Shown piece after piece: positions 1-64,000 of a DNA stretch of 64,000 bases. This DNA comes from Verrucomicrobiota bacterium. GTDB lineage: Bacteria > Verrucomicrobiota > Verrucomicrobiia > Verrucomicrobiales > Akkermansiaceae. Below the pieces are notes generated by a model. The model saw only the letters and a program-made list of their open reading frames with translations, made no database searches and had not been told where the DNA came from. The translations under genes were made by a program, and so were the position numbers. How positions within the stretch are numbered: position 1 is the first letter of the stretch; each line of letters begins with the position of its first letter. The stretch spans positions 1 to 64,000 of the forward strand of contig JAURPJ010000057.1 of the NCBI GenBank assembly GCA_030835305.1, in the 5' to 3' direction.

Positions 1-156
1 ACCGAGAGCTTGTTCGATATCCAATTCCGGAGCATCGAAGCCGGATGGCTTCCTGTTTAGAAACCAATAGCCTCCTCCAAAGACGAGGAGAAGAAAGACA
101 GCCCCGATGATAAGAGCCTGGGTATTGACGCCTGAGCTAGCCCGGATCGATCACCA
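1..156 (-). pseudogene. 5'-truncated membrane-anchored protein, partial
   Basis: The minus strand is open from about position 154 to the window edge and continues beyond it. It encodes one hydrophobic segment (positions 63-117, roughly ALIIGAVFLLLVFGGGYWF) followed by an acidic stretch. Reading upstream, an in-frame TGA lies at 154-156, and no ATG, GTG or TTG occurs between that stop and the hydrophobic segment. The start therefore seems to have been removed, most simply by the adjacent insertion element. I do not recognise the family. It could be the anchor of a secreted or periplasmic protein. Confidence is limited by the short visible length. Confidence 0.4.
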
Positions 157-172
157 AACCAAAGTCCGATTG

Positions 173-1933
173 CTCCGGAGCCCCTGAATTTTGCGTACCG
201 GGGTGGTGGATTTCAATTTCAACTTGGATTGCCCCTCAATTCCTCCTGTTTTCCCGAAATCTCTTCGTTTGGGTCTCTTCAGACACTTTCTCCCCAGATT
301 CTGAACACACTCCGCCATGCCGATTCTCTGACCGACTTTTTTTGCTGAGTTCTTCCCGACCTTCTCAGGCCGGCATCTGATCCAATCTCTCCAGATTGCC
401 GATGCACTCTCCAAACAATTCCTTGCGCGGATAGGACCCGGCAAATTCCAGGAGAACCCGCCGCACGCTCACCTTGATCCGCACAGCGATCTTGAAGAGC
501 TTCAGCCGGATCTGCCCAATCGTGGCTCGCTCCAATTCCGTTCCTTTTAAGACACAGGCCCGCAGCCGGTTCATGACGAGGTGTGCTACCACACTGAGCC
601 AGAGTCGCAGCTGGTTGCTGGCCATCCAGTGCGTGCTCGTGCGGTCCGCAAAGAGGTCCATTTGCTGCTCTTTGATCCGGTTCTCCATGTCGCCGCGCGC
701 GCAATAAAATCCTTCGTAGAGCTCCCGGGAACGATAGCGATCCGGATCAGCGTCCTCTGCAAACCCCTCCCCCGGAAGATTGGAGACAATGAAACGCAGG
801 TTCGTTTTTCCCGGGAGTAATTCAATCTTGGAGACGACCCGCCGGGAACAACTCCAGCTCTTCTTGGTGCGGTAACGAAACTCCGTAAAACGTCGTACTG
901 GCTCTTCAATTTCAACCACTCCGTTCTCGTCGGCCATTTCCTGGCGTAGCTTCCAAAGCGGTTTGGCGACTGCTTTCTTCAGGCGATTGTTCAAGCTGTA
1001 ACCCAGGCAGTAGTAGAGTTCGCGCTGGCTTTCGCAATACGACATGATCTCTTCGCGAGCGAAGCCTCCATCCCCGCGCAGGATGATTCGGACCTTTTTG
1101 CCGAAGCGTTCGCGGATCTTGGGAATGATGCGTTTCAGGGCTTCGACCGTTCCCTTGCTGGCATCGAGTTTGCATTCACGCAGCTCGGCCCAGAGCGGGA
1201 CGTTTCCGCAAAAGGCGTAGAGCGGCAGATAGCAGTAGTGACGATAGTATCCGTGGAAGTAAGCGCCTTCCTGCTTGCCGTGGAGCGGGTCGTCGGTGGC
1301 ATCAAAATCGATGACGATCTCACGGGATTTCCTGGGCATGGCCTTGACTCCCTGAGTGATGATGAAGTCTTTGATAGACTCGGGATTGGCGACGATCTTT
1401 TTGTAACGCTCGTCGGGGGCTTGGGCGGCGAGTTCCAATCGATTGAGAGTGGCATGCGCGGCGAGGGCCTTGCCTCGGTCCTTGGGGTCGCGACGTGTTT
1501 TTCCTTCGAGGTCCTGCTTGCCGACCGAGAGGGCCAGAGCAGGATCGTAGCGGAGATCATCATGGTCATTGAGATCTTCGTAACCGAGGATGAGACCGTT
1601 GATCCGTTGTGCCAGAAGGTCGGCAACAGGATGTTCGATAAGGTCCTGATTGCGGCGGTCGTCGAAGCAGCGGGCGAATTGCTTGATCAGTCCTCCTCGA
1701 TTTTCGACTTCGCGCAGCAAAAGCGCCCCTCCTCCGTCGCTGGAAAGGTGGCCACCTTCGAAATTGGCCTCCACTTTACGTGAACCGAGAGCTTGAAATT
1801 GGAAGGAAGATTGGAGACAGTCTGTTAGAGCCATTGTGGTGCTTTGGATGGGTTAATGGATTAAGCACCAACACCTTACCAGAAGTTCACTGCAATGGCT
1901 CTTTCTTTCGGTGAGTTTTTCGGGCTAACGGAG
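173..1933 (-). mobile_element. IS1380-family insertion sequence, ends approximate
   Basis: The element carries one transposase gene. The proposed ends are an imperfect inverted pair, CTCCGGAGCCC at 173-183 and GGGCTAACGGAG at 1922-1933, which match as CTCCG-n-AGCCC. No 4-bp target duplication is visible at these exact edges, so the boundaries may be off by tens of bases. The size of about 1.76 kb is near that usual for IS1380 elements. Its low-coordinate side abuts an ORF that lacks a start codon, consistent with insertion into, or deletion next to, that gene. Confidence 0.5.
365..1834 (-). CDS. IS1380-family DDE transposase
   Basis: This full-length 489-residue protein has the IS1380 DDE core. 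The first Asp is in the DFDATDDP motif at residues 176-183, the second Asp (D255) in LRGDGGF, and the Glu (E384) in GDMENRIKEQQMDLFADRTS. The motif after the Glu is highly characteristic of IS1380 transposases. The N-terminus has the family's NFEGGHLSSDGGGALLLRE motif. No frameshift or internal stop is seen, so the element may still be active. It would catalyse cut-and-paste transposition of the surrounding element. Confidence 0.93.
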   Translation of the reverse strand: MALTDCLQSSFQFQALGSRKVEANFEGGHLSSDGGGALLLREVENRGGLIKQFARCFDDRRNQDLIEHPVADLLAQRINGLILGYEDLNDHDDLRYDPALALSVGKQDLEGKTRRDPKDRGKALAAHATLNRLELAAQAPDERYKKIVANPESIKDFIITQGVKAMPRKSREIVIDFDATDDPLHGKQEGAYFHGYYRHYCYLPLYAFCGNVPLWAELRECKLDASKGTVEALKRIIPKIRERFGKKVRIILRGDGGFAREEIMSYCESQRELYYCLGYSLNNRLKKAVAKPLWKLRQEMADENGVVEIEEPVRRFTEFRYRTKKSWSCSRRVVSKIELLPGKTNLRFIVSNLPGEGFAEDADPDRYRSRELYEGFYCARGDMENRIKEQQMDLFADRTSTHWMASNQLRLWLSVVAHLVMNRLRACVLKGTELERATIGQIRLKLFKIAVRIKVSVRRVLLEFAGSYPRKELFGECIGNLERLDQMPA

Positions 1934-2040
1934 TTTTCCCTCCACAACAGTGTAAAATCCAAAACAAAAGGCCCCCTTAGCGAGGAATTTTTAATTTTAC
2001 ATGAAATAACCCCGGACCCATCGTATGCTCAAACGAAGAA

Positions 2041-2508
2041 ATGATAAGGAAACTCACTGCAGCACTTTTACTTTGGATGATGTCCATGACTGTCGTCATG
2101 GCCCAGCCTGGTCTGCGGTATTGCCTCTGTGCCCATGAAATCTACCTCGGTGAGTGCTGGTGTTCCAAAACAGATTCGACGAATCCCGCCCCACCCACAT
2201 GCTCTTGCGAATGCGGAGAGTGCGAATCATCGCAGCCTCCCGGATCGGGGCATGAAGCCTGCGCTCTATCGAGAGGGTGTTCCCTCGACTTATTTCTCCT
2301 CTTGGATGAATTCTCAATTCCTTCCCCTTCAGATTCGTCAAATAAATCGGAAAACACTCTTAAACCGTCTGCGCAACTACCCCGGGCCTCGCTGGCCCCC
2401 TCACTAGTGGTTCGGGATTTTGATCATGATGTTCGAGGCCCCCCGCCTCCACTCCGAATTGGGCCTTCAATGCCTCTATTCCTGAGGCACTCGGCCTTTC
2501 TGCTTTGA
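2041..2508 (+). CDS. Cys-rich secreted protein at head of efflux operon
   Basis: This 155-residue protein has a clear signal peptide (charged MIRK, hydrophobic core, cleavage near VMA-QP). About ten cysteines follow in residues 28-80, including CLC, CWC and CSCECGEC clusters, then a low-complexity Ser/Pro-rich tail. I do not recognise a named family. Dense cysteines suggest metal binding or disulfides. It is the first gene of a run of seven genes on the same strand encoding a tripartite ABC efflux system, with an 87-bp gap to the next gene. A metal-binding accessory role is only inference. The coding call rests on the signal peptide and the operon position. Confidence 0.65.
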   Translation: MIRKLTAALLLWMMSMTVVMAQPGLRYCLCAHEIYLGECWCSKTDSTNPAPPTCSCECGECESSQPPGSGHEACALSRGCSLDLFLLLDEFSIPSPSDSSNKSENTLKPSAQLPRASLAPSLVVRDFDHDVRGPPPPLRIGPSMPLFLRHSAFLL

Positions 2509-2595
2509 TTTGTAGACCTGGGCATGAGCGCGCCTTTTGCGACCCTGCCGACTGACGTCGATCCCACACTCTGGAAGTGGTGATCCGTATTGCTC

Positions 2596-4065
2596 ATGAA
2601 TTCTCCATCCGGGAACTCGTGCTTGTCTCCGAACTCAAAGAAACCAACCCCAATGTCTCTCGACGACCTTAGAACTTCATCTTCTGAAAGCAGCCCCCTC
2701 TCTCGAAAAAAACAGTCCCTCTCCTGGCTTCTCCCGACAGGCCTGATTTCGGGCTTCCTGCTCATTTTTGGACTTCTTTTTGGCCCACGTCTGATCCCGG
2801 CCCTCGCTGTTGAAACCGCTCCGGTCATTACAATTCGGTCAGGCGAATCAGACGCGCCGACCGAGAAAACACTTCCAGCTTCAAATTCGCCGGAGGATGG
2901 CAAAGGCCCCCTTGTTTTCCAGGCCTCCGGATGGATTGAGCCGGATCCCTTCATCACCTACGTGCCAACCCTGATCAATGGCGTGATCGAAGAGGTCCAT
3001 GCCCTTGAAGGTCAGACCGTCAAACAAGGGGACCTTCTTGCCACCCTCGTCGATGAAGACGCACTGCTTGACCTCCAGACTGCCGAGCGAAACTTCGAAA
3101 GCCTCCAGAAACAAATCATCGCTCATTGTACCGGATTCGAACTCATCGAGGCGGACATCACCTCAAATCGGAAAAAGATTGCAGCTCTCGCCACCCTCGT
3201 GGCCGAAACCGAAGACACCCTCTCCCGGCTTAAAGAACTCAGCAGCGGAACCGTCTCGCAACAAGAAATTGTGCAGGCCCGCCTCGCCCACGAACGCCAG
3301 CAAGCCAAACTTGCCGAAGCAGAAGCAGAGATTCCGCGACTCTTGGCCCAGAACGCTCAACTCTCTGCCGGAAAAGACGCCATGGAAGCCAAACTCGCCG
3401 TTCTTGAAACCGATCGCGACCGCGCCCAACTGGCTCTTGATCGCACCCGCATCAGCGCGCCCATCGACGGCGTCGTCCTCCACCTGCACGCTGCCCCGGG
3501 CAAAAAGCGCATGCTTAACATGGACGACCCAAAATCAGCAACGATCGTCGAACTTTACGCCCCTGAAAAACTTCAGGCCCGCATCGATGTCCCTCTGAAT
3601 GAAGCTGCCTCGATCTCTGTCGGACAAGCCGTCGAGCTCGTTTCCGACCTTCTTCCCGACCGAACTTTCACCGGTCAAGTCACCCGCATCACCGGGCAGG
3701 CCGACCTTCAACGAAACACCCTTCAAGCCAAAGTCGAAATCGCAAACCCCGACCCACGTCTCCGGCCCGAAATGCTCGTCCGCGCCAAATTCTTCGCCTC
3801 CGGCACATCCCAAAACTCAACCTCCACCGCCTCCGGTCGGCTCTCCCTCTACGTTCCCGAGTCCGCCCTCGTCAACGAAAGCGAGGTTTGGGTCGTCTCA
3901 TCCGACTCACGAGCCCAAAAACGCAGTATCACACTCGGCAAAGCAATCCGCGAGGACCATCGCCTCGTCCTCGAAGGACTTCGCTCCGGCGAATCCGTCA
4001 TCCTCCCACCACACGACCAACTCGAAGAAGGCACCCGCGTTGAAGTCAGCAAGCCCAGCCAATAA
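2596..4065 (+). CDS. HlyD/DevB-type periplasmic adaptor (membrane fusion protein)
   Basis: This protein bridges an inner-membrane ABC transporter and an outer-membrane channel. A cytoplasmic leader of about 45 residues is followed by one membrane anchor (around LLPTGLISGFLLIFGLLFG). Next come a biotinyl-lipoyl-like half (YVPTLINGVIEEVHALEGQ and GDLLATL), a long Glu/Lys/Gln coiled-coil hairpin, the second lipoyl half (RTRISAPIDGVVLHLHAAPG), and beta-barrel and membrane-proximal segments. The length of about 490 residues is normal for the DevB/HlyD group. The start is uncertain: ATG 2596 is used here, and ATG 2653 would begin at MSLDDL. The ABC ATPase starts 6 bp downstream, so the genes are probably co-transcribed. 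Confidence 0.88.
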   Translation: MNSPSGNSCLSPNSKKPTPMSLDDLRTSSSESSPLSRKKQSLSWLLPTGLISGFLLIFGLLFGPRLIPALAVETAPVITIRSGESDAPTEKTLPASNSPEDGKGPLVFQASGWIEPDPFITYVPTLINGVIEEVHALEGQTVKQGDLLATLVDEDALLDLQTAERNFESLQKQIIAHCTGFELIEADITSNRKKIAALATLVAETEDTLSRLKELSSGTVSQQEIVQARLAHERQQAKLAEAEAEIPRLLAQNAQLSAGKDAMEAKLAVLETDRDRAQLALDRTRISAPIDGVVLHLHAAPGKKRMLNMDDPKSATIVELYAPEKLQARIDVPLNEAASISVGQAVELVSDLLPDRTFTGQVTRITGQADLQRNTLQAKVEIANPDPRLRPEMLVRAKFFASGTSQNSTSTASGRLSLYVPESALVNESEVWVVSSDSRAQKRSITLGKAIREDHRLVLEGLRSGESVILPPHDQLEEGTRVEVSKPSQ

Positions 4066-4071
4066 TTCCCC

Positions 4072-4779
4072 ATGAGCAATCTCATCTCCATCAAGTCTGT
4101 CACCAAAACCTTCACCAAGGGAAAGACCACCATCAAGCCCCTCGAAGACCTCTCGCTCGAAGTCCCGCGTGGCGAATTCCTCTCCCTCATGGGCCCCTCC
4201 GGCTCCGGCAAAACCACCTTGCTCAACCTCATCGCAGGGATCGACACTCCCACTTCGGGTGAAATCGTCATCGACGGACAAGACATCTCAAAGCTTTCCC
4301 GCGCCCAGCTCACCAAGTGGCGCTCGGTCCACGTCGGCTACATCTTCCAGCTCTACCACCTCGTCCCCATTTTATCGGCCTATGAAAATATCGAACTCCC
4401 ACTCCTGTTGGGCAAATTCAGCAAGGCCGAGCGCAAGAAAAAAATCCATGCCGCCCTCGATCTCGTTGGCCTTTCCGACCGCGCAGATCACCGGCCGTCC
4501 GAACTCTCAGGCGGACAAGAACAACGCGTAGCGATCGCCCGCGCCATCGTCCATGACCCCGAACTTCTCGTCGCCGATGAACCCACCGGCGACCTCGATC
4601 GTGAATCTGCCGACTCCATCCTCAGTCTGCTCAACTCCCTCGCAAGCGACCACGGGAAGACCATCATCATGGTTACCCACGACCCAAAGGCTTCCGCTGC
4701 CGCCCACCGGGCCCTGCAACTTGAGAAAGGCCGCTTCACCGAAGAAGGCCACCTTCTTACCCACCAATCCCCGTCATGA
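4072..4779 (+). CDS. ABC transporter ATPase, LolD/MacB type
   Basis: This 235-residue nucleotide-binding subunit powers the two FtsX-like permeases encoded next to it. Visible motifs are Walker A GPSGSGKT (41-48), the signature LSGGQ (145-149) followed by EQRVAIARA, Walker B LLVADEPTGDLD (165-176), and the switch His in MVTHD. The LSGGQ-xQR and EPTGDLD wording is typical of the LolD/MacB/DevA branch, which drives mechanotransmission through FtsX-type permeases rather than classical import. Its stop codon overlaps the next start by 4 bp (ATGA), which indicates translational coupling. Confidence 0.95.
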   Translation: MSNLISIKSVTKTFTKGKTTIKPLEDLSLEVPRGEFLSLMGPSGSGKTTLLNLIAGIDTPTSGEIVIDGQDISKLSRAQLTKWRSVHVGYIFQLYHLVPILSAYENIELPLLLGKFSKAERKKKIHAALDLVGLSDRADHRPSELSGGQEQRVAIARAIVHDPELLVADEPTGDLDRESADSILSLLNSLASDHGKTIIMVTHDPKASAAAHRALQLEKGRFTEEGHLLTHQSPS

Positions 4780-5912
4780 AGCTCGCCATTCTTGCTCTCA
4801 AAAACCTCACCCGTAACCGGCTGCGCTCACTCCTCACCATCCTCGGAGTGGCCGCAGGAATGTTCCTCTACTCGGCGGTCCAAACGATGCAGCACTCGCT
4901 TTCAAGAGCCACCGAATCGAGCGCCGCCGACACCACCCTGGTCGTATACCGGGAGAACCGCTTCTGCCCCTCCACCTCCCGCCTTCCCGAACACTACCTT
5001 CCCACAATCGAACGGATCGAAGGGGTGCGCGAAGTCATCCCCATCCAGATCGCAGTCAACAACTGCGGTGCTTCGCTTGACGTCATCACCTTCCGCGGCG
5101 TCCCTGCGGAGGCGCTTCAAAAATACAACCCAAATATCAAAGTCGTAGAAGGCTCGTACGAAGACTTTCTCGCTCGCAACGATGCCGCTCTCGTCGGGCA
5201 ACACTTCGCCGAACGTCGATCTCTTTCTCCCGGCGACAAGTTCGAAGCCGTCGGCGTCAATGTCACCGTCGCCGGCATCATTTCATCCGACTCCCCCCAG
5301 GATGAAAACGTGGCCTACGTCCACCTCCCTTTTCTTCAACAAGCCTCGCGCATCGGTCTCGGCGTCGTCACTCAATTCAATGTCAAAGTCGAAAGCGCCG
5401 ACCAACTCCAGCGGGTCGCCGACCAGATCGATGAAACCTTCAAATCCGACCAACAACCGACCAACACGAGGCCGGAAAAAGCCTTCTTCGCTGAAACCGC
5501 CAAGCAGATGATCGAGCTCATTGGTTTCACTCGTTGGCTTGGACTGGGAGCTGTATTTGCGGTTCTCGGACTCGTTGCCAATGCCGTCCTACTCATCGTC
5601 CGCGGACGCGTCAAGGAAACCGCAATCTTTCAGACCCTTGGATACTCCCGCCTTGCCATTGGCACCATGGTCGTTTTCGAAGGCATCCTTCTTGGACTGA
5701 TCGGGGGCCTTCTGGGAGTTTTTGGAGCAATGACCTTTTTCCACCTCAAGTCCTTCACACTGGGCAATGAGGGCCTGACCCTTGCCCTCACCCCCTCGCT
5801 CAGCGTCACCCTCACCGGCCTTGGGGTGGCGGTGGCCCTCGGCCTCCTCGCCTCCCTTTATCCCGCCTGGAAGGCAACCTCCCGCCCGCTGGTGCAATCT
5901 CTCAATGCTTAA
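4776..5912 (+). CDS. FtsX-like ABC permease, first of two (DevC/MacB-like)
   Basis: This 378-residue protein has the FtsX-family layout. An N-terminal helix follows the LALKNLTRNRLRSLLTILGVAAG motif, then a periplasmic MacB-PCD-like domain of about 200 residues, then three C-terminal membrane helices (near residues 252-275, 295-320 and 340-365). The motif KETAIFQTLGYSR before the second helix is the usual coupling region contacting the ATPase. Together with the next permease it probably forms a heterodimeric membrane part. It overlaps the ATPase gene by 4 bp and the second permease follows after 3 bp. The substrate cannot be read from sequence. Confidence 0.9.
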   Translation: MKLAILALKNLTRNRLRSLLTILGVAAGMFLYSAVQTMQHSLSRATESSAADTTLVVYRENRFCPSTSRLPEHYLPTIERIEGVREVIPIQIAVNNCGASLDVITFRGVPAEALQKYNPNIKVVEGSYEDFLARNDAALVGQHFAERRSLSPGDKFEAVGVNVTVAGIISSDSPQDENVAYVHLPFLQQASRIGLGVVTQFNVKVESADQLQRVADQIDETFKSDQQPTNTRPEKAFFAETAKQMIELIGFTRWLGLGAVFAVLGLVANAVLLIVRGRVKETAIFQTLGYSRLAIGTMVVFEGILLGLIGGLLGVFGAMTFFHLKSFTLGNEGLTLALTPSLSVTLTGLGVAVALGLLASLYPAWKATSRPLVQSLNA

Positions 5913-5915
5913 ATC

Positions 5916-7064
5916 ATGCTCCCTTTTTCCTACGCTCTCCGAAACCTATTTCGCGACCCGTCCCGCCTCCTCCAAACCGTGGGGGGCTCGGCTCTGGTGG
6001 TCCTCCTTCTCATCGCCGCAGTCGCTTTGAATCAAGGAATGGACCGCGTTCTTTCGAGCTCCGGATCTCCAAACAATGTCATCCTCGTCGGCAAAGGGTC
6101 GGAAGAATCCATCGAACGATCCGAGGTCAAAATCGCCGCCGAATCTGCGGCCGCTACTTCCATCTACGGAATCAAAACTCCTCTCGGCGTTGCCGCGATT
6201 TCCGGCGAAATTATCTACCAGGCTCCCATCCGCACCGCCTCCGGAAATGCCGAGCCTTCCCTCTTGCGAGGCGTTCTGGAACAAGCGCTTCTCGTCCACA
6301 CCACCGTCCGCCTCCTCGAAGGAACCTTTCCCGGTCCCGGCGAAGTCATGGTCGGACATCTTGCCCATCGCAAACTCGGAGTTGGGATGGAGGAACTCGG
6401 CCTCGGAAAGAAACTCTTCTTCGGAGACTCCCCATTCATCATTTCCGGTCGCTTTTCCGCCCCCGGAACAGTTCTGGAATCAGAGATTTGGTTCGACCGG
6501 AACGACCTCGCCTCACTCACCCAGCGCGACTCTCTTTCGGCCATCGTCTTGAGGATGAAAGAGGCCGATGTCGAGGAAGCCGAGCTCTTCGCCTTTCAAC
6601 GCAACGACCTCGAACTCGCCGCCATCCGGGAAGATCGGTATTACGAAAAACTCAGCATTTTTTACCAACCCATCCAGATCATGACCTGGGTCACCGCCGC
6701 CTTGGTAGGCGCCGGGGCCATCTTCGGAGGACTCAATACCCTCTACGCCGCCTTTGCAGCCCGCATCAAGGAAATGGGAACCCTGCAATCCATCGGCTAC
6801 ACCCGCACTGCCCTTTTCATCTCCATTATTCAGGAAAGCCTCCTTGCCACGCTCACCGGAACGCTCATCGCATTCTTCCTCGCCTACCTCCTGCTCGACG
6901 GCCGCACCGTCCCGTTCTCGATTGGAACCTTCACCCTAACTCTCACTCCCTCTGTCATTCTGGCCGGACTCGTGACCGGGATCCTCCTTGGCTCCCTTGG
7001 GACTCTGCCTCCTGCCCTCCGATGCCTCCTACCTTCACTCCCAAAAGCTCTCCGCTCCTCCTGA
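5916..7064 (+). CDS. FtsX-like ABC permease, second of two
   Basis: This 382-residue protein has the same architecture as the preceding permease: an N-terminal helix after SYALRNLFRDPSRLLQ, a periplasmic domain, and three C-terminal helices with a coupling motif IKEMGTLQSIGYTRT. The two permeases differ strongly in sequence, so they look like ancient paralogues forming a heterodimer rather than a recent duplication. The periplasmic domain presumably contacts the adaptor. The C-terminus is short and ends in PKALRSS. The lipoprotein gene starts 23 bp downstream. Confidence 0.88.
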   Translation: MLPFSYALRNLFRDPSRLLQTVGGSALVVLLLIAAVALNQGMDRVLSSSGSPNNVILVGKGSEESIERSEVKIAAESAAATSIYGIKTPLGVAAISGEIIYQAPIRTASGNAEPSLLRGVLEQALLVHTTVRLLEGTFPGPGEVMVGHLAHRKLGVGMEELGLGKKLFFGDSPFIISGRFSAPGTVLESEIWFDRNDLASLTQRDSLSAIVLRMKEADVEEAELFAFQRNDLELAAIREDRYYEKLSIFYQPIQIMTWVTAALVGAGAIFGGLNTLYAAFAARIKEMGTLQSIGYTRTALFISIIQESLLATLTGTLIAFFLAYLLLDGRTVPFSIGTFTLTLTPSVILAGLVTGILLGSLGTLPPALRCLLPSLPKALRSS

Positions 7065-7087
7065 AAATCTCAAACCAAAAAAACAGA

Positions 7088-7696
7088 ATGAAAAAAACAA
7101 CACTCCTCCCCCTTGGACTCGCCTTCGTCATGGCAGCGTGCTCGGATGACAAAGAAAGCAAAAAAGAAGACAGCGCGCCGAAAGGCCCGCTGGAACAAGT
7201 CGTTCTCGACGCCGCTCCGGCCAATCCCATCCAAATTTCAGAGCTTCGGAAATCAGCAAAACCCGGCGACACCGTGACCTTCACCGGCGAAGTCATCGGG
7301 AGCTACGAAGTCTTCATGGACGGACGAGCCGTCATGATCATGGGCGACCCTCACAAAATCACTCCCTGCAATCGCATCCCGGGAGACGAATGCGAAACCC
7401 CTTGGGACGTTTGCTGCGACGACCCCGATGTCATCACCGCCTCCATCGTCACCGTTCAAGTCGTCGACGAATCCGGCAAGCCGCTCAAGTCCGGCCTCAA
7501 GGGGATTGGCGGCGTTGCCGAACTCAGTGCCGTCACCGTCACCGGAAAAGTCGCCAAGTCATCGAACGATAAAAACATGATCATCAACGCCACCGGCCTC
7601 TTCGTTCACCCAGGCGGACCGCCCGCCAAACCTGCTGGCAGTGACACTCCCTCTCCGGAAGAGTCAGGCGAGGCTGAAACAAAAACCAAGGTCTGA
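7088..7696 (+). CDS. Cys-containing lipoprotein of the efflux operon
   Basis: This 202-residue product starts at ATG 7088, chosen because it begins a textbook lipoprotein signal (MKKTTLLPLGLAFVMAAC, lipobox VMAAC). The open frame extends far upstream inside the permease gene, but only as a shadow. The mature part has an OB-fold-like pattern (DTVTFTGEVIGSY and later VTVTGKVAKS). It also has a cysteine cluster, CNRIPGDECETPWDVCCDD, that could bind metal or form disulfides. No named family is recognised. It sits between the permease and the outer-membrane factor, 3 bp before the latter, so it is probably an accessory of this exporter. Confidence 0.8.
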   Translation: MKKTTLLPLGLAFVMAACSDDKESKKEDSAPKGPLEQVVLDAAPANPIQISELRKSAKPGDTVTFTGEVIGSYEVFMDGRAVMIMGDPHKITPCNRIPGDECETPWDVCCDDPDVITASIVTVQVVDESGKPLKSGLKGIGGVAELSAVTVTGKVAKSSNDKNMIINATGLFVHPGGPPAKPAGSDTPSPEESGEAETKTKV

Positions 7697-7699
7697 TTC

Positions 7700-9031
7700 A
7701 TGATCAAATCAGTTGTCGCCATCGCTCTCGCAGCCGCCATCTTCACGTCATGCTCGAACACCCCCCCATCGACCGACCCGGCCGCGCCACAGGCCTTTGC
7801 GGAGAAGCGTGCTAATCTACCATGGTGGCGGCAACTGAACGATCCCGCCCTGAACAAAGACATCACTACCGCTCTCGCCGCCAACCCCGGCCTGCGCAGC
7901 GTCGCTCTTCGGATTCAAAAAGCCGATGCTTCGGTTGCCCAAGCCCGCACCTCACTCCTCCCCCGGCTGAACCTCGGAATCGCCCCCCGCACAGGCCGCC
8001 GAAGAGAGTTCGATGTCGGCCCCTATGACCTTCCCACCTGGCAAAGTAGTGCCGGTCTTTCGTGGGAGATTGACGTCACCGGAAAACTTCACGCGGCAAA
8101 GAACTCCGCCAACGAAAGCCGAAACGCCGCCGTCTGGGATTACCACGCCGCACGACTTCTCCTTGCCAGTCGCCTCGCTTCGACGCGAATGAACCTCTAT
8201 CGTTTCAATGCCGAAATCGCGAACCTCAATGAAGCCCTCGCCGCCAATCAAGGCACTCTCAATTCCCTCACCGAGCGCTCTAATGCCGGACTCATCCCCG
8301 ATGCCACCCTCGACAAACAACGCGCTGAAGACGAAAGACTTCACCGAAACAAACTTGACCTCGAACGACTCCGCGACCTAACCCTCGTCCAAATCCGCAC
8401 CCTCCGCGGAGGCAGCAATCCCGCCCAAGCTGATCGCGAAACCTTCCCAACTCCCTCCTCACTTTCCGCCCGCCCGCTTGATCAGCTTCTTGCCTCCCAC
8501 CCCGAACTTCTCGCCGCCGAAGCCCGCGTCCGTTCAGCCTTCCAACTCGCCACCTCCGCCCGACTCGACCTTCTTCCCTCGTTCCAAATCAATCTTCTCG
8601 CCAACGGAGCGCAGAAAAACCTCTCCGACCGCTTCCGCGTCTGGGCCGCCCAGACCGGGCCATCGCTCAACATTCCGATCTATGACCCCGCCCGCATCGC
8701 GACCTTAAAATCACGCCAAGCCGAGGCCAGGATCGCCTCCGCAAACTATCGCCAAACCGTCCTCGATGTCCTGGCCGAAATTGACCGCGCCCGCATCAAC
8801 CTCGCCAGCCGGCAAGCCCAACTCGCCACCGCAAAACGCGAAACTTCCGCCCTCGCCCGCACACGCAAAAATGCTCGCGAACAATTTAGCGCTGGTCTCA
8901 CCTCACAAATCGAACTGCTGGATACCGAGCGCCAATGGCTCGCCGCAAAGCGCAGCCAGGCCTCTCTTCGCCAAGCCATGCTCGCCGCCCGCATTAACCT
9001 CATCAAGGCCACGGGCGGTGGCCAGCTTTAG
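7700..9031 (+). CDS. TolC/NodT-family outer-membrane efflux lipoprotein
   Basis: This 443-residue outer-membrane factor would complete the tripartite pump. It starts with a lipoprotein signal (lipobox near IFTSC), as in NodT/OprM. Two internally similar halves follow, each with long Ala/Arg/Glu-rich helices. The first half contains the family hallmark pattern DPALNKDITTALAANPGLR and a SAGLSWEIDVTGK beta strand. The second contains FQINLLANG, PSLNIPIYDPAR and the closing helix SAGLTSQIELLDTERQWLAAK. It is the last gene of the operon. Confidence 0.92.
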   Translation: MIKSVVAIALAAAIFTSCSNTPPSTDPAAPQAFAEKRANLPWWRQLNDPALNKDITTALAANPGLRSVALRIQKADASVAQARTSLLPRLNLGIAPRTGRRREFDVGPYDLPTWQSSAGLSWEIDVTGKLHAAKNSANESRNAAVWDYHAARLLLASRLASTRMNLYRFNAEIANLNEALAANQGTLNSLTERSNAGLIPDATLDKQRAEDERLHRNKLDLERLRDLTLVQIRTLRGGSNPAQADRETFPTPSSLSARPLDQLLASHPELLAAEARVRSAFQLATSARLDLLPSFQINLLANGAQKNLSDRFRVWAAQTGPSLNIPIYDPARIATLKSRQAEARIASANYRQTVLDVLAEIDRARINLASRQAQLATAKRETSALARTRKNAREQFSAGLTSQIELLDTERQWLAAKRSQASLRQAMLAARINLIKATGGGQL

Positions 9032-9124
9032 AATTTTCTCCGAAGTTCACCTTGGACCAGTGGATCACATGAGGCCCGATAAGGTTTTTTGGAAACAATC
9101 GTAGCCTCTCTGTCATTACAAGTG

Positions 9125-9982
9125 ATGGGTGAATACGACGATGAAGATGGAGCTCTTGATGTGACCGAGAGTGTTCAGTTGCTTTTTGTTCGTCACGAGA
9201 ACTCGATCCGGGCTTTTGTGAGATCCCTGCAACCTTCTCTCGCTGATGCCGACGATGTCATGCAGGAGACTTTCCTGACGATTTCTCGAAAGTCCTCCAC
9301 CTTCGAGCCGGGCTCCAATTTTCTGGCCTGGGCCTGTGGAATTGCCCGCTTCAAGGTCCTGGAAAATTTTCGTCAACGGAAGCGCGCCAATATCCTCAGT
9401 GAAGCCGCCACCACCGCTTACGTCGATGCGCAGCACGGCCGCGTTCTCGAGGCCTTGGCCAAAAGCCCCTACAAGGACAACACCATCGTCATCTTCATCT
9501 CCGACCACGGGTTTCACCTCGCCGAAAAAGACCACTGGCAAAAAGGCACCCTCTGGGAAGAAGCGACCAACTCCATGCTCATGTGCCGCGTCCCCGGCAT
9601 GACCAAGCCCGGTGGCTCCACCAAAGCCTGCGTCTCATTGCAAGACCTCTACCCGACTCTTCTCGACCTTTGCCAAATGCCCAAGCCAGACCATGTCGAT
9701 GGCAAATCATTGGCTCCCCTTCTCAAAAACCCTCAAGCCAACTGGGAAAGCACCGCCATCAGCTACCTCTATGATCGATACGCCAGCATCCGCACCGAGC
9801 AATTCCGCTACATCCGCTATCAAGACGGCCAACAAGAACTTTACGACCACAAAAAGGATCCTCACGAGTGGAAGAACGAAGCCGACAACCCTAAATACAC
9901 AGAGACTCTTGAAACTCTCAAAAGGCGACTACCGGCACTCGAGCATATGGCCTCGCAGCTGGTCAGGAACCGGAAAAAATAG
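9125..9982 (+). CDS. Chimera: ECF sigma factor N-terminus fused to sulfatase C-terminus
   Basis: This 285-residue frame joins two unrelated gene parts. Residues 1 to about 93 are an ECF sigma-70 region 2 (VQLLFVRHENSIRAFVRSLQ, DADDVMQETFLTISRK and FLAWACGIARFKVLENFRQR). From about residue 98 onward it is the C-terminal half of an iduronate-sulfatase-like protein (YVDAQHGRVLEALAKSPYKDNT, ISDHGFHLAEKDHWQK and LYDHKKDPHEWKN). Missing are sigma region 4 and the sulfatase N-terminal half with the formylglycine cysteine, so neither activity is expected. ATG 9125 is used; a TTG at 9089 would add 12 residues. The junction lies near 9398-9425. It is in frame with no stop, so it may be translated. A real deletion and an assembly join are both possible. 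Confidence 0.85.
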   Translation: MGEYDDEDGALDVTESVQLLFVRHENSIRAFVRSLQPSLADADDVMQETFLTISRKSSTFEPGSNFLAWACGIARFKVLENFRQRKRANILSEAATTAYVDAQHGRVLEALAKSPYKDNTIVIFISDHGFHLAEKDHWQKGTLWEEATNSMLMCRVPGMTKPGGSTKACVSLQDLYPTLLDLCQMPKPDHVDGKSLAPLLKNPQANWESTAISYLYDRYASIRTEQFRYIRYQDGQQELYDHKKDPHEWKNEADNPKYTETLETLKRRLPALEHMASQLVRNRKK

Positions 9983-10120
9983 CAAGATTGCTAGCACAAT
10001 TCTGCCACAGCCTAGTTAAGTCAGGACCGCATTATAGCGAACGCTCGCGATGGATATCACATAGTTCCTTTCCTTCGGCTCCGACTTGCCAGATTCCCAA
10101 CTGGGGGCCAAGCTCCCCGC

Positions 10121-10480
10121 ATGGCTCACCTCAATGTCCTCGGAGAAGATCTCGCTACTTGCTCCACCGACCCCATGACCGGCTTCTTCCGCGATGGTTG
10201 CTGTCGCACCGGGGCTGGCGACCGCGGTCTTCATTGTGTCTGCGCCGTCATGACTCGGGAATTCCTCGAGTTCAGCCGAAATCAGGGAAACGATCTCATG
10301 ACTCCTCGCCCTGAATTTTCCTTCCCCGGACTCCGACCCGGCGATCAATGGTGCCTCTGTGTTCTGCGCTGGAAAGAAGCCCTCGACCACGGCTGCGCGC
10401 CCAAAGTCGACCTCAACGCCACCTCGGTCGTCGCCCTTGAATTCGTCGATCTTTTGGACCTCAGAAAACACTCGGTTTAA
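10121..10480 (+). CDS. DUF2237 family protein
   Basis: This 119-residue protein matches DUF2237 throughout: NVLGEDLATCSTDPMTGFFRDGCC near the start, then GLHCVCAVMTREFLEFSRNQGNDL, TPRPEFSFPGLRPGDQWCLC and RWKEALDHGCAP. The conserved cysteines (CCRTG, CVCAV and CLC) suggest metal binding, but no biochemical role is established to my knowledge. Length is normal for the family. It overlaps the next start codon by one base (TAATG), so the following genes are probably translated together with it. Confidence 0.9.
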   Translation: MAHLNVLGEDLATCSTDPMTGFFRDGCCRTGAGDRGLHCVCAVMTREFLEFSRNQGNDLMTPRPEFSFPGLRPGDQWCLCVLRWKEALDHGCAPKVDLNATSVVALEFVDLLDLRKHSV

Positions 10481-10866
10481 TGAAGGAAGAGTATCACCAA
10501 ACTCAATTCGTCACCGTTCTTGAGGGGGCCAGTGCCCCCAATCACTTCTTCATCGTCACGGCCCACAATCCCTGCGGAGAAATTGCCCCTGACCAGGAAA
10601 ATGTCCAAAACAATGCACGTCTTCTTGAAGTCACTCAAGCTTCCAGGTGGCATTGCTTCCCCGTCACCGGCCAATGTGAAGATCATGCCGAAGCCGGCTT
10701 TGGAATCGAGTGCTCCCGCTCCGAAGCGATCGCCTTAGGAAAGAAATTTCGACAAGACGCGATTTACGAAATCCGCGACGATCAGGTCATCCTTGTCGAT
10801 TGCAATGAAACCGAAACCGATGAAATCGTTGGCAGCTGGTCCAAACTTCAAGCATCCGTTTTATGA
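10480..10866 (+). CDS. DUF3293 family protein
   Basis: This 128-residue protein resembles DUF3293 (FFIVTAHNPCGE, ENVQNNARLLEV, EAGFGIECSRSEAIALGKKFRQDAIYEI). The family has no assigned function that I know of. Length is usual for the family. It shares one base with the preceding stop and overlaps the SMUG1-like gene by 4 bp (ATGA). This tight packing implies a three-gene transcription unit. Confidence 0.82.
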   Translation: MKEEYHQTQFVTVLEGASAPNHFFIVTAHNPCGEIAPDQENVQNNARLLEVTQASRWHCFPVTGQCEDHAEAGFGIECSRSEAIALGKKFRQDAIYEIRDDQVILVDCNETETDEIVGSWSKLQASVL

Positions 10867-11576
10867 GCAAACACCCTCTCGTTGCCGCTGCCGACGATCT
10901 CCGCAAACAACTACGAGGCCTGAAGTTCCCTGCCCCCGTCGCATACATATACAACCCGCTCGAATACGCCTGGGATCGTCATTGCGACTACCTCAAGAAC
11001 TTCGGAAGTGGAGCCAAGAAGGTCCTCTTTCTCGGCATGAATCCCGGACCTTATGGCATGGCTCAGACCGGCGTTCCTTTTGGTGAAATCCCACACGTGC
11101 GAGACTGGATGGGCATCTCCGGCCCGGTGGAAAAGCCAAACCCCGAACACCCCAAGCGCCCCGTCTCCGGCTTCGCCTGCGAACGCTCCGAAGTATCCGG
11201 CCGCAGACTTTGGGGCCTCTTTGCGGAACTTTTCGGTTCGGCCGAAGCCTTCTTCGAGAATCATTTCGTAGCCAACTTCTGCCCTCTCGTTTGGATGAAA
11301 GACACCGGCGCCAACATCACACCCGACAAGCTCCCGCGCGACTGCATGGAACCGGTCGAGAAAGCCTGCCACAGGCACCTCGCCCGCATCGTCGAAACCC
11401 TCCAGCCGGAAAAATTGATTGGAGTTGGAGCCTTCGCTGAAAAGCAACTTGCCACCGTTAAAACGGACGAACACCAACTAGGAAAAATCCTTCACCCATC
11501 GCCGGCTTCCCCTGCAGCAAACCGAGACTTCGCCGGCACCGCCACAAGGCAACTCAAGGAACTTAAAGTACTTTAG
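10863..11576 (+). CDS. SMUG1-type single-strand-selective uracil-DNA glycosylase
   Basis: This 237-residue DNA-repair enzyme removes uracil and oxidised pyrimidines from DNA. SMUG1 signatures are clear: LGMNPGPYGMAQTGVPFGEI (active-site GMNPGP loop), the HPKRPVSGF and RSEVSGRRLWG segments, NFCPLVWM, NITPDKLPRDC, and the minor-groove loop HPSPASPAANRDF. SMUG1 is mainly known from animals but occurs in scattered bacteria including PVC members. The 3' end is intact, but just beyond the stop the opposite-strand gene is broken, so a rearrangement edge lies immediately downstream (about 11577-11600). Confidence 0.93.
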   Translation: MSKHPLVAAADDLRKQLRGLKFPAPVAYIYNPLEYAWDRHCDYLKNFGSGAKKVLFLGMNPGPYGMAQTGVPFGEIPHVRDWMGISGPVEKPNPEHPKRPVSGFACERSEVSGRRLWGLFAELFGSAEAFFENHFVANFCPLVWMKDTGANITPDKLPRDCMEPVEKACHRHLARIVETLQPEKLIGVGAFAEKQLATVKTDEHQLGKILHPSPASPAANRDFAGTATRQLKELKVL

Positions 11577-11810
11577 AAGCTCGAATTCACATCTTTCGGC
11601 GGAGAAATGACGATCCGCATGCCTGACATTGCGGGCCGCTTCTGCAAATCCAATGAGCAGCTTGGAGGGAACACAGCCCCAATTGAGACACGCCCCACCG
11701 AGTTTATCCTTCTCGATCAAAGCCACTTTCTGACCCGCCTTTGCAGCCACAATTGCCAGTGCCGAAGCTCTTCCTCCACCAAGGACAATGAGATCAAATT
11801 GCTTACTCAT
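11478..11810 (-). pseudogene. Truncated FAD-dependent pyridine nucleotide-disulfide oxidoreductase (MerA/Lpd-like)
   Basis: The first 66 or so residues are the N-terminus of a MerA/dihydrolipoamide-dehydrogenase-type flavoprotein. They contain the FAD-binding LIVLGGGRASALAIVAAKAG motif and the redox-active disulfide motif GGACLNWGCVPSK. Such proteins are usually about 450-480 residues. Here similarity stops near position 11600, and the frame then runs antisense into the 3' end of the SMUG1 gene and stops at 11478. The rest of the flavoprotein is missing. The start ATG overlaps the MsrB-MsrA stop by 8 bp, so it was the second gene of a redox-repair operon. Activity is not expected. Confidence 0.88.
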
Positions 11811-12780
11811 CAGAGCTCAGAAGGTGCTGGAAGGTTTTGCGGAACTTAGCGATCTTGGGCGAAATGACAGCCTGACAGTAGCCTTGGTTTGGATTGCGAT
11901 TGTAATAATTATCGTGATCTGCGGGCGCCGGATAGAATTTCTTAAAGGCCTTCACATCGGTCACGATGTCAGACTCGAAGGCACCCGAAAGCTCCTCTAA
12001 AAGCTTCTCGGCGACTTGGCGTTCCTGCTCCGTCCGATAAAGAATCGTGCTGCGATACTGGGTGCCGACGTCGGCTCCCTGCGCATTCAAGGTGGTTGGG
12101 TCGTGAGTTCCCATGTGAACGCGCAAAAGTTCCCCGTAGCTCACCACTTTCGGATCGTAAGTGATTTGCACGACTTCGGCATGACCTGTTTGCCCGCTGC
12201 AGACCTCTTTGTAAGTCGGGTTCACCACTTCTCCATCACTGAAGCCACTTTCGACCGAGATCACTCCTTTAACGCTTCGGAAGACGGCCTCGGTGCACCA
12301 GTAACATCCTCCCCCAACGGTCGCGATCGCTTCGGTCTCATCGACCTTCTTGAGCGCAACCGCATTCATACAGTAACGCAGCCCGCTGGGGGCCGGGCCG
12401 TCTGGAAAAACATGACCAAGGTGCGCGTCGCAGCTGTTGCAAAGGGTCTCAACCCGGGTCATTCCAATCGAGTAGTCACCATGATAAGAAATCGCGTTTT
12501 CCTTGGCCGGTTGTGTGAAGGAGGGCCACCCTGTTCCGCTGTCGAACTTCTCGCCCGCATCAAAAAGCAAAGCGTCGCAGCACACGCAAGCATACTTGCC
12601 CGGCTCGAAGAGTTCGCACATTCCCGAACTGAAAGGGCGCTCGGTTCCGTGCTGGCGGGCAACGTAAAATTGTTCCTCGGTCAATTGTTCGCGCCATTCG
12701 TTATCCGACTTCCGGACTTTACGGTCGGGCTCGGGATTTCCATCGGCAGCGAATTTTAAAATATCGTTCCAGGTTAACAT
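11803..12780 (-). CDS. msrBA: Peptide methionine sulfoxide reductase MsrB-MsrA fusion
   Basis: This 325-residue bifunctional enzyme reduces both R- and S-methionine sulfoxide. The MsrB domain comes first, with zinc cysteines C65/C68 and C114/C117 and catalytic C137 in RYCMNAV. The MsrA domain follows, with catalytic C159 in GGGCYWCTEAVF, and HAEVVQITYDP and GTQYRS further on. The B-then-A order is the reverse of the MsrA-MsrB fusion in PilB-like proteins. No signal peptide is evident, so it is probably cytoplasmic. It was followed by a flavin disulfide reductase, now truncated, which might have supplied reducing power; that link is inference. Confidence 0.95.
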   Translation of the reverse strand: MLTWNDILKFAADGNPEPDRKVRKSDNEWREQLTEEQFYVARQHGTERPFSSGMCELFEPGKYACVCCDALLFDAGEKFDSGTGWPSFTQPAKENAISYHGDYSIGMTRVETLCNSCDAHLGHVFPDGPAPSGLRYCMNAVALKKVDETEAIATVGGGCYWCTEAVFRSVKGVISVESGFSDGEVVNPTYKEVCSGQTGHAEVVQITYDPKVVSYGELLRVHMGTHDPTTLNAQGADVGTQYRSTILYRTEQERQVAEKLLEELSGAFESDIVTDVKAFKKFYPAPADHDNYYNRNPNQGYCQAVISPKIAKFRKTFQHLLSSDE

Positions 12781-12834
12781 GTTCGTTTTTATTTAAGTCT
12801 TGGGAAGGAATCCTATTCCCCCGAAAATGCAAGA

Positions 12835-13527
12835 TCACCGACGCTTGCGGGCCAGCAGAATACAATGCCGTGAGCGCTTCGACTTTTCGTGAGGCTTGGA
12901 GGCAAATTCCTCCACCTGGAATCCCGCCTTGATCAGCATCTTCTTGAATCGTGGCGCCGGCTCGGAAAGCCAGTAGGCGAGACATCCTTTTCCGGTAATG
13001 ACATTACGCAACTTGTCGAGAAAACCAGGTGAGTAGAGCCGCGAGTTGCCCGAAGTGATGAGATCGTCCGGCGTATTGTCAATATCGAGGAGAAGAGCAT
13101 CGTAAGAACCCGGCTTCGCGTCCGAGATAATATCGTAAAGATCACCTTGAATAATATGGGTCCGGGGATCTTCCAAAAGCGGCCCGTTATGCTCCACCAA
13201 GTGAGTGCGATTCCACTCGATCAGCGGAGGCATCAACTCGGCAACATCCACCGTCGCGGGACTCCCCACCAACTCCAGGGTTCGCTTCAAAGTAAAACCC
13301 AATCCAAGACCGCCGATCAAAATCCTGGGGTGATCAGGCCGCGACCCCTTCCCCTCCTTCAAAGCCTGACAACCGTAATCCGCCAACATTTGTTCGGAGT
13401 AGGTGAGCGCAGTGCTCATCAACTCGAAGCCATTATATTTGAGGTAGATTTTTCCGTCGTGCTTGTGGAGCGAATAGATCGTGCCGTCCGGCATGGTGGA
13501 CTCGGCAAGCTTCACGTAGGGTTTCAT
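12835..13527 (-). CDS. Spermidine-synthase-like SAM-fold protein
   Basis: This protein of about 230 residues has a Rossmann fold of the spermidine/spermine synthase superfamily: a nucleotide-binding loop ILIGGLGLGFTLKRTL, an acidic residue at the end of strand two (VDVAELMPPLIEWNR), a GD motif (IIQGDLYDII) and YDALLLDIDNTPDDL at the active-site position. An N-terminal beta-rich segment (GTIYSLHKHDGKIYLKYNG) fits the synthase N-terminal domain. Many stand-alone bacterial members of this group have no proven polyamine role, so substrate is unassigned. ATG 13527 was chosen over the in-frame ATG 13545 because the first conserved segment begins there. Confidence 0.8.
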   Translation of the reverse strand: MKPYVKLAESTMPDGTIYSLHKHDGKIYLKYNGFELMSTALTYSEQMLADYGCQALKEGKGSRPDHPRILIGGLGLGFTLKRTLELVGSPATVDVAELMPPLIEWNRTHLVEHNGPLLEDPRTHIIQGDLYDIISDAKPGSYDALLLDIDNTPDDLITSGNSRLYSPGFLDKLRNVITGKGCLAYWLSEPAPRFKKMLIKAGFQVEEFASKPHEKSKRSRHCILLARKRR

Positions 13528-13570
13528 TGCAAAGACCTTCTCCAATGGAGACCGATGAGCAAGGCAAACC

Positions 13571-15583
13571 CTACTGATTCAAGGCGCGAACCATATCACG
13601 GCCCAGAGCGTCACCGATCAGGAAGTAACTTTCAGCGTTTCCAAACCAATGGTGGCCGTGACTTGTATTGGGAGAAAGTTCCGGCGGACGGGCAAAATCG
13701 CTGGTTCTCGTAAACCAAGCTTTCTCGATCTTTTCCACCCCTTCTTTTTGCGCGTTGCGAAATTTTTCCATTCCCGACCCTGCCTTGGCTTCTCCGCCAT
13801 TGCCGAGTTCGCCCACGACAAACTCAGCCCATGGAAATCGAAATTCCCCCCTCAAATCGGCCGCCAGATTCACGAGATTCTCCGTATATTCCTCTGTCGC
13901 TTCTTTTGAGACCATGTCGTTCCAACCCTGCATCCAAACAAATCCTTTCAACTCATAACTTCCGGTAGGCAGTTCCTCGAGTCCGGCGCGAATCTCCTCA
14001 ACCATCCTGATATAAAACTCACCGGTTTCACCTTCCGAACTTGGTGGCCGGAAGTCTTTGTGAAGACTCTTTCCACCCCATGCGGTTTTGATGAGGAGCA
14101 CTTCACGATCCTTGAAGTGTTCGCCCACCACAAAACCAAACTGCAACTCGGGGCCGATATGACTCGAGCCTCCATACCCCGTGTAGCCGATCGTCAACGG
14201 GCCACTCCGAACCTTATCCTTCTGCTTAAATCTGATTCGCACATTACCTGGCCCAAGCCAATTTCCATCGACATTTCTCAGGTGCTTCATCTTCTCTTTG
14301 CTTTGAGAGTGCTCCATCGACCAAACAAGATTTCCCTTCCCTCCATTGTAGTGCTTTTCGTGATCCATCGAAACGACCCCTTGACCCTGCATGTTTGATT
14401 GACCCGCGAGCACGAAAACAACGGTCTTCTTTTTCTGTAGCTCCCTCGTCAACCAGGGCCCCACCTTTTCAGCCCAGGCCCAGCCGTGAGCCCTCAGACC
14501 TTTGCCGCTGAAATGCACGCCCTTGCCCCCACGATCACGATAATCACCCGTCAGCAAATCGGTATCCGGTCCCTCCAAAGCCACTCCTGACTCCCATAGT
14601 GCTTTTTGAGCCGCCCGAATGTCTTCCGAACCCGTGTCGTCGGGATTGTGATAACTCGCTTGAGCGACAAACCACGGACAATCCCAGCCCAGGTCCTTCC
14701 GGGTCGCTTTGATTAACTTTGTCAGATACTTCTGATACAACCCACCCGGCAAAGTCCGGCTCTCGTCCTTTTGATTGGCATCCGACTCCCCTTGGTGCCA
14801 AAGCACCGCGCGAAATCCATACCGGCCGAGTGACTTCGTCCGCTCGATAAAATTGCGATAGACTTCCCCCTTGCTCATCCATCCCCCTTCGGGATGAGTG
14901 GCCACTTTGTTCGTGATCGTGGGAGGGTTGGGAAAGCGCTCACCTTCCGGCAACCATTCCCGCACGCTCGTCGCACCGACCCCGGTCGAAACAATTCCAA
15001 TCGGAACCCCAAACTTCTTCATCAATTCATTTGCAAATGGCGGTATAAAACTGCCTCCGCTACCACTGGCACCCGGTTGCGGATCATCAGCAACCCGCCA
15101 TGTCTTTCCGTCAAAAGTTGAAACAGCTCGATTGTTTGCCTTCTGTTTTTCCTCACCGTGATTCGCTGAATTTGACTGGCCAGCAATCACGAAAACGTCT
15201 CCGATTCCAACATGCTCGACAAAGACCTCTTCAACAATTCCATCACTTCCGATCGTTCGGACTCCCACGCGATGCCATCCTGTCGACATCCCATCCAACT
15301 TGAAGCGAAAGTGGGATTCTCCTTTCTGAATGACTCCTACCTTTCCCCAGCCAAACTGACCACGACTGTCTGATACCTGCACTTTCAAAAGCCCGGGCGC
15401 AGGTTCACTGAGCCGACCTTCAAGGAGCAAAGATCCATTACCACGATCTCCGGACAAATTCCCCCGGGAGGCGCGCTGGAAAACCTGATAGTCGAGAGGC
15501 GAACTCAAAGTCATCTTCGGCGCTGCCAAACAAGGGGACGCGACACAGCCCAGAAAGCCCAAAATAAGCGCAACAATTCTCAT
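13571..15583 (-). CDS. Secreted double-SGNH sialate-O-acetylesterase-like protein
   Basis: This 670-residue secreted protein starts at ATG 15583, which begins a signal peptide (MRIVALILGFLGCVASPCLA). A beta-rich N-terminal region precedes two SGNH/GDSL esterase domains of the SASA group. Domain 1 has the nucleophile motif AGQSNS (S137), WHQGESDA (262-269) and a C-terminal GVHFSGKG His. Domain 2 has AGQSNMQG (S396), WMQGWNDM in place of the usual WHQGE, and a terminal HGHHWFGN His. Both appear catalytic. They would remove acetyl or other acyl groups from glycans outside the cytoplasm. Two different SASA domains in one chain are uncommon. It is co-directional with the DUF6288 gene upstream. Confidence 0.88.
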   Translation of the reverse strand: MRIVALILGFLGCVASPCLAAPKMTLSSPLDYQVFQRASRGNLSGDRGNGSLLLEGRLSEPAPGLLKVQVSDSRGQFGWGKVGVIQKGESHFRFKLDGMSTGWHRVGVRTIGSDGIVEEVFVEHVGIGDVFVIAGQSNSANHGEEKQKANNRAVSTFDGKTWRVADDPQPGASGSGGSFIPPFANELMKKFGVPIGIVSTGVGATSVREWLPEGERFPNPPTITNKVATHPEGGWMSKGEVYRNFIERTKSLGRYGFRAVLWHQGESDANQKDESRTLPGGLYQKYLTKLIKATRKDLGWDCPWFVAQASYHNPDDTGSEDIRAAQKALWESGVALEGPDTDLLTGDYRDRGGKGVHFSGKGLRAHGWAWAEKVGPWLTRELQKKKTVVFVLAGQSNMQGQGVVSMDHEKHYNGGKGNLVWSMEHSQSKEKMKHLRNVDGNWLGPGNVRIRFKQKDKVRSGPLTIGYTGYGGSSHIGPELQFGFVVGEHFKDREVLLIKTAWGGKSLHKDFRPPSSEGETGEFYIRMVEEIRAGLEELPTGSYELKGFVWMQGWNDMVSKEATEEYTENLVNLAADLRGEFRFPWAEFVVGELGNGGEAKAGSGMEKFRNAQKEGVEKIEKAWFTRTSDFARPPELSPNTSHGHHWFGNAESYFLIGDALGRDMVRALNQ

Positions 15584-15658
15584 GAGAGCGATCCTCTCAG
15601 CAAAGATGCTTTGAATTAAGCTCAAAGAACGAATTTCTCTCAGCGCCAACCGGTCGAC

Positions 15659-17122
15659 TTACTTGCCCTGAATCTGTAGCACGGGCTCTTCCATTGCATA
15701 GACCAAAGCCATCGCCGCAGTGAGATGCAGGCGCGATGACATGTAGTATCCCTTATCGTACATATCCCGACCCGGAAGGGAAACAAACGAGCCATCGTGA
15801 CATCTTGCCATGTTCAGCCAGGCCAGATTGTAATCCATCATCTCCCGGATTGTCTTCTCATCGCCGGAAACATTACTCCCGAGCAAGCCCCAGCACACCG
15901 AGAGAATATTGTCGGCATGAGCATCATTGAGATACTTTTTGGAACGAATCAAACCACTGGAAACCAGATTGATATACTCATCGTTCACTTTACTCTCGCC
16001 CGCTAGGTCATGAGCGATCAATGCCAGCCCCTGGCGCCCCGCGGCTGAGTATGCCCCGCGCTTGGTGTGGTAGCCAATATACCCTGTCTCGTCGGTGCTC
16101 TTGCGCAGATAGTCAAAGCCCAGATCGACTTTCGCCTGATCCACTTCCGCGCCACACTTCTTGGCCAACTCCCAAGCGGCCAAGGCCAGTGCCGTGGTAA
16201 TATTCATGGTGCCGTAACCACCGACATTGGTATTGTGGCCGAATCCGCCCGTCCGGAATTTATGCCCCACATTTCCCATCTTCCCGTGGGTTCGGTCCTT
16301 GTAATTGGTCATATCCTCAACCTGCGCCGTCTCCAGCTTGGCCGCCAAGGCCTGAATCGTTTTGAGAACCTTTTCATCCTTCGAGAGCAGGTAATATTCG
16401 GATAGAAAAATGCACTGATAGCTCACTGGCCACACCCAGATTCCATCCCGCGGAGCTTGCAGCCACGAATGGGCCAACTTCGTTGCCTGGTCCATTTGCC
16501 CCGAAGCCAATAGAGCGAGACCACTCATGCATTTGGCATGGCATTGCTCCTTCTGGATGAAGGGGTGATTGGTGAGATACTTCGCAGCCCGTTCGGCAAG
16601 AAGCTGCGACTTCTTGCACTTGAAAGGATAGGTCTTGGCAAAGCGCCCGATCGCCTCCAACCGGATCACCAACTCCTGCTGCTTCCCGTCACGGGTCACC
16701 ATCAAAATCAACCTGCCATCCCCTCCCTCGGATTCCTCAATGGCATTTCCAAAGTCCATCAAAGGCCCTTCGTATCCAATCTCCGGAAATTTCTTCATTC
16801 GGGTCAGGTGATGACCAAAGGTGTGCGCCACTTCGAACTTGCGACCATTCACTCCGGTGATGACGTCATCGATCTCCAGCTTCCCAACCGCCGGCGAGTT
16901 TTCAAAAATATACTTCACCGTAAACGACTTGCTCTCCAGTGTCCCGCGCGCGCCAGTCGGCCCCAGGTTAATCAAATATCCTGGCACATCCTTATCCGGC
17001 CCCTTCTTGATCGGCTTTTCCCAACGCCCCCGGTTGTCCTTTTCAATTGCCCCAAGGGGCAAGATCAAACAACCAACACCTGCCAACAAGCAGAGTGCCA
17101 CTAACCTCATCGATAGATTCAT
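15659..17122 (-). CDS. DUF6288 family secreted protein
   Basis: This protein of about 487 residues has a signal peptide when started at ATG 17122 (MNLSMRLVALCLLAGVGCLILPLGA); ATG 17110 is an alternative. A PDZ-like segment follows (FTVKYIFENSPAVGKLEIDDVITGVNGRKF, given here only in part). The remainder is a helical, terpenoid-cyclase-like toroid with repeats such as GYIGYHTKRGAYSAAGRQGLAL and HDGSFVSLPG. The pattern matches DUF6288 proteins common in Planctomycetota and Verrucomicrobiota. No enzymatic activity is established. It is divergent from the beta-lactamase-fold gene at 17302; the 179-bp gap probably holds both promoters. Confidence 0.75.
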   Translation of the reverse strand: MNLSMRLVALCLLAGVGCLILPLGAIEKDNRGRWEKPIKKGPDKDVPGYLINLGPTGARGTLESKSFTVKYIFENSPAVGKLEIDDVITGVNGRKFEVAHTFGHHLTRMKKFPEIGYEGPLMDFGNAIEESEGGDGRLILMVTRDGKQQELVIRLEAIGRFAKTYPFKCKKSQLLAERAAKYLTNHPFIQKEQCHAKCMSGLALLASGQMDQATKLAHSWLQAPRDGIWVWPVSYQCIFLSEYYLLSKDEKVLKTIQALAAKLETAQVEDMTNYKDRTHGKMGNVGHKFRTGGFGHNTNVGGYGTMNITTALALAAWELAKKCGAEVDQAKVDLGFDYLRKSTDETGYIGYHTKRGAYSAAGRQGLALIAHDLAGESKVNDEYINLVSSGLIRSKKYLNDAHADNILSVCWGLLGSNVSGDEKTIREMMDYNLAWLNMARCHDGSFVSLPGRDMYDKGYYMSSRLHLTAAMALVYAMEEPVLQIQGK

Positions 17123-17301
17123 CCCCGCTGTCTTATTCACTATGGGATCCCAAGGCCACTCCAAAACAGAATCCGCCCTACCCGTTCCAGAGCACCTCGA
17201 TTCATGACTTGCCGAATCGTCAAAAACTGGTCTAAAGGTCAAAGTCAAATTGGCCTGTTGCCCCGGGTCCAATCAAAGCATTCCTCCTCCGAACTCTCGT
17301 C

Positions 17302-18558
17302 ATGAAAGTGATCAAAGCCATCTTCCCCTTCCTAATTCTCTGCCTTTCAGTCTCGGCAAAGGAAAATCCAAACCACCCCTTCCCCTTTAGCACTCCGGAA
17401 GAGGTAGGAATGTCAGCTGAAATCCTCGCGAAAATTGATCCCGCTATCGAAGAGCTTATCGCGAAGAGAAAGCTCGCCGGCGGATCGGTCCTTGTCTTGA
17501 GGAAAGGTAAAATCGTTTACCAAAAGCAATTTGGCTTCGCCAATCGCACCTCGAAGGTCCCAATGAAAAAGGACACCATCTTCCGGATCTACTCCATGAC
17601 CAAGGCCATCACCTCGGCTGCCGTCCTCATGCTTTACGAGGATAAGAAACTCAATCTCGACGACCCCATCACGAGGTTTCTTCCGGAATTCGCCCTTTTA
17701 AATGTTTGGCAGAGAAGAGGAGATCCTATTCCGGCTGATCCCATGCCCACGATCCGCGACCTTCTTCGCCACACCGCAGGTTTTTCCTACGGCTGGGGCG
17801 GACATCCCGTTGACCGCTATTACCGAAGATTCAAACCACTCGACAGGAACAAAACCCTTGAGGAAATGTCCCGCTCAATTTCCGGTGCCCCCCTCCTTTT
17901 CAAACCCGGAACCAAATGGAACTACGGGATAAACACCGACCTGCTTGGGCGAATCGTCGAAGTCGCCTCCGGTGAGACTTTTGATAACTTTCTGAGCAAG
18001 CACCTCTTCACTCCTCTTGGCATGGTGGACACCGGTTTCTTTGTCCCTGCCGGGAAGGCAAACCGGCTTTCTGATGTTTTCCAAAAGAAAGGCATTTTCC
18101 TCACTAATTCGGAGCCCGCCAAGGACTCCCCCTTCCTCAAGAAACCAGCCAACCTTTCCGGTGGCGGAGGGCTTGTTTCCACCATCACCGACTACGCCCG
18201 CTTCCTTCAAATGATCGCCAACGGCGGAATCTTTCAGGGAAAGCAATATCTCAAAGAGGGAACGGTCAAACTCATGACCACCAATCAACTTCCCGACCAA
18301 ATCCCTGCCATCTCCCTTGGCCAAACCCGTCACGGAACTGGTTTCGGACTCGGCTTCAATGTCCGCATCTCCCGCGATCAACGTTGGGACAAACACGCCC
18401 CCATCGGGGAATTCGGCTGGGGCGGCATGGCCTCCACCCACTACTGGGTCTCCCCGAAAGACGAATTGGTCGTCGTGACCATGGAACAAACGATCCCTTT
18501 CAACTGGAACCTCGAACGCCTCATCAAACCCATCGTTTACGAAGCCATCACAGACTGA
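17302..18558 (+). CDS. Secreted beta-lactamase-fold serine hydrolase
   Basis: This 418-residue serine hydrolase of the class C beta-lactamase/esterase superfamily has a signal peptide (cleaved near VSA-KE). The catalytic SMTK tetrad is at residues 98-101, the second-motif Tyr is Y208 in WNYGINTDLLG, and a C-terminal GWGGMASTHYW segment replaces KTG. Most such PVC proteins are esterases or amidases acting on small esters rather than resistance enzymes. Location is periplasmic or extracellular. The next gene begins 67 bp downstream on the same strand. Confidence 0.9.
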   Translation: MKVIKAIFPFLILCLSVSAKENPNHPFPFSTPEEVGMSAEILAKIDPAIEELIAKRKLAGGSVLVLRKGKIVYQKQFGFANRTSKVPMKKDTIFRIYSMTKAITSAAVLMLYEDKKLNLDDPITRFLPEFALLNVWQRRGDPIPADPMPTIRDLLRHTAGFSYGWGGHPVDRYYRRFKPLDRNKTLEEMSRSISGAPLLFKPGTKWNYGINTDLLGRIVEVASGETFDNFLSKHLFTPLGMVDTGFFVPAGKANRLSDVFQKKGIFLTNSEPAKDSPFLKKPANLSGGGGLVSTITDYARFLQMIANGGIFQGKQYLKEGTVKLMTTNQLPDQIPAISLGQTRHGTGFGLGFNVRISRDQRWDKHAPIGEFGWGGMASTHYWVSPKDELVVVTMEQTIPFNWNLERLIKPIVYEAITD

Positions 18559-18625
18559 GCCTTAATCGAATTGAGCCCGCCTCCAGAATACCTGACATCA
18601 ATTACTTTTCTCTTCAAACTTTCTC

Positions 18626-21600
18626 ATGAAAATCGTCCTCGCCCTCACTTTCCTTTTCTCACTTCCCGCCCTCGCACAAATCACCTACGAGGGCACATCC
18701 GGCCCCGGCAAGGGAAAGCACATCGTCTTTGTTGCCTCCGATCACGAATACCGGGCCGAGGAAACCTGCCCCGCCCTCGCCCGCATCCTTGCCAAACATC
18801 ACGGCTTCAAAACGACCATTCTCTTCGGAGTCAACGAGAAGGGCGAAATCACGGCCGGCGCCTCCAACATCAATGGCCTCAAAGCTCTCAAGGACGCCGA
18901 CCTCATGTTCATTTTCGCGCGCTTCCTCGATCTCCCCGAAGACCAAATGGTCCATATCGACGAATACTTGCAGCGCGGCGGACCCGTCGTCGGACTCCGC
19001 ACCTCGTCCCACGCCTTCAAAATCCCGGCCGGCAAAAAATACTCCCGCTACGACTTTCAATACAAAGGCAAGGAATTCGAAAAGGGCTTTGGCCACCAAA
19101 TTCTCGGCAACACCTGGGTCGGCCATTACGGACGCAATCACAAGCAAGCCACCCGCATACAAATCATCCCCGAAAACAAGGAGCACCCCATTCTCACCGG
19201 AGTTGGCAACAATGCCCACACCATCGCCGGAGCCTACACCGGCATCCCCGACGACACCTTCACCATCCTTACCGAATCCCAGCCTCTCAATGGAATGGAG
19301 AAAGGTTCCCAGGCCGACAAAACCAAAAAGCCCTCTCCCTCGACCTGGACTCGCCACTACACCAGCAAGAGCGGCAAAAAAGCCCGCGTCTTTCACTCCA
19401 CCCAGGGCGCATCCGAGGACTTCCTCGATACTGATTACCGACGTCTCATCATCAACGGAACCTACTGGGCCGTTGGCCTCGAAAAGCAAATCAAAGCCGA
19501 CTCCAATGTCGACCTCGTCGGACCTTACAAGCCCACCACCTTCCGAAACGGCGGCCACGTTCGCGGACTGAAGCCCGAGGTTTACCAGGACCTCAATTCC
19601 CCCATCCCCGGCAAAGGCACTCCGCCTACCGCCAATGACCGTCGTAAAAAAGCAACCAGGAAACCTGCCAAAAAAACCACTCCCAAACCAAAGGACGCCA
19701 AGAACTCAAATCTTGATCGCAAAGCACCTCCCAAGGACCCCGACCTTGCCAAATACTACATCAACCTCAAAACCTCACCCCGCCCGCCCAAAGCCCAACC
19801 CGTCGAAACCAAACTGCCCCTCGACATCGCCCCCGGCACCCGCATCGCCCTCATCGGCAATCTCCTCCTCGATGCCGAACGCCGCTACGGCCACCTCGAA
19901 ACCCTCCTTCACCAGCACCACCCCAATCACAAGCTCACCATCCGCAACCTCGCGTGGCCTGCCGACGAAATCGACCTCATGCCGCGTCCCGATAACTTCG
20001 GGGACCTCGACCAACACCTCCACTACTTCAAAGCCGACCTCATCATCGCTGCTTACGGTTACAACGAATCCTTCGCTGGAGAAGAAGGACTGCCCGCGTT
20101 CAAAGAAAGACTCGACAAGTTCCTGACCCACCTCAAATCCCACGCCTACAACGGTAAAACCGCGCCGCAGATTGTCCTTCTCGCCCCGGTCGCCGATTAT
20201 GAATTTTACGGGCACGAGGATGAATCAATTTTACAGCGGTCGGACCGCAACAATGAAACGCTGATTCTTTACTCGCAAATAACCGAAGAAGCCTCTCGAA
20301 CCCACAAAGTCGGTTTCGCTGGCATTTTTGATACTCTCAATCACGGAGGAAGCGGCCCCCTCCCACACTATACGACGGATGGTCACCAACTGACGGAAAG
20401 CGGTCACGATATTTTTTCGCGCAGGACCTTCAAAGCCCTCTTCGACAAAGACCCCACCGCCATCAACGAAGACCTTCGCCAGCTCGTCGTCGATAAAGCC
20501 ACCCAATTTCACTACCGCTACCGTCCTCTTAACACCTTCTACTACACCGGCGGTCGCAACAAATCCTATGGCTATCTCGACTTCCTCCCCGCAATGAGGA
20601 ACTTCGACCTCATGGTGGCCAACCGTGACAAGGCCATTCACGAAACCGTCGCCTCCGGCAAGCTCGTCAAACCCGACGACTCCAACCTTCCCAAGATGGA
20701 CGACGTCCTCCTCTCGCGCGGAGCCAACAAATTCCTGTCACCTGCCGATGAACTAAAGGCCTTCAAAATCGACCCGCGCTTCGAAGTCAACTGCTTCGCC
20801 TCCGAAGAAGACTTCCCCGAAATGGCCTGCCCCATCCAGATGCGCTGGGACAAACACGGCCGCCTCTGGGTCTCCACTTCCGTCACCTACCCACACATCT
20901 ACCCCGGCCAAAAACCTTGCGATAAAATCATCATCCTCGAAGACACCGACCAGGACGGCAAAGCCGATAAATGCACCACCTGGGCCGACGACCTTCACAT
21001 TCCCCTCTCCTTCGTTCTCGATGGCAACGGCGGCGTCTTCTGCTCGGAAGAGCCCCATCTCACCCACCTCACCGATGACGATGGCGACGGCAAAATGGAC
21101 CACCGCGAAATCGTTTTCACTGGCTTCGGCTGTGAAGATTCCCACCACGCCCTCCACGACTTTACCTGGACGCCCGGAGGCGACCTCCTCTTCCGCGAAT
21201 CCATTTTCCACAACTCCCAAACTGAGACCGCCTACGGCCCCATCCGCGCAAAAAACTCGTCCTGGTTTCTCTACCATCCTTCCACCCGAAAGCTCACCGC
21301 CTTCGGCGCTTACCCCAACACCAACCCCTGGGGAGTGACTTTCGATCCTTATGGAAACCACGTGGCCTCCCACCCCGTTTTTGCCTCCACCTTCCACGCC
21401 ACCAACCCCGACTACCCAACGCAACATCCTAGCGCCAAAGGCATGCAGGCCTACTCCGGCGTCTGTGGTCAGGACTTTGTCTCCCACGACTTCTGGCCCA
21501 AGGAAATGCAGGGCGGCTTCATCAAGGTCCGCTACAAGCCCACCAACCGCGTCGAATTCCACCAATGGAACGAGCAGTCCGACCACTTCTCCGAGAAGTA

Positions 21601-22876
21601 TCAATTCGACCTTATCTTCTCCACCAACCTCTCCTTCATCCCTGTCGATTTTAAATTCGGACCTCGAGGAGCCGCCTACATTTGCGACTGGTATAATCCC
21701 GTTAAAGGTCACGCCCAATACTCCCTCCGAGACCCCCGTCGCGACCGCAAGGCCGGCCGCATTTGGCGCATCGTCCCCAAAGGAGCCAAACTCGCCAAGG
21801 CTCCCAAAATCGCAAAGGCCTCTGTCACGGAACTCCTCGACCACCTCAAGTCCCCCCACTATCGCACCCGCTATTTGGCCAAGCGCGAGCTCCGTGCCCG
21901 CTTTAAAAACCCGTCAGAGTTTTACTACGGAAAAATGCAACCGCGTGACGCAATTCTCAAAGCCTTACCTGAGTGGATCGCCAAACAAACAAACCCTCTA
22001 CACCTTCTCGAAGCTCTCTGGCTACACCAAGCCTTCGACAATCCCAACGTAGACCTTCTGGAGAAGCTCATCCACTCCGACAATCACCTCGTCGCAGCAT
22101 CCGCCTATGGCCCCCTCCGCTTCTGGGCCGCAAAAATCTCCCCCGAAAAATCGCTCACTCTTCTCAAGTACGGCATCACTCATACTTCCCAGCACGTCCG
22201 CCGCGAGGCCATTCTCTGCGCGTCCTACCTCCTCCCCTCTCACAGCAACCGCACTGAATCACCCATCGCCCCGACTGACCTCATCGAAACAGTCGCCCCG
22301 ATCCTCGAGCAGCAAGCCGACACCCACCTCGCCTACGCCATCAGCACCGCGCTCAACTCCTCCGCTCTCAAACCCCACTGGCAGGACTCAAAGCACGCTC
22401 CCGCCATTACGAAGGCTCTGGCCGATTTCAAAAAATCGAACCGTCTTAAGCCCACCACCAAAAACGCCATCGAAGCCTCCTTCGACGCTCAAGAAGGCCT
22501 TCAAACCATCGAGATCTCCTGCATTCCCGAACGTCTCCTTTTCACCAAAGACAAGTTCACCGTGAAAGCAGGCAAGCCCGTTCGCCTCCACTTCTCAAAC
22601 CCCGACGTCACCGAGCACAACCTCCTCATTCTCGACCAAGGCACTTCCATCCAGGAAATCGGGGAAGCAGCAAACCGCATGGCCGCCGACCCCGAGGCCG
22701 CCAAAAAAGGATTCATTCCCTATGACAAACGTATCTTTCACGCCACAAAACTTCTCAAGAAGGATTCGGTGCAAACTCTCCGTTTTGTCGCCCCAAAGAA
22801 GCGCGGCAAGTATCCCTTTCTCTGCTCCTACCCCGGCCACTGGGCCATCATGAGGGGTGTCATGATCGTAGAGTGA
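18626..22876 (+). CDS. Giant ThuA / SGNH-like / PVC dehydrogenase / HEAT / cupredoxin protein
   Basis: This 1416-residue secreted protein has five parts. After the signal peptide (1-17) comes a ThuA-like domain (about 30-300: HIVFVASDHEYRAEETCPAL). A Lys/Pro linker follows (about 335-390). An SGNH-like domain (403-640) reads GTRIALIGN where active enzymes have GDS, so its nucleophile is missing. A PVC-type membrane-bound dehydrogenase beta-propeller spans about 719-1046 (DTDQDGKAD and DDDGDGKMDHRE calcium-like loops), followed by HEAT-type helices (1060-1290). A C-terminal cupredoxin (1294-1416) has all four type-1 copper ligands: H1331, C1400, H1405 and M1409. The likely role is sugar oxidation with electrons passed to the bound copper; substrate unknown. 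Confidence 0.92.
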   Translation: MKIVLALTFLFSLPALAQITYEGTSGPGKGKHIVFVASDHEYRAEETCPALARILAKHHGFKTTILFGVNEKGEITAGASNINGLKALKDADLMFIFARFLDLPEDQMVHIDEYLQRGGPVVGLRTSSHAFKIPAGKKYSRYDFQYKGKEFEKGFGHQILGNTWVGHYGRNHKQATRIQIIPENKEHPILTGVGNNAHTIAGAYTGIPDDTFTILTESQPLNGMEKGSQADKTKKPSPSTWTRHYTSKSGKKARVFHSTQGASEDFLDTDYRRLIINGTYWAVGLEKQIKADSNVDLVGPYKPTTFRNGGHVRGLKPEVYQDLNSPIPGKGTPPTANDRRKKATRKPAKKTTPKPKDAKNSNLDRKAPPKDPDLAKYYINLKTSPRPPKAQPVETKLPLDIAPGTRIALIGNLLLDAERRYGHLETLLHQHHPNHKLTIRNLAWPADEIDLMPRPDNFGDLDQHLHYFKADLIIAAYGYNESFAGEEGLPAFKERLDKFLTHLKSHAYNGKTAPQIVLLAPVADYEFYGHEDESILQRSDRNNETLILYSQITEEASRTHKVGFAGIFDTLNHGGSGPLPHYTTDGHQLTESGHDIFSRRTFKALFDKDPTAINEDLRQLVVDKATQFHYRYRPLNTFYYTGGRNKSYGYLDFLPAMRNFDLMVANRDKAIHETVASGKLVKPDDSNLPKMDDVLLSRGANKFLSPADELKAFKIDPRFEVNCFASEEDFPEMACPIQMRWDKHGRLWVSTSVTYPHIYPGQKPCDKIIILEDTDQDGKADKCTTWADDLHIPLSFVLDGNGGVFCSEEPHLTHLTDDDGDGKMDHREIVFTGFGCEDSHHALHDFTWTPGGDLLFRESIFHNSQTETAYGPIRAKNSSWFLYHPSTRKLTAFGAYPNTNPWGVTFDPYGNHVASHPVFASTFHATNPDYPTQHPSAKGMQAYSGVCGQDFVSHDFWPKEMQGGFIKVRYKPTNRVEFHQWNEQSDHFSEKYQFDLIFSTNLSFIPVDFKFGPRGAAYICDWYNPVKGHAQYSLRDPRRDRKAGRIWRIVPKGAKLAKAPKIAKASVTELLDHLKSPHYRTRYLAKRELRARFKNPSEFYYGKMQPRDAILKALPEWIAKQTNPLHLLEALWLHQAFDNPNVDLLEKLIHSDNHLVAASAYGPLRFWAAKISPEKSLTLLKYGITHTSQHVRREAILCASYLLPSHSNRTESPIAPTDLIETVAPILEQQADTHLAYAISTALNSSALKPHWQDSKHAPAITKALADFKKSNRLKPTTKNAIEASFDAQEGLQTIEISCIPERLLFTKDKFTVKAGKPVRLHFSNPDVTEHNLLILDQGTSIQEIGEAANRMAADPEAAKKGFIPYDKRIFHATKLLKKDSVQTLRFVAPKKRGKYPFLCSYPGHWAIMRGVMIVE

Positions 22877-22888
22877 CACGCGGCAAAA

Positions 22889-23174
22889 TCACTTAAACTC
22901 CTTCAGCGCCCACGCCGTCGTCTTTTTCGTCATCAGGTCGTCAGAAGGTTCCTCGCCCGTAATTTTTTGGGTCATCTCTGCCTGAAAAAGATACGCAAAA
23001 ATCTCGTGTAAATGATCGTGCCCAACTCGAATCGGGAATTGATTCTTCCAATGCCTCTCTCTCCAAGTCCTCTGCCACGGCTTTACCCGTCATCGCCTCA
23101 AACTCCCGCCAGTTCAACTCACTGTAATAGGCTTCAAAACTCTACCCGAGATAAGCTAGCTTTGCCTTTTTCCC
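22889..23174 (-). pseudogene. Decayed C-terminal remnant of an unidentified gene
   Basis: Minus-strand translation yields coding-like pieces in more than one frame. One piece, from about 23090 upstream, includes NWREFEAMTGKAVAEDLE. The other, ending at TGA 22889-22891, includes DHLHEIFAYLFQAEMTQ, ITGEEPSDDLMT and TTAWALKEFK. A frame change near 23040 is needed to join them, and no start codon or intact ORF remains. I do not recognise the family. It lies directly downstream of another pseudogene on the same strand, so it was probably part of the same operon before decay. Confidence 0.5.
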
Positions 23175-23795
23175 CTACGGACACTTCACCGCCTCGCGCA
23201 CGAGGGGACTCTTGAGAATGGTGGCAGCCTGATGTCTCGTGATTCCGTTTTCCCGGATTTGGTCTAAAAAGTCGCCATCACCCATCACATTGGGAATGTC
23301 CCCAGGTACCTCGGCATCGCCCACGGTGTGAGCCAGTCCCAAATTATGGGTCACCTCATGCACGACCACAAAGGCATCCTGACCCGGAGGCGGATTATTT
23401 CCCTGCGCGATAAAAGATACCCATCCCGGCTAATACCCAAGACCATTGTGAGCAGCCTTTCCATTGATCTTCTTCGCAAAGAATATGTTGGCAATCCGGA
23501 CCGGCTGACGAAAAATATCCTCCTTCGTCGTCGCCTTCACGATCACGTCGACCTCAACCTCACCGTCCCTGAGTTCCCAGAGCGACCACTCGCTCGGCTC
23601 CAGGATCTGAAAATCGAGATCCTATCACTGAAAATGCAGATCAATAAGCTCCGCGGGCAGATGCACCTTGACGGCCCCACTACCCCGGTCGTCAGTCAAG
23701 ACGATCGGCTAGAGCAAGACGGTGTGTCGGGTCAACTCATGACCACACACCGACTGGGCAAACGAAAGTCCGGTCAGGATCAAGCCACGAATCAT
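23175..23795 (-). pseudogene. Secreted matrixin-like metalloprotease with four in-frame stops
   Basis: One continuous 207-codon frame reads from ATG 23795 to the terminal TAG at 23175 with no frameshift, but contains stops at codons 29 (TAG), 57 (TGA), 58 (TAG) and 122 (TAG). Around them the sequence is clearly coding. It has a signal-like N-terminus MIRGLILTGLSFAQSVCG, GAVKVHLPAELIDLHF, and an extended zinc site HEVTHNLGLAH near codon 147, as in matrixin/metzincin peptidases. The start overlaps the DUF3500 stop (ATGA), so it was a coupled second gene. None of the internal stops is TAA, and all fit C-to-T changes from CAG or CGA. It is best read as an inactivated gene. Confidence 0.85.
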
Positions 23796-24781
23796 ACTGG
23801 CTTCTTGATATGCATCCAGGCATGCACGTGTGGCTTACCACGGAAGTAACAGACCATGCCAGGTCCCTCCAGCTGCCAGACATCCCAGATCTGATCATTG
23901 CCGATATTTTCTTCCTTGTAGAAGGCCATATGAATATTGTCCAGACCTCCGGCTTCAACCAATTTCAACGCTTCCTTGGAATCCTTCTCGCGGAAAGGAG
24001 CCATCAAATCTGCGAGAACCTTGCGCACGTGCCCCTTTTGGTCCCTGCTCATGTCACCCACCCGGATGCCATCGAGTCCCTTCTTCTTACCGGTCAATTT
24101 GACCGTCGCCCGGCCTTTTTCACCCCGGCTTTTTCCGCAAAGAGCGGCCTCGCGCTGTTTACCATCGAGCATCTGATAAACTTCGTTCGCGCGCACCGCC
24201 TGATACCAATAGGCGTTCCCCTTGTGATCGGGCTTTTCGTTAAAACTGTCGGCTGCATGTCCATAAAACAAAGGGCCGCCAAAAGCCGTTCCTTCATTCG
24301 AGTCCCCATCACAACGACGGGTGCAATGACGTCCGGTCAAAACAAACTCAAACTTCCCCGTCCCCGGAGTTCCAAAGATTGCCACCGATGACCCACCCTC
24401 AAACCCATCAAGGCCGCTGTCCCACTCCACCTGATCGTAAACTTTTTGGGCATACTCTTCGCTGTGAATCCCCCTGAAGATTTCCTTAATCATGGCTTGT
24501 TGATCCTTGGAATAATCTTCCACCAGCTTCTTCGTGATGAGCCAGTTGTTTTCGATCTTTAACCGAAGCTTGTGATCAAAGGGAAAGCACATCACCTTCT
24601 TCTCTTCCTCGCTTAGTGAGTCAAAAAAGGTCTTCACCAAAGTCTCCGCCTCTGGCTTCTTTTTCTCCTTCTCAGCTCCAATGATGGGAGTGGCTCCGAA
24701 TCCCAAACCGGCTGCGGCGATTGATGAGTGGCGGAGAAAGGAACGGCGGTCAACAACGAATGAGTGCTTTTCTGGCTTCAT
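23792..24781 (-). CDS. DUF3500 family protein with Tat signal
   Basis: ATG 24781 is preferred over the longer frame because it places a twin-arginine signal (DRRSFLRHSSIAAAGLGFG) near the N-terminus. The mature protein of about 295 residues matches DUF3500: FFDSLSEEEKKVMCFPFDH, IFGTPGTGKFEFVLTGRHCT, DSNEGTAFGGPLFYGH and WYQAVRANEVYQMLDGKQR. Function is unknown; the family is often found with haem or redox genes. A Tat signal implies export in folded form. Its downstream partner, a metalloprotease, is now a pseudogene, while this ORF remains intact. Confidence 0.82.
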   Translation of the reverse strand: MKPEKHSFVVDRRSFLRHSSIAAAGLGFGATPIIGAEKEKKKPEAETLVKTFFDSLSEEEKKVMCFPFDHKLRLKIENNWLITKKLVEDYSKDQQAMIKEIFRGIHSEEYAQKVYDQVEWDSGLDGFEGGSSVAIFGTPGTGKFEFVLTGRHCTRRCDGDSNEGTAFGGPLFYGHAADSFNEKPDHKGNAYWYQAVRANEVYQMLDGKQREAALCGKSRGEKGRATVKLTGKKKGLDGIRVGDMSRDQKGHVRKVLADLMAPFREKDSKEALKLVEAGGLDNIHMAFYKEENIGNDQIWDVWQLEGPGMVCYFRGKPHVHAWMHIKKPV

Positions 24782-25016
24782 GGAATTTTGAAATATTTCT
24801 AACATTCTAGCGACTTCGGCCCACTGCGCCATGAAATTCTTGGAAACCGGCTCCCGCGTATTTCCCTTCCCATTTCCGATATTAAAGGATCATTTTGTCG
24901 TCCGGCTGGAAACCTCATAACACTGTAGCAGCTGAAAAGCGACTACGCCTGCCCCCAATACGGAGCAGGAAATAAAAACGACTGGGGGACCCTAATGCCC
25001 CGCTTGCTATCTTCTT
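24782..25016. other. Intergenic stretch with no gene recognised
   Basis: About 235 bases lie between the divergent DUF3500 gene and the kinase fragment. I see no coding remnant, hairpin or repeat that can be supported. It presumably contains the DUF3500 promoter. Confidence 0.5.
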
Positions 25017-25265
25017 GTGGGAATGGAAGGAATCGACCCGCCAGATGAGAAATTCTCAAATAAGGTCGCTGAAAAACCAGGCGACAAGATCGGCCGGTTC
25101 GAGCTTCTTGAAGAGATTGGCGAAGGTTGCCGGCAGTTCTTTTCGGGTTACTGCGACGTCATACTCTACAATGCAAACGCAAACAATTTCGCCCAAAACG
25201 CACCCGACGGATTCTTTTGGACCCTTATGAATAAACGCGATTTCCGGGGTCAGCCTGCTCAATGA
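25017..25265 (+). pseudogene. N-terminal fragment of a Ser/Thr protein kinase
   Basis: The frame starts like a PVC-type Hanks kinase (GDKIGRFELLEEIGEG, the strand preceding and entering the Gly-rich loop). It departs after GEG near position 25128, before the GxV of the loop and the catalytic Lys. The rest (CRQFFSGYCDV onward) has no kinase character and ends at 25265. A complete kinase would be several hundred residues longer. The fragment is joined directly to remnants of a lamin-tail-type exported protein, indicating a deletion or recombination joint here. No activity is possible. Confidence 0.75.
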
Positions 25266-26122
25266 AGGCAAGAATGTTAGCTCCGCGGAAGTCCACCAAA
25301 ACAACGCCACCAGCTCCGGCATCAGCTTCGACCTTGAACTCAACGCCACCACCCCAAAGTGATCCCTCGCAACTCACTCTCAATGACAGCGCCGTCGTTC
25401 AAGCCCGACTTCTGTCGGGGAACGAATGGTCGCCGATCAATTCGGTGCGCTACCTCGTGGGCGCTCCGGCGACTGCCGAAAATCTCGTGGTTAGTGAGTT
25501 GAGCTATCGCCCCGTAAGGCCAAGCCCGGCAGAAGATACCGAAGGAATTTACAGCCGAACTGATTTCGAATTCATCGAGTTCACCAATATCCCCAACGGA
25601 CCGATTCACCTTGACGGTGTCGAATTTGATCTTAGAGACGCCAACGATTTCAGCATCACGGCTGATGTAAGCCTTCTTTTGTTTGACGATCAAGACGCGT
25701 TCCTGGCCCGGCTCCCGGCCATTGATCCGATCGGCATTGCCGGCGAATATCGTGGAAATCTGAGTAACGACGGTGCGATCTTGCAGATCCCTTCAGTGAT
25801 AGCTGGAGTCATTTCACCGAATTCGCCTTGGGCATGCACCCGGAAAATCGAAGCGATGTGCCAAACCTAATTCGGGGTGAATTTCAGGAAATCGAAGGAA
25901 TGATCCACTTGAGCATCGGGGTTTGAATCCTGGCCCGGAGCTCTTGGCGTTACCTAAATCATGAAAGTTAGCCAAGACCTGAAAATCTGGTCCGAAAACA
26001 CTATGGAGATCACGCCATCTCCACCCCACGAGGACGGCACAATCACGAGGATGTTCCGATCAATCTCACCGGCATCATCATCCAATACCGACTTTGCCCG
26101 ACTCAAGATCCGTGCGAAGTAG
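25218..26122 (+). pseudogene. Decayed lamin-tail (LTD)/CotH-type exported protein
   Basis: Pieces of one long PVC exported protein appear in order but in different frames. First is SLLNEGKNVSSAEVHQNNAT with ISFDLELNATTPK (25218-25362). Next is LTLNDSAVVQARLLSGNEWS followed by a lamin-tail segment (SELSYRPVRPSPAEDTEGIY, RTDFEFIEFTNIPNG; about 25365-25800). Then, after a frame change near 25805, comes WSHFTEFALGMHPENRSDVP (to 25926). Finally, after a further break, VSQDLKIWSENTMEI runs to the stop at 26120-26122. The last pieces match the 'ALG-hP' and 'SxDLxxW' C-terminal domain typical of Verrucomicrobia exported proteins. At least two frameshifts and an internal deletion have inactivated it. 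Confidence 0.78.
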
Positions 26123-26126
26123 TCGA

Positions 26127-27170
26127 TCAGTCCGCCGTCCTCACCCGGAGAAATTCCGTACCTAATCTCCGGGATGTGCTCAGAGAACCGATCCCGTCAC
26201 CCAGATCCGTAAACTCAGCCTCTAAATTGACGGCCCAACTCTCAAGGTCTGAACTCTTCTCCAGCTGATAGCTTTTCCCCGCCAGCATCCTGAACTCGAC
26301 CGAAACGAGTTCAGGCCCGACATTAATTTTCCTCACCTCGACTGATGAATCCTTCACCGTGGGATCAGTTCCTTCCTCCAGCTCAAGGGCATTATTTCTT
26401 CCGTCACCATCAAAATCAAGATCCCCGGGCTGATCGAGATTCCCGAAAAAACCAGCCTCAATCGGATCGGGCATTCCGTCCTGATCGACATCCGGGCGGT
26501 CATCCGATTCGTAATTATCCAAAACGAAGTCCAGAATACCTGATGGCTGACCGGCATTTCCAAAAAGTCCTGCCGTGCCATCCTGATAGGTGTCATCTTC
26601 TCCCACGGCCGAAACAAGGGGAGTCGTCAAATCATTCACATCAAAGACTTCAACGAGGAAACGTCCCTCATATCCATGAAAAACAAGACGGTAATCCCTG
26701 TTCGGATCCAATGGCAAATCAGCGTCTCCCACTACGGATGGCTCTTCCGAATCGATGCGCGAAATAAAAATCCGCTCCTCATCGACATCAAAAGTCGCCG
26801 CATAGCCATTCAACGTTCCCAATCCCGGAGTCGTCACCCGTGCCAAAATTCCAACATCCTGCTCAATGGCTGGATCAAAAGTCACCAAATCGACCGAAAT
26901 GCGAAACGCAGAGTAGCTTGCTTCGGTTCGCAAAGCCCCAATTCGACTCTGGCCCAAGGCATCCGGATTCGGCGACGCCGTAGCCTGCATTCGATAACTC
27001 ACGCTATCTGGAAACGAGTAAGTCGCAAGCACGCCAAAGCTGGAAAGGGGATTCAGCCGAGTCCACCCGGCATCATCGCCGTCATTAAAATCGTCCGAAA
27101 TCTGACCGGACGCCACACTGGGATAGAGAACGAGAAAAAGAGAAAGCAATAGGACGGGAGGGATTTGCAT
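26127..27170 (-). CDS. Secreted LamG-like protein with calcium-type Asp repeats
   Basis: This 347-residue protein has a signal peptide (to about SVASG). A concanavalin-like beta-sandwich covers about 24-230 (SDDFNDGDDAGWTRL, DVGILARVTTPGLGTLNGYA, FLVEVFDVNDLTTP). Two thrombospondin-type-3-like Asp-rich loops follow (DVDQDGMPDPIEA and DLDFDGDGRNNALELEEGTD). The C-terminal module has the KSYQLEKSSDLESWAVN pattern shared with the neighbouring pseudogene. Such proteins are exported and probably bind glycans or calcium. Specific function is unknown. It is convergent with the decayed gene, 4 bp apart, and intact. Confidence 0.8.
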   Translation of the reverse strand: MQIPPVLLLSLFLVLYPSVASGQISDDFNDGDDAGWTRLNPLSSFGVLATYSFPDSVSYRMQATASPNPDALGQSRIGALRTEASYSAFRISVDLVTFDPAIEQDVGILARVTTPGLGTLNGYAATFDVDEERIFISRIDSEEPSVVGDADLPLDPNRDYRLVFHGYEGRFLVEVFDVNDLTTPLVSAVGEDDTYQDGTAGLFGNAGQPSGILDFVLDNYESDDRPDVDQDGMPDPIEAGFFGNLDQPGDLDFDGDGRNNALELEEGTDPTVKDSSVEVRKINVGPELVSVEFRMLAGKSYQLEKSSDLESWAVNLEAEFTDLGDGIGSLSTSRRLGTEFLRVRTAD

Positions 27171-27320
27171 AAACGAAAATCAGTTCTCGATTAAGACCGT
27201 TTCGAATTCATGAGTCAAACTCATTAAGTTCCAAGCAATTGATCCACCTACCCACAATCGGGTCAACATGTCGCCCCCTTCTGCTTTGACATCAGCCCCT
27301 CATCTGTAACCTTTAAAGCA

Positions 27321-30300
27321 ATGAAAAAGCTTCTCCTCGCGGCCCTTGCCCTTCTTGCATCACCCTTGCTAAATGCACAGGCTGCCCCGCCCACTTCCGT
27401 GCCGGTGGACATGACCAAAACCTCCTTTCTTTCGAAGAGTCTCGATCAGTTGGCCCAGCATGATCCCCGGACCAACTTTCGCTTTTTCCTGAACTACTCG
27501 GCGAAGATAAACTTCACCGTCAAATTTGGCGACCATCCCGTTGAGCTTCCGGCAGGCGAAAACGCCACTGCCGAATTCACTTTCGAACACCTTCCCAATT
27601 CACCCGCACTCATCCACCTGTCCACTTCCGGCGACCCCACCACCAAACGCATTGAAATTCCCGGCACTCTGGTCACCGACGGCAACACTGCCTTCAAGCC
27701 TCTTCCCGGAAAAGACTTCCCGATGGATGAAGCCTTCACCCTGATGGTTCGCTTCAAAACCACGACCCAAAAAGGCACTCTCGCGGCCCTCGCTCCCGCA
27801 AAAGGCAAATGGGCCCCCGGAGGGAAAACCCTATTCATTAAAGGGGGGAGACTTCACTACGATGTCGGTTGGGAAGGTGCGATCGACGGAGGCAAACGCA
27901 TCAACGACGGCCGTGAACATCTCGCCACCTTGGTGGGCGATAACAAAGGTGGCGTGTGGATTTTCGTGGATGGCAAAGAAGTGGCCTCAAGCAAGGAGCT
28001 GACATCGGAGGATCAAAAGGATCACGTTTTCAAAGTCGGCACCACCACTCCGGACTTCGGGGGCGATTTCAAAGACGGATCCATCGACCAGATCCTCTTC
28101 TGGAAACGCTCGCTCTCTGCCGGTGAAATCGCCACCGCTGCAAAAAAGAAAGTCGATGAACTCAACACCCCCGACTTTCACTGGAAAAAGCCCGAATCCT
28201 CTCAAGGAAAGCTACCTGACCTGGTCGAAACCGGGGTTCATCCCGGCTTCGGCACCACTCTCTCAATCGGGAGCTCCAATGGACTGACTCTCCACGAAGC
28301 CTGGAGCCAACCACTCGAAACCTCCGATCATCGCGAGCTCGTAAAGGCATGGAATAAGGACTCGCTCAAACGCGGCCGGGAAATCTACAACCAACTTTGC
28401 ATCACCTGTCACGGCACCGAAAAACAGGAAGGCTCCATCCCCATCGCCCTCAAGTTCCACAAAGGAAAATTTAAAAATGGCAACGATCCCTACCGCATGC
28501 ACCAGACCCTCACCAAGGGCTACGGCATGATGATGCCCATGCCGCAATTCTCCACTCGTCAAAAGTACGACGTCATCCACTACATCCGCGAAGAGTATCT
28601 TAAAAAACACAACGAGTCGCAGCTCAGCAAGATCAACAAAAGCTACCTCGCCTCTCTTCCACGCGGCATGTCACAGATCGAAGAGAAGGAATCAAAAAAG
28701 ACGCCGCCACCATACAAACAAATGGACTTTGGTAACGTCCTCTTCTGGACCTATCAAATCGAGCCTGGTCCGCTTGATAAAAATGTCAACATCGCCCAAA
28801 AAGGAATCGCCATCCGTCTCGACGAAGGGCCCGGCGGCATTTCAAAAGGTAAGGCCTGGGCCGTTTACGATCACGACACTATGCGCCTCGCCGCCATCTA
28901 CACCGGCGACCAATTCGTCGACTGGAAAGGCATCGCCTTCGACGGTTCCCACGGCACCCACACCTCCATCGTCGGCGAGCGCATCCTCGTCAACGACGAC
29001 AAACCCGGCTGGGCTCATCCTGTGACTGGATCGTGGAAACCCATCCGCGTCAAAGGGAAGGACGGCCGCCTCTTTGGTCCGCTCCCGAAGGATTGGGTTA
29101 AGTTTGAAGGAGTTTACTTCAAGGAGGGGAGGCCCGTCGTGATCTATCGAGTTGGAAACACACGAGTGACTGAAACCTTTGTCGATTACGGCGAAGATGC
29201 CTATTATCGCCTGATCTCAGTCGGCGACTGCGAGTCACCTTTGAAAATGAGAATATCTCGAGGTGATCAGAAGCTCCCAAATGACAACTACTTGATCGAA
29301 GACGGGGCTCTTTGCCGGGTTTTCAATTCAGGATCAAAGGCCCTCTTGCTCCACCTAAGCGATGGCACCGTGATTGAGAAAGATGTCGCCTCTGCTCACT
29401 TCCACCTGACCCCGGGACTCCCGGCACCCACCATTGTCACCACCCAAATCCAACGTGGCGAAGAAACCGGCCCCTTCGCAGTCGATACCCTCACCGTGCC
29501 CGAGCAAAATCTCAACCCCCACCAATCGTGGATGCGCACCAGCGGCTTCGACTTCTACCCCGATGGCAAACGAGCTGCGGTGTGCACCTGGATGGGTGAC
29601 GTCTGGATTGTCGAGGGCATCGACCAACTCGAAGGCACTCTGACCTGGAAACGCATCTGCTCCGGCCTCTTCCAGCCGCTTGGACTAAAGATCGTGGATG
29701 ACAAGATCCACGTCACTTGCCGCGATCAACTCGCCAAACTCCACGACTATAATGGCGATGAAACCATCGACTACATCGAGTGCCTCAACAACGACCATCA
29801 GGTCACAGAGCACTTCCACGAATTTGCGATGGGCCTGCAAACCGACGACAAAGGGAACTTCTACTACGCCAAGTCTGCCCGCCACGCCAAGGACTCGCTC
29901 GTCCCTCATCACGGCACCCTCCTGCGGATCTCGCCCGATGGCTACAAGACCGACATTCTGGCCACCGGCTTCCGCGCCGCCAACGGCGTCTGCCTCAACC
30001 CCGACGGCACCTTCATCGTGACCGACCAGGAAGGCCACTGGAATCCCAAGAACCGTATCAATTGGGTCAATGGCGACGGCCCCACCGAGTTCTTCGGCAA
30101 CGTCTATGGTTACTCGCCGGTCACCGACACCAGTGACGAGGCCATGAAGAATCCCCTCTGCTGGATCACTAATGCCTTCGACCGCTCCCCCTCGGAACTG
30201 CTCTGGGTCCCCAAAGATGCCAAGTGGGGAAGCCTCAACGGCCAGCTCCTCAACCTTAGCTACGGTTACGGAAAAATCTACGTTGTGCCCCACGAGACGA

Positions 30301-30803
30301 TCAACGGCGAACGCCAAGGCGGGATGTGCGAGCTTCCCTTGAAGCAATTCCCCACCGGGATCATGCGCGGTCGCTTTCACCCCGTTGAAGGCCAGCTTTA
30401 CGGCTGTGGCATGTTCGCCTGGGCCGGCACCCAACGTAAAGCCGGCGACTTTTACCGTATCCGCAAGACCGACAAACCTGCTAACCTTCCGACCAAAATC
30501 GAAGCCAGCAAATCCGGCGTCACTCTCACCCTCTCCGATGAAATCGATCCTGCCTCGGTCAAGCCCGAGAGCTTCCGCATCAAGGCCTGGGACCTCAAGC
30601 GCACCAAAAACTACGGCTCCAAACACTTCAATGAGCGCGAGTGGAAGGTCACCAAAGCCACCATCTCCGGTGATCAAATCACTCTCATCATTCCCGATCT
30701 CATACCCACCTGGGGAATGTCCATCGAGATGAAACTCACCGGAAGCGACGGCGAAAAACTCACCCGCCTCGTCCACAATTCCATCTTCGAGCTGCCCGAT
30801 TAA
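27321..30803 (+). CDS. LamG / cytochrome c / DUF6797 / beta-propeller secreted protein
   Basis: This 1160-residue exported protein has a signal peptide (MKKLLLAALALLASPLLNAQA). A LamG-like sandwich (about 130-285) carries FTLMVRFKTTTQKGTL and WIFVDGKEVASS. One c-type haem site, CITCHG (C360-H364), follows, with a distal Met-rich MMMPMPQFS segment. A DUF6797 region (about 425-730) contains GKAWAVYDHDTMRLAAIYTG. A beta-propeller (about 740-1060) contains GFDFYPDGKRAAVCTWMGDVW. The combination suggests extracytoplasmic oxidation with electron transfer through the haem. It heads a three-gene plus-strand run with a second haem-containing dehydrogenase and an amidohydrolase. Confidence 0.9.
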   Translation: MKKLLLAALALLASPLLNAQAAPPTSVPVDMTKTSFLSKSLDQLAQHDPRTNFRFFLNYSAKINFTVKFGDHPVELPAGENATAEFTFEHLPNSPALIHLSTSGDPTTKRIEIPGTLVTDGNTAFKPLPGKDFPMDEAFTLMVRFKTTTQKGTLAALAPAKGKWAPGGKTLFIKGGRLHYDVGWEGAIDGGKRINDGREHLATLVGDNKGGVWIFVDGKEVASSKELTSEDQKDHVFKVGTTTPDFGGDFKDGSIDQILFWKRSLSAGEIATAAKKKVDELNTPDFHWKKPESSQGKLPDLVETGVHPGFGTTLSIGSSNGLTLHEAWSQPLETSDHRELVKAWNKDSLKRGREIYNQLCITCHGTEKQEGSIPIALKFHKGKFKNGNDPYRMHQTLTKGYGMMMPMPQFSTRQKYDVIHYIREEYLKKHNESQLSKINKSYLASLPRGMSQIEEKESKKTPPPYKQMDFGNVLFWTYQIEPGPLDKNVNIAQKGIAIRLDEGPGGISKGKAWAVYDHDTMRLAAIYTGDQFVDWKGIAFDGSHGTHTSIVGERILVNDDKPGWAHPVTGSWKPIRVKGKDGRLFGPLPKDWVKFEGVYFKEGRPVVIYRVGNTRVTETFVDYGEDAYYRLISVGDCESPLKMRISRGDQKLPNDNYLIEDGALCRVFNSGSKALLLHLSDGTVIEKDVASAHFHLTPGLPAPTIVTTQIQRGEETGPFAVDTLTVPEQNLNPHQSWMRTSGFDFYPDGKRAAVCTWMGDVWIVEGIDQLEGTLTWKRICSGLFQPLGLKIVDDKIHVTCRDQLAKLHDYNGDETIDYIECLNNDHQVTEHFHEFAMGLQTDDKGNFYYAKSARHAKDSLVPHHGTLLRISPDGYKTDILATGFRAANGVCLNPDGTFIVTDQEGHWNPKNRINWVNGDGPTEFFGNVYGYSPVTDTSDEAMKNPLCWITNAFDRSPSELLWVPKDAKWGSLNGQLLNLSYGYGKIYVVPHETINGERQGGMCELPLKQFPTGIMRGRFHPVEGQLYGCGMFAWAGTQRKAGDFYRIRKTDKPANLPTKIEASKSGVTLTLSDEIDPASVKPESFRIKAWDLKRTKNYGSKHFNEREWKVTKATISGDQITLIIPDLIPTWGMSIEMKLTGSDGEKLTRLVHNSIFELPD

Positions 30804-30992
30804 GCAAACCAGCACGAGCCGAGGCAACCCTTCCGGGTTTGTTCTTCCACTGTGGCGCAGCTCGCACAAAGGGAGACATTGCCATCGCCGCCCTGACCTA
30901 AACAGGACAGGTGGCATTCAAAGTGACTTTGAACAATCTTTGTTCTTTTGAGAATTTTATGCGAAAGATCAGGAGGAGTTCCCTCTCATTTT

Positions 30993-33584
30993 ATGAAAAT
31001 TCTTCGCTATTCCCTCATCTCTTCAATTGTCGTGGGTGCTTGCTTCTCTTGCCACGCTCGGGACGATGCCAAGCTAGTCAAAGATCCCGACACCGGCATT
31101 TCCCTGCGCGAAGGCTTTGACGCCGAACTCCTTTATGACATCCCCAAGGAACAGGGCTCTTGGGTTGCGATGACCTTTGATCCGAAGGGACGCTTGGTGG
31201 TATCGGATCAGGACGACAAGGGCGTCTATCGAGTTACTCTTCCGGACGATATCACCCCGATCAAGGTTGAGCCTTTGAAGGGATTCCCTTACCAGCCAAT
31301 CAACTGGGGAAAACGCAAGGTTGGTGGAGCCCTCGGATTTCTTCACGCATTCGACAGTCTCTACATGGTCACCATGACCGGCCTATACCGTTGTCAGGAC
31401 ACGGACGGGGACGACAGCTACGATAAGTTCGAACTCCTTAGAAAACTCCGCATGGGATACGAGCACTCGGCTCACAACATCATCAAAACGGAAGACGGAA
31501 AGGGCCTCTACCTCGTCAGTGGAAACTACGGCACCATTCCAAAAGGCGTAGACAGTCTCCAGCCTCCTGTCTGGCAAAAGGACTCGCTTCTTGAAGCCAT
31601 GCCCGACCAGATGGGCCATGCCGTTTCAATCAAAGCACCCGCCGGTTGGGTCTCGCGCATCTCTCCCGATGGCAGCGAGTGGACCATGATCGCGTCCGGC
31701 TTCCGCAACCCGGTCGATCTTGCCATCAACCGCGAGGGCGAGCTTTTCACCTTCGATTCCGACCTTGAATTTGATGTCGGTAGCCCGTGGTATCGCCCCA
31801 CCCGTGTCTGCCATGTCACCTCGGCGAGCGAATTCGGTTGGCGCAGTGGTTCCGCGAAATGGCGTGAGTATTTCGCCGACAGCAATGGCCCCGTCCTCAA
31901 CATCGGCCCCGGTTCACCAACGGGTGTCAGCTTTGGCCATCACGCCCACTTCCCACCCTACTATCAAGACAAGCTCTTCGTCTGCGATTGGACTTTTGGC
32001 ACCATCTACACGATCACGCTCGAAGAAGACGGCTCCAGCTACACCGGGACCAAAGAAGAATTCCTCCACGGCAATCCACTCAACATCACTGCAATGCGCA
32101 TCGGGCCGGATGGTAATATGTATTTCCTGACTGGCGGCCGTAACACTGACTCCAAGCTTTACCGCATCCGCTACACCCACCCCATGCAAGAAGAGCCATC
32201 CCGACAGCTCACCCGTAATCAGGGTCTCCGCGATCTCCGGCACGCACTTGAAGCGTTTCATGGCTCCAACAAAGGTGGTGAAGAAACGATCAATACCGCC
32301 TGGAAGCACCTTGGTCATGACGACCGAAGCATCCGCTACGCCGCCCGCCTTGCCATCGAACGCCAGGATCTTGCACTCTGGCAGAAGCGCGTGCTCACCG
32401 AAGAAAATCCTCGTCAACTGATCTATGGCGCGATTGCTCTAGCCCGACACGGCGGGCCCGAACTCTCCGCAAGGGTCATCGCGAGGCTCAAGGAGATCTC
32501 ATTCGGCAAACTAGTGGTGGAAGACCAACTCGCCCTCCTGCGCGCCTACTCACTCTGCTTCATCAGATTGGAAAAGCCGTCCGCCACGGAAGTCACCAGC
32601 ATCATTTCTCAACTCGATCCACACTACCCAGCCAAAGAGGATCGCGTGAATGCCGAGCTCTGCCGCGTTCTCTCATATCTCGACGCACCCTCAGTCGTGG
32701 CCAAGACCACCCGACTCATGAAGTCCACCCAAACTGCGACCGTCGCTTATGACAAAAAGATGCTTGAGCGCAGCGAGAAGTATGGTCAGGAAATCCTCAA
32801 AATGATGAGTAACACGCCAAACAGTCAGAACATTCACTACACCTACTGTTTGCGACAAGTCCAAAACGGTTGGTCGCTCGATGATCGCAAATACTACTTC
32901 GGCTGGCTCAATGAAACCCTCAAAAAAGGCGGTGGCAAAAGCTTCGCCGGATACATCCGCGCCATCCGTCAGGACGCCATTGACCACCTCCCTCCCGAAG
33001 CTAAGGCCTCGGTCTCATGGCTCCTCGGTGATATCGCTAGAGTCGACTTGAGTAAACTTCCCATTCCCGAAGGGCCGGCTGTCAACTGGACGATCGATAC
33101 TGCGATGAAGCTTTTCGAGAGTCCACCTCGCGGACGGGATTTCGAAAATGGGAAAAAGATGTTTTCAGCAGGACGTTGCGTGGCCTGCCACCGGTTCTCG
33201 GGCTCCGGTGGATACTCCGGACCCGATCTCGGATCGGTCGGCAACCGTTATTCCATCCGTGACATCCTTGTCGCCATCTGTGAACCCAGCCAATCGATCT
33301 CGGAACAATATCAGGCCAGCACGATCACTTTAAAAGATGGCAGCGGACTTTACGGGCGCCTGATCTACAGGAACAACAAAGAAATCGCTGTCGCTCCCAA
33401 CCCATTTAACTTTGGAGACCTGCAAAAAAAGCCCGCTCACCTGGTCGAGAAAATTGAACCTTCGCAAATGTCCATGATGCCCGCCGGGACCATCAATGCC
33501 ATGAATGATGAAGAACTCAAAGACCTTATCGCATATCTGGTTTCGGGAGGCAACAAGAAGCACGAAGCTTTCCAAAGGAAGTAA
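30993..33584 (+). CDS. PVC-type haem-binding membrane-bound dehydrogenase
   Basis: ATG 30993 was chosen because a strong ribosome-binding site (AGGAGGAG, 30971-30978) precedes it and a lipoprotein-like signal follows (VVGACFSCHA). The 863-residue protein has an NHL/PQQ-like propeller (about 25-390: GSWVAMTFDPKGRLVVSDQD and NPVDLAINREGELFTFDSD). Helical HEAT-like repeats cover about 400-690. A C-terminal PVC haem-binding domain has CVACH (C729-H733) and MMPAG near the end as the probable axial Met. It likely oxidises a sugar or alcohol in the periplasm. It lies 189 bp downstream of the DUF6797 gene and 20 bp upstream of the amidohydrolase. Confidence 0.9.
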   Translation: MKILRYSLISSIVVGACFSCHARDDAKLVKDPDTGISLREGFDAELLYDIPKEQGSWVAMTFDPKGRLVVSDQDDKGVYRVTLPDDITPIKVEPLKGFPYQPINWGKRKVGGALGFLHAFDSLYMVTMTGLYRCQDTDGDDSYDKFELLRKLRMGYEHSAHNIIKTEDGKGLYLVSGNYGTIPKGVDSLQPPVWQKDSLLEAMPDQMGHAVSIKAPAGWVSRISPDGSEWTMIASGFRNPVDLAINREGELFTFDSDLEFDVGSPWYRPTRVCHVTSASEFGWRSGSAKWREYFADSNGPVLNIGPGSPTGVSFGHHAHFPPYYQDKLFVCDWTFGTIYTITLEEDGSSYTGTKEEFLHGNPLNITAMRIGPDGNMYFLTGGRNTDSKLYRIRYTHPMQEEPSRQLTRNQGLRDLRHALEAFHGSNKGGEETINTAWKHLGHDDRSIRYAARLAIERQDLALWQKRVLTEENPRQLIYGAIALARHGGPELSARVIARLKEISFGKLVVEDQLALLRAYSLCFIRLEKPSATEVTSIISQLDPHYPAKEDRVNAELCRVLSYLDAPSVVAKTTRLMKSTQTATVAYDKKMLERSEKYGQEILKMMSNTPNSQNIHYTYCLRQVQNGWSLDDRKYYFGWLNETLKKGGGKSFAGYIRAIRQDAIDHLPPEAKASVSWLLGDIARVDLSKLPIPEGPAVNWTIDTAMKLFESPPRGRDFENGKKMFSAGRCVACHRFSGSGGYSGPDLGSVGNRYSIRDILVAICEPSQSISEQYQASTITLKDGSGLYGRLIYRNNKEIAVAPNPFNFGDLQKKPAHLVEKIEPSQMSMMPAGTINAMNDEELKDLIAYLVSGGNKKHEAFQRK

Positions 33585-33604
33585 ACCCAGCCATCCTCCT
33601 CCCG

Positions 33605-34537
33605 ATGAAAACCCTGTCCATCTTCCTTTCTCTCACCATCGCCCTCGCTGCTGATGAGCGCCCGCTTCCCAAAGTGAAGCACATGATCGATACTCATATT
33701 CACCTTTACGATCCCAACCGCGAAGACGGCATCCCCTGGCCACCGAAGGACGACAAGGTTCTCTACAAGCCGCATCTTCCAGCTGAGTTTCATAAGATTT
33801 CAAAACCCGCCGGCACCACCGGAGTGATCGTCGTCGAAGCCAGCGATCGCATCGAAGACAATCGCTGGCTACTCGACCTCGTGAAAGGTGACGACTTTTT
33901 CGTGGGATTAGTTGGTAACGTCGACCCGTATTCGGACGACTTTCAATTTGCGATTCGGAAGTTCAAAAAAGATCCCCGGTTTGTTGGGATCCGCTTGCGA
34001 AATGGCCAAAGCAAGAAAGCCATCGACTACGCCGATCCAAAGCTCATCGCGAACATCGGCAAACTGACCACGCTCAAGCTTACAGTCGACATTCTTGTCA
34101 ATGGCGGTGGGGTGGAGGCCGTGAAGCAAGTCGATCAACTCGCCCGCGCCGTCCCAAATCTCAACCTCGTGGTCGACCATGTCCTTGGTTATGATTTTGA
34201 TGGTAAGCCCGCTCCGGACGAATGGGTCACGGCAGTTAAAAAGCTGGCCGAAAATAAGAATGTCTGGTGCAAAATTTCGGGACTGTATCAGCGAAGCATT
34301 CCGCAACCTGCTCCGCACAAGCTCGATCACTATCGCAGTGTGCTCGATGTCCTTTGGAAAAACCTCGGCCCGGAACGCCTCATCTTTGGCAGCAACTGGC
34401 CATGCACCAAGAACAGCGGTGACTACACCAGCTTCGTAAAGCTTGTGAACGAATACTTTTCGGCGAAAGGACAGGAAGCCTGCGAGCGCTACTTCTGGAA
34501 GAACGCCGCCGAAGCCTATCGACTTCCTCTAAAATAG
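33605..34537 (+). CDS. Secreted amidohydrolase_2 family protein (sugar-lactonase-like)
   Basis: This 310-residue TIM-barrel metal-dependent hydrolase has a short signal peptide (to about ALA-AD). Motifs are IDTHIHLYDP (metal His pair), VVEASDRIEDN, VGIRLRN, VVDHVLGYD, WCKISGLYQ and the C-terminal FGSNWPCT with the catalytic Asp position replaced by Asn-Trp context. The family includes L-fuconolactone and L-rhamnono-lactone hydrolases. Export is unusual for that family but recurs in this genome (see 51719). It follows a sugar-dehydrogenase-like gene by 20 bp, so opening the lactone made by that enzyme is an attractive but unproven role. Confidence 0.85.
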   Translation: MKTLSIFLSLTIALAADERPLPKVKHMIDTHIHLYDPNREDGIPWPPKDDKVLYKPHLPAEFHKISKPAGTTGVIVVEASDRIEDNRWLLDLVKGDDFFVGLVGNVDPYSDDFQFAIRKFKKDPRFVGIRLRNGQSKKAIDYADPKLIANIGKLTTLKLTVDILVNGGGVEAVKQVDQLARAVPNLNLVVDHVLGYDFDGKPAPDEWVTAVKKLAENKNVWCKISGLYQRSIPQPAPHKLDHYRSVLDVLWKNLGPERLIFGSNWPCTKNSGDYTSFVKLVNEYFSAKGQEACERYFWKNAAEAYRLPLK

Positions 34538-34539
34538 AC

Positions 34540-35973
34540 CTACGCCATCAGCTCGGCAAGCGGCCCGGCAAGATTCAGATCCTTCAAATTGGAGTCAGTC
34601 TGGCCAAACGTTTCCGGGGGTTTGATCCCGGCCGCGTGCATAAATGACAGGTAGAGGTTTCCGATGGTTCGGTGCCCACTTTCGCGATACTTGGGAAACT
34701 CAAGATAACGTCCCATCTTGAGTTTCCCGGCCATGCCACCGAGTAGAAGAAAAGGCCAATCCGCCTGGCCACCATGGTGATCGCCACCCGCGCAGGACAT
34801 GTAAACGATAAGGGTGTTGTCCAGCATCGTGCCATCACCTTCAGGCATCCCATCCAGCTTTTGGGCTAACTCTGCGATCCCCGCGAGATGCAATTTTTCA
34901 ACCGCAGCCCTCGCTTCATGCCCGGTCATACCGTTGGTTGCTTTGTTCTCCTGGAGGTGACCCAGCGCGTGCACCGAGTTGCTAATACCTAGTTCGGTGT
35001 ATTGCACACCCAGCGTATCAGGCCTGAGTGTAACCACATTGGTGAGGCCGGTGACCAAGGCCGAACCCGCCAATTCAAAATAGGATTCGATCCGGTGCTT
35101 CGGCTTGAGAGAATCGTAATGATTGCTTGGTGTCGGAGCAAATTTCTTGATTCGATCGGCAAGACCCGCCTTCTTTTTCTCGATCTCTTGCAGCGATGCG
35201 AAAGACTCCAGATAGAGAGCAAAGCGCTCCCTGTCATCGCCTGAAAGTTTCCTCTCAAGCCGCTTCGCATCCTCGGCCAAAAAATTCATCAAGCTCCCGT
35301 TGAGAGCCAATTCCGCCTCCAGTTGATCAGGTGGAGCCACCGAGGCTCCAAACAATTCGGTGAAGGCTTTGCGCGGTGAAGCCTGAAACGGAACCGGCAT
35401 GCCTGCCTTGTAAGCGGAAATATTGGGATAGCAGTAGCTTTCGGAAAGGCCCGCACCACCTTCGAGAAGGAGACCATTGGTCGACATTCCGTACATCGGA
35501 TACGGACCGTCGGAGAGATGCTGCCCCAGGAGGCAGTCAATAGTCGGAGCGATCGCAACCGTCTCGGAGTTGTGACAGGAAAGAGCTCCGTAACCGGAGG
35601 TGTGATTTCCACTGAAACCCTCGCCGGAAAGGCTCTGGATGATGGTGAGACGATCCTTGAAAGCCTCCAATTGCGAAAGCTTCTCAGGAAGCCGGTGATT
35701 CTTAAGCGAGACATCGACAAGAGGGCCGGGACGCCGGGCCCTGTTCCCCAATTTCGCGCCATCGGTTAGACGCACATAATGGTTTTCAAGCCCGTCCGGA
35801 ACAAGATTGAACTTGTCAATTCCGGATGACTTCACCACAAAAACGAAGCGCTTTGGGAGAAGGTCCGGGTTTCCCGAAGCTTGCGCGTGCAAGGAGCGAA
35901 CGAAGGGAGTCATGGCGAGGGATGCTCCCCCCAGCGAGATTCCCTTGAGAAATTGGCGACGTCTTTGAATCAT
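34540..35973 (-). CDS. DUF1552 family protein with Tat-like signal
   Basis: This 477-residue protein has a Tat-like N-terminus (QRRRQFLKGISLGGASLAMTPF). The body matches DUF1552: RFVFVVKSSGIDKFNLVPDG, GEGFSGNHTSGYGALSC, APTIDCLLGQHLSDG, and MSCAGGDHHGGQADWPFLLLGG near the C-terminus. These proteins are alkaline-phosphatase-fold relatives of unknown function, specific to PVC and some other exporters. They are usually encoded directly after a DUF1592/1588 haem protein, as here (31-bp gap). It is the last gene of a four-gene minus-strand operon and converges on the amidohydrolase with only 2 bp between the stops. Confidence 0.92.
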   Translation of the reverse strand: MIQRRRQFLKGISLGGASLAMTPFVRSLHAQASGNPDLLPKRFVFVVKSSGIDKFNLVPDGLENHYVRLTDGAKLGNRARRPGPLVDVSLKNHRLPEKLSQLEAFKDRLTIIQSLSGEGFSGNHTSGYGALSCHNSETVAIAPTIDCLLGQHLSDGPYPMYGMSTNGLLLEGGAGLSESYCYPNISAYKAGMPVPFQASPRKAFTELFGASVAPPDQLEAELALNGSLMNFLAEDAKRLERKLSGDDRERFALYLESFASLQEIEKKKAGLADRIKKFAPTPSNHYDSLKPKHRIESYFELAGSALVTGLTNVVTLRPDTLGVQYTELGISNSVHALGHLQENKATNGMTGHEARAAVEKLHLAGIAELAQKLDGMPEGDGTMLDNTLIVYMSCAGGDHHGGQADWPFLLLGGMAGKLKMGRYLEFPKYRESGHRTIGNLYLSFMHAAGIKPPETFGQTDSNLKDLNLAGPLAELMA

Positions 35974-36004
35974 GATGATTGAGGTTAGCTTGGCAGATCA
36001 GACT

Positions 36005-38383
36005 TCAACGGCGATAAAGAAAAGAATCAGAGCTGAGAAGAGAAACAATGAGAGCTTTAAAACTCCCGTTATTTTTAACATAGGCCTGCTCGGCTTCGAT
36101 GAGGGTTCGGGAGTCGCTCAGCATTTCGTTCCGCCCCATAAAATAGCGGAAAAGGTGACGAATGAAGGACTGTCGCACCCGCTCCGACCGGCCCAGGCGG
36201 TAAATCATTTCGATGGCATCTTTCACCTTGCCATCGACTGCGGGATCACCGGACCCTCGAATTGCCCCCCTCGCATTAACAGCGCGCTTGGTCAACTTTC
36301 CTTCCTTTAACAATTGCTCAAAGCGGCCATCCCGGCGATTGACGATCTTTCCATCTTCTCCGAAGTAGTGGTGGGTGCGATAGCGCCCCCAGTCGTCGAA
36401 TATTTCAAAGGTCTCGCCCAGGGGATTGATTTTGTGATGACAATTCCAGCATCGTTCCTCGCGCAGGACATCGAGGCGTTCGCGCAGGGTTTTGTGAGGA
36501 TCAACCGGGACCTTGGCATCCACATCAGGTGGCACATCCTGTAATTTTCCGGCAAGAAGTTTCTCTCGAATCCAGATTCCACGATGAATGGGGTCGTTTC
36601 CATCATTCACCGACCAAGCCGCCAGCCAGGCCGGGTGGGTAAGAAGTCCGGCTCGTTGTTCTTTGGGCAATTCAAAAGGTTGCTCGATCGGCCAGCTCCA
36701 CTTTTGTTTCTCGGCGCGGCCTGACTGTGGAAGGTTGTAGGGGGTAATATAAATGAGATCGGCAATTCCCCGCGAACGATTTGAAAAAGGAAAATCGGGA
36801 TGGGGATTGATCCCCTCCTCCAAAGCGAGGCTGAAAAATTTCAAGGTCCGCTCAGCCTTCTTCTTTTTCTCTTCAATCCACTTTAAACGCTTTTCCTCCC
36901 ATTCTTCCGGTGAAACGTGACCTGGCTTTTTGCGCTTGGCGTATTCCTCCCTCGCTTTGATTATCTCCCGCTTGAGGTATTTTGGATGGGTCACTTCGGC
37001 AATTCTCTCGTCGTAAAAATCCCTCGCGAATTCGTTGTCGCCCGGATGAGCCACGAAATATTCGTTGGTTGTCAGAAGCTCTGCGATGACATCCTCGTCT
37101 TTGCTAAGGATATGGTTAATCAGCATTCTGGCATCGTGAATAAGCATCTGGGTGTTCCACTGGGAGATCCCCTCAAGCCGACGCCGATCGGTGTCCTTGA
37201 ATACATCACCCGCCCGATCAAAACCAAAATACTGCTCGAAGAATCGCATGATGCGGGGAAGCGCGGGCTGCGACCAACGCCCCATTCCAAGTTGCTCGTC
37301 GAGCAATTGCCGGACGACCCGGGAAACCTCTTCGCGGTTGTTGAGGTCGCCTTTTTCGTAGGCCGTCCATAGTAATTTGTTCCGGTCGGGAAGCTCATCT
37401 GTCAGTGCGTAGGCAAGCGCGTTAACGATTTCGGTCGGGGAAAGGTGGCGACGTCCATGCTCATCTTTCTCTCCAAGCCCAAATTCCATGCGATAGATCG
37501 CCTCGGGATTCAGGAAGAGCGCCTTGACCATCGTTTTGAAGCCCTTGAGATTTCCGCCAAGGTCGATATTCCGCTTGAGGAACTGAAGATACTTTTGCTT
37601 CTCATCATCCAATGGAGCCCGCCCCACGATGCGACGAAATTCCCTCGCGATCAGGTTCCCAAGCTCTCCTTCCGATGGTATGGCTTTGGCTTCTTCCAGG
37701 GATTTGAATTCCCCTCTCTTCTCACGCTCCTCAAGGAACTGCTCCGCATTGATGAGAATCATCTGCACCGTGCTTTGATCAACCTGCGACATCGCCGCGT
37801 AATCGCGAACTCCCTTCTCGGGTGTCACGTAGGTGAAGGGACTGCGGGCTTTGCCGAACCCACGGCGCTCAAAGATTTCAGGACTCAATCGCCAAAGACG
37901 TGAAGGTGAAAAAGACGGCGCCTTAATTTCACCGGAGAAAAGTTTTTCATGATCAACCCAGTTTCCATATTCCGGAGCGAGCAACTTCTTGCGATACGCC
38001 TCTCCCTGGTTGGCTCCCGCCAACTTTGCCTCAATCCAATCGACCATTCGCCGGCGCTCATCCGAACCAGGCTGCTGCTTCTCGTTCTCCGGAGGCATGT
38101 CTTCAGCAGTCAATTGCTCCAGAACTCCGATCCAGCGATCGGCAATCTTTGCGTCCTCGAAATCCCCACTGAGATCGTGAAAACTAATATCCCCTTTCTT
38201 CTTATCAGTTCCGTGACACTGCACACAGTAGTTTTCTAGAAAAGTCACACCAGTTTCACCGGCCTTCGAAGCCGGAGCCGACAAAAAGACCAGCCACCCT
38301 GCCAGGAAGAAAAATTTCGATGAACCCACAGCGATACAAACGCTCCGGCCAGGCCCATCTTTCGGATTTGTTTCATGGAGCAC
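36005..38383 (-). CDS. DUF1592/DUF1588/DUF1585 haem-containing exported protein
   Basis: This 792-residue protein has a hydrophobic signal (SSKFFFLAGWLVFLSAPASKA) followed by a PVC-type cytochrome c site, CVQCHG (C53-H57). The DUF1587/1595/1592 body follows (AEQFLEEREKRGEF, FRRIVGRAPLDDEKQKYLQF, HLSPTEIVNALAYALTDELP). The C-terminal DUF1588/1585 part has EERCWNCHHKINPLGETFEIFDDWG, a second CxxCH, and FRYFMGRNEMLSDSRTL. An acidic-basic coiled insert lies near residues 480-520. The exact N-terminus is uncertain because 20 polar residues precede the signal. It is thought to be a periplasmic redox protein; its partner is the DUF1552 gene just downstream. Confidence 0.9.
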   Translation of the reverse strand: MLHETNPKDGPGRSVCIAVGSSKFFFLAGWLVFLSAPASKAGETGVTFLENYCVQCHGTDKKKGDISFHDLSGDFEDAKIADRWIGVLEQLTAEDMPPENEKQQPGSDERRRMVDWIEAKLAGANQGEAYRKKLLAPEYGNWVDHEKLFSGEIKAPSFSPSRLWRLSPEIFERRGFGKARSPFTYVTPEKGVRDYAAMSQVDQSTVQMILINAEQFLEEREKRGEFKSLEEAKAIPSEGELGNLIAREFRRIVGRAPLDDEKQKYLQFLKRNIDLGGNLKGFKTMVKALFLNPEAIYRMEFGLGEKDEHGRRHLSPTEIVNALAYALTDELPDRNKLLWTAYEKGDLNNREEVSRVVRQLLDEQLGMGRWSQPALPRIMRFFEQYFGFDRAGDVFKDTDRRRLEGISQWNTQMLIHDARMLINHILSKDEDVIAELLTTNEYFVAHPGDNEFARDFYDERIAEVTHPKYLKREIIKAREEYAKRKKPGHVSPEEWEEKRLKWIEEKKKKAERTLKFFSLALEEGINPHPDFPFSNRSRGIADLIYITPYNLPQSGRAEKQKWSWPIEQPFELPKEQRAGLLTHPAWLAAWSVNDGNDPIHRGIWIREKLLAGKLQDVPPDVDAKVPVDPHKTLRERLDVLREERCWNCHHKINPLGETFEIFDDWGRYRTHHYFGEDGKIVNRRDGRFEQLLKEGKLTKRAVNARGAIRGSGDPAVDGKVKDAIEMIYRLGRSERVRQSFIRHLFRYFMGRNEMLSDSRTLIEAEQAYVKNNGSFKALIVSLLSSDSFLYRR

Positions 38384-38412
38384 CAGCCACCTTCACCAGA
38401 TTTTCAAAACCT

Positions 38413-39810
38413 CTAGGCGATGATCTCGGTGATGGGATCTGCACCTTCAACACCCACAAGTTTTTCGTTCAAGCCGGCATGGTGGAAGTGGAGGTCGTTG
38501 GGATCAAACCCAAGTTGATGAAGGATAGTGGCGTGAAGGTGTTTCACCTCGAGCGGTTTTTCCACGGCGGTGGAACCAAGTTCGTCGGTCTGTCCCACAC
38601 TCACACCACCTTTGATTCCGCCTCCGGCCATCCACATTGTGAAACCGGCTGAGTTGTGATCGCGGCCCGTGCCTTTGGCATATTCCGCAGTAGGCTGACG
38701 TCCAAATTCCCCACCCCACACGACGAGAGTTTCGTCAAGAAGACCTCTTTGTTTAAGATCCTTGAGAAGTCCGGCAATGGGCTTGTCGGTATTCCCGGCG
38801 TGCTTGTTGTGATTGTTCTCGAGGTCGCCGTGCGCATCCCAATTGTCGTCATTGTGCGCCCCGCCGGAGTAGATTTGAATGAACGGCGTGCCTCGCTCGA
38901 CAAGTCGACGGGCCAGCAGGCACTTCTTACCAAAATCCTCGGTGCGACTTTCATCAATCCCATAGAGCTTCTTGGTTGCTTCGCTTTCCTGATCGAAGTC
39001 GATCGCTTCCGGGGCGGTCGATTGCATTTTGAAAGCCAATTCGTAGCTATCGATACGGGCCTGCAGATTCGTGTTCCCGTGGCGTTGTGAAAGATGCCCG
39101 GCATTAAGTTGATTGAGCGACTCGATGATGCGGTATTGTTCATTTCGCCCCATACCGCGCGAGTGCTTGAGATCAAGGATAGGATCGCCTTTCGATCGAA
39201 GAACGGTGCCCTGATAATTCGCCGGCATGAATCCGGATGACCAATTTTTGGCTCCGGAAATCGGCCCACCCGTCTTATCGAGCATCACGACATAACCGGG
39301 AAGGTTTTCGTTAATATTACCCAAGCCATAATTCACCCAGCTTCCAAGGGAGGGCTTACCGCTGATCAGCGAGCCGGAATTCATCTTTAACATCGCCGAA
39401 CCATGAATGGGCGACTCAGCAGTGAGTGAGTGCAGGAAGGCAATATCATCGACACACTCCCCCAGATTCGGAAAGAGATCAGAGACCCACTTCCCGCATT
39501 GCCCATACTGTTTGAAGTTCCACTTCGGCTCAACAATACGACCCTCGTTCTTTTTACCACCGCGACCAAAGGTTTTCACCTTCACCGTTTTGCCATCCAT
39601 CCCCTTCATCCCGGGCTTGTAGTCGAAGGTATCGATGTGTGACGGCCCGCCATACATGAAGAGAAAAATCACGCTCTTGGCCTTGGGCGCAAAGTTGGTT
39701 TCCTTCTTCTTGCCCTGTGCCATCATTCCGGTGAGGGCGAGCGAGGTGAAACCACCTCCCACGGTGGAGAGGAACTCACGCCGGTTTGTTTGTCCACAAA
39801 AGTCTTTCAT
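38413..39810 (-). CDS. DUF1501 family protein with Tat signal
   Basis: This 465-residue member of DUF1501 (alkaline-phosphatase/sulfatase fold) has a Tat signal (TNRREFLSTVGGGFTSLALTG). Diagnostic segments are SVIFLFMYGGPSHIDTFDYK, LHSLTAESPIHGSAMLKMNSG (in part), GAHNDDNWDAHGDLENNH, VVWGGEFGRQPTAEYAKG, GRDHNSAGFTMWMAGGG and the closing HLHATILHQLGFDPNDLHFH. No activity is proven. It is separated by 2 bp from the DUF1549/1553 gene upstream, the standard pairing in Planctomycetota and Verrucomicrobiota, so the two probably act together outside the cytoplasm. Confidence 0.95.
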   Translation of the reverse strand: MKDFCGQTNRREFLSTVGGGFTSLALTGMMAQGKKKETNFAPKAKSVIFLFMYGGPSHIDTFDYKPGMKGMDGKTVKVKTFGRGGKKNEGRIVEPKWNFKQYGQCGKWVSDLFPNLGECVDDIAFLHSLTAESPIHGSAMLKMNSGSLISGKPSLGSWVNYGLGNINENLPGYVVMLDKTGGPISGAKNWSSGFMPANYQGTVLRSKGDPILDLKHSRGMGRNEQYRIIESLNQLNAGHLSQRHGNTNLQARIDSYELAFKMQSTAPEAIDFDQESEATKKLYGIDESRTEDFGKKCLLARRLVERGTPFIQIYSGGAHNDDNWDAHGDLENNHNKHAGNTDKPIAGLLKDLKQRGLLDETLVVWGGEFGRQPTAEYAKGTGRDHNSAGFTMWMAGGGIKGGVSVGQTDELGSTAVEKPLEVKHLHATILHQLGFDPNDLHFHHAGLNEKLVGVEGADPITEIIA

Positions 39811-39812
39811 GA

Positions 39813-42206
39813 TTAGTCTAGATAGAGGGTTTCGTTCAGATTGAGGATAAGAAGGCAGATCCGCGACATTAGTTGATCATCTGAAACACCATGTTTTTCC
39901 TGCAGGTCCATGGCCAGGCCAGTGAGTTCGTGGAGTTCGCCGTCGCTGATCTCCCGGCTGGTGGCAAGGCGGAAGGCTTCGCGGATTTTCTCTTCCAGCG
40001 GACCATTCAAGCGCGCGGCAAATTTGTCCGAAAATTCGTTCATGCGCTCACTGTTTAGCATGGTCAGGGCCTGCGTTGGCACCGTGGTGGCAAAACGCGA
40101 GGGGCAGGAAAAGTCACGCTCGGGCGAATCGAAGTTCGCCAGAAGAGGGAGCTTAATGGATCGCTTGGCATGAATATAAACAGCGCGGCGATTCGCGGAG
40201 TCCCCGGTTGAAGGACGCCAAACATTGTCGGGACGTGACGATGTCTGAAGAACCGCATCGGGCATTTTGGGCCGAACCGGGGGGCCGCCTATTTCAAACT
40301 TCATCTGTTTGGTGAGCACGAGGTAGCTATCCCAGATTTCCTCGGCAGTAAGACGGCGTGAGGAATACTTCCAGTGCAGACGGTTGGTGGGATCCTTGTC
40401 GTTCATTCCCTTGGCAGAAAGCTGGTAGGTGGAACTATTGAGCATGAGCCTAAGGATGTGCTTCGTATCCCAGCCCGAATCCACAAGCTCCCCTGCCAGA
40501 AAATCGAGAAGTTCTTGATTGGAGACTCCTGTGCCGAGCTTGCCAAATTCGTTGGAGCTCTCCACCAGACCGGCCCCAAAGCAATATTGCCAAAGCCGGT
40601 TCACCCAAACGCGGGCAGTCGTCGGGTGCTGCGGTGAAGTAATCCAACTGGCCAACTCAAGGCGGTTGCGTTTAGGTTTTAGATCTGCGGATTCAAGGAC
40701 AGCGGGGAAAGCCACGGGCACCTCGTCGCCTTGGGCGTGTATGCTGCCCCGGGTGTGTATCCTTGGCGCGGCAACCTGCCCTTCCTCATGCACACCATGA
40801 TAGCGAATCCCTTGAATCGGGCGCTCGAGATCACGTCGTTTTTCCTGAAGAGGTTTCATGCGGGAACCAAAGTCATCCCCAAAAATCCCACTAATCATCC
40901 CCGGGTGGATGAGAGCAAATTGATCAGCATTCAGATCATGCACTGGCTCACGTGTGATTCTAATCTCGGGACGATTGCGACTAAACTTGGTGATGACACC
41001 AATGACATTTTTTCCGGTGGTGAGCTCTTCGATCGGAAGCGGCACGAAAATCTCATCGTGGACCTTCTCAATCACACCGTCGTGCACCGGCGCGCCATTG
41101 ATAAAGATCTCAAGGTGTTGCAAGTCACCTTTGAGATAGATCAAGAACTGCTTGGGAATTTCCTGAAGCCCAAACTCTGACCGGAAAGTCACCGTTTTAT
41201 TGCGTGGCAATTTATCGAGCTTCTTGAAGCCGGCGCCATTCGCGTCGAACGAAGGCAGCGACCAACCCGGGTTCTTGGGCACGCCCGGAATGGACATCCA
41301 ATCAGTTTCGATATCCTGCGGATTTTCCGAACGCTTTAAATAGGGCTCGAGCAACTTCCGGTCCACTTGCTTCCAAAGCTCCTCGATTTGATCCCTGTTC
41401 GCTTGTCTCTCCTCCTCACGCTCACGAGCTACCCCGGGATCAATCCAGGTATGATTCGGGCTCTTGAAAAGATCCTGTTTGATGCCATCGAAAAACGACA
41501 TCATGGAGAAGTAGTCTGCCTGGGAGATGGGATCGACCTTGTGGTCGTGGCACTTGGCACATCCCATCGTTGTGCCCATGAAAGCCTCGGAAGTGACATC
41601 AACAATATCGCTGATCCGATCCGCGTGAGCCTGGGGTCGATCCGCCGGTTCATCATCCCGCTGCATGAGGGTCATGAATCCGGTTGCGATACAGCTATCG
41701 AGGGTTTTGTCCGGAAGTTGGTCGCCCGCCAGCTGCTCCAGAATGAAGCGATCGTAGCGCTTGTTCTCGTTGAACGACTTAATGACATAATCGCGATAAC
41801 GCCAGATCTCCGGCTTCATGCTATCACGCTCGAAGCCATTGGTCTCGGCATAGCGAACGAGGTCAAGCCAATGGGAGGCGAATTTTTCACCAAACCGGGG
41901 CGAGTCCAGATAATGATCAACCAACTCCGGCCATGATATCTCGTTCCCTTCGGGAGGAAGTCCGGTCAAATCGTAGGAGAGCCGACGACGAAGCCGGGCC
42001 TCGTCCGCTCTTTCATTGGGCTTGATCCCGTTTTCTCGAAGCGCGGCGAGAATAAAGGCATCAATCGGGTTGCGAACAAAAGGATCCTCAACCGCAGGAA
42101 TGGAAACTTTTTGCACAGGCTGGTAGGCCCAATAATTATCATCGGACTTTTGCGCCAACAAAACAGGACTCAAGAGAAAAAAAAGTAAAATGGTAGGATG
42201 CTTCAC
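39813..42206 (-). CDS. DUF1549/DUF1553 family exported protein
   Basis: This 797-residue protein has a signal peptide (MKHPTILLFFLLSPVLLAQ). The DUF1549 region has RNPIDAFILAALRENGI, RRRLSYDLTGLPPEGNE and FASHWLDLVRYAETNGFERD. A haem-like CAKCHDHK motif at about residue 217 follows MGTTMGCAKC. The DUF1553 part has TARVWVNRLWQYCFGAGLVE, SSTYQLSA and FATTVPTQALTMLNSE. Unlike many relatives it has no N-terminal cytochrome c domain; a LamG-free linker takes its place. It is the first gene of the operon and lies 116 bp downstream of the XylR-like regulator gene on the same strand. Confidence 0.95.
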   Translation of the reverse strand: MKHPTILLFFLLSPVLLAQKSDDNYWAYQPVQKVSIPAVEDPFVRNPIDAFILAALRENGIKPNERADEARLRRRLSYDLTGLPPEGNEISWPELVDHYLDSPRFGEKFASHWLDLVRYAETNGFERDSMKPEIWRYRDYVIKSFNENKRYDRFILEQLAGDQLPDKTLDSCIATGFMTLMQRDDEPADRPQAHADRISDIVDVTSEAFMGTTMGCAKCHDHKVDPISQADYFSMMSFFDGIKQDLFKSPNHTWIDPGVAREREEERQANRDQIEELWKQVDRKLLEPYLKRSENPQDIETDWMSIPGVPKNPGWSLPSFDANGAGFKKLDKLPRNKTVTFRSEFGLQEIPKQFLIYLKGDLQHLEIFINGAPVHDGVIEKVHDEIFVPLPIEELTTGKNVIGVITKFSRNRPEIRITREPVHDLNADQFALIHPGMISGIFGDDFGSRMKPLQEKRRDLERPIQGIRYHGVHEEGQVAAPRIHTRGSIHAQGDEVPVAFPAVLESADLKPKRNRLELASWITSPQHPTTARVWVNRLWQYCFGAGLVESSNEFGKLGTGVSNQELLDFLAGELVDSGWDTKHILRLMLNSSTYQLSAKGMNDKDPTNRLHWKYSSRRLTAEEIWDSYLVLTKQMKFEIGGPPVRPKMPDAVLQTSSRPDNVWRPSTGDSANRRAVYIHAKRSIKLPLLANFDSPERDFSCPSRFATTVPTQALTMLNSERMNEFSDKFAARLNGPLEEKIREAFRLATSREISDGELHELTGLAMDLQEKHGVSDDQLMSRICLLILNLNETLYLD

Positions 42207-42322
42207 AAACGAGAGATTACCTACCTAAACTCACTTGGATTTACCAATCTTTCAAGTTTGCGAATCTGGCATGAGAGCTTCAAACACAGGAGGTATTGCA
42301 CGGACGAAATCGGGAGAAAAGA

Positions 42323-43501
42323 TCAACGGTTTAAATGGTCTTTACGGTAGACCGTTGGCGAGACTCCTTCAACCCGAATGAAGACCTTGTAAAAGTGATC
42401 GGCATCACGAAATCCGGCATCCATCGCAACATCCTTCATGGGAACATCGGTCTCGCTCAAGCGCCTCTTCGCCCGCTCCAATCTCAGACGCGTGATCTCA
42501 CCGGCAATCGTCCGGCCCAGAGACTCTCGAAATTTCCTTTCGAGACCGCGTCGATTGGTCGCGGCAGCCTGAACGACATCACGCACCTCAATACGACGAT
42601 GGCTGTTTTCGGCGATGAATCTCAACGCCTTGGAAACAAGCGGATCATCCGCAACATAGAGATCAGTCGAATCACGGGGAACAAGGGCAACCGGACGGAT
42701 CAATCGCACTTTGGGATCGATCTCCTCCCCACTCATCAGGCGATCCAACATGGCCGCCGCCTGATAGCCAATCTGTTCGAACCCCATGTCGATACTCGTC
42801 AGGCTCGGCGAGGGTGATTCACAAATCAGAGGTTCATTGGCGGTGCTTACAATTGAAACATCCTGCGAAATATGCAGCCCGCGGGATTGACAAATATCAA
42901 CGAGATAGCGCGCGAAGAGATCACTGCAAACCAACACGCCGATTGGCAACTCCCAGGTCGTAACCCAATCTTCAATTCCGGAGACAAATTGCTCCCAACC
43001 CCCGGCGCTGCGCTCCACTCCCGTTCTTGAAAAATAGTGGGAATTGCAGAAGAAACCCGATTCAGCCAGCTTAGCGCAAAACCCATCATTTTGAGACCTG
43101 GCATCGATGTCGCGTACGAATCCCAAGTGTCCAAAATTGCGCAAGCCTCTTCCCAAGAGATGGTCGGCCCCAATTTCACCCGTCCGGCGATAGTCCGGAA
43201 AAACCCCATGGATTCCTTCGGCCGGCGTGTTTAGCCAAACATTCACCAAAGGGGTTCCCGTCTTTTTCGCGGACCGCGCAAGGGAAGCGGTGGCCCGCGC
43301 AATCACCCCATCAAGAGGAGCCACGCCCTTGTTTCGTTCAAGGACCTTATCAATCGCTGGGTGAATCCGACAATCCCATCCCGCCTCGTCCGCATACTTT
43401 TGACACCCGGCGTATACTTCCAGGTGATGCTTGAAACCCCAATCCATCTCCAGCGAGACGGCCACCCGACGTCGTCGTTGTTTTGAGAAGTTCGTCAACA
43501 C
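42323..43501 (-). CDS. XylR-like transcriptional regulator (LacI-type sensor plus AraC HTH)
   Basis: This 392-residue regulator has a periplasmic-binding-fold sensor (about 10-275), with typical LacI/XylR pieces such as GVIARATASLARSAKKTGTPLVNVW, DHLLGRGLRNFGHLGFV and ISQDVSIVSTANEPLICE. The C-terminal AraC double helix-turn-helix covers about 285-390: NSHRRIEVRDVVQAAATNRRGLERKFRE (in part), MKDVAMDAGFRDADHFYKVF and SPTVYRK. XylR-type proteins bind a sugar and activate catabolic genes. It lies just upstream of the DUF1549/1501/1592/1552 operon on the same strand and divergently from the esterase gene at 43654, both plausible targets. Confidence 0.93.
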   Translation of the reverse strand: MLTNFSKQRRRRVAVSLEMDWGFKHHLEVYAGCQKYADEAGWDCRIHPAIDKVLERNKGVAPLDGVIARATASLARSAKKTGTPLVNVWLNTPAEGIHGVFPDYRRTGEIGADHLLGRGLRNFGHLGFVRDIDARSQNDGFCAKLAESGFFCNSHYFSRTGVERSAGGWEQFVSGIEDWVTTWELPIGVLVCSDLFARYLVDICQSRGLHISQDVSIVSTANEPLICESPSPSLTSIDMGFEQIGYQAAAMLDRLMSGEEIDPKVRLIRPVALVPRDSTDLYVADDPLVSKALRFIAENSHRRIEVRDVVQAAATNRRGLERKFRESLGRTIAGEITRLRLERAKRRLSETDVPMKDVAMDAGFRDADHFYKVFIRVEGVSPTVYRKDHLNR

Positions 43502-43653
43502 AGCCCAAGGGTGACCATGAATCCGCCCGACGACAACAAAAGAGGCCGCAAATAAGAGATTAAAATTCGCAAATAGACTCCTACCCGCTCAGCTTTATCG
43601 AAAGATGGTCTTCTATCTCTCCGTCCTCTTGAAGTTCAAGCAATATTATCATC

Positions 43654-44868
43654 ATGAAACGGATCACCTTTCCCCGCCTAAAAACCTTTCTTATATGTTC
43701 CGCGCTTTTGACCGGTGCCAATGGCCGCACTTGGACCAGCGCCGACGGATCCAAGTCATTTGAGGCCAAATTCAAGTCATACGATGCCGAAACCGGCGAA
43801 GTTGTCGTCACCCTTCGCAACGGGCGGGTGAGGAAATTTAACCAGTCCTTTCTTTCAGCCGATGACCTAAGCTTTTTGAAATCCCAGGGAGGCGGTTCAT
43901 CCTCGTCCGTCGGTGAACTCCCCGAGATCCTTCCGGATCCTGATGGCAAGGACGCTGACATGAGCCAACCGGTGCAGGTCTATATCCTGTTGGGCCAATC
44001 CAACATGCTTGGCTTTGGAAAGGCTGCTACCTTGAAAGGAATCGCCGCAGAAAAATATCCCTACCTTGTTGACGATGCCGGCGAGTGGACCGTCCGCAAA
44101 GATGTCCGCAACACCTTCGTCATGTGCTCCGGCAATTCTCCGGCAAAAGACCAACAGAACAACTGGTTGACCGTCGAACGAAATGTTGGCCCGGAAATCG
44201 GAATCGGCCACTACCTCGGTGAAGTCACTGATGCTCCCGTCTTGATCTTAAAAAGCTGCATCGGAAACCGCAGCCTCGGTTGGGACCTCCTCCCGCCGGG
44301 AAGCGAACCCTACGAATACGATGGCAAGGAGCAGCCCGGGTACCGGGGCACCCCGGACAACCCCGGAGGTGACACAGGTGGCGACATGTCCAAAGGATGG
44401 TATGCCGGATGTCAATATGATGGTGACATCGCGGCGGCCAAGAAGGTGCTTGAGAACCTCGACAAATATTACCCTGGCGCCAAGGAATATGAAGTTGCGG
44501 GTTTCTTCTGGTGGCAGGGTGACAAGGACATGCGGAATCCCGCCCACTACGAGCGGTACGAGCAAAATCTCATTCAACTCATCAAGGCACTCCGCAAAGA
44601 CTTCAACGCTCCCCGGGCCAAGTTTGTCACCGCATCTCTGGGCCAGACCAAAAAAGGAAAAGGTGGCGGCGACGGCAAGATTCTCGATGCCATGGAAGCT
44701 GTTTCCAAGAGTGACGATCCGGAACTCAAAGGTCAGGTCGGCTTCGTTTACACCAACCCCCTCTCCAAAGGTGGAAGCTCCAGCGGCCACTACAGCGGAA
44801 ATCCCGAAACCTATATGAACGTGGGTGAAGCCATGGGCAAGGCCATGGTTGAACTGCTTAAAAAATAA
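43654..44868 (+). CDS. Secreted SASA-type acetylesterase with SHD1-like N-terminus
   Basis: This 404-residue exported protein has a signal peptide (to about TGANG). A short SHD1-like beta domain follows (RTWTSADGSKSFEAKFKSYD and VVVTLRNGRVRKFN, about 25-82). The sialate-O-acetylesterase-like SGNH domain has the nucleophile motif LLGQSNMLGFG, a middle WWQGDKDM, and a terminal GHYSGNPETYMNVGEAMG carrying the likely catalytic His. It would deacylate glycans outside the cytoplasm. It is transcribed divergently from the XylR-like regulator with a 152-bp gap. A strong hairpin terminator follows it. Confidence 0.88.
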   Translation: MKRITFPRLKTFLICSALLTGANGRTWTSADGSKSFEAKFKSYDAETGEVVVTLRNGRVRKFNQSFLSADDLSFLKSQGGGSSSSVGELPEILPDPDGKDADMSQPVQVYILLGQSNMLGFGKAATLKGIAAEKYPYLVDDAGEWTVRKDVRNTFVMCSGNSPAKDQQNNWLTVERNVGPEIGIGHYLGEVTDAPVLILKSCIGNRSLGWDLLPPGSEPYEYDGKEQPGYRGTPDNPGGDTGGDMSKGWYAGCQYDGDIAAAKKVLENLDKYYPGAKEYEVAGFFWWQGDKDMRNPAHYERYEQNLIQLIKALRKDFNAPRAKFVTASLGQTKKGKGGGDGKILDAMEAVSKSDDPELKGQVGFVYTNPLSKGGSSSGHYSGNPETYMNVGEAMGKAMVELLKK

Positions 44869-44916
44869 CCATCTCCGTGCTGAGATTCGGGATTTCTTCC
44901 GGATCAAATGCTCCCC

Positions 44917-44956
44917 CCAGGAAAAAGGCGGTGCGTCATGCAGCGCCTTTTTTGGG
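44917..44956. terminator. Bidirectional rho-independent terminator
   Basis: GAAAAAGGCG and CGCCTTTTTTG pair around a 13-base centre, flanked by CCCC and GGGG that extend the stem, with T runs on both strands. It lies between two convergent genes (esterase stop 44868 and protease stop 44969), so it can end transcripts from both sides. Confidence 0.8.
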
Positions 44957-44968
44957 GTCCCAAAAAAA

Positions 44969-47900
44969 TTACTTTGGCTTCCCGCCACCGCTTTTTCGCA
45001 TCTTGTCTCCAAGTCTAACACGCCCGCTGAACCGCTTGTGGAAGCCAAGCTTCCCGTAAAGCTCCAACTTCTCATCCATCAACTTCTGGTCGAATGGCCT
45101 CTCCGTCAGACGAGCTTCCAAATTTTGCAAAGCCAACCCGAAGAGTTTCTGTTCCTTGAGAACATCATACTCCAACTGTCGAAAATCTTTTGAACGCTGA
45201 TCCTCCCAACGCCGAACCTGACGAAGAGCACGACGAGCGCCTTTGATATTCCTGGCCTTGAGGAACATGCGCCCCTCAAAAAGGGCGAGAGCGGCCAACT
45301 GCTGACGCCGGGTTGTCATCTCCTTCTGCTTTGATGCCGCTTCTCTTCTCTCCTCCAGCGAGGCCTCCTCAGCTTCGGTTCTTGCCCCAAAGTAGGCCGC
45401 CACCTCCTGCCCCTTCAACTGGCTCCGGATTTTTTTAAGGTGAATCTGCAAAGCCTTCAACCAACCTTTCTTCACCCCATCGGTGGCCAATCGAATTTCA
45501 GCAACAGTGAGAAGAAGCTCCACGTTTTTTGGACGTTGCTTCAATAATTCCCCGAGGAGTTCGTCCCTCTTCTTAAGAATTTTCTTATCCTTGGTTTTTT
45601 TGTTTGCCTTTAGAAAAGCGAGACTGCGGTTAAAAAGATCATCCTCCAAATCTTCGAGCTGTGACTTCTTTTGATCGAGTGAAACCGGTTCGGCCTTTTG
45701 GTTTGCAACCGCTCCAAATTCCTCCCCCGGATTGCACTCGACCCGAATCTCAAGAAGATCAACCTTATTGCCACTACTCTGCGTCAACTTGAAGCGACCA
45801 CTGAAGTAATCCGCTCCTGCATTGTGCTTGGCCATGGAAGCCAGATCCGAACCACCAATCATGAGAGTGTTGTTTCGCCCGGCCATCAGGCGCAGAGATC
45901 CCGCCATGCGCCCTCTCACAACGGCACGATGGTTTTCGAAAAGAGAAAGCTTGCGCGGTTTCTCAAGCTTGACCGAATAGTTGAGCGGACGATTCTCTTC
46001 GGCCTTCAGCAATGACCGCTCCGGACTATGGAGCACCCGGTAAAAGGTGGTCCTCCCCTTGGGCAGCTCGACCCGCGCGTCGCGGGAATCCCCGCCCACA
46101 TAAAGTCGTTTTCCGGATTCGTGATAGGCCGTGATCATGGAACCGGAAACCTCGGCGTCGTAGCGACGACCCGATGAGAGCTCGATTTTAGTTAGCTTGT
46201 CGACCGCAACCTCAAAGGTTTGGCGCAGTAGCATGGGCGCAACCGCCTTTCTTTCACGGGGACCGGCGGGAAAAGCGTTCCGCTGATCGGAGGAGAGAAA
46301 TTCGGTCTTCGCGGGCATCTCTGAAAAATGAGCCCGGGTAATCTGACCTTCGCCCGAAACCTCCTCATCACTCGCAGCAATCACTTGAAACGGGACATGC
46401 CGGTCGTTGGGATGAAAAACGATGTGCTCCTGCCTTGAAGTCAGCCCGAAGAATTCGAAGTCCACCTCGACCCGCGTCTTACCCACAGAGAAGAACGGCT
46501 GGTGAATTGCGAACTCCACCGTTTTCCCTGGCGCCACCGGAACGAGCACTTCTTTTTCTTCACCCGACTCCATACGCAGATAATCGAGGGAATTGTAGGA
46601 ATAGTGACTGAAGTCAGCGACCAGTGTCACGGTGTGCAGCATCAGGGATCGCGCCAAAGGATCCCCGGAATCACGCCGCAAACGAATCTTCACATGACTG
46701 ACATTTGCAGGAACCTGAAAGAAGCGGCGGTAGGTTCTGCCGGATTCGATCTCCAGCCCGTATCCACCACGATGCTTCAAATGAGCTCCGGTTTTCTCAC
46801 CTCGCACGATAGTTATGGGAATCCGGACCAGGGGGCCTGCCCCGGGCGACCCGGGGAGCTTGGCGTGAATTTCCGCATAAAGCGGCTCATCCGGGCGGGA
46901 CACGGGAACATCAAGTATGGGACGTATCGTAATACTTCCATTGGCAAGACGGGCATACCCCGGGATTTTCACCCACGGTTGGGTTGCAGTAAAAATCAGA
47001 TCATCTTCAAGGTTGAATTTCTCGGGCGCGGTCACCTTCGCCGGAAACTTCGGAGAAAGATCAAAGCGGACCTCCCTTTTACCCACCGGAATGTCTCCGC
47101 GGAGATACAGCCCGGGGCCCGAACCAAAGGTATTCCCCTTGGTCTCGACGTCGTAGAAATGATCCCAGGCGGGCTGCTTTTGATTGGCCTGCAGGTGAGC
47201 CCACGCCGGGAGTGCCTGCACGAGCCCGGCACCCTGGGCAAACACTTCAACCCCCTTGACGAAGCGCGCGCTATTCATGAGTGCGGCACGAATGCGAGCC
47301 GGTGAATAGGGCACATCGCTTTGCTTTGCGGCGCTCACAAGAAGGGCACCCAGTCCGGCGACCGAAGGCGACGACATGGAGGTCCCGTGGTAACGTTGTG
47401 ATTTACGAAGTTCATCGTATGCCAGGGAAGCATGCGCTCCACCCGGACCCATGACATCCACTCCCAAATCACCATTGCGAGCCGGACCGCGGGCAGAAAA
47501 CTGGTAGGCGGTATTGGGCCCCTCGATTGTTTGGCTGTACAAAACCTTCGACATCTCATCGGAGACATAAGCACCCACCCCGATAATGGAACTGGCCTCG
47601 CCTCCGGGACTGCCAAGCGTGGACAAGGCGGGCCCGCTGTTTCCTGCTGAGACAAAAGCGGTCACCCCGTATTTTTCGGTAAGCAAGTTATACATGCGTG
47701 CGGTGTCGTTTTTCCCGTCCTGATATTGACTTGCGCCACCCCAACTGGCGTTCATCAGGTCCGCACCATATTGCGCACAGGCGGCGACTCCTCTCATTTC
47801 GCCGAGGCCGGAAGAGCTTCCTCGAAGCCTAGTATCTCCGATCTTAATGGAGAGAATTTTTGCTCCGGGCGCAACACCATCACGATGTGGCTCTTTCGGA

Positions 47901-48805
47901 AAGTGAGCCGAAGCAATCGACGCAACATGGCTGCCATGCGACCCACTCACAGTGACAATCGAAAGAAGATTCCCCTTCTCATAAACCTGCACGGCAAAGG
48001 TTGCCGCTTCCTCCTGACTGAGCCTGCCATACTCTCCTGCAATCCCGAAGGGGCGCAGATCCTTTTCATCACGAAGATCTCCATCTTCATCCGTATCAAT
48101 CAGGACATGGAATTCCCTGCCATCCGACCAGACCACACAGTCGTAAACCGGCCCTGGATCGGACGAGGCAAACTTGTCTTCAAGTGACTGAAGAATCTTC
48201 TCGCGGGCAATTTGATCCCGATCTTTCAAGGTCAAATCGACCTTTGCTTTTTGAAATGCCTTTCTTCCGCCCTTCTCTTCGGAAGTCTCGTTCTTTTTCG
48301 CCCGTTGTTCTCTGATGCCCGCGAGTTCCCGCTCCCATTTTTCGGCCCGAAGACGGGCTATACGCCGGTTGACTCCGATGGTGAAGAGATCACTGGCCCG
48401 CTTCATTCCCAGATGAAACTTTTTTGAAGGGTTCTTGAGCTTGGCAGGAAGGGTGAGCTTGCGACCGGTAAGGCCTTCCAGCTTCCCGTCCTTGTCAACA
48501 TCAGCAAGGTGCGAGGTGTCGACATCTCCGGAACCAGTGGCATCGATGACATCGACCAACTTGCGCTCACCCGTCGAGGTAAGTTGCAACCCCGAGGCTG
48601 CAGGATCAACACCGGTATCAAAAACCGCGATCACGACTCCGCGTCCATCAAACTCAGGGTGCTTCTTGAGAAACTCCAGCACCCCGGTTTCACGTTTGGG
48701 AATGAGACCTTCCTGAAGATTCTTAAGGGATGGGGAGTTTTGCCCATTCACAAGCGCGAGAGAAGAAAGCGAAACAGTAAAGGTGGCGGCAAGACGTCTA
48801 TTCAT
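44969..48805 (-). CDS. Secreted tripeptidyl-peptidase-II-like subtilase
   Basis: This 1278-residue S8 protease has a signal peptide (to about LALVNG). The catalytic triad is D63 (VFDTGVDP), H290 (GSHGSHVASI) and S476 (HGTSMSSP), with oxyanion N389 (AGNSGP). The Asp-His spacing (227) and His-Ser spacing (186) match tripeptidyl peptidase II, in which a large insert separates Asp and His. Further TPPII-type pieces are LVDVIDATGSGDVDTS, DPGPVYDCVVWSDG, DTDEDGDL, GNLLSIVTVSG and GVAPGAKILSIKIGDTRL. The length is close to the eukaryotic enzyme (about 1250). The C-terminal third is helical and Lys/Glu-rich with TPR-like spacing. Unlike the cytosolic eukaryotic enzyme it appears exported. Confidence 0.93.
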   Translation of the reverse strand: MNRRLAATFTVSLSSLALVNGQNSPSLKNLQEGLIPKRETGVLEFLKKHPEFDGRGVVIAVFDTGVDPAASGLQLTSTGERKLVDVIDATGSGDVDTSHLADVDKDGKLEGLTGRKLTLPAKLKNPSKKFHLGMKRASDLFTIGVNRRIARLRAEKWERELAGIREQRAKKNETSEEKGGRKAFQKAKVDLTLKDRDQIAREKILQSLEDKFASSDPGPVYDCVVWSDGREFHVLIDTDEDGDLRDEKDLRPFGIAGEYGRLSQEEAATFAVQVYEKGNLLSIVTVSGSHGSHVASIASAHFPKEPHRDGVAPGAKILSIKIGDTRLRGSSSGLGEMRGVAACAQYGADLMNASWGGASQYQDGKNDTARMYNLLTEKYGVTAFVSAGNSGPALSTLGSPGGEASSIIGVGAYVSDEMSKVLYSQTIEGPNTAYQFSARGPARNGDLGVDVMGPGGAHASLAYDELRKSQRYHGTSMSSPSVAGLGALLVSAAKQSDVPYSPARIRAALMNSARFVKGVEVFAQGAGLVQALPAWAHLQANQKQPAWDHFYDVETKGNTFGSGPGLYLRGDIPVGKREVRFDLSPKFPAKVTAPEKFNLEDDLIFTATQPWVKIPGYARLANGSITIRPILDVPVSRPDEPLYAEIHAKLPGSPGAGPLVRIPITIVRGEKTGAHLKHRGGYGLEIESGRTYRRFFQVPANVSHVKIRLRRDSGDPLARSLMLHTVTLVADFSHYSYNSLDYLRMESGEEKEVLVPVAPGKTVEFAIHQPFFSVGKTRVEVDFEFFGLTSRQEHIVFHPNDRHVPFQVIAASDEEVSGEGQITRAHFSEMPAKTEFLSSDQRNAFPAGPRERKAVAPMLLRQTFEVAVDKLTKIELSSGRRYDAEVSGSMITAYHESGKRLYVGGDSRDARVELPKGRTTFYRVLHSPERSLLKAEENRPLNYSVKLEKPRKLSLFENHRAVVRGRMAGSLRLMAGRNNTLMIGGSDLASMAKHNAGADYFSGRFKLTQSSGNKVDLLEIRVECNPGEEFGAVANQKAEPVSLDQKKSQLEDLEDDLFNRSLAFLKANKKTKDKKILKKRDELLGELLKQRPKNVELLLTVAEIRLATDGVKKGWLKALQIHLKKIRSQLKGQEVAAYFGARTEAEEASLEERREAASKQKEMTTRRQQLAALALFEGRMFLKARNIKGARRALRQVRRWEDQRSKDFRQLEYDVLKEQKLFGLALQNLEARLTERPFDQKLMDEKLELYGKLGFHKRFSGRVRLGDKMRKSGGGKPK

Positions 48806-48996
48806 GATTGCTTTGATGATAACACTCTACGGCCGACTAGAGCAGAGGAATTCCAGTTTACCAACGAATAAGACCTTCCCCACTTGGGATCGCGACGTAA
48901 AAAGCGAGGATTTAGCGGAAATAAGAGAGGACTTGTGCGTGTATTCTGCTAGCCTGCGGGACTGATCAACATCAGCGGTTGCTCGGGTTTGATACC

Positions 48997-51729
48997 ATGC
49001 GATACGCCATCGTCTCAGACATTCATGCCAACATCCGGGCGTGGGAAGCAGTGCTTGCGGATATCCGCTCGCAACAGATCGACGTGATCGTGTGTCTCGG
49101 CGATGTTGTGGGATACGGCCCTAAGCCAGCCGAGGTGTTGGAGGCAGTGAGATCGGTCACTGATCACTTTGTCCTCGGAAACCACGATGCAGCAGCGGTA
49201 GGAATGATTGACTATTCCATTTTCAACAACCACGCCCGACAGGCCATCGAGTGGACCATGACGGAGCTTTCACCGGACGCTCAACAGTTTCTGTTGTCAG
49301 TTCCGTTGGCAATCGAGGCCGGTGAGATCCATTTCGTGCACGCGGAAATCGCCGAGCCCGGCCGCTTCGACTACATCGACAATGTCGAGATCGCGAAAGA
49401 GAACTTTGCGGCCACCGAACACTTCGTGACCTTTATTGGGCACACCCACCTTCCAAAGATGTTCGAGCTTTCAGCGGACGGATCGGTTCGTGAACTTCTT
49501 GATACCAACAGCACACTCGATCCGGAAAAACGCTATATCATTAACGTAGGTTCGGTTGGAGAACCGAGGAACCCCGATGACCTCAGATCACGCTATGCCG
49601 TCTATGATGCCGAAAAACGTGAAATCGATTTTCGGCATGTGGAGTTTGATATTGTGGCCTACCGGCAGGACCTGGAATCAACCACTCTTGCACTCCGCCC
49701 ATACTTCCTCCGGGTTTATGAACAGGTTGTTGAGGGACGAGAGGTTATCGTTTCGAATGGCGGCAGCCTGGTCGACATGCAGGTCTCGCACGACTCGGCT
49801 GCGCTTGTGGATCTTCGCCAAGTATCCACGATGGCTCAATTGGGACCTTCAAGCTCCATGCTCGCGAGCGCCCGCCCGTCCCGCGCCCCAATCTTTGCGC
49901 TGGGGGCAGCAGCGATCCTAACTGTAGCGGCCTTGATCTTCTGGTTAACGAGAGAGAATTATCCCTCGCCATCGGAAAACGGAAAAACTGTGATCACGGC
50001 TAAAGATGAGCCACCTGCTGGGAAAAAACTAACGCCCGAGCCCAAAAAACGGAGTGAGAGCAAGGTTGACGACCCACGCATGGCCGCTTCAAATACGCAC
50101 AAAAAGCCAAAACCTCAAAAAGAAACTCCCCAACCAAAGGATCCCGATCCTATTCCGGAAAAGCCAAAGGAAGAGCCTGAGAAACCCGGGCCGAAAATCG
50201 CCGAAAAAGACAGCGAGGTTAAAATGGAATCTGCGTGGTGGCGGATGGACAAGGAGAGCGCCGGAAGCGCACTCGTCGATGCCTCGGGGCAAATCAAATT
50301 GCTCCCGCTACGCTCCGGCAAGGGAACACGCCCCGTTGCACCAGACCCGGTCCCCCTCAATCAAGCCGAGAACGACTCCGCCTTAATTTTAGGAATTTGG
50401 CAGGAGGAGAAAGTTGATAACATCTTTGCATTGAATGCCGGGAACTCTTTCACTTTCGAGGGTTGGTTCATTGCCGACAGGCTACGCCGCCCGGTCTTTC
50501 TCCTCGGCACTAGAACCGGGAAAGGAGAAGATAACCGGGGATGGCACCTCGACTTACGCCCACCCGCCCGCGGAAGCAGGGACGACCAGATGGCCTTCTT
50601 TTACGACTCAGGCACCAAACGGGTCCAGGCTCTCGCTGAAGCGGTCAAAATTGGCGATAAAGAACCACACCACTTTGCGGTTGTCTGGAATCATGAAGCC
50701 AACAAAGACGAGGGAGAAATGAAGCTCTTTCTCGACGGAGCAGAAGTTGCGGCCGCCAAGGTTGCCCACTCGGACATTCCCGGCGAGCAAATCAACCCCC
50801 TCCGCCTCGGAGGTCCGGGCAATAATACTCCCCTCGCCCTTGATGAACTCCGCTTCACCCGCAAAGCCCTGCAATCCCACGAATTCCTTCTCAAGACTCC
50901 CATCCTTGGAGTCACGATGATCAAGAGCAAAGCCACGGATCGGGACAGCTGGGCCATCCCTGAAAACTGGGAGGGAGGCCAACTTCCGGGACCTGACGAC
51001 AACGTCATCATCGGTGAAGGCCTGAGCGTGCAAGTTCAGGATTCACCGCCCGAACCTTATTCAGGCTCCCTCATCCTGAAGCGAGAATCCACCCTCACCT
51101 TGTGGGCCATCAGAAGCCTAACCGCACTTCCCAAGGCTCCTTCTCTCTTGGAAATGCATCAGGGTGCCAAGCTCATCCTGCGAAGCGGCGAAGCAAGCTT
51201 CGGCCCCATCAACATGGTGGAGGACGCCGCAATTTTTGGTGGCGACTCTACCAGCGGCCAAGGAAGCATTCGATACTTCAACGGCGAAATCAGAGGCGCC
51301 GGCAGGCTCACACTGAATGGGATAAATCGAAACCAATTTCATCTCAAAGCCGCCAACACTTTCACCGGAGGACTCGTGGCCTACTCAACCCAAAACCAGC
51401 CCTTTTTTCTCCTCGCCGCTGCCAACTCGGCATTCGGAACCGGAGATGTTGCCATCAAGGCAAACGCCTCGTTGATCATTGAACCCAATTTGGACGACAC
51501 CATCGCCAATACAGCCACCTTATCCCTCGAGGGATCCGGCAGCATCAGGGTCAATAGTGAAGGCGCGGACCCGAACACACTCTATAAGCTCGTTCTGAAT
51601 TCTGACGAGACGGTGAGCAGCTTCATGGTTGATGGACAGGATCAGGGAGAAGGCGAATTCTCAGTGGCTACCCACCCCTTTATCTTCGGCTCCGGCAAGC
51701 TTATCGTAAAACGCTCTGATGATCAGTAA
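48997..51729 (+). CDS. Metallophosphoesterase / membrane anchor / LamG / beta-solenoid fusion
   Basis: ATG 48997 begins directly with the phosphoesterase strand MRYAIVSDIHANIRAW. The roughly 910-residue protein starts with a YfcE/calcineurin-like phosphodiesterase with a full metal set (SDIHAN, GDVVGYGP, GNHD, GHTHLPK). A single membrane helix lies near 297-319 (IFALGAAAILTVAALIFWL), then a Lys/Pro/Glu-rich linker (325-405). A LamG-type domain follows (about 440-640: FTFEGWFIADRLRRPVFLLG). Last is an autotransporter-like beta-solenoid with KAANTFTGGLVAYSTQ and LIIEPNLDDTIANTATLSLEG. With no signal peptide, the enzyme half is predicted cytoplasmic and the C-terminus periplasmic. This could relay an outside binding event, but that is inference. 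It overlaps the next gene by 11 bp. Confidence 0.85.
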   Translation: MRYAIVSDIHANIRAWEAVLADIRSQQIDVIVCLGDVVGYGPKPAEVLEAVRSVTDHFVLGNHDAAAVGMIDYSIFNNHARQAIEWTMTELSPDAQQFLLSVPLAIEAGEIHFVHAEIAEPGRFDYIDNVEIAKENFAATEHFVTFIGHTHLPKMFELSADGSVRELLDTNSTLDPEKRYIINVGSVGEPRNPDDLRSRYAVYDAEKREIDFRHVEFDIVAYRQDLESTTLALRPYFLRVYEQVVEGREVIVSNGGSLVDMQVSHDSAALVDLRQVSTMAQLGPSSSMLASARPSRAPIFALGAAAILTVAALIFWLTRENYPSPSENGKTVITAKDEPPAGKKLTPEPKKRSESKVDDPRMAASNTHKKPKPQKETPQPKDPDPIPEKPKEEPEKPGPKIAEKDSEVKMESAWWRMDKESAGSALVDASGQIKLLPLRSGKGTRPVAPDPVPLNQAENDSALILGIWQEEKVDNIFALNAGNSFTFEGWFIADRLRRPVFLLGTRTGKGEDNRGWHLDLRPPARGSRDDQMAFFYDSGTKRVQALAEAVKIGDKEPHHFAVVWNHEANKDEGEMKLFLDGAEVAAAKVAHSDIPGEQINPLRLGGPGNNTPLALDELRFTRKALQSHEFLLKTPILGVTMIKSKATDRDSWAIPENWEGGQLPGPDDNVIIGEGLSVQVQDSPPEPYSGSLILKRESTLTLWAIRSLTALPKAPSLLEMHQGAKLILRSGEASFGPINMVEDAAIFGGDSTSGQGSIRYFNGEIRGAGRLTLNGINRNQFHLKAANTFTGGLVAYSTQNQPFFLLAAANSAFGTGDVAIKANASLIIEPNLDDTIANTATLSLEGSGSIRVNSEGADPNTLYKLVLNSDETVSSFMVDGQDQGEGEFSVATHPFIFGSGKLIVKRSDDQ

Positions 51730-53398
51730 TCCTCTCAAGAAACACCTCTTGCGAGTCCTGCCATTTTTGTTAGTCGGGATTTCCAATTGCCAGACTAAAT
51801 TACCAAAGATAGTCGACACCCACGTTCACCTCTGGCACCTCGACCGACCCGAGGGCATCTACTGGATACCAAAAGACAATAAACATCTCTACCGATCGTT
51901 CATGCCGAAGGATCACGAGATCGTCGCCAAACAGAATGGAGTGGATGGCGTCGTCCTCGTACAGGCCGGGCAACACCTGCCCGACAATCAATGGAATCTC
52001 GATATCACTGCGCACAACAAAGCACTCTATCGCGGAGTTGTCGGGAACCTTTCCCAAGTGATTGGAACCAAAAAATTCCAACCGCTTTTTGAAAAACTCT
52101 GCCAAGATGACCGTTACGTGGGCTATCGCATTTCTGGGCGAACCAAAGCAACTCTCACCGAAGAATTCTACCGGGATCTCAAGGAAACCGCCCTCCATGG
52201 AAAAACCGTCGATATCCTCATTGGCAGCTACACCCTCGAAGAAGCTGCCAGTATCGCGGCCCGCGTTCCCAATCTCAAAGTCATCATTGATCATTTCGGA
52301 GGAGTAACCCTCGATGACAAACCACTCGACCCTGTCTGGGTGGAGAAATTCCGTGCGGTGGCGAAACACCCAAATGTCTTTTGCAAAGTGTCTGCTCTTT
52401 TCGGGCGAGTAAAATCCCAACCGGCACCTCTCGATCTGGCATTCTATCAACCCATTCTTGATCTCACCTTGGAGTGCTTCGGCGAAGATCGGATTGTCTT
52501 TGGCAGCGATTGGCCGGTGACCAGGACAACCGCAGATTACGCTGCTGTTCTGAAACTTACCCGTACCTACTTTGACACAAAGGATCCGGCGACTTCCCGC
52601 AAACTTTTCTCAGAAAACGCCGCGAAATTTTATGGTCTGGAAAAAATGGAAATTGAACGAGGCAACAAGCAACTCCCCCTCCCCGGAGATGCCTTCCGCA
52701 TCAATGGGCGGGACGCCTTTGTCATTCTCCCCAAGAGTCAGGAGGGCAAGATCCCATGGGTTTGGTATGCGCCCACCTTGCCCGGACTTCCTGCGAAGTC
52801 GGAAGTCTGGATGTTTGAACGATTCCTCGCCGAGGGTATTGCCATCGCCGGAATTGACGTTGGAGAATCCTACGGAAGTCCCGACGGCCGAAAAGCCTTC
52901 AGCGAACTCTACGCACATCTCACAACCCAACGAAATTTCACGAGCAAACCCTGCCTGCTGGCACGAAGCCGCGGAGGCCTGATGCTATACAACTGGGCCG
53001 CAGAAAACTCAGACAAGTTGGGCGGCGTCGCCGGAATCTATCCCGTCTGTAACATCGAAAGCTATCCCGGCATCGCCCGCGCCGCCGGGGCTTACCAAAT
53101 GACTCCGGAGAATTTAAAAGAGGCGCTTCCACGGAACAACCCCATCGAACGCCTCAAGCATCTCGCTGAAGCTCGTGTCCCGATTTTTCATATTCAGGGA
53201 GACAGCGACAAAGTGGTCCCTCACGAAAAAAACACCGCCCTCCTGATCCAACGCTATCGGGCCCTCGGTGGTCCTGCCGAATTTGAACTGATCAAAGGCC
53301 AAGGCCACAACATGTGGCGCGGATGGTTTCAATCTGAAAGCCTGACGCAATTTACGATCGATCGCGCACTGGGAAAACCACTCCCAGCCAAAAAGTGA
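51719..53398 (+). CDS. Amidohydrolase_2 fused to alpha/beta hydrolase, secreted
   Basis: This 559-residue exported protein has a lipoprotein-like N-terminus (LPFLLVGISNC). The N-terminal half (about 28-310) is an amidohydrolase_2 TIM barrel similar to the gene at 33605 (VDTHVHLWHLDRPEGIYWIP, VIIDHFGG, VFCKVSALFG, IVFGSDWPVT). The C-terminal half (about 335-555) is an alpha/beta hydrolase with nucleophile elbow ARSRGG (S417), Asp in GDSDKVVP and His in GQGHNMW. The chain could carry out two successive hydrolyses, for example lactone and ester. The start overlaps the preceding gene by 11 bp, so translation is probably coupled. Confidence 0.87.
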   Translation: MISNPLKKHLLRVLPFLLVGISNCQTKLPKIVDTHVHLWHLDRPEGIYWIPKDNKHLYRSFMPKDHEIVAKQNGVDGVVLVQAGQHLPDNQWNLDITAHNKALYRGVVGNLSQVIGTKKFQPLFEKLCQDDRYVGYRISGRTKATLTEEFYRDLKETALHGKTVDILIGSYTLEEAASIAARVPNLKVIIDHFGGVTLDDKPLDPVWVEKFRAVAKHPNVFCKVSALFGRVKSQPAPLDLAFYQPILDLTLECFGEDRIVFGSDWPVTRTTADYAAVLKLTRTYFDTKDPATSRKLFSENAAKFYGLEKMEIERGNKQLPLPGDAFRINGRDAFVILPKSQEGKIPWVWYAPTLPGLPAKSEVWMFERFLAEGIAIAGIDVGESYGSPDGRKAFSELYAHLTTQRNFTSKPCLLARSRGGLMLYNWAAENSDKLGGVAGIYPVCNIESYPGIARAAGAYQMTPENLKEALPRNNPIERLKHLAEARVPIFHIQGDSDKVVPHEKNTALLIQRYRALGGPAEFELIKGQGHNMWRGWFQSESLTQFTIDRALGKPLPAKK

Positions 53399-53501
53399 CT
53401 CGTAAACCGCATCTTCTTTTGGGGGCTTGGATGATAGATGACTCGTGCCACCCTCACATTCCAAAAAAACTTACCCCGACTGCCGTGAACTTCGTCACGT
53501 T

Positions 53502-55754
53502 CTACTGATGCAGCGATAGGAGGCGCTTGGATTCCTTGATCAGGAAGTCGATATCCATGAATGGATCGGCCGAAATGTCAGACCAGAGCATGCGCCCCTT
53601 GCCATCAAGAACGAAGGTTCCGTGAAGTGGCTGGTCCTCAAAATCGTCATGCGCTGTGTATTGCTTGAAGATGTTCTTGGCAGCATCAGAAACAATGGGA
53701 AACGGAATGTCACCCTTGGTGTAGTTGTCCTGAGAGTCCTTAAGATTCGCAACGTTGTCTGTTGATATTGCGAGAATCGGGAGCCCCGCTTTTTCAAAGT
53801 CAGAGTATCGATCCGCCATTGCGGTCAGTTGCTCGGTGCAATGAAGACATCCGGCGCCCAGGTAAAAGACGAGAATCACCGGCTTGCCGCGATACTCGGC
53901 AAGCGAAACATTTTTCTGATGCTGATCAGGCAGACTAAATCCGGGCGCCACCGGCGGCGTCCAATGGAGCGGTCCAAGTTCGTCGAGCTGCGGACGCGGC
54001 AAAAGATCGTCGGCAGGCTGGTGTGCAATCCGCCAATCAAGGGGATAACCAAGCTCCTTTGCAATTGGGGCAAGCCGGGCAAAAACCGGCGATTCGATCT
54101 CCAATTCAGATCCATAATTGCGCAGATCCTCGAAACCGGTCTTCCAGGCGGGATCGTCCCTTTTCGCGTGATAAAGCGCATGGATCGCCTTGGCTAGCGG
54201 AAGGGTTCGCTTGTCCTTTTTCTCAATCTGCTTCCTGGCGATCTCAGCCGCCTTCTCGTGATCTCCATACGCCAAATACCGCAGGACCGGGGTTTGCTGC
54301 GAGGGTCGCTTTGAGAGAGCCTCTGTAGCGGTCTTGAAGTCCCCGTTCATCGCGGCGAGGTAGCCCTTCAACTCGCCAACAACATTCTCAAATTTCCTGA
54401 CATTCTTCTGAAATTGATCGTGGGCCTTCTTTTCAGCTGACTTGATCTCCTTCTCATTTTTCTTCTCCTTCTCGGCTTTCTCCCGGGCCCTCGTTTTGGC
54501 CTGTTCCTGGTCGGCTTTGACCTTCGCCAGATGTGATTCGACCTCCTCGATGGTCTTTCTTAATTTAACTTGATGCCCAAGATTCGCTTGCGCGACTCCA
54601 ATGAGCCGTAATCGGGAAAGGTCGTCCTCAGGCTTCGGGAGCACCTCCAACCACGGCGAGCGGGCAGTCTCGAGCGCCTGCTGCCAGAGTTCGGCCTTTT
54701 CAAGATAGTCGATCAAAGCAAGACGACCGTATCGCGCGGAGCCCCGTCCGGGATTATTGAGTTTGGGATGGCGGGGATTCCCTAGAAGGGATTTCGCCAT
54801 GTCGATGCTGGCCCGCACCATTCCGAGGTGGGAAAAATTCCGCGATAGCCACTCGTTGTTGTGGGCATAGTTGTGAATCTGATCCGGCAACAGAAACCAT
54901 TTCATCATGTGCTTGTGGTCAACCCGTGCCGACGCCTGCTGCTGCCATACCGCATCCTGATAACGCTTGGCCTTGGAATAAATGTGCCCCGGCATGTGCC
55001 ACATGTGCGCGATGCCCGGAGCAGTTTGCCCCAGTCGTGCCGCTGAATCGAGTGCCTGCTCATGTTTGCGGTTATCCCAAAGGTGGATCGCGTAGTGGTG
55101 CGCAGGATGGTTGGGGTTCTTTGCGAAAATCTGCTCCAGAATGGCATCCAGCCCCACATGACTCGTAATGGGAATGCCCTTACGGCTAAACTGCCAACGC
55201 CGACAAACCAGCAGGGCCTTGGCCTCGAGATCATCGGGATAATTTAAAATCAGATCCTCATAAGCCCGGATAAAATTCTTCCGGCGCTTGGTGACATCTT
55301 TCTCTTTTTGGTCGTCATGGTAGGCGATTTCCGCATCAAGATAGGCCCGCTCATGCTCGCTGATTTTGAAGTCCTCTTTTTTCAAAAGCTCACCCGCCTT
55401 CGCGATGAATTCCTTGGCTCGCTTTTCATTTTCGTAATTGGTCTGAGACAAGCCCCAATAAGCCATCGCGCAACTCGAATCGTGAGCGAGAATAGCCCGG
55501 AACGATCTTTCGGCTTCATAATACCAAAACCCATGAAGCTGCCCCAGTCCCTGATCAAAATAAGCCTGCCCCTGATCCCAACTGGTAGTAATGGGCAGAT
55601 GAACATTACTAGTTGTGCCCATCAACGGACCTTCCTGACGCGGGCCTTCATTAAAAGCATGGCCATTGTGGGAATGCCCCTCTTTAATATCTTGATTCGG
55701 CTCTTGCGCCACCAAATAGGTCGCGAAGAAAGGAAGGGTGAAAAGTCTCTTCAT
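53502..55754 (-). CDS. TPR protein with C-terminal redoxin domain
   Basis: This 750-residue exported protein has a short signal peptide (to about YLVAQ). A long tetratricopeptide-type helical region follows (WDQGQAYFDQGLGQLHGFWY, HDSSCAMAYWGLSQTNYENE, WHMPGHIYSKAKRYQDAVWQ), with many conserved His and Trp. A Lys/Glu coiled segment spans about 395-440. The last 160 residues are an AhpC/TSA-type redoxin with a C636-LH-C639 active site (GAGCLHC) and LPILAISTDN. The CxxC in place of the usual peroxidatic PxxxTxxC suggests a disulfide reductase-type role. It is probably periplasmic. The sulfatase at 55806 diverges from it with a 51-bp gap. Confidence 0.83.
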   Translation of the reverse strand: MKRLFTLPFFATYLVAQEPNQDIKEGHSHNGHAFNEGPRQEGPLMGTTSNVHLPITTSWDQGQAYFDQGLGQLHGFWYYEAERSFRAILAHDSSCAMAYWGLSQTNYENEKRAKEFIAKAGELLKKEDFKISEHERAYLDAEIAYHDDQKEKDVTKRRKNFIRAYEDLILNYPDDLEAKALLVCRRWQFSRKGIPITSHVGLDAILEQIFAKNPNHPAHHYAIHLWDNRKHEQALDSAARLGQTAPGIAHMWHMPGHIYSKAKRYQDAVWQQQASARVDHKHMMKWFLLPDQIHNYAHNNEWLSRNFSHLGMVRASIDMAKSLLGNPRHPKLNNPGRGSARYGRLALIDYLEKAELWQQALETARSPWLEVLPKPEDDLSRLRLIGVAQANLGHQVKLRKTIEEVESHLAKVKADQEQAKTRAREKAEKEKKNEKEIKSAEKKAHDQFQKNVRKFENVVGELKGYLAAMNGDFKTATEALSKRPSQQTPVLRYLAYGDHEKAAEIARKQIEKKDKRTLPLAKAIHALYHAKRDDPAWKTGFEDLRNYGSELEIESPVFARLAPIAKELGYPLDWRIAHQPADDLLPRPQLDELGPLHWTPPVAPGFSLPDQHQKNVSLAEYRGKPVILVFYLGAGCLHCTEQLTAMADRYSDFEKAGLPILAISTDNVANLKDSQDNYTKGDIPFPIVSDAAKNIFKQYTAHDDFEDQPLHGTFVLDGKGRMLWSDISADPFMDIDFLIKESKRLLSLHQ

Positions 55755-55805
55755 GATCGATGCTTGTAGATTGAGATTACGTCGGAGATGTGGTGAGCTT
55801 TCCAG

Positions 55806-57221
55806 ATGATTCGATTGATTTCACTCTGGATGTGCCTTTTCTGTCTTTCTCAAGCGACGGAAAGGCCCAATATTGTCGTGATTTTCTGCGACGATATGGG
55901 CTACGGCGACCTCACTTGCTTTGGGGCGAAGGGCTGGGAAACGCCCCACATCGACTCAATCGCCCGGAACGGCGTTAAATTCACCGATTTTTATGTCGCC
56001 CAGCCCGTCTGCTCCGCCTCCCGCACCGCCCTCCTCACCGGCTGCTACCCCAACCGCGTGGGCATCTCCGGCGCCCTCTCTCAACGCAGCACCATCGGGA
56101 TCAATTCCGGCGAAACCACCCTCGCGGAAATTTGCAAGTCAGCCGGCTACCGCACCGCGATGTATGGGAAATGGCATCTCGGCTACCAGGAAAAATTCCT
56201 TCCTGTGAATCACGGCTTCGACGACTACTTCGGCTACCCTTACTCGAACGACATGTGGCCCAGCGGTCCGGTGCGCTTCATGCCCAATTACCCGCTTCTC
56301 CCCCTCATTGAGGACAACGAAATCATCGCCCGCGTTCGTGACCAAACCTGGATGACGACCTGGATCACCGAGCGCTCCGTCCGCTTCATTACCGGGAAAA
56401 AGGACGAACCCTTCTTTCTCTACCTCGCCCACCCGCAACCACACGTCCCCCTTTTCACCTCGCCCAAACACACCGGCTCCTCCGAGCAAGGAAAGTATGG
56501 CGACGTCATTCAGGAAATCGATTGGTCCACCGGCCAAGTCCTCGCCGCCCTGGATCAAGCCGGCGTCACCGACAACACCCTCGTCATTTTCACCAGCGAT
56601 AATGGTCCATGGATGGTTTATGGCAACCACGCCGGAGGAGTCGGCCCGCTTCGCGGCTGCAAAGGCAACTGCTGGGAAGGGGGCGTCCGCGTCCCCTGCA
56701 TCATGCAATGGCCCGCCAAGCTCAAACCCGGGTCGGTCGTTCAAACTCCCCTCATGACCATTGATCTCCTCCCCACCATCGCCAAACTTCTCGAGGTATC
56801 CCTTCCGGAAAAGCCCATCGATGGCAGGGACGCCTGGCCCGTCATCTCTGGCCAGCAAACCGAACCAGTTCAGGAAGCCTACTACTTTTGGTATAAAAGG
56901 AACGACCTCGAAGCCATGCGCATGGGCAAATGGAAACTGCAATTTCCGCACACCTTCCGAAATTCTAAAATCTCACCCGCCAACGACGGCCATTCCGGGA
57001 ATTACGTCATGCAAAAGTGCGATCTTGAGCTCTACGACCTTGAAGTTGACATCGCAGAGTCCAACAACCTCGCCGACCAGCACCCCGAAATCGTCGCCAA
57101 AATGCAAGCGCTCGCCGATAAGAAGAGAGCCGAACTCGGCGACAACCTTAACAAAGTCAAAGGCGCAAAAACCCGACAACCCGGCACCGCTCCGATCGCC
57201 AACTGGGCTAAAAAGAAGTAG
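55806..57221 (+). CDS. Secreted Cys-type sulfatase
   Basis: This 471-residue arylsulfatase-family enzyme has a signal peptide (cleaved near SQA-TE). The metal site is IFCDDMGYGD, the formylglycine motif CSASRTALLTG (C69) needs maturation by a formylglycine-generating enzyme or anaerobic maturase, and GKWHLG, HPQPH and FTSDNGP carry the remaining ligands. All catalytic residues seem present. It would remove sulfate esters from glycans in the periplasm or outside. It points toward a second sulfatase on the other strand; the two share under half their sequence by eye and are not a recent duplication. Confidence 0.95.
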   Translation: MIRLISLWMCLFCLSQATERPNIVVIFCDDMGYGDLTCFGAKGWETPHIDSIARNGVKFTDFYVAQPVCSASRTALLTGCYPNRVGISGALSQRSTIGINSGETTLAEICKSAGYRTAMYGKWHLGYQEKFLPVNHGFDDYFGYPYSNDMWPSGPVRFMPNYPLLPLIEDNEIIARVRDQTWMTTWITERSVRFITGKKDEPFFLYLAHPQPHVPLFTSPKHTGSSEQGKYGDVIQEIDWSTGQVLAALDQAGVTDNTLVIFTSDNGPWMVYGNHAGGVGPLRGCKGNCWEGGVRVPCIMQWPAKLKPGSVVQTPLMTIDLLPTIAKLLEVSLPEKPIDGRDAWPVISGQQTEPVQEAYYFWYKRNDLEAMRMGKWKLQFPHTFRNSKISPANDGHSGNYVMQKCDLELYDLEVDIAESNNLADQHPEIVAKMQALADKKRAELGDNLNKVKGAKTRQPGTAPIANWAKKK

Positions 57222-57575
57222 CTCAAGCCTGCTACCTGTGTCCCGTCGCCAACTCACAGGCAAAATGCCTGTGCTACAAGAAACCCGTAGAGACAAAACT
57301 CCAGCTACACTCTTGATTGAGAACGTAAAAGCGATCGTAAGGATCATTTCCGTCCGGGTGATCTTTGCCGATTCGGCGGGCCTCAAGCTCCGTTTCACGC
57401 AGCAGATTACCGCCTCCGGATTGAAAAAAATCGAAGTTCTTTCCCCGGAAGATAAGGCCATGCAAGCCGGACTTAATGATTACATTTCCAATTAGGGTAA
57501 CAAGAGTCCTCTCCTCACTCCCATACTTGAGGAAAATCTCTTCCATTTCTGGTGGGACTATATCCGTATCGCCGG
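57222..57575. other. Intergenic region between convergent sulfatases
   Basis: About 350 bases lie here without a recognised gene. The first part carries the short palindromic repeat listed separately. The remainder is open in one plus frame (ending at 57495) and one minus frame (ending at 57274, containing RRIGKDHPDGNDPYDRFYVL), but neither has a start with a ribosome-binding site or a family match I know. One may be a gene remnant; I cannot choose which. Confidence 0.4.
57255..57273. repeat. Short palindromic repeat
   Basis: CACAGGCA and TGCCTGTG form a perfect 8-bp inverted repeat with an AAA centre. The wording CACAGGCAnnATGCCTGTGCTAC resembles a dispersed intergenic element I associate with PVC genomes, but only one copy is seen in this window, so this depends on recall. 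It could also act as a weak bidirectional terminator between the convergent sulfatase genes. Confidence 0.5.
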
Positions 57576-58943
57576 TTATTGCTGATAAGCCGGATTCCTC
57601 TCGGTCGGAATGGGAGCCTTGGTCTCTTTTTGCCATGCTTCTAGCTCAGCCAGAAGTTCGATTTTCCTGGCTTCATTTTTCGAAGCCAGGTTGGTTTTCT
57701 CAGAGGGATCATTTTTCAAGTTGTAGAGCTCGATCACTCCATCCTCAAAATACTGAATGAGTTTCCAATCTCCCTTCCGGATGACACTGCACGGAGTCGT
57801 CCGGAAAAACGTGGAAGCGGAATCCGGGTCCGCCTTGTAGCTCTGCAGGTAGCCCGGAAAATGCCAAAAGAGGGCACGCGATTTCAAATTGCCACTCTTG
57901 AAAGCCGGCAAAAGACTCACGCCATCGAGTCCGGCTGGCTCGGTCCGCCCAGCGAGTTCTAGAAAGGTCGGATAGAGATCAATCTGCGCAATCGGTGTCT
58001 CGTTTTTGGAACCCGCTTCGACTACTCCGGGAAAACGCACTAAAAAGGGCTCCCTAATCCCACCTTCATAATACATACCCTTCACTCCACGTAGCGGCTC
58101 GGCCCGCGAAATGCTCCCGTGTGGACCATTGTCCGAGGTAAAGATCACCAGGGTATTTTTCGCGAGTTTCTGCTCATCGAGGGTTTTTAAGATATATCCC
58201 ACCGCCTGATCCATGGCATCGATCATGGCAGCATACTTCGGATTCTTGTGGGAACCATCGGGAGCCTTCTTTTCATACTTTGCGGTCAGATTCTTGGGAG
58301 CCTGAATTGGGGTGTGCACCGAATAGAAAGGCAGATAGACAAAGAAAGGCGATTTGGAGTTTTCCTTGATCCAGTTGGCGACATCTCTCCCAAGCCGCTC
58401 GGGTAGATGTTCCCCTTTGGGTCCGTCCTTGAGGTAGGGATTTTTGTAGGGCGAAAAATACGACTTGGGATGACCCCAGGTCGTTCCACCAAAGTTGACG
58501 TCAAAACCATCTTTGGTGGGATCCTCGCTCAAATGCCACTTCCCTGCCACACAAGTTCGATAGCCTTTCGACTTCAGAGCCTCGGCCATCGTTAAAAATT
58601 TGGCATCGAGAATTTGCTGATTCTTGATCGGAATAAGTTTTCGGTTCTTTGCCTTGCCACGATCAGAATTCCCCACCGTAAAGACCCCGTGTCGCGGAGT
58701 ATACTTCCCAGACATCATGCAGGCCCGCGATGGAGCACAATTTGCCGCTCCCGCATACGCGTTGGTGAAAGTCATCCCTTCTTTCGCGATTCGATCGATA
58801 TTTGGCGTCTCGTAATACTTCGAACCTTGGCAGGAGAGGTCGGTATAACCCAAATCATCGGCATAAATCAGGACGATATTGGGCTTTTCAGCAACGGCCA
58901 AGGCAGCGCCCAAAATTTGAACAAGAGCAAATTTCTTAATCAT
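57576..58943 (-). CDS. Secreted Cys-type sulfatase
   Basis: The start is taken at ATG 58943, which begins a signal peptide (MIKKFALVQILGAALAVA); the open frame extends 10 codons upstream without merit. The 455-residue enzyme has IYADDLGYTDLSC (metal Asp pair), the formylglycine motif CAPSRACMMSG (C69), GKWHLSEDP, FYSVHTPIQ and IFTSDNGPHG. This is a complete arylsulfatase-type active site. The C-terminal RKGDWKLIQYFEDGVIELYN piece is typical of S1 sulfatases acting on polysaccharides. Substrate class cannot be assigned from sequence reading. Confidence 0.95.
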   Translation of the reverse strand: MIKKFALVQILGAALAVAEKPNIVLIYADDLGYTDLSCQGSKYYETPNIDRIAKEGMTFTNAYAGAANCAPSRACMMSGKYTPRHGVFTVGNSDRGKAKNRKLIPIKNQQILDAKFLTMAEALKSKGYRTCVAGKWHLSEDPTKDGFDVNFGGTTWGHPKSYFSPYKNPYLKDGPKGEHLPERLGRDVANWIKENSKSPFFVYLPFYSVHTPIQAPKNLTAKYEKKAPDGSHKNPKYAAMIDAMDQAVGYILKTLDEQKLAKNTLVIFTSDNGPHGSISRAEPLRGVKGMYYEGGIREPFLVRFPGVVEAGSKNETPIAQIDLYPTFLELAGRTEPAGLDGVSLLPAFKSGNLKSRALFWHFPGYLQSYKADPDSASTFFRTTPCSVIRKGDWKLIQYFEDGVIELYNLKNDPSEKTNLASKNEARKIELLAELEAWQKETKAPIPTERNPAYQQ

Positions 58944-59045
58944 TCTTAAATGTAACGATTCCCTCGCTTCCAAGGTGGCAAGGAAGTTGAATGGAATACC
59001 CTTGTCTCGAATTGCCCTGTATAGGAAACTTTTTTTCTAGAAATC

Positions 59046-60926
59046 ATGAACAAGATTTTCACACTTTTGGCCGTGCTTTCGGTCCCCATGCTCTCGCCCC
59101 TCTCCGCCCAGGAAAACGTGGACGAGCTTTCCAAAGCTCGAAAAGACCGCGAGCGCCTCATCGACCTTGCCCTCACTCTGGAAGCCGATTTCGGTCGCAC
59201 CCTGCAGGATTACACCGAGCTTCAGAAGGACTACGGCAGGCTCCTCAAAAAAAAGTCGGCTCCCGATCAATCCGCCAAGGTTCAAGATCTCCAAAATAAG
59301 CTGAAGCAGGCTCTCGCCAAACTTGCAGAAAAGAAGCCTGTCGGCCCGGACCCGCGCACCCAGGCGCTCCTCGAACAAGACATGGTCAATCTGCGCAACG
59401 AACTCCACCGCCAACGTCAGGAACTCCTCATCGCTCGCGCCCGCCTCGTCCGAGCCGATCAACTTCAGCGTCAACTGGACGACGCAAACAAGGGACGGGA
59501 TCAGGTGACGAAAGAGCTCAAGGAGATCAAAACCGAGCACGCCAAACTCCTTAAGGATCTAAAGACCACCATGGCCAAGCTCGAGAAGGCAGAGCAAGGC
59601 CACAAAGGGGCAATCGCGAAGATCGCCTCGCTCCAGAAAGAAAACCTCGATCTGAAGACTAAGATCAAGACCCAGGACGACGAGATTGCACGACTTCGAC
59701 CCGTCGAAGAGCAGCACAAAAAAGCAATTGTGGCAGCCACCAAGCTCGAAAAGGAACAAGCCCGCCTCTCGGAAATTCTCACCGAGCGGGAGAAACAATT
59801 GGCCAATCTCAAGTCCCATCTCGCGACCGAAGTGAAACGGACCCTCGAAATCCCGGTATTGATTCAAGCCAAGAATGAACTCCTGAAGAAACTCAACGAC
59901 AGCAGCGCCAGCAATGAAGAGCTGAAAAAGAACAACGAGGTCCTGGGGGCCAAGCGACTTGAACTGGAGAAGAAGATCAAGGACGCGGAAAAAAACATCG
60001 TGACCATGCGCGCCCGGCTCGAAAAAAACGAAAAGGCAATGGCTTCAGTCGCCAAGTTGAACACTACCAACAACCGCCTCGTCGCCGAGCAGGCCCTCCT
60101 TCAGAACACAGTCGATATGGCCAAGGCCGAACTCGTCAAAGCGAAGGGTCTGCGCAGCCGCCTCGAAGCAGAGCTAGCCGAAAGCAAAAAAATGGCAGCG
60201 GATGCCGAGGAAATCAAAAACAAGAATGCCGCACTCATGGAAGAGCAGGCCATCATTCGTGATCGCTTAATGGCGACCGAGAAAAGCTTCAAGTTCCTCA
60301 AGGCCGAACGTGACAAACTGGAGACCGCCTACCGGGATCTAGAACAAGCGAAAACCAATTTGACCTTGGAAATCACCAAACGCAACGATGAGCTGCAAAA
60401 GCTCCGAACCGAACTTGCGAAGGAATCTAAAGTATCCGGAGACGCTGCTGAACTCGGAAAGGAAAAAGCAGTCCTTGAGGCGCAGCTCAAGAAGCGCGAG
60501 GAAGAACTGACGAACACCCGGAAGGAACTCGGAAAACTGCAAATTAACGCCACTGTTCTTGAAAAGCAGCTCGTTTCACTTAAGCGGACCACCGCCTCAA
60601 TCGACCCCGTGCGCTATGCCAAAGGGGAGGCTAACGTCACCATGCAACAAGCACGTGTCTTGAGCGAGGTTCAGCAAGTCTTCCAACTCTTCCCGAGTGC
60701 TCGCATCGAAATTGTAGGCCATACCTGCGATATCGGATCTGCCAACGGCAACCTCAAACTCAGCCAACAACGCGCGAAGTCGCTTCATGATTTCCTCCTC
60801 TCAAAGGGAATTCAGGCAGCTCGCCTCAAGTTCCGGGGAGTTGGCGAAACCGAACCAGCCGTACCCAACACCAGCGAAACCAACCGTCGTCAGAATCGAC
60901 GAGTTGAAGTTGAAATCCTCGACTAA
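59046..60926 (+). CDS. Coiled-coil periplasmic protein with C-terminal OmpA domain
   Basis: This 626-residue exported protein has a signal peptide (to about PLSAQ). An almost uninterrupted coiled coil of about 480 residues follows, rich in Lys, Glu, Leu and Ala with heptad spacing. The C-terminal OmpA-like peptidoglycan-binding domain (about 520-626) has IEIVGHTCDIGSANGNLKLS, QQRAKSLHDFLLSKGI, GVGETEPAVPN and RRQNRRVEVEI. It probably spans the periplasm, anchoring to the cell wall. Such proteins may act in envelope stability or as part of a gliding or secretion scaffold. The next gene starts 9 bp downstream. Confidence 0.88.
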   Translation: MNKIFTLLAVLSVPMLSPLSAQENVDELSKARKDRERLIDLALTLEADFGRTLQDYTELQKDYGRLLKKKSAPDQSAKVQDLQNKLKQALAKLAEKKPVGPDPRTQALLEQDMVNLRNELHRQRQELLIARARLVRADQLQRQLDDANKGRDQVTKELKEIKTEHAKLLKDLKTTMAKLEKAEQGHKGAIAKIASLQKENLDLKTKIKTQDDEIARLRPVEEQHKKAIVAATKLEKEQARLSEILTEREKQLANLKSHLATEVKRTLEIPVLIQAKNELLKKLNDSSASNEELKKNNEVLGAKRLELEKKIKDAEKNIVTMRARLEKNEKAMASVAKLNTTNNRLVAEQALLQNTVDMAKAELVKAKGLRSRLEAELAESKKMAADAEEIKNKNAALMEEQAIIRDRLMATEKSFKFLKAERDKLETAYRDLEQAKTNLTLEITKRNDELQKLRTELAKESKVSGDAAELGKEKAVLEAQLKKREEELTNTRKELGKLQINATVLEKQLVSLKRTTASIDPVRYAKGEANVTMQQARVLSEVQQVFQLFPSARIEIVGHTCDIGSANGNLKLSQQRAKSLHDFLLSKGIQAARLKFRGVGETEPAVPNTSETNRRQNRRVEVEILD

Positions 60927-60935
60927 TTCTCCGCT

Positions 60936-61970
60936 TTGGAAACCACTCCCTACGGGACCACCGACGAAGGTCAAACCATCCGTCTCTTCACGCTGACGAA
61001 CACATCCGGAGTTGAAGTTCGGCTTTGCGAATATGGCGCAATCGTCGCGGCCGTGAACACCCCGGATCGTAACGGCAGGGTTGCCAACATCACGCTCGGG
61101 AAGGACTCGTTCAAGGGCTGGTTGGAAAACCCAAACTACCTCGGCGTCACCGTGGGCCGCTACGGAAACCGTATCGCAAAAGGCAAATTTTCTATCGACG
61201 GCACCGACTACAAACTGGCCACCAACAACGACCCCGGCGGTATCCCCTGCCACCTCCATGGTGGTATCAAGGGATTCGGCCAAGTCCACTGGAAGGGGCA
61301 ACCGGTCATCCGCCCTAAAGCCAGCGGAGTCTGTTTCACCTACTACTCGGATGCCGGTGAAGAAGGCTATCCCGGCAATCTCACTGCCATCGTCACCTAC
61401 TGGCTCACCGAAGACAATGAGCTCATCTTTGAGGCGAAAGCCAAGACCGATGCCCCCACGCCGGTCAATCTCATTAATCACACTTATTGGAACCTTTCCG
61501 GCAAACCCACCAAAACCATTTTGGATCACGAACTGCAATTAATTGCTGATCATTTCCTTCCCACCACGCCCGGTTTAATTCCGACCGGCAAAAAAGAAAG
61601 CGTTCAAGGAACCCCCATGGACTTCACCAGGCCCACCCGGATCGGAGAACGGCTCAAGAATGACTTCGAGCCTCTTAAATTCGGAAACGGCTACGACCAC
61701 TGCTGGGTTCTCCGGGAAAAGGCTGCCGGAGAATTAAGCACTGCTGCTATCGTACACGACGGGCAAAGCGGACGTGTCCTTGAAATAATGACAGACCAAC
61801 CCGGAGTGCAATTCTACACGGGGAACTTCCTTCCCCATAAATACACCGGACTCTGTCTCGAGACCCAGGCTTTCCCCGACTCGCCGAATCAACCTGATTT
61901 CCCGAACACTATTTTGAGACCCGGCGAGACCTACTCCCACACCTGCGTTTTTAAATTCTCAACGCGGTAA
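60936..61970 (+). CDS. galM: Aldose 1-epimerase (galactose mutarotase)
   Basis: This protein of about 344 residues interconverts alpha and beta anomers of aldoses. Family motifs are GAIVAAVNTPDRNGR, NYLGVTVGRYGNRIAKGKF, LHGGIKGF, catalytic H182 in NHTYWNLSG, DHCWVL and catalytic E309 in LETQAFPDSPN. No ATG exists near the N-terminus: the only usable start is TTG 60936, 9 bp after the upstream stop, so a TTG start or a mutated start codon is implied. There is no signal peptide, so it is cytoplasmic. It fits uptake and use of released sugars. It converges on the DUF3472 gene with 6 bp between stops. Confidence 0.93.
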   Translation: METTPYGTTDEGQTIRLFTLTNTSGVEVRLCEYGAIVAAVNTPDRNGRVANITLGKDSFKGWLENPNYLGVTVGRYGNRIAKGKFSIDGTDYKLATNNDPGGIPCHLHGGIKGFGQVHWKGQPVIRPKASGVCFTYYSDAGEEGYPGNLTAIVTYWLTEDNELIFEAKAKTDAPTPVNLINHTYWNLSGKPTKTILDHELQLIADHFLPTTPGLIPTGKKESVQGTPMDFTRPTRIGERLKNDFEPLKFGNGYDHCWVLREKAAGELSTAAIVHDGQSGRVLEIMTDQPGVQFYTGNFLPHKYTGLCLETQAFPDSPNQPDFPNTILRPGETYSHTCVFKFSTR

Positions 61971-61976
61971 GATCAT

Positions 61977-63695
61977 TTAACGGGTTTCGAAAGAATCCGA
62001 TTGCAAGGCCCAGCACTTCCCTTCCTCATTCTCTATGAGGAGACGATAGTAGTATTTTGTTCCCGGCTTCAGCTTCCCAAGCCGAAAGTGATTGTTCCCT
62101 GCTGAAAGTTCTTGAGGAGTCGTAGAGGCGGTCCAGACCCGATCCTTCGAGAACAACTCTTCACTCGCTCTTCCGCGCTCGGTGCCATGTAATTTTCGAG
62201 AGGCAAAAGTGAGAGCATCCACTTCGCCATACCAGACCACCCCTTTGGCCGCTGCCCCCGGAGCTGCAAGCTGATAAGAGATCGTCGCAGATTCGGAGTC
62301 AGCCGCGATCAGCTGGCTCTCACCAATCTCCGCCGGCAGCCGATAGAGCCCCTTCAAGATCTCAGGACGGAGGTAACACGGAATCTCTTGACGGTGATTA
62401 GACTTCACCTCGGCAGGAACCTCGCGAAAATCCAATCCGCCGGTCATCATCCTAAACCAGTGATCTTTGCTGATCGCGATTCCATGATTTTGAAAATGGG
62501 CTTTGGTCGTCATTCGATCCACTTGAAAAATCTCTCCCGCAGCATCAACGAACCATCCCCTTCGATCCAACACACGTTCGATGTCTCCCGTTCGCTCCAC
62601 TTGAGGCGGCCCCGGAATCTCACAAAATGAGGAAGCCCGGACCGTCGCTTTCGTATTTTTGCGAGGCACCTTGTTCCCCATTGCGTAGAGAATCCACCGC
62701 TTCTTCCCTTCATCGAAAAGATAACCATAGTAGGTGTGATAAATCCCGTTCTTCTCAACCCGCAGTGCCTGAATGACCGACCCGGGTCGATGCGCATACG
62801 GGACCCAGTTACGAACTTTCACGCCCGAGCCCTCGTGCCCAAATCCACTGAACTCCGCCCGGGGGTTTCCCGTCGCCAATAAATGGGGCATCTGCTCAAG
62901 CTGAGGGAGCTTTTCCTTCGCTCCCTTTTGCGAGAGCGCCCACATTGAAAAATTCACCACTCCGGCCGCCCGCTGGTCGTCCCCGAAACCAGCGCCGAAG
63001 TACCCGAAATCTGTCGTCATTGGACTGTAGCTTGACCCCCTTGACGAACTCCTACTTTCAAAAATCCACATCACCGGCTCCGGACATTTCTCCGACCAGT
63101 AACGAGTATGGATAGCGGCAGGCCGCCACCGGGCGCGCAGTAGCGCGATATCTTTCACCTGATCACCCGACAAAGTCAGCGACTTAATCCCGGCCGCTCT
63201 CTCTGGGTTCCCGCCGCGCTCGATAACCACGGTCTGCCTGCCCTTTACGACTGGAAGGACGATTTCCTGCTCTCCCACCTTCCCATCGAACTCAAGGGAA
63301 AACTCACGCTCCTTGCCTCTCATCGAAACCCACCATCTTTCTCCCTCTCCCACCTTTCCAAATCCGTTCCCCGGCTCGATCGTCATCTTCACGTCACCCT
63401 CCGACCCGGACCATAAATACCACCTTGCAGAGGCTTCCCCGGTTCCAGGAACAAACTCAAGTTCAGAAAAGGAAACCTTAATAAACTCCTTCCAGTCATC
63501 GTCACCAGCCCGCTGACCTGTTGCCCTGACTTTCCCTTTTTCGAAAAAGCCATTCGTCGCATTCAGGACCAACTTACCGCCCTCTCCACTCTGGACTAGA
63601 TGGAACACTCCATCCTCCGCACCCGCCATCCTCTTAGGAGAATCGCCGAAAAGAGGTAAAGAAACGACAAGCATCATAGAAACGGCAGATTTCAT
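61977..63695 (-). CDS. DUF3472 family exported protein
   Basis: This 572-residue protein has a short signal (MKSAVSMMLVVSLPLFG). The region around residues 30-215 looks like an all-beta carbohydrate-binding-like domain (ASARWYLWSGSEGDVKMTIE). The DUF3472 part follows (MWIFESRSSSRGSSYSPMTT, FGYFGAGFGDDQRAAGVVNF). A fibronectin-III-like C-terminus ends it (HFRLGKLKPGTKYYYRLLIE). No enzymatic function is assigned to the family. Export and neighbours suggest a glycan-related role, which is inference. Confidence 0.78.
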   Translation of the reverse strand: MKSAVSMMLVVSLPLFGDSPKRMAGAEDGVFHLVQSGEGGKLVLNATNGFFEKGKVRATGQRAGDDDWKEFIKVSFSELEFVPGTGEASARWYLWSGSEGDVKMTIEPGNGFGKVGEGERWWVSMRGKEREFSLEFDGKVGEQEIVLPVVKGRQTVVIERGGNPERAAGIKSLTLSGDQVKDIALLRARWRPAAIHTRYWSEKCPEPVMWIFESRSSSRGSSYSPMTTDFGYFGAGFGDDQRAAGVVNFSMWALSQKGAKEKLPQLEQMPHLLATGNPRAEFSGFGHEGSGVKVRNWVPYAHRPGSVIQALRVEKNGIYHTYYGYLFDEGKKRWILYAMGNKVPRKNTKATVRASSFCEIPGPPQVERTGDIERVLDRRGWFVDAAGEIFQVDRMTTKAHFQNHGIAISKDHWFRMMTGGLDFREVPAEVKSNHRQEIPCYLRPEILKGLYRLPAEIGESQLIAADSESATISYQLAAPGAAAKGVVWYGEVDALTFASRKLHGTERGRASEELFSKDRVWTASTTPQELSAGNNHFRLGKLKPGTKYYYRLLIENEEGKCWALQSDSFETR

Positions 63696-63779
63696 GACCC
63701 GACTCTACGGACTTCGACCCCTTCCGCCTATCAAAACCCTCCCGCTTGACGCCCCTCCTTCCAATGTTAAATCTCAGCC

Positions 63780-64000
63780 ATGGCGAAAGTTACCATCTAC
63801 CATTTCAATCATTGAGGTTCATCCACAAATGCCTTGGCGGTCGCCGAGGAACTCGGAGTGAATCACGAAGTCATCCTTTACATCAAGACGCCCCCCGATG
63901 AAGCGACACTCATGAAAATCGTCGAAGTTCTCGAAGATCCGGTTGAAGATTTAGTACGCAAAGACTCCAAGTTTAAAAAACTTGAACTCAACCCCGAAGA
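63780..64000 (+). CDS. arsC-like: ArsC-family protein with in-frame TGA (probable selenocysteine), partial
   Basis: Translation from ATG 63780 gives MAKVTIYHFNH, then TGA (63813-63815) at codon 12, then GSSTNALAVAEELG and VILYIKTPPDEATL to the window edge with no other stop. This matches the thioredoxin-fold arsenate reductase/Spx family (E. coli plasmid ArsC: TIYHNPACGTSRNTL, LYLENPP). Codon 12 is exactly the catalytic Cys12, and the substrate Arg60 is also at residue 60 here. The conserved Arg four residues after the Cys is Thr. A hairpin of SECIS type lies directly downstream of the TGA. The best reading is a Sec-containing ArsC-like enzyme; the alternative is a sequencing error or a pseudogene. 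The 3' part is cut off by the window. Confidence 0.82.
63816..63849 (+). promoter_or_regulatory. Candidate bacterial SECIS element
   Basis: CCTTGGC (63832-63838) pairs with GCCGAGG (63843-63849) over 7 bp (one G-T pair), closing a 4-base loop GGTC. The loop begins 23 bases after the in-frame TGA and starts with GG. Bacterial SECIS hairpins sit within the coding region a few tens of bases after the UGA and usually have a G among the first loop bases, to bind SelB. Position, loop and stem all fit. By eye alone it cannot be distinguished from a chance coding-region hairpin. Confidence 0.6.

Follow-up and report, generated by a model that had tools for sequence, protein, structure and literature searches.

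A membrane-anchored metallophosphoesterase of Verrucomicrobiota as a candidate receptor-type enzyme

Can a phosphoesterase, a single membrane helix and a lectin-like module that share one reading frame work together as a receptor, and if so, what would the enzyme act on? This is the question raised by the gene P0001 of a Verrucomicrobiota bacterium (family Akkermansiaceae). The gene lies in the window analysed here, which is the whole stretch of 64,000 nucleotides taken from contig JAURPJ010000057.1. A first-pass annotation of this DNA had described a one-protein, receptor-like layout; the domains, the helix and the structural model agree with that description, and P0001 is likely a receptor. 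Its architecture, its topology and its family are well supported. As to the activity of the enzyme, protein dephosphorylation is favoured, with nucleotide hydrolysis close behind.

Layout and topology of P0001

P0001 is one intact open reading frame that runs from an ATG to a stop codon and encodes 910 aa; its coordinates had been placed correctly in the first-pass annotation (Table 1). An in-frame TTG is present upstream at 48979, and the methionine of MRYAIVSD is the start common to all aligned orthologues.

Table 1. Coordinates of P0001, its parts and the following gene (positions in the window; aa, residues of P0001)
Feature	Position	Strand	Basis
Membrane-anchored metallophosphoesterase gene P0001	48997..51729	+	Intact ORF; full-length orthologues 52-94% identical
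Cytoplasmic metallophosphoesterase domain, aa 1-240, complete metal-ligand motifs	48997..49716	+	PF12850/PF00149; motif table; Z 28 to 3rqz, Z 24 to SapH 3qfm; 51% of columns invariant in orthologues
Juxtamembrane segment, aa 241-298, partly low-confidence	49717..49890	+	AlphaFold pLDDT <50 at 247-267 and 284-306
Single transmembrane helix, aa 299-317	49891..49947	+	Hydropathy; helix 299-318 in model; same position in orthologues
Pro/Lys/Glu-rich disordered linker, aa 319-408	49951..50220	+	Composition; pLDDT <50; 1% invariant columns
LamG/ConA-like jelly roll, aa 409-635	50221..50901	+	PF13385, 47 bits; Z about 18-19 to lectin-type jelly rolls
Predicted beta-helix, aa 636-910	50902..51726	+	AlphaFold of this part alone: pLDDT 92, pTM 0.90; beta-helix neighbours, Z 9-13
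Next gene, Amidohydro_2 (L-fucono-1,5-lactonase-like) and alpha/beta-hydrolase part	51719..53398	+	Pfam; NCBIfam (the latter below its cut-off)

The N-terminal part matches two Pfam families, Metallophos_2 (PF12850) over residues 1-207 with 68.2 bits (cut-off 27) and Metallophos (PF00149) over residues 1-153 with 56.4 bits (cut-off 21.5). The metal motifs of P0001 are complete (SDIH, GD, GNHD, H115 and GHTH in the motif table), and in the alignment the ligand motifs D-x-H, GD, GNH, H and GHxH are invariant across orthologues. By Pfam and motif content, the domain is assigned to the metallophosphoesterase (calcineurin-like) superfamily, and the annotation of an N-terminal phosphodiesterase with a full set of metal motifs is upheld. 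The label YfcE-like that came with it is loose: the yfcE family model TIGR00040 (NCBIfam) gives 31.6 bits against a cut-off of 56.25, and the closest proteins by structure are 3rqz (Z 28 over 225 residues, 2.0 Å) and SapH (3qfm; Z 24 over 228 residues, 2.5 Å). To our knowledge, 3rqz has not been assayed.

No hydrophobic segment is present at the N terminus, where the model has a catalytic beta strand from residue 2, in agreement with the earlier view that the protein has no signal peptide. The only hydrophobic segment by hydropathy is the helix listed in Table 1, which had been placed at about 297-319. The 89 residues that follow it include 18 P, 17 K and 12 E, as expected of the charged, proline-bearing linker annotated at first, and residues 318-408 have a pLDDT below 50 in the AlphaFold model. 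When the two flanks of the helix are compared in 65 distinct members of the family, the N-terminal flank has the higher net charge in 58 and the lower in three, and the two are equal in four; in P0001 itself the bias is mild. This bias supports a predicted single-pass N-in topology in which the enzyme is inside and the other part lies across the membrane. The same arrangement had been proposed at first, and the single helix and the charge bias both predict it.

Verrucomicrobia are diderm, and an OmpA-family gene lies within the window; the outer part should therefore lie in the periplasm and not at the cell surface. The first-pass term "outside" holds in the sense of across the membrane, but it would mean periplasmic in a diderm unless the linker crosses the wall. 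A linker of 90 residues could reach through the wall. For the adhesive role once suggested for the outside part no support was found.

The outer part consists of two folded regions. Laminin_G_3 (PF13385) matches residues 478-629 with 47.1 bits against a cut-off of 27.6, and the lectin-type jelly rolls resembling residues 409-635 include domain 4 of the arabinanase AbnA. The LamG part named in the annotation is thus recovered by profile as well as by structure. On the structural model, residues 409-635 are assigned to the LamG/ConA-like lectin-type fold, and carbohydrate binding, which does not follow from a common fold, is putative. Toxin-binding domains also occur among the fold matches; they have just the jelly-roll fold in common with P0001 and do not point to toxicity. 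The second region, residues 636-910, had been described as autotransporter-like repeats forming a beta-solenoid. Folded alone, it gives a confident AlphaFold model with a predicted beta-helix fold, and its structural neighbours are beta-helices, namely tapirin (Z 12.8), HxuA (Z 11.8), pectate lyases and pertactin; Foldseek alone returned no significant match for this model. The solenoid stands on this model, but the family assignment falls short, as the autotransporter-repeat model TIGR02601 (NCBIfam) gives 12.7 bits against a cut-off of 19.85 (E 0.08).

A phylum-wide family with exchanged outer parts

The first-pass annotation knew of no described example of this architecture, and literature searches, which were not exhaustive, found no description of the family or of the architecture. 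The architecture is not isolated, however, and has relatives throughout the phylum. A related phosphoesterase is present in 280 of the 289 genomes of the order; most of these proteins are soluble and of about 245 residues, and fewer are long. In a profile search of 388 genomes of the phylum, homologues occur in 311. By a reading of the match list, the long form is present in at least 70 of those genomes, commonly with 480-560 residues, and most long members have a helix near residue 280-330. The viral copies are soluble forms only (about 245-260 aa).

The outer modules recognised by Pfam are LamG, PA14 and F5/8C; one member (L064) has an outer part without a Pfam match, and further outer parts resemble jelly rolls by eye only. 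To judge from the sequences, members of the family retain the anchor and swap the outer part. LamG modules related to that of P0001 gave 21 matches in the 289 genomes of the order, of which 19 (the window's own included) lie in frames with a member of the enzyme family; thus, enzyme and LamG mostly travel together. Of the remaining two, one lies on a protein that lacks the enzyme (G054) and the other in a frame that starts inside a LamG on a truncated contig (G159:C427).

In a tree of 81 domains, anchored members and soluble paralogues are split by a branch of length 0.89 with a support of 100. The anchored side also has a few short members, with three rows labelled soluble (L105, L126 and L068). 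The row of L105 is a faulty translation with a branch length of 10, L126 belongs to a short locus, and at L068 a genuine loss is possible.

Three members (L057:211-3042, L063:1687-4551 and L054:6363-9260) have lost metal ligands and have kept the helix and LamG. In these, DIH is changed to DIQ, DIY or EIY and GNHD to GDCD or GDFD, and GHxH is absent; their genomes also hold an intact member. With the metal site lost and the helix and outer part kept, they are like the pseudo-enzymes of signalling families. Two further members (L146:2984-5710 and L147:3412-6824) adjoin each other in the same orientation.

Candidate substrates of the inner enzyme

Tentatively, and on a nearly level balance, P0001 is read here as a single-pass N-in receptor-type enzyme, a phosphatase that opposes transmembrane Hanks kinases. 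The outer part in the periplasm would bind a polysaccharide or an envelope component, and binding outside would cluster, position or otherwise alter the activity of the inner enzyme. At a further remove, the enzyme might dephosphorylate the protein targets of the organism's transmembrane Hanks-type kinases, and kinases and phosphatases of like layout would then be opposing receptors. Because the segments on either side of the helix are flexible, clustering or localisation is favoured over a rigid push-rod mechanism, and the flexibility of the juxtamembrane segment argues against simple conformational coupling.

The layout with its model, the charge bias, the split between anchored and soluble members in the tree, the exchanged outer modules, the loss of metal sites and the loyalty of LamG to the enzyme count for the receptor-phosphatase reading, as do three observations on kinases. 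The first is a protein of 1367 aa (L047:5563-9666, in G023:C95) that carries the phosphoesterase, a Hanks kinase, a helix at 596 and LamG in a single chain. Its kinase domain scores 150 bits against a cut-off of 31.7 and has the Lys, HRD and DFG motifs, and by its sequence the chain possibly joins opposing enzyme types in one protein. The second is that Hanks kinases occur in each of the 53 genomes sampled that have the anchored form and in 21 of 30 chosen as being without it (Fisher p 4e-5), a weak comparison between hand-picked sets of unlike lineage and genome size, with a p value that ignores relatedness. The third is that six of the window genome's own Hanks kinases are built like P0001, with a domain inside, a helix and a domain outside.

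The confounding of this co-occurrence by lineage and genome size counts against the receptor-phosphatase reading. So does the fusion being a single case, since no second kinase fusion is listed in the 75 genomes of its bacterial family, and so does the finding that kinase genes show no clear enrichment near family loci (the 52 loci comprise 434 ORFs, the receptors counted, and gave three matches besides the fusion). The function of SapH and a missing signature motif, both considered below, weigh on the same side. The broader proposal is that Verrucomicrobiota have phylum-wide receptor phosphatases of the metallophosphoesterase fold, with exchangeable periplasmic sensors, dead members and a single-chain kinase-phosphatase receptor, which oppose Hanks kinases; it is conceivable, with the balance tilted somewhat against it.

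In a receptor built alike, the inner enzyme could instead hydrolyse a nucleotide signal (Ap4A, or linear or cyclic nucleotides), and an outside cue would alter a second-messenger pool. This alternative is less likely than not but a serious contender, with several points in its favour. Among assayed proteins, SapH, called an asymmetric Ap4A hydrolase and phosphodiesterase in its PDB title, is the nearest by structure (Z 24, 23% identity). Matches to the YfcE model and to models of ApaH, the symmetrical Ap4A hydrolase, are weak and below cut-off (in NCBIfam, PRK00166 with 34.5 of 176 bits and TIGR00668 with 14.1 of 222.85 bits). The soluble paralogue is kept in three genomes of one genus (G324, G335 and G350) in which Hanks kinases were not detected. 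In addition, GDxxDRG, the signature of PPP-family protein phosphatases (COG0639; PMC2887360), is absent from P0001, which has GDVVGYGP there.

The myxobacterial Pph2, cited where that paper discusses altered motifs, is reported to dephosphorylate phosphopeptides (PMC2887360). With this precedent set against the missing signature, the fold and motifs are compatible with a protein phosphatase and a nucleotide hydrolase alike. A nucleotide signal fits less well with the chain in which an active-looking Hanks kinase is fused to the enzyme, with the anchored form being seen only in genomes that have Hanks kinases (all 53 sampled), and with an identity between P0001 and SapH of just 23-25%. The kinase fusion suggests protein dephosphorylation no less than cyclic-nucleotide hydrolysis, and the latter is only one possibility among several for the P0001 enzyme.

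It is unlikely that P0001 is a constitutive, membrane-tethered enzyme whose outer part fixes its position at the wall or an envelope polysaccharide and passes no signal. A tether would suit the long disordered linker and the flexible juxtamembrane segment, and the outer part is less conserved than the enzyme (in orthologues, 31% of the columns are invariant in LamG, 21% in the beta-helix and 1% in the linker, against 51% in the enzyme). Moreover, two members (L048:7134-8267 and L049:4875-5945) end in the membrane helix, the outer part being absent, which suggests that anchoring alone can suffice. The exchange of outer modules and the loss of metal sites in members that keep the outer part, however, suit sensing better than tethering.

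That parts of unlike function sit in a single frame might reflect a gene-fusion or assembly error joining two ORFs, the error against which the first-pass annotation had cautioned, but its probability is negligible, as it is refuted by independent full-length orthologues with the entire architecture in eleven other assemblies and by an unbroken frame in which the synonymous changes against the nearest relative are spread across every domain. Relatives are encoded at nine loci of other assemblies, and more were found by searching the 289 genomes of the order.

Known systems and genomic setting

SapH (Spr1479 of Streptococcus) and 3rqz of Sphaerobacter thermophilus are like P0001 over the full metallophosphoesterase domain; in contrast to P0001, they are stand-alone chains of about 240-270 residues that have neither a helix nor an outer part, and are 23-37% identical to it. 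The transmembrane Hanks-type Ser/Thr kinases of Verrucomicrobiota and Planctomycetota resemble P0001 in having an inside catalytic domain, one helix and exchangeable outer domains, but they are kinases and not phosphoesterases, and the outer domains of those in the window genome seem to be of another kind (by eye, C-type-lectin-like, WD40-like and HEAT-like). Hanks kinases that carry outer sensor domains are well documented in bacteria, and their counterparts are usually thought to be PP2C phosphatases. PstP-like PP2C phosphatases and eukaryotic receptor protein tyrosine phosphatases are single-pass proteins with the phosphatase inside and an outer part. Their catalytic folds (PPM and PTP, respectively) are unrelated to that of P0001, in which protein-phosphatase activity is putative. 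PPP-family phosphatases share the calcineurin-like superfamily and the GNH motif with P0001 and differ from it in the GDxxDRG signature. Receptor enzymes whose outer domains can be exchanged have been described; the use of this catalytic fold in a receptor role at this scale was not found described.

A phylum-wide family of metallophosphoesterase receptors with dead and kinase-fused members would give the Verrucomicrobiota, which abound in soils, seas and guts, one more class of receptor. If the enzyme acts on nucleotides, P0001 would be a transmembrane sensor acting on the nucleotide pool. The family could serve as a test system, with one soluble paralogue, many anchored members and three natural inactive ones.

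The next gene overlaps P0001 by 11 bases and is possibly co-translated with it. The same overlap is found in L006, L007, L008, L009 and L013, and is absent in L010, L073, L074, L083 and L071. A fixed operon partner was rejected, as the overlap is kept in the nearest orthologues only and no neighbour is conserved over the wider family. The best NCBIfam model for the next gene, below its cut-off, is L-fucono-1,5-lactonase. Near P0001 there are also two sulfatases, a sialic-acid-esterase-like protein, an AraC-type regulator and an aldose epimerase, and the orthologue L071 adjoins a GH95 glycosidase. These neighbours make a sulfated or fucosylated polysaccharide a sensible first candidate for the putative ligand, but such genes are common in these genomes.

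The product of the overlapping gene has a hydrophobic N-terminus resembling a signal peptide, which would place it outside the cytoplasm. On the other side of P0001, and divergent from it, a 1278-aa subtilase with tripeptidyl-peptidase II-type domains is encoded at 44969-48805, and the gene at 42323-43501 encodes an AraC-type regulator with a periplasmic-binding-protein-like domain. A 750-aa protein with a C-terminal peroxiredoxin/redoxin domain, encoded at 53502-55754, is found near the receptor gene in several orthologues.
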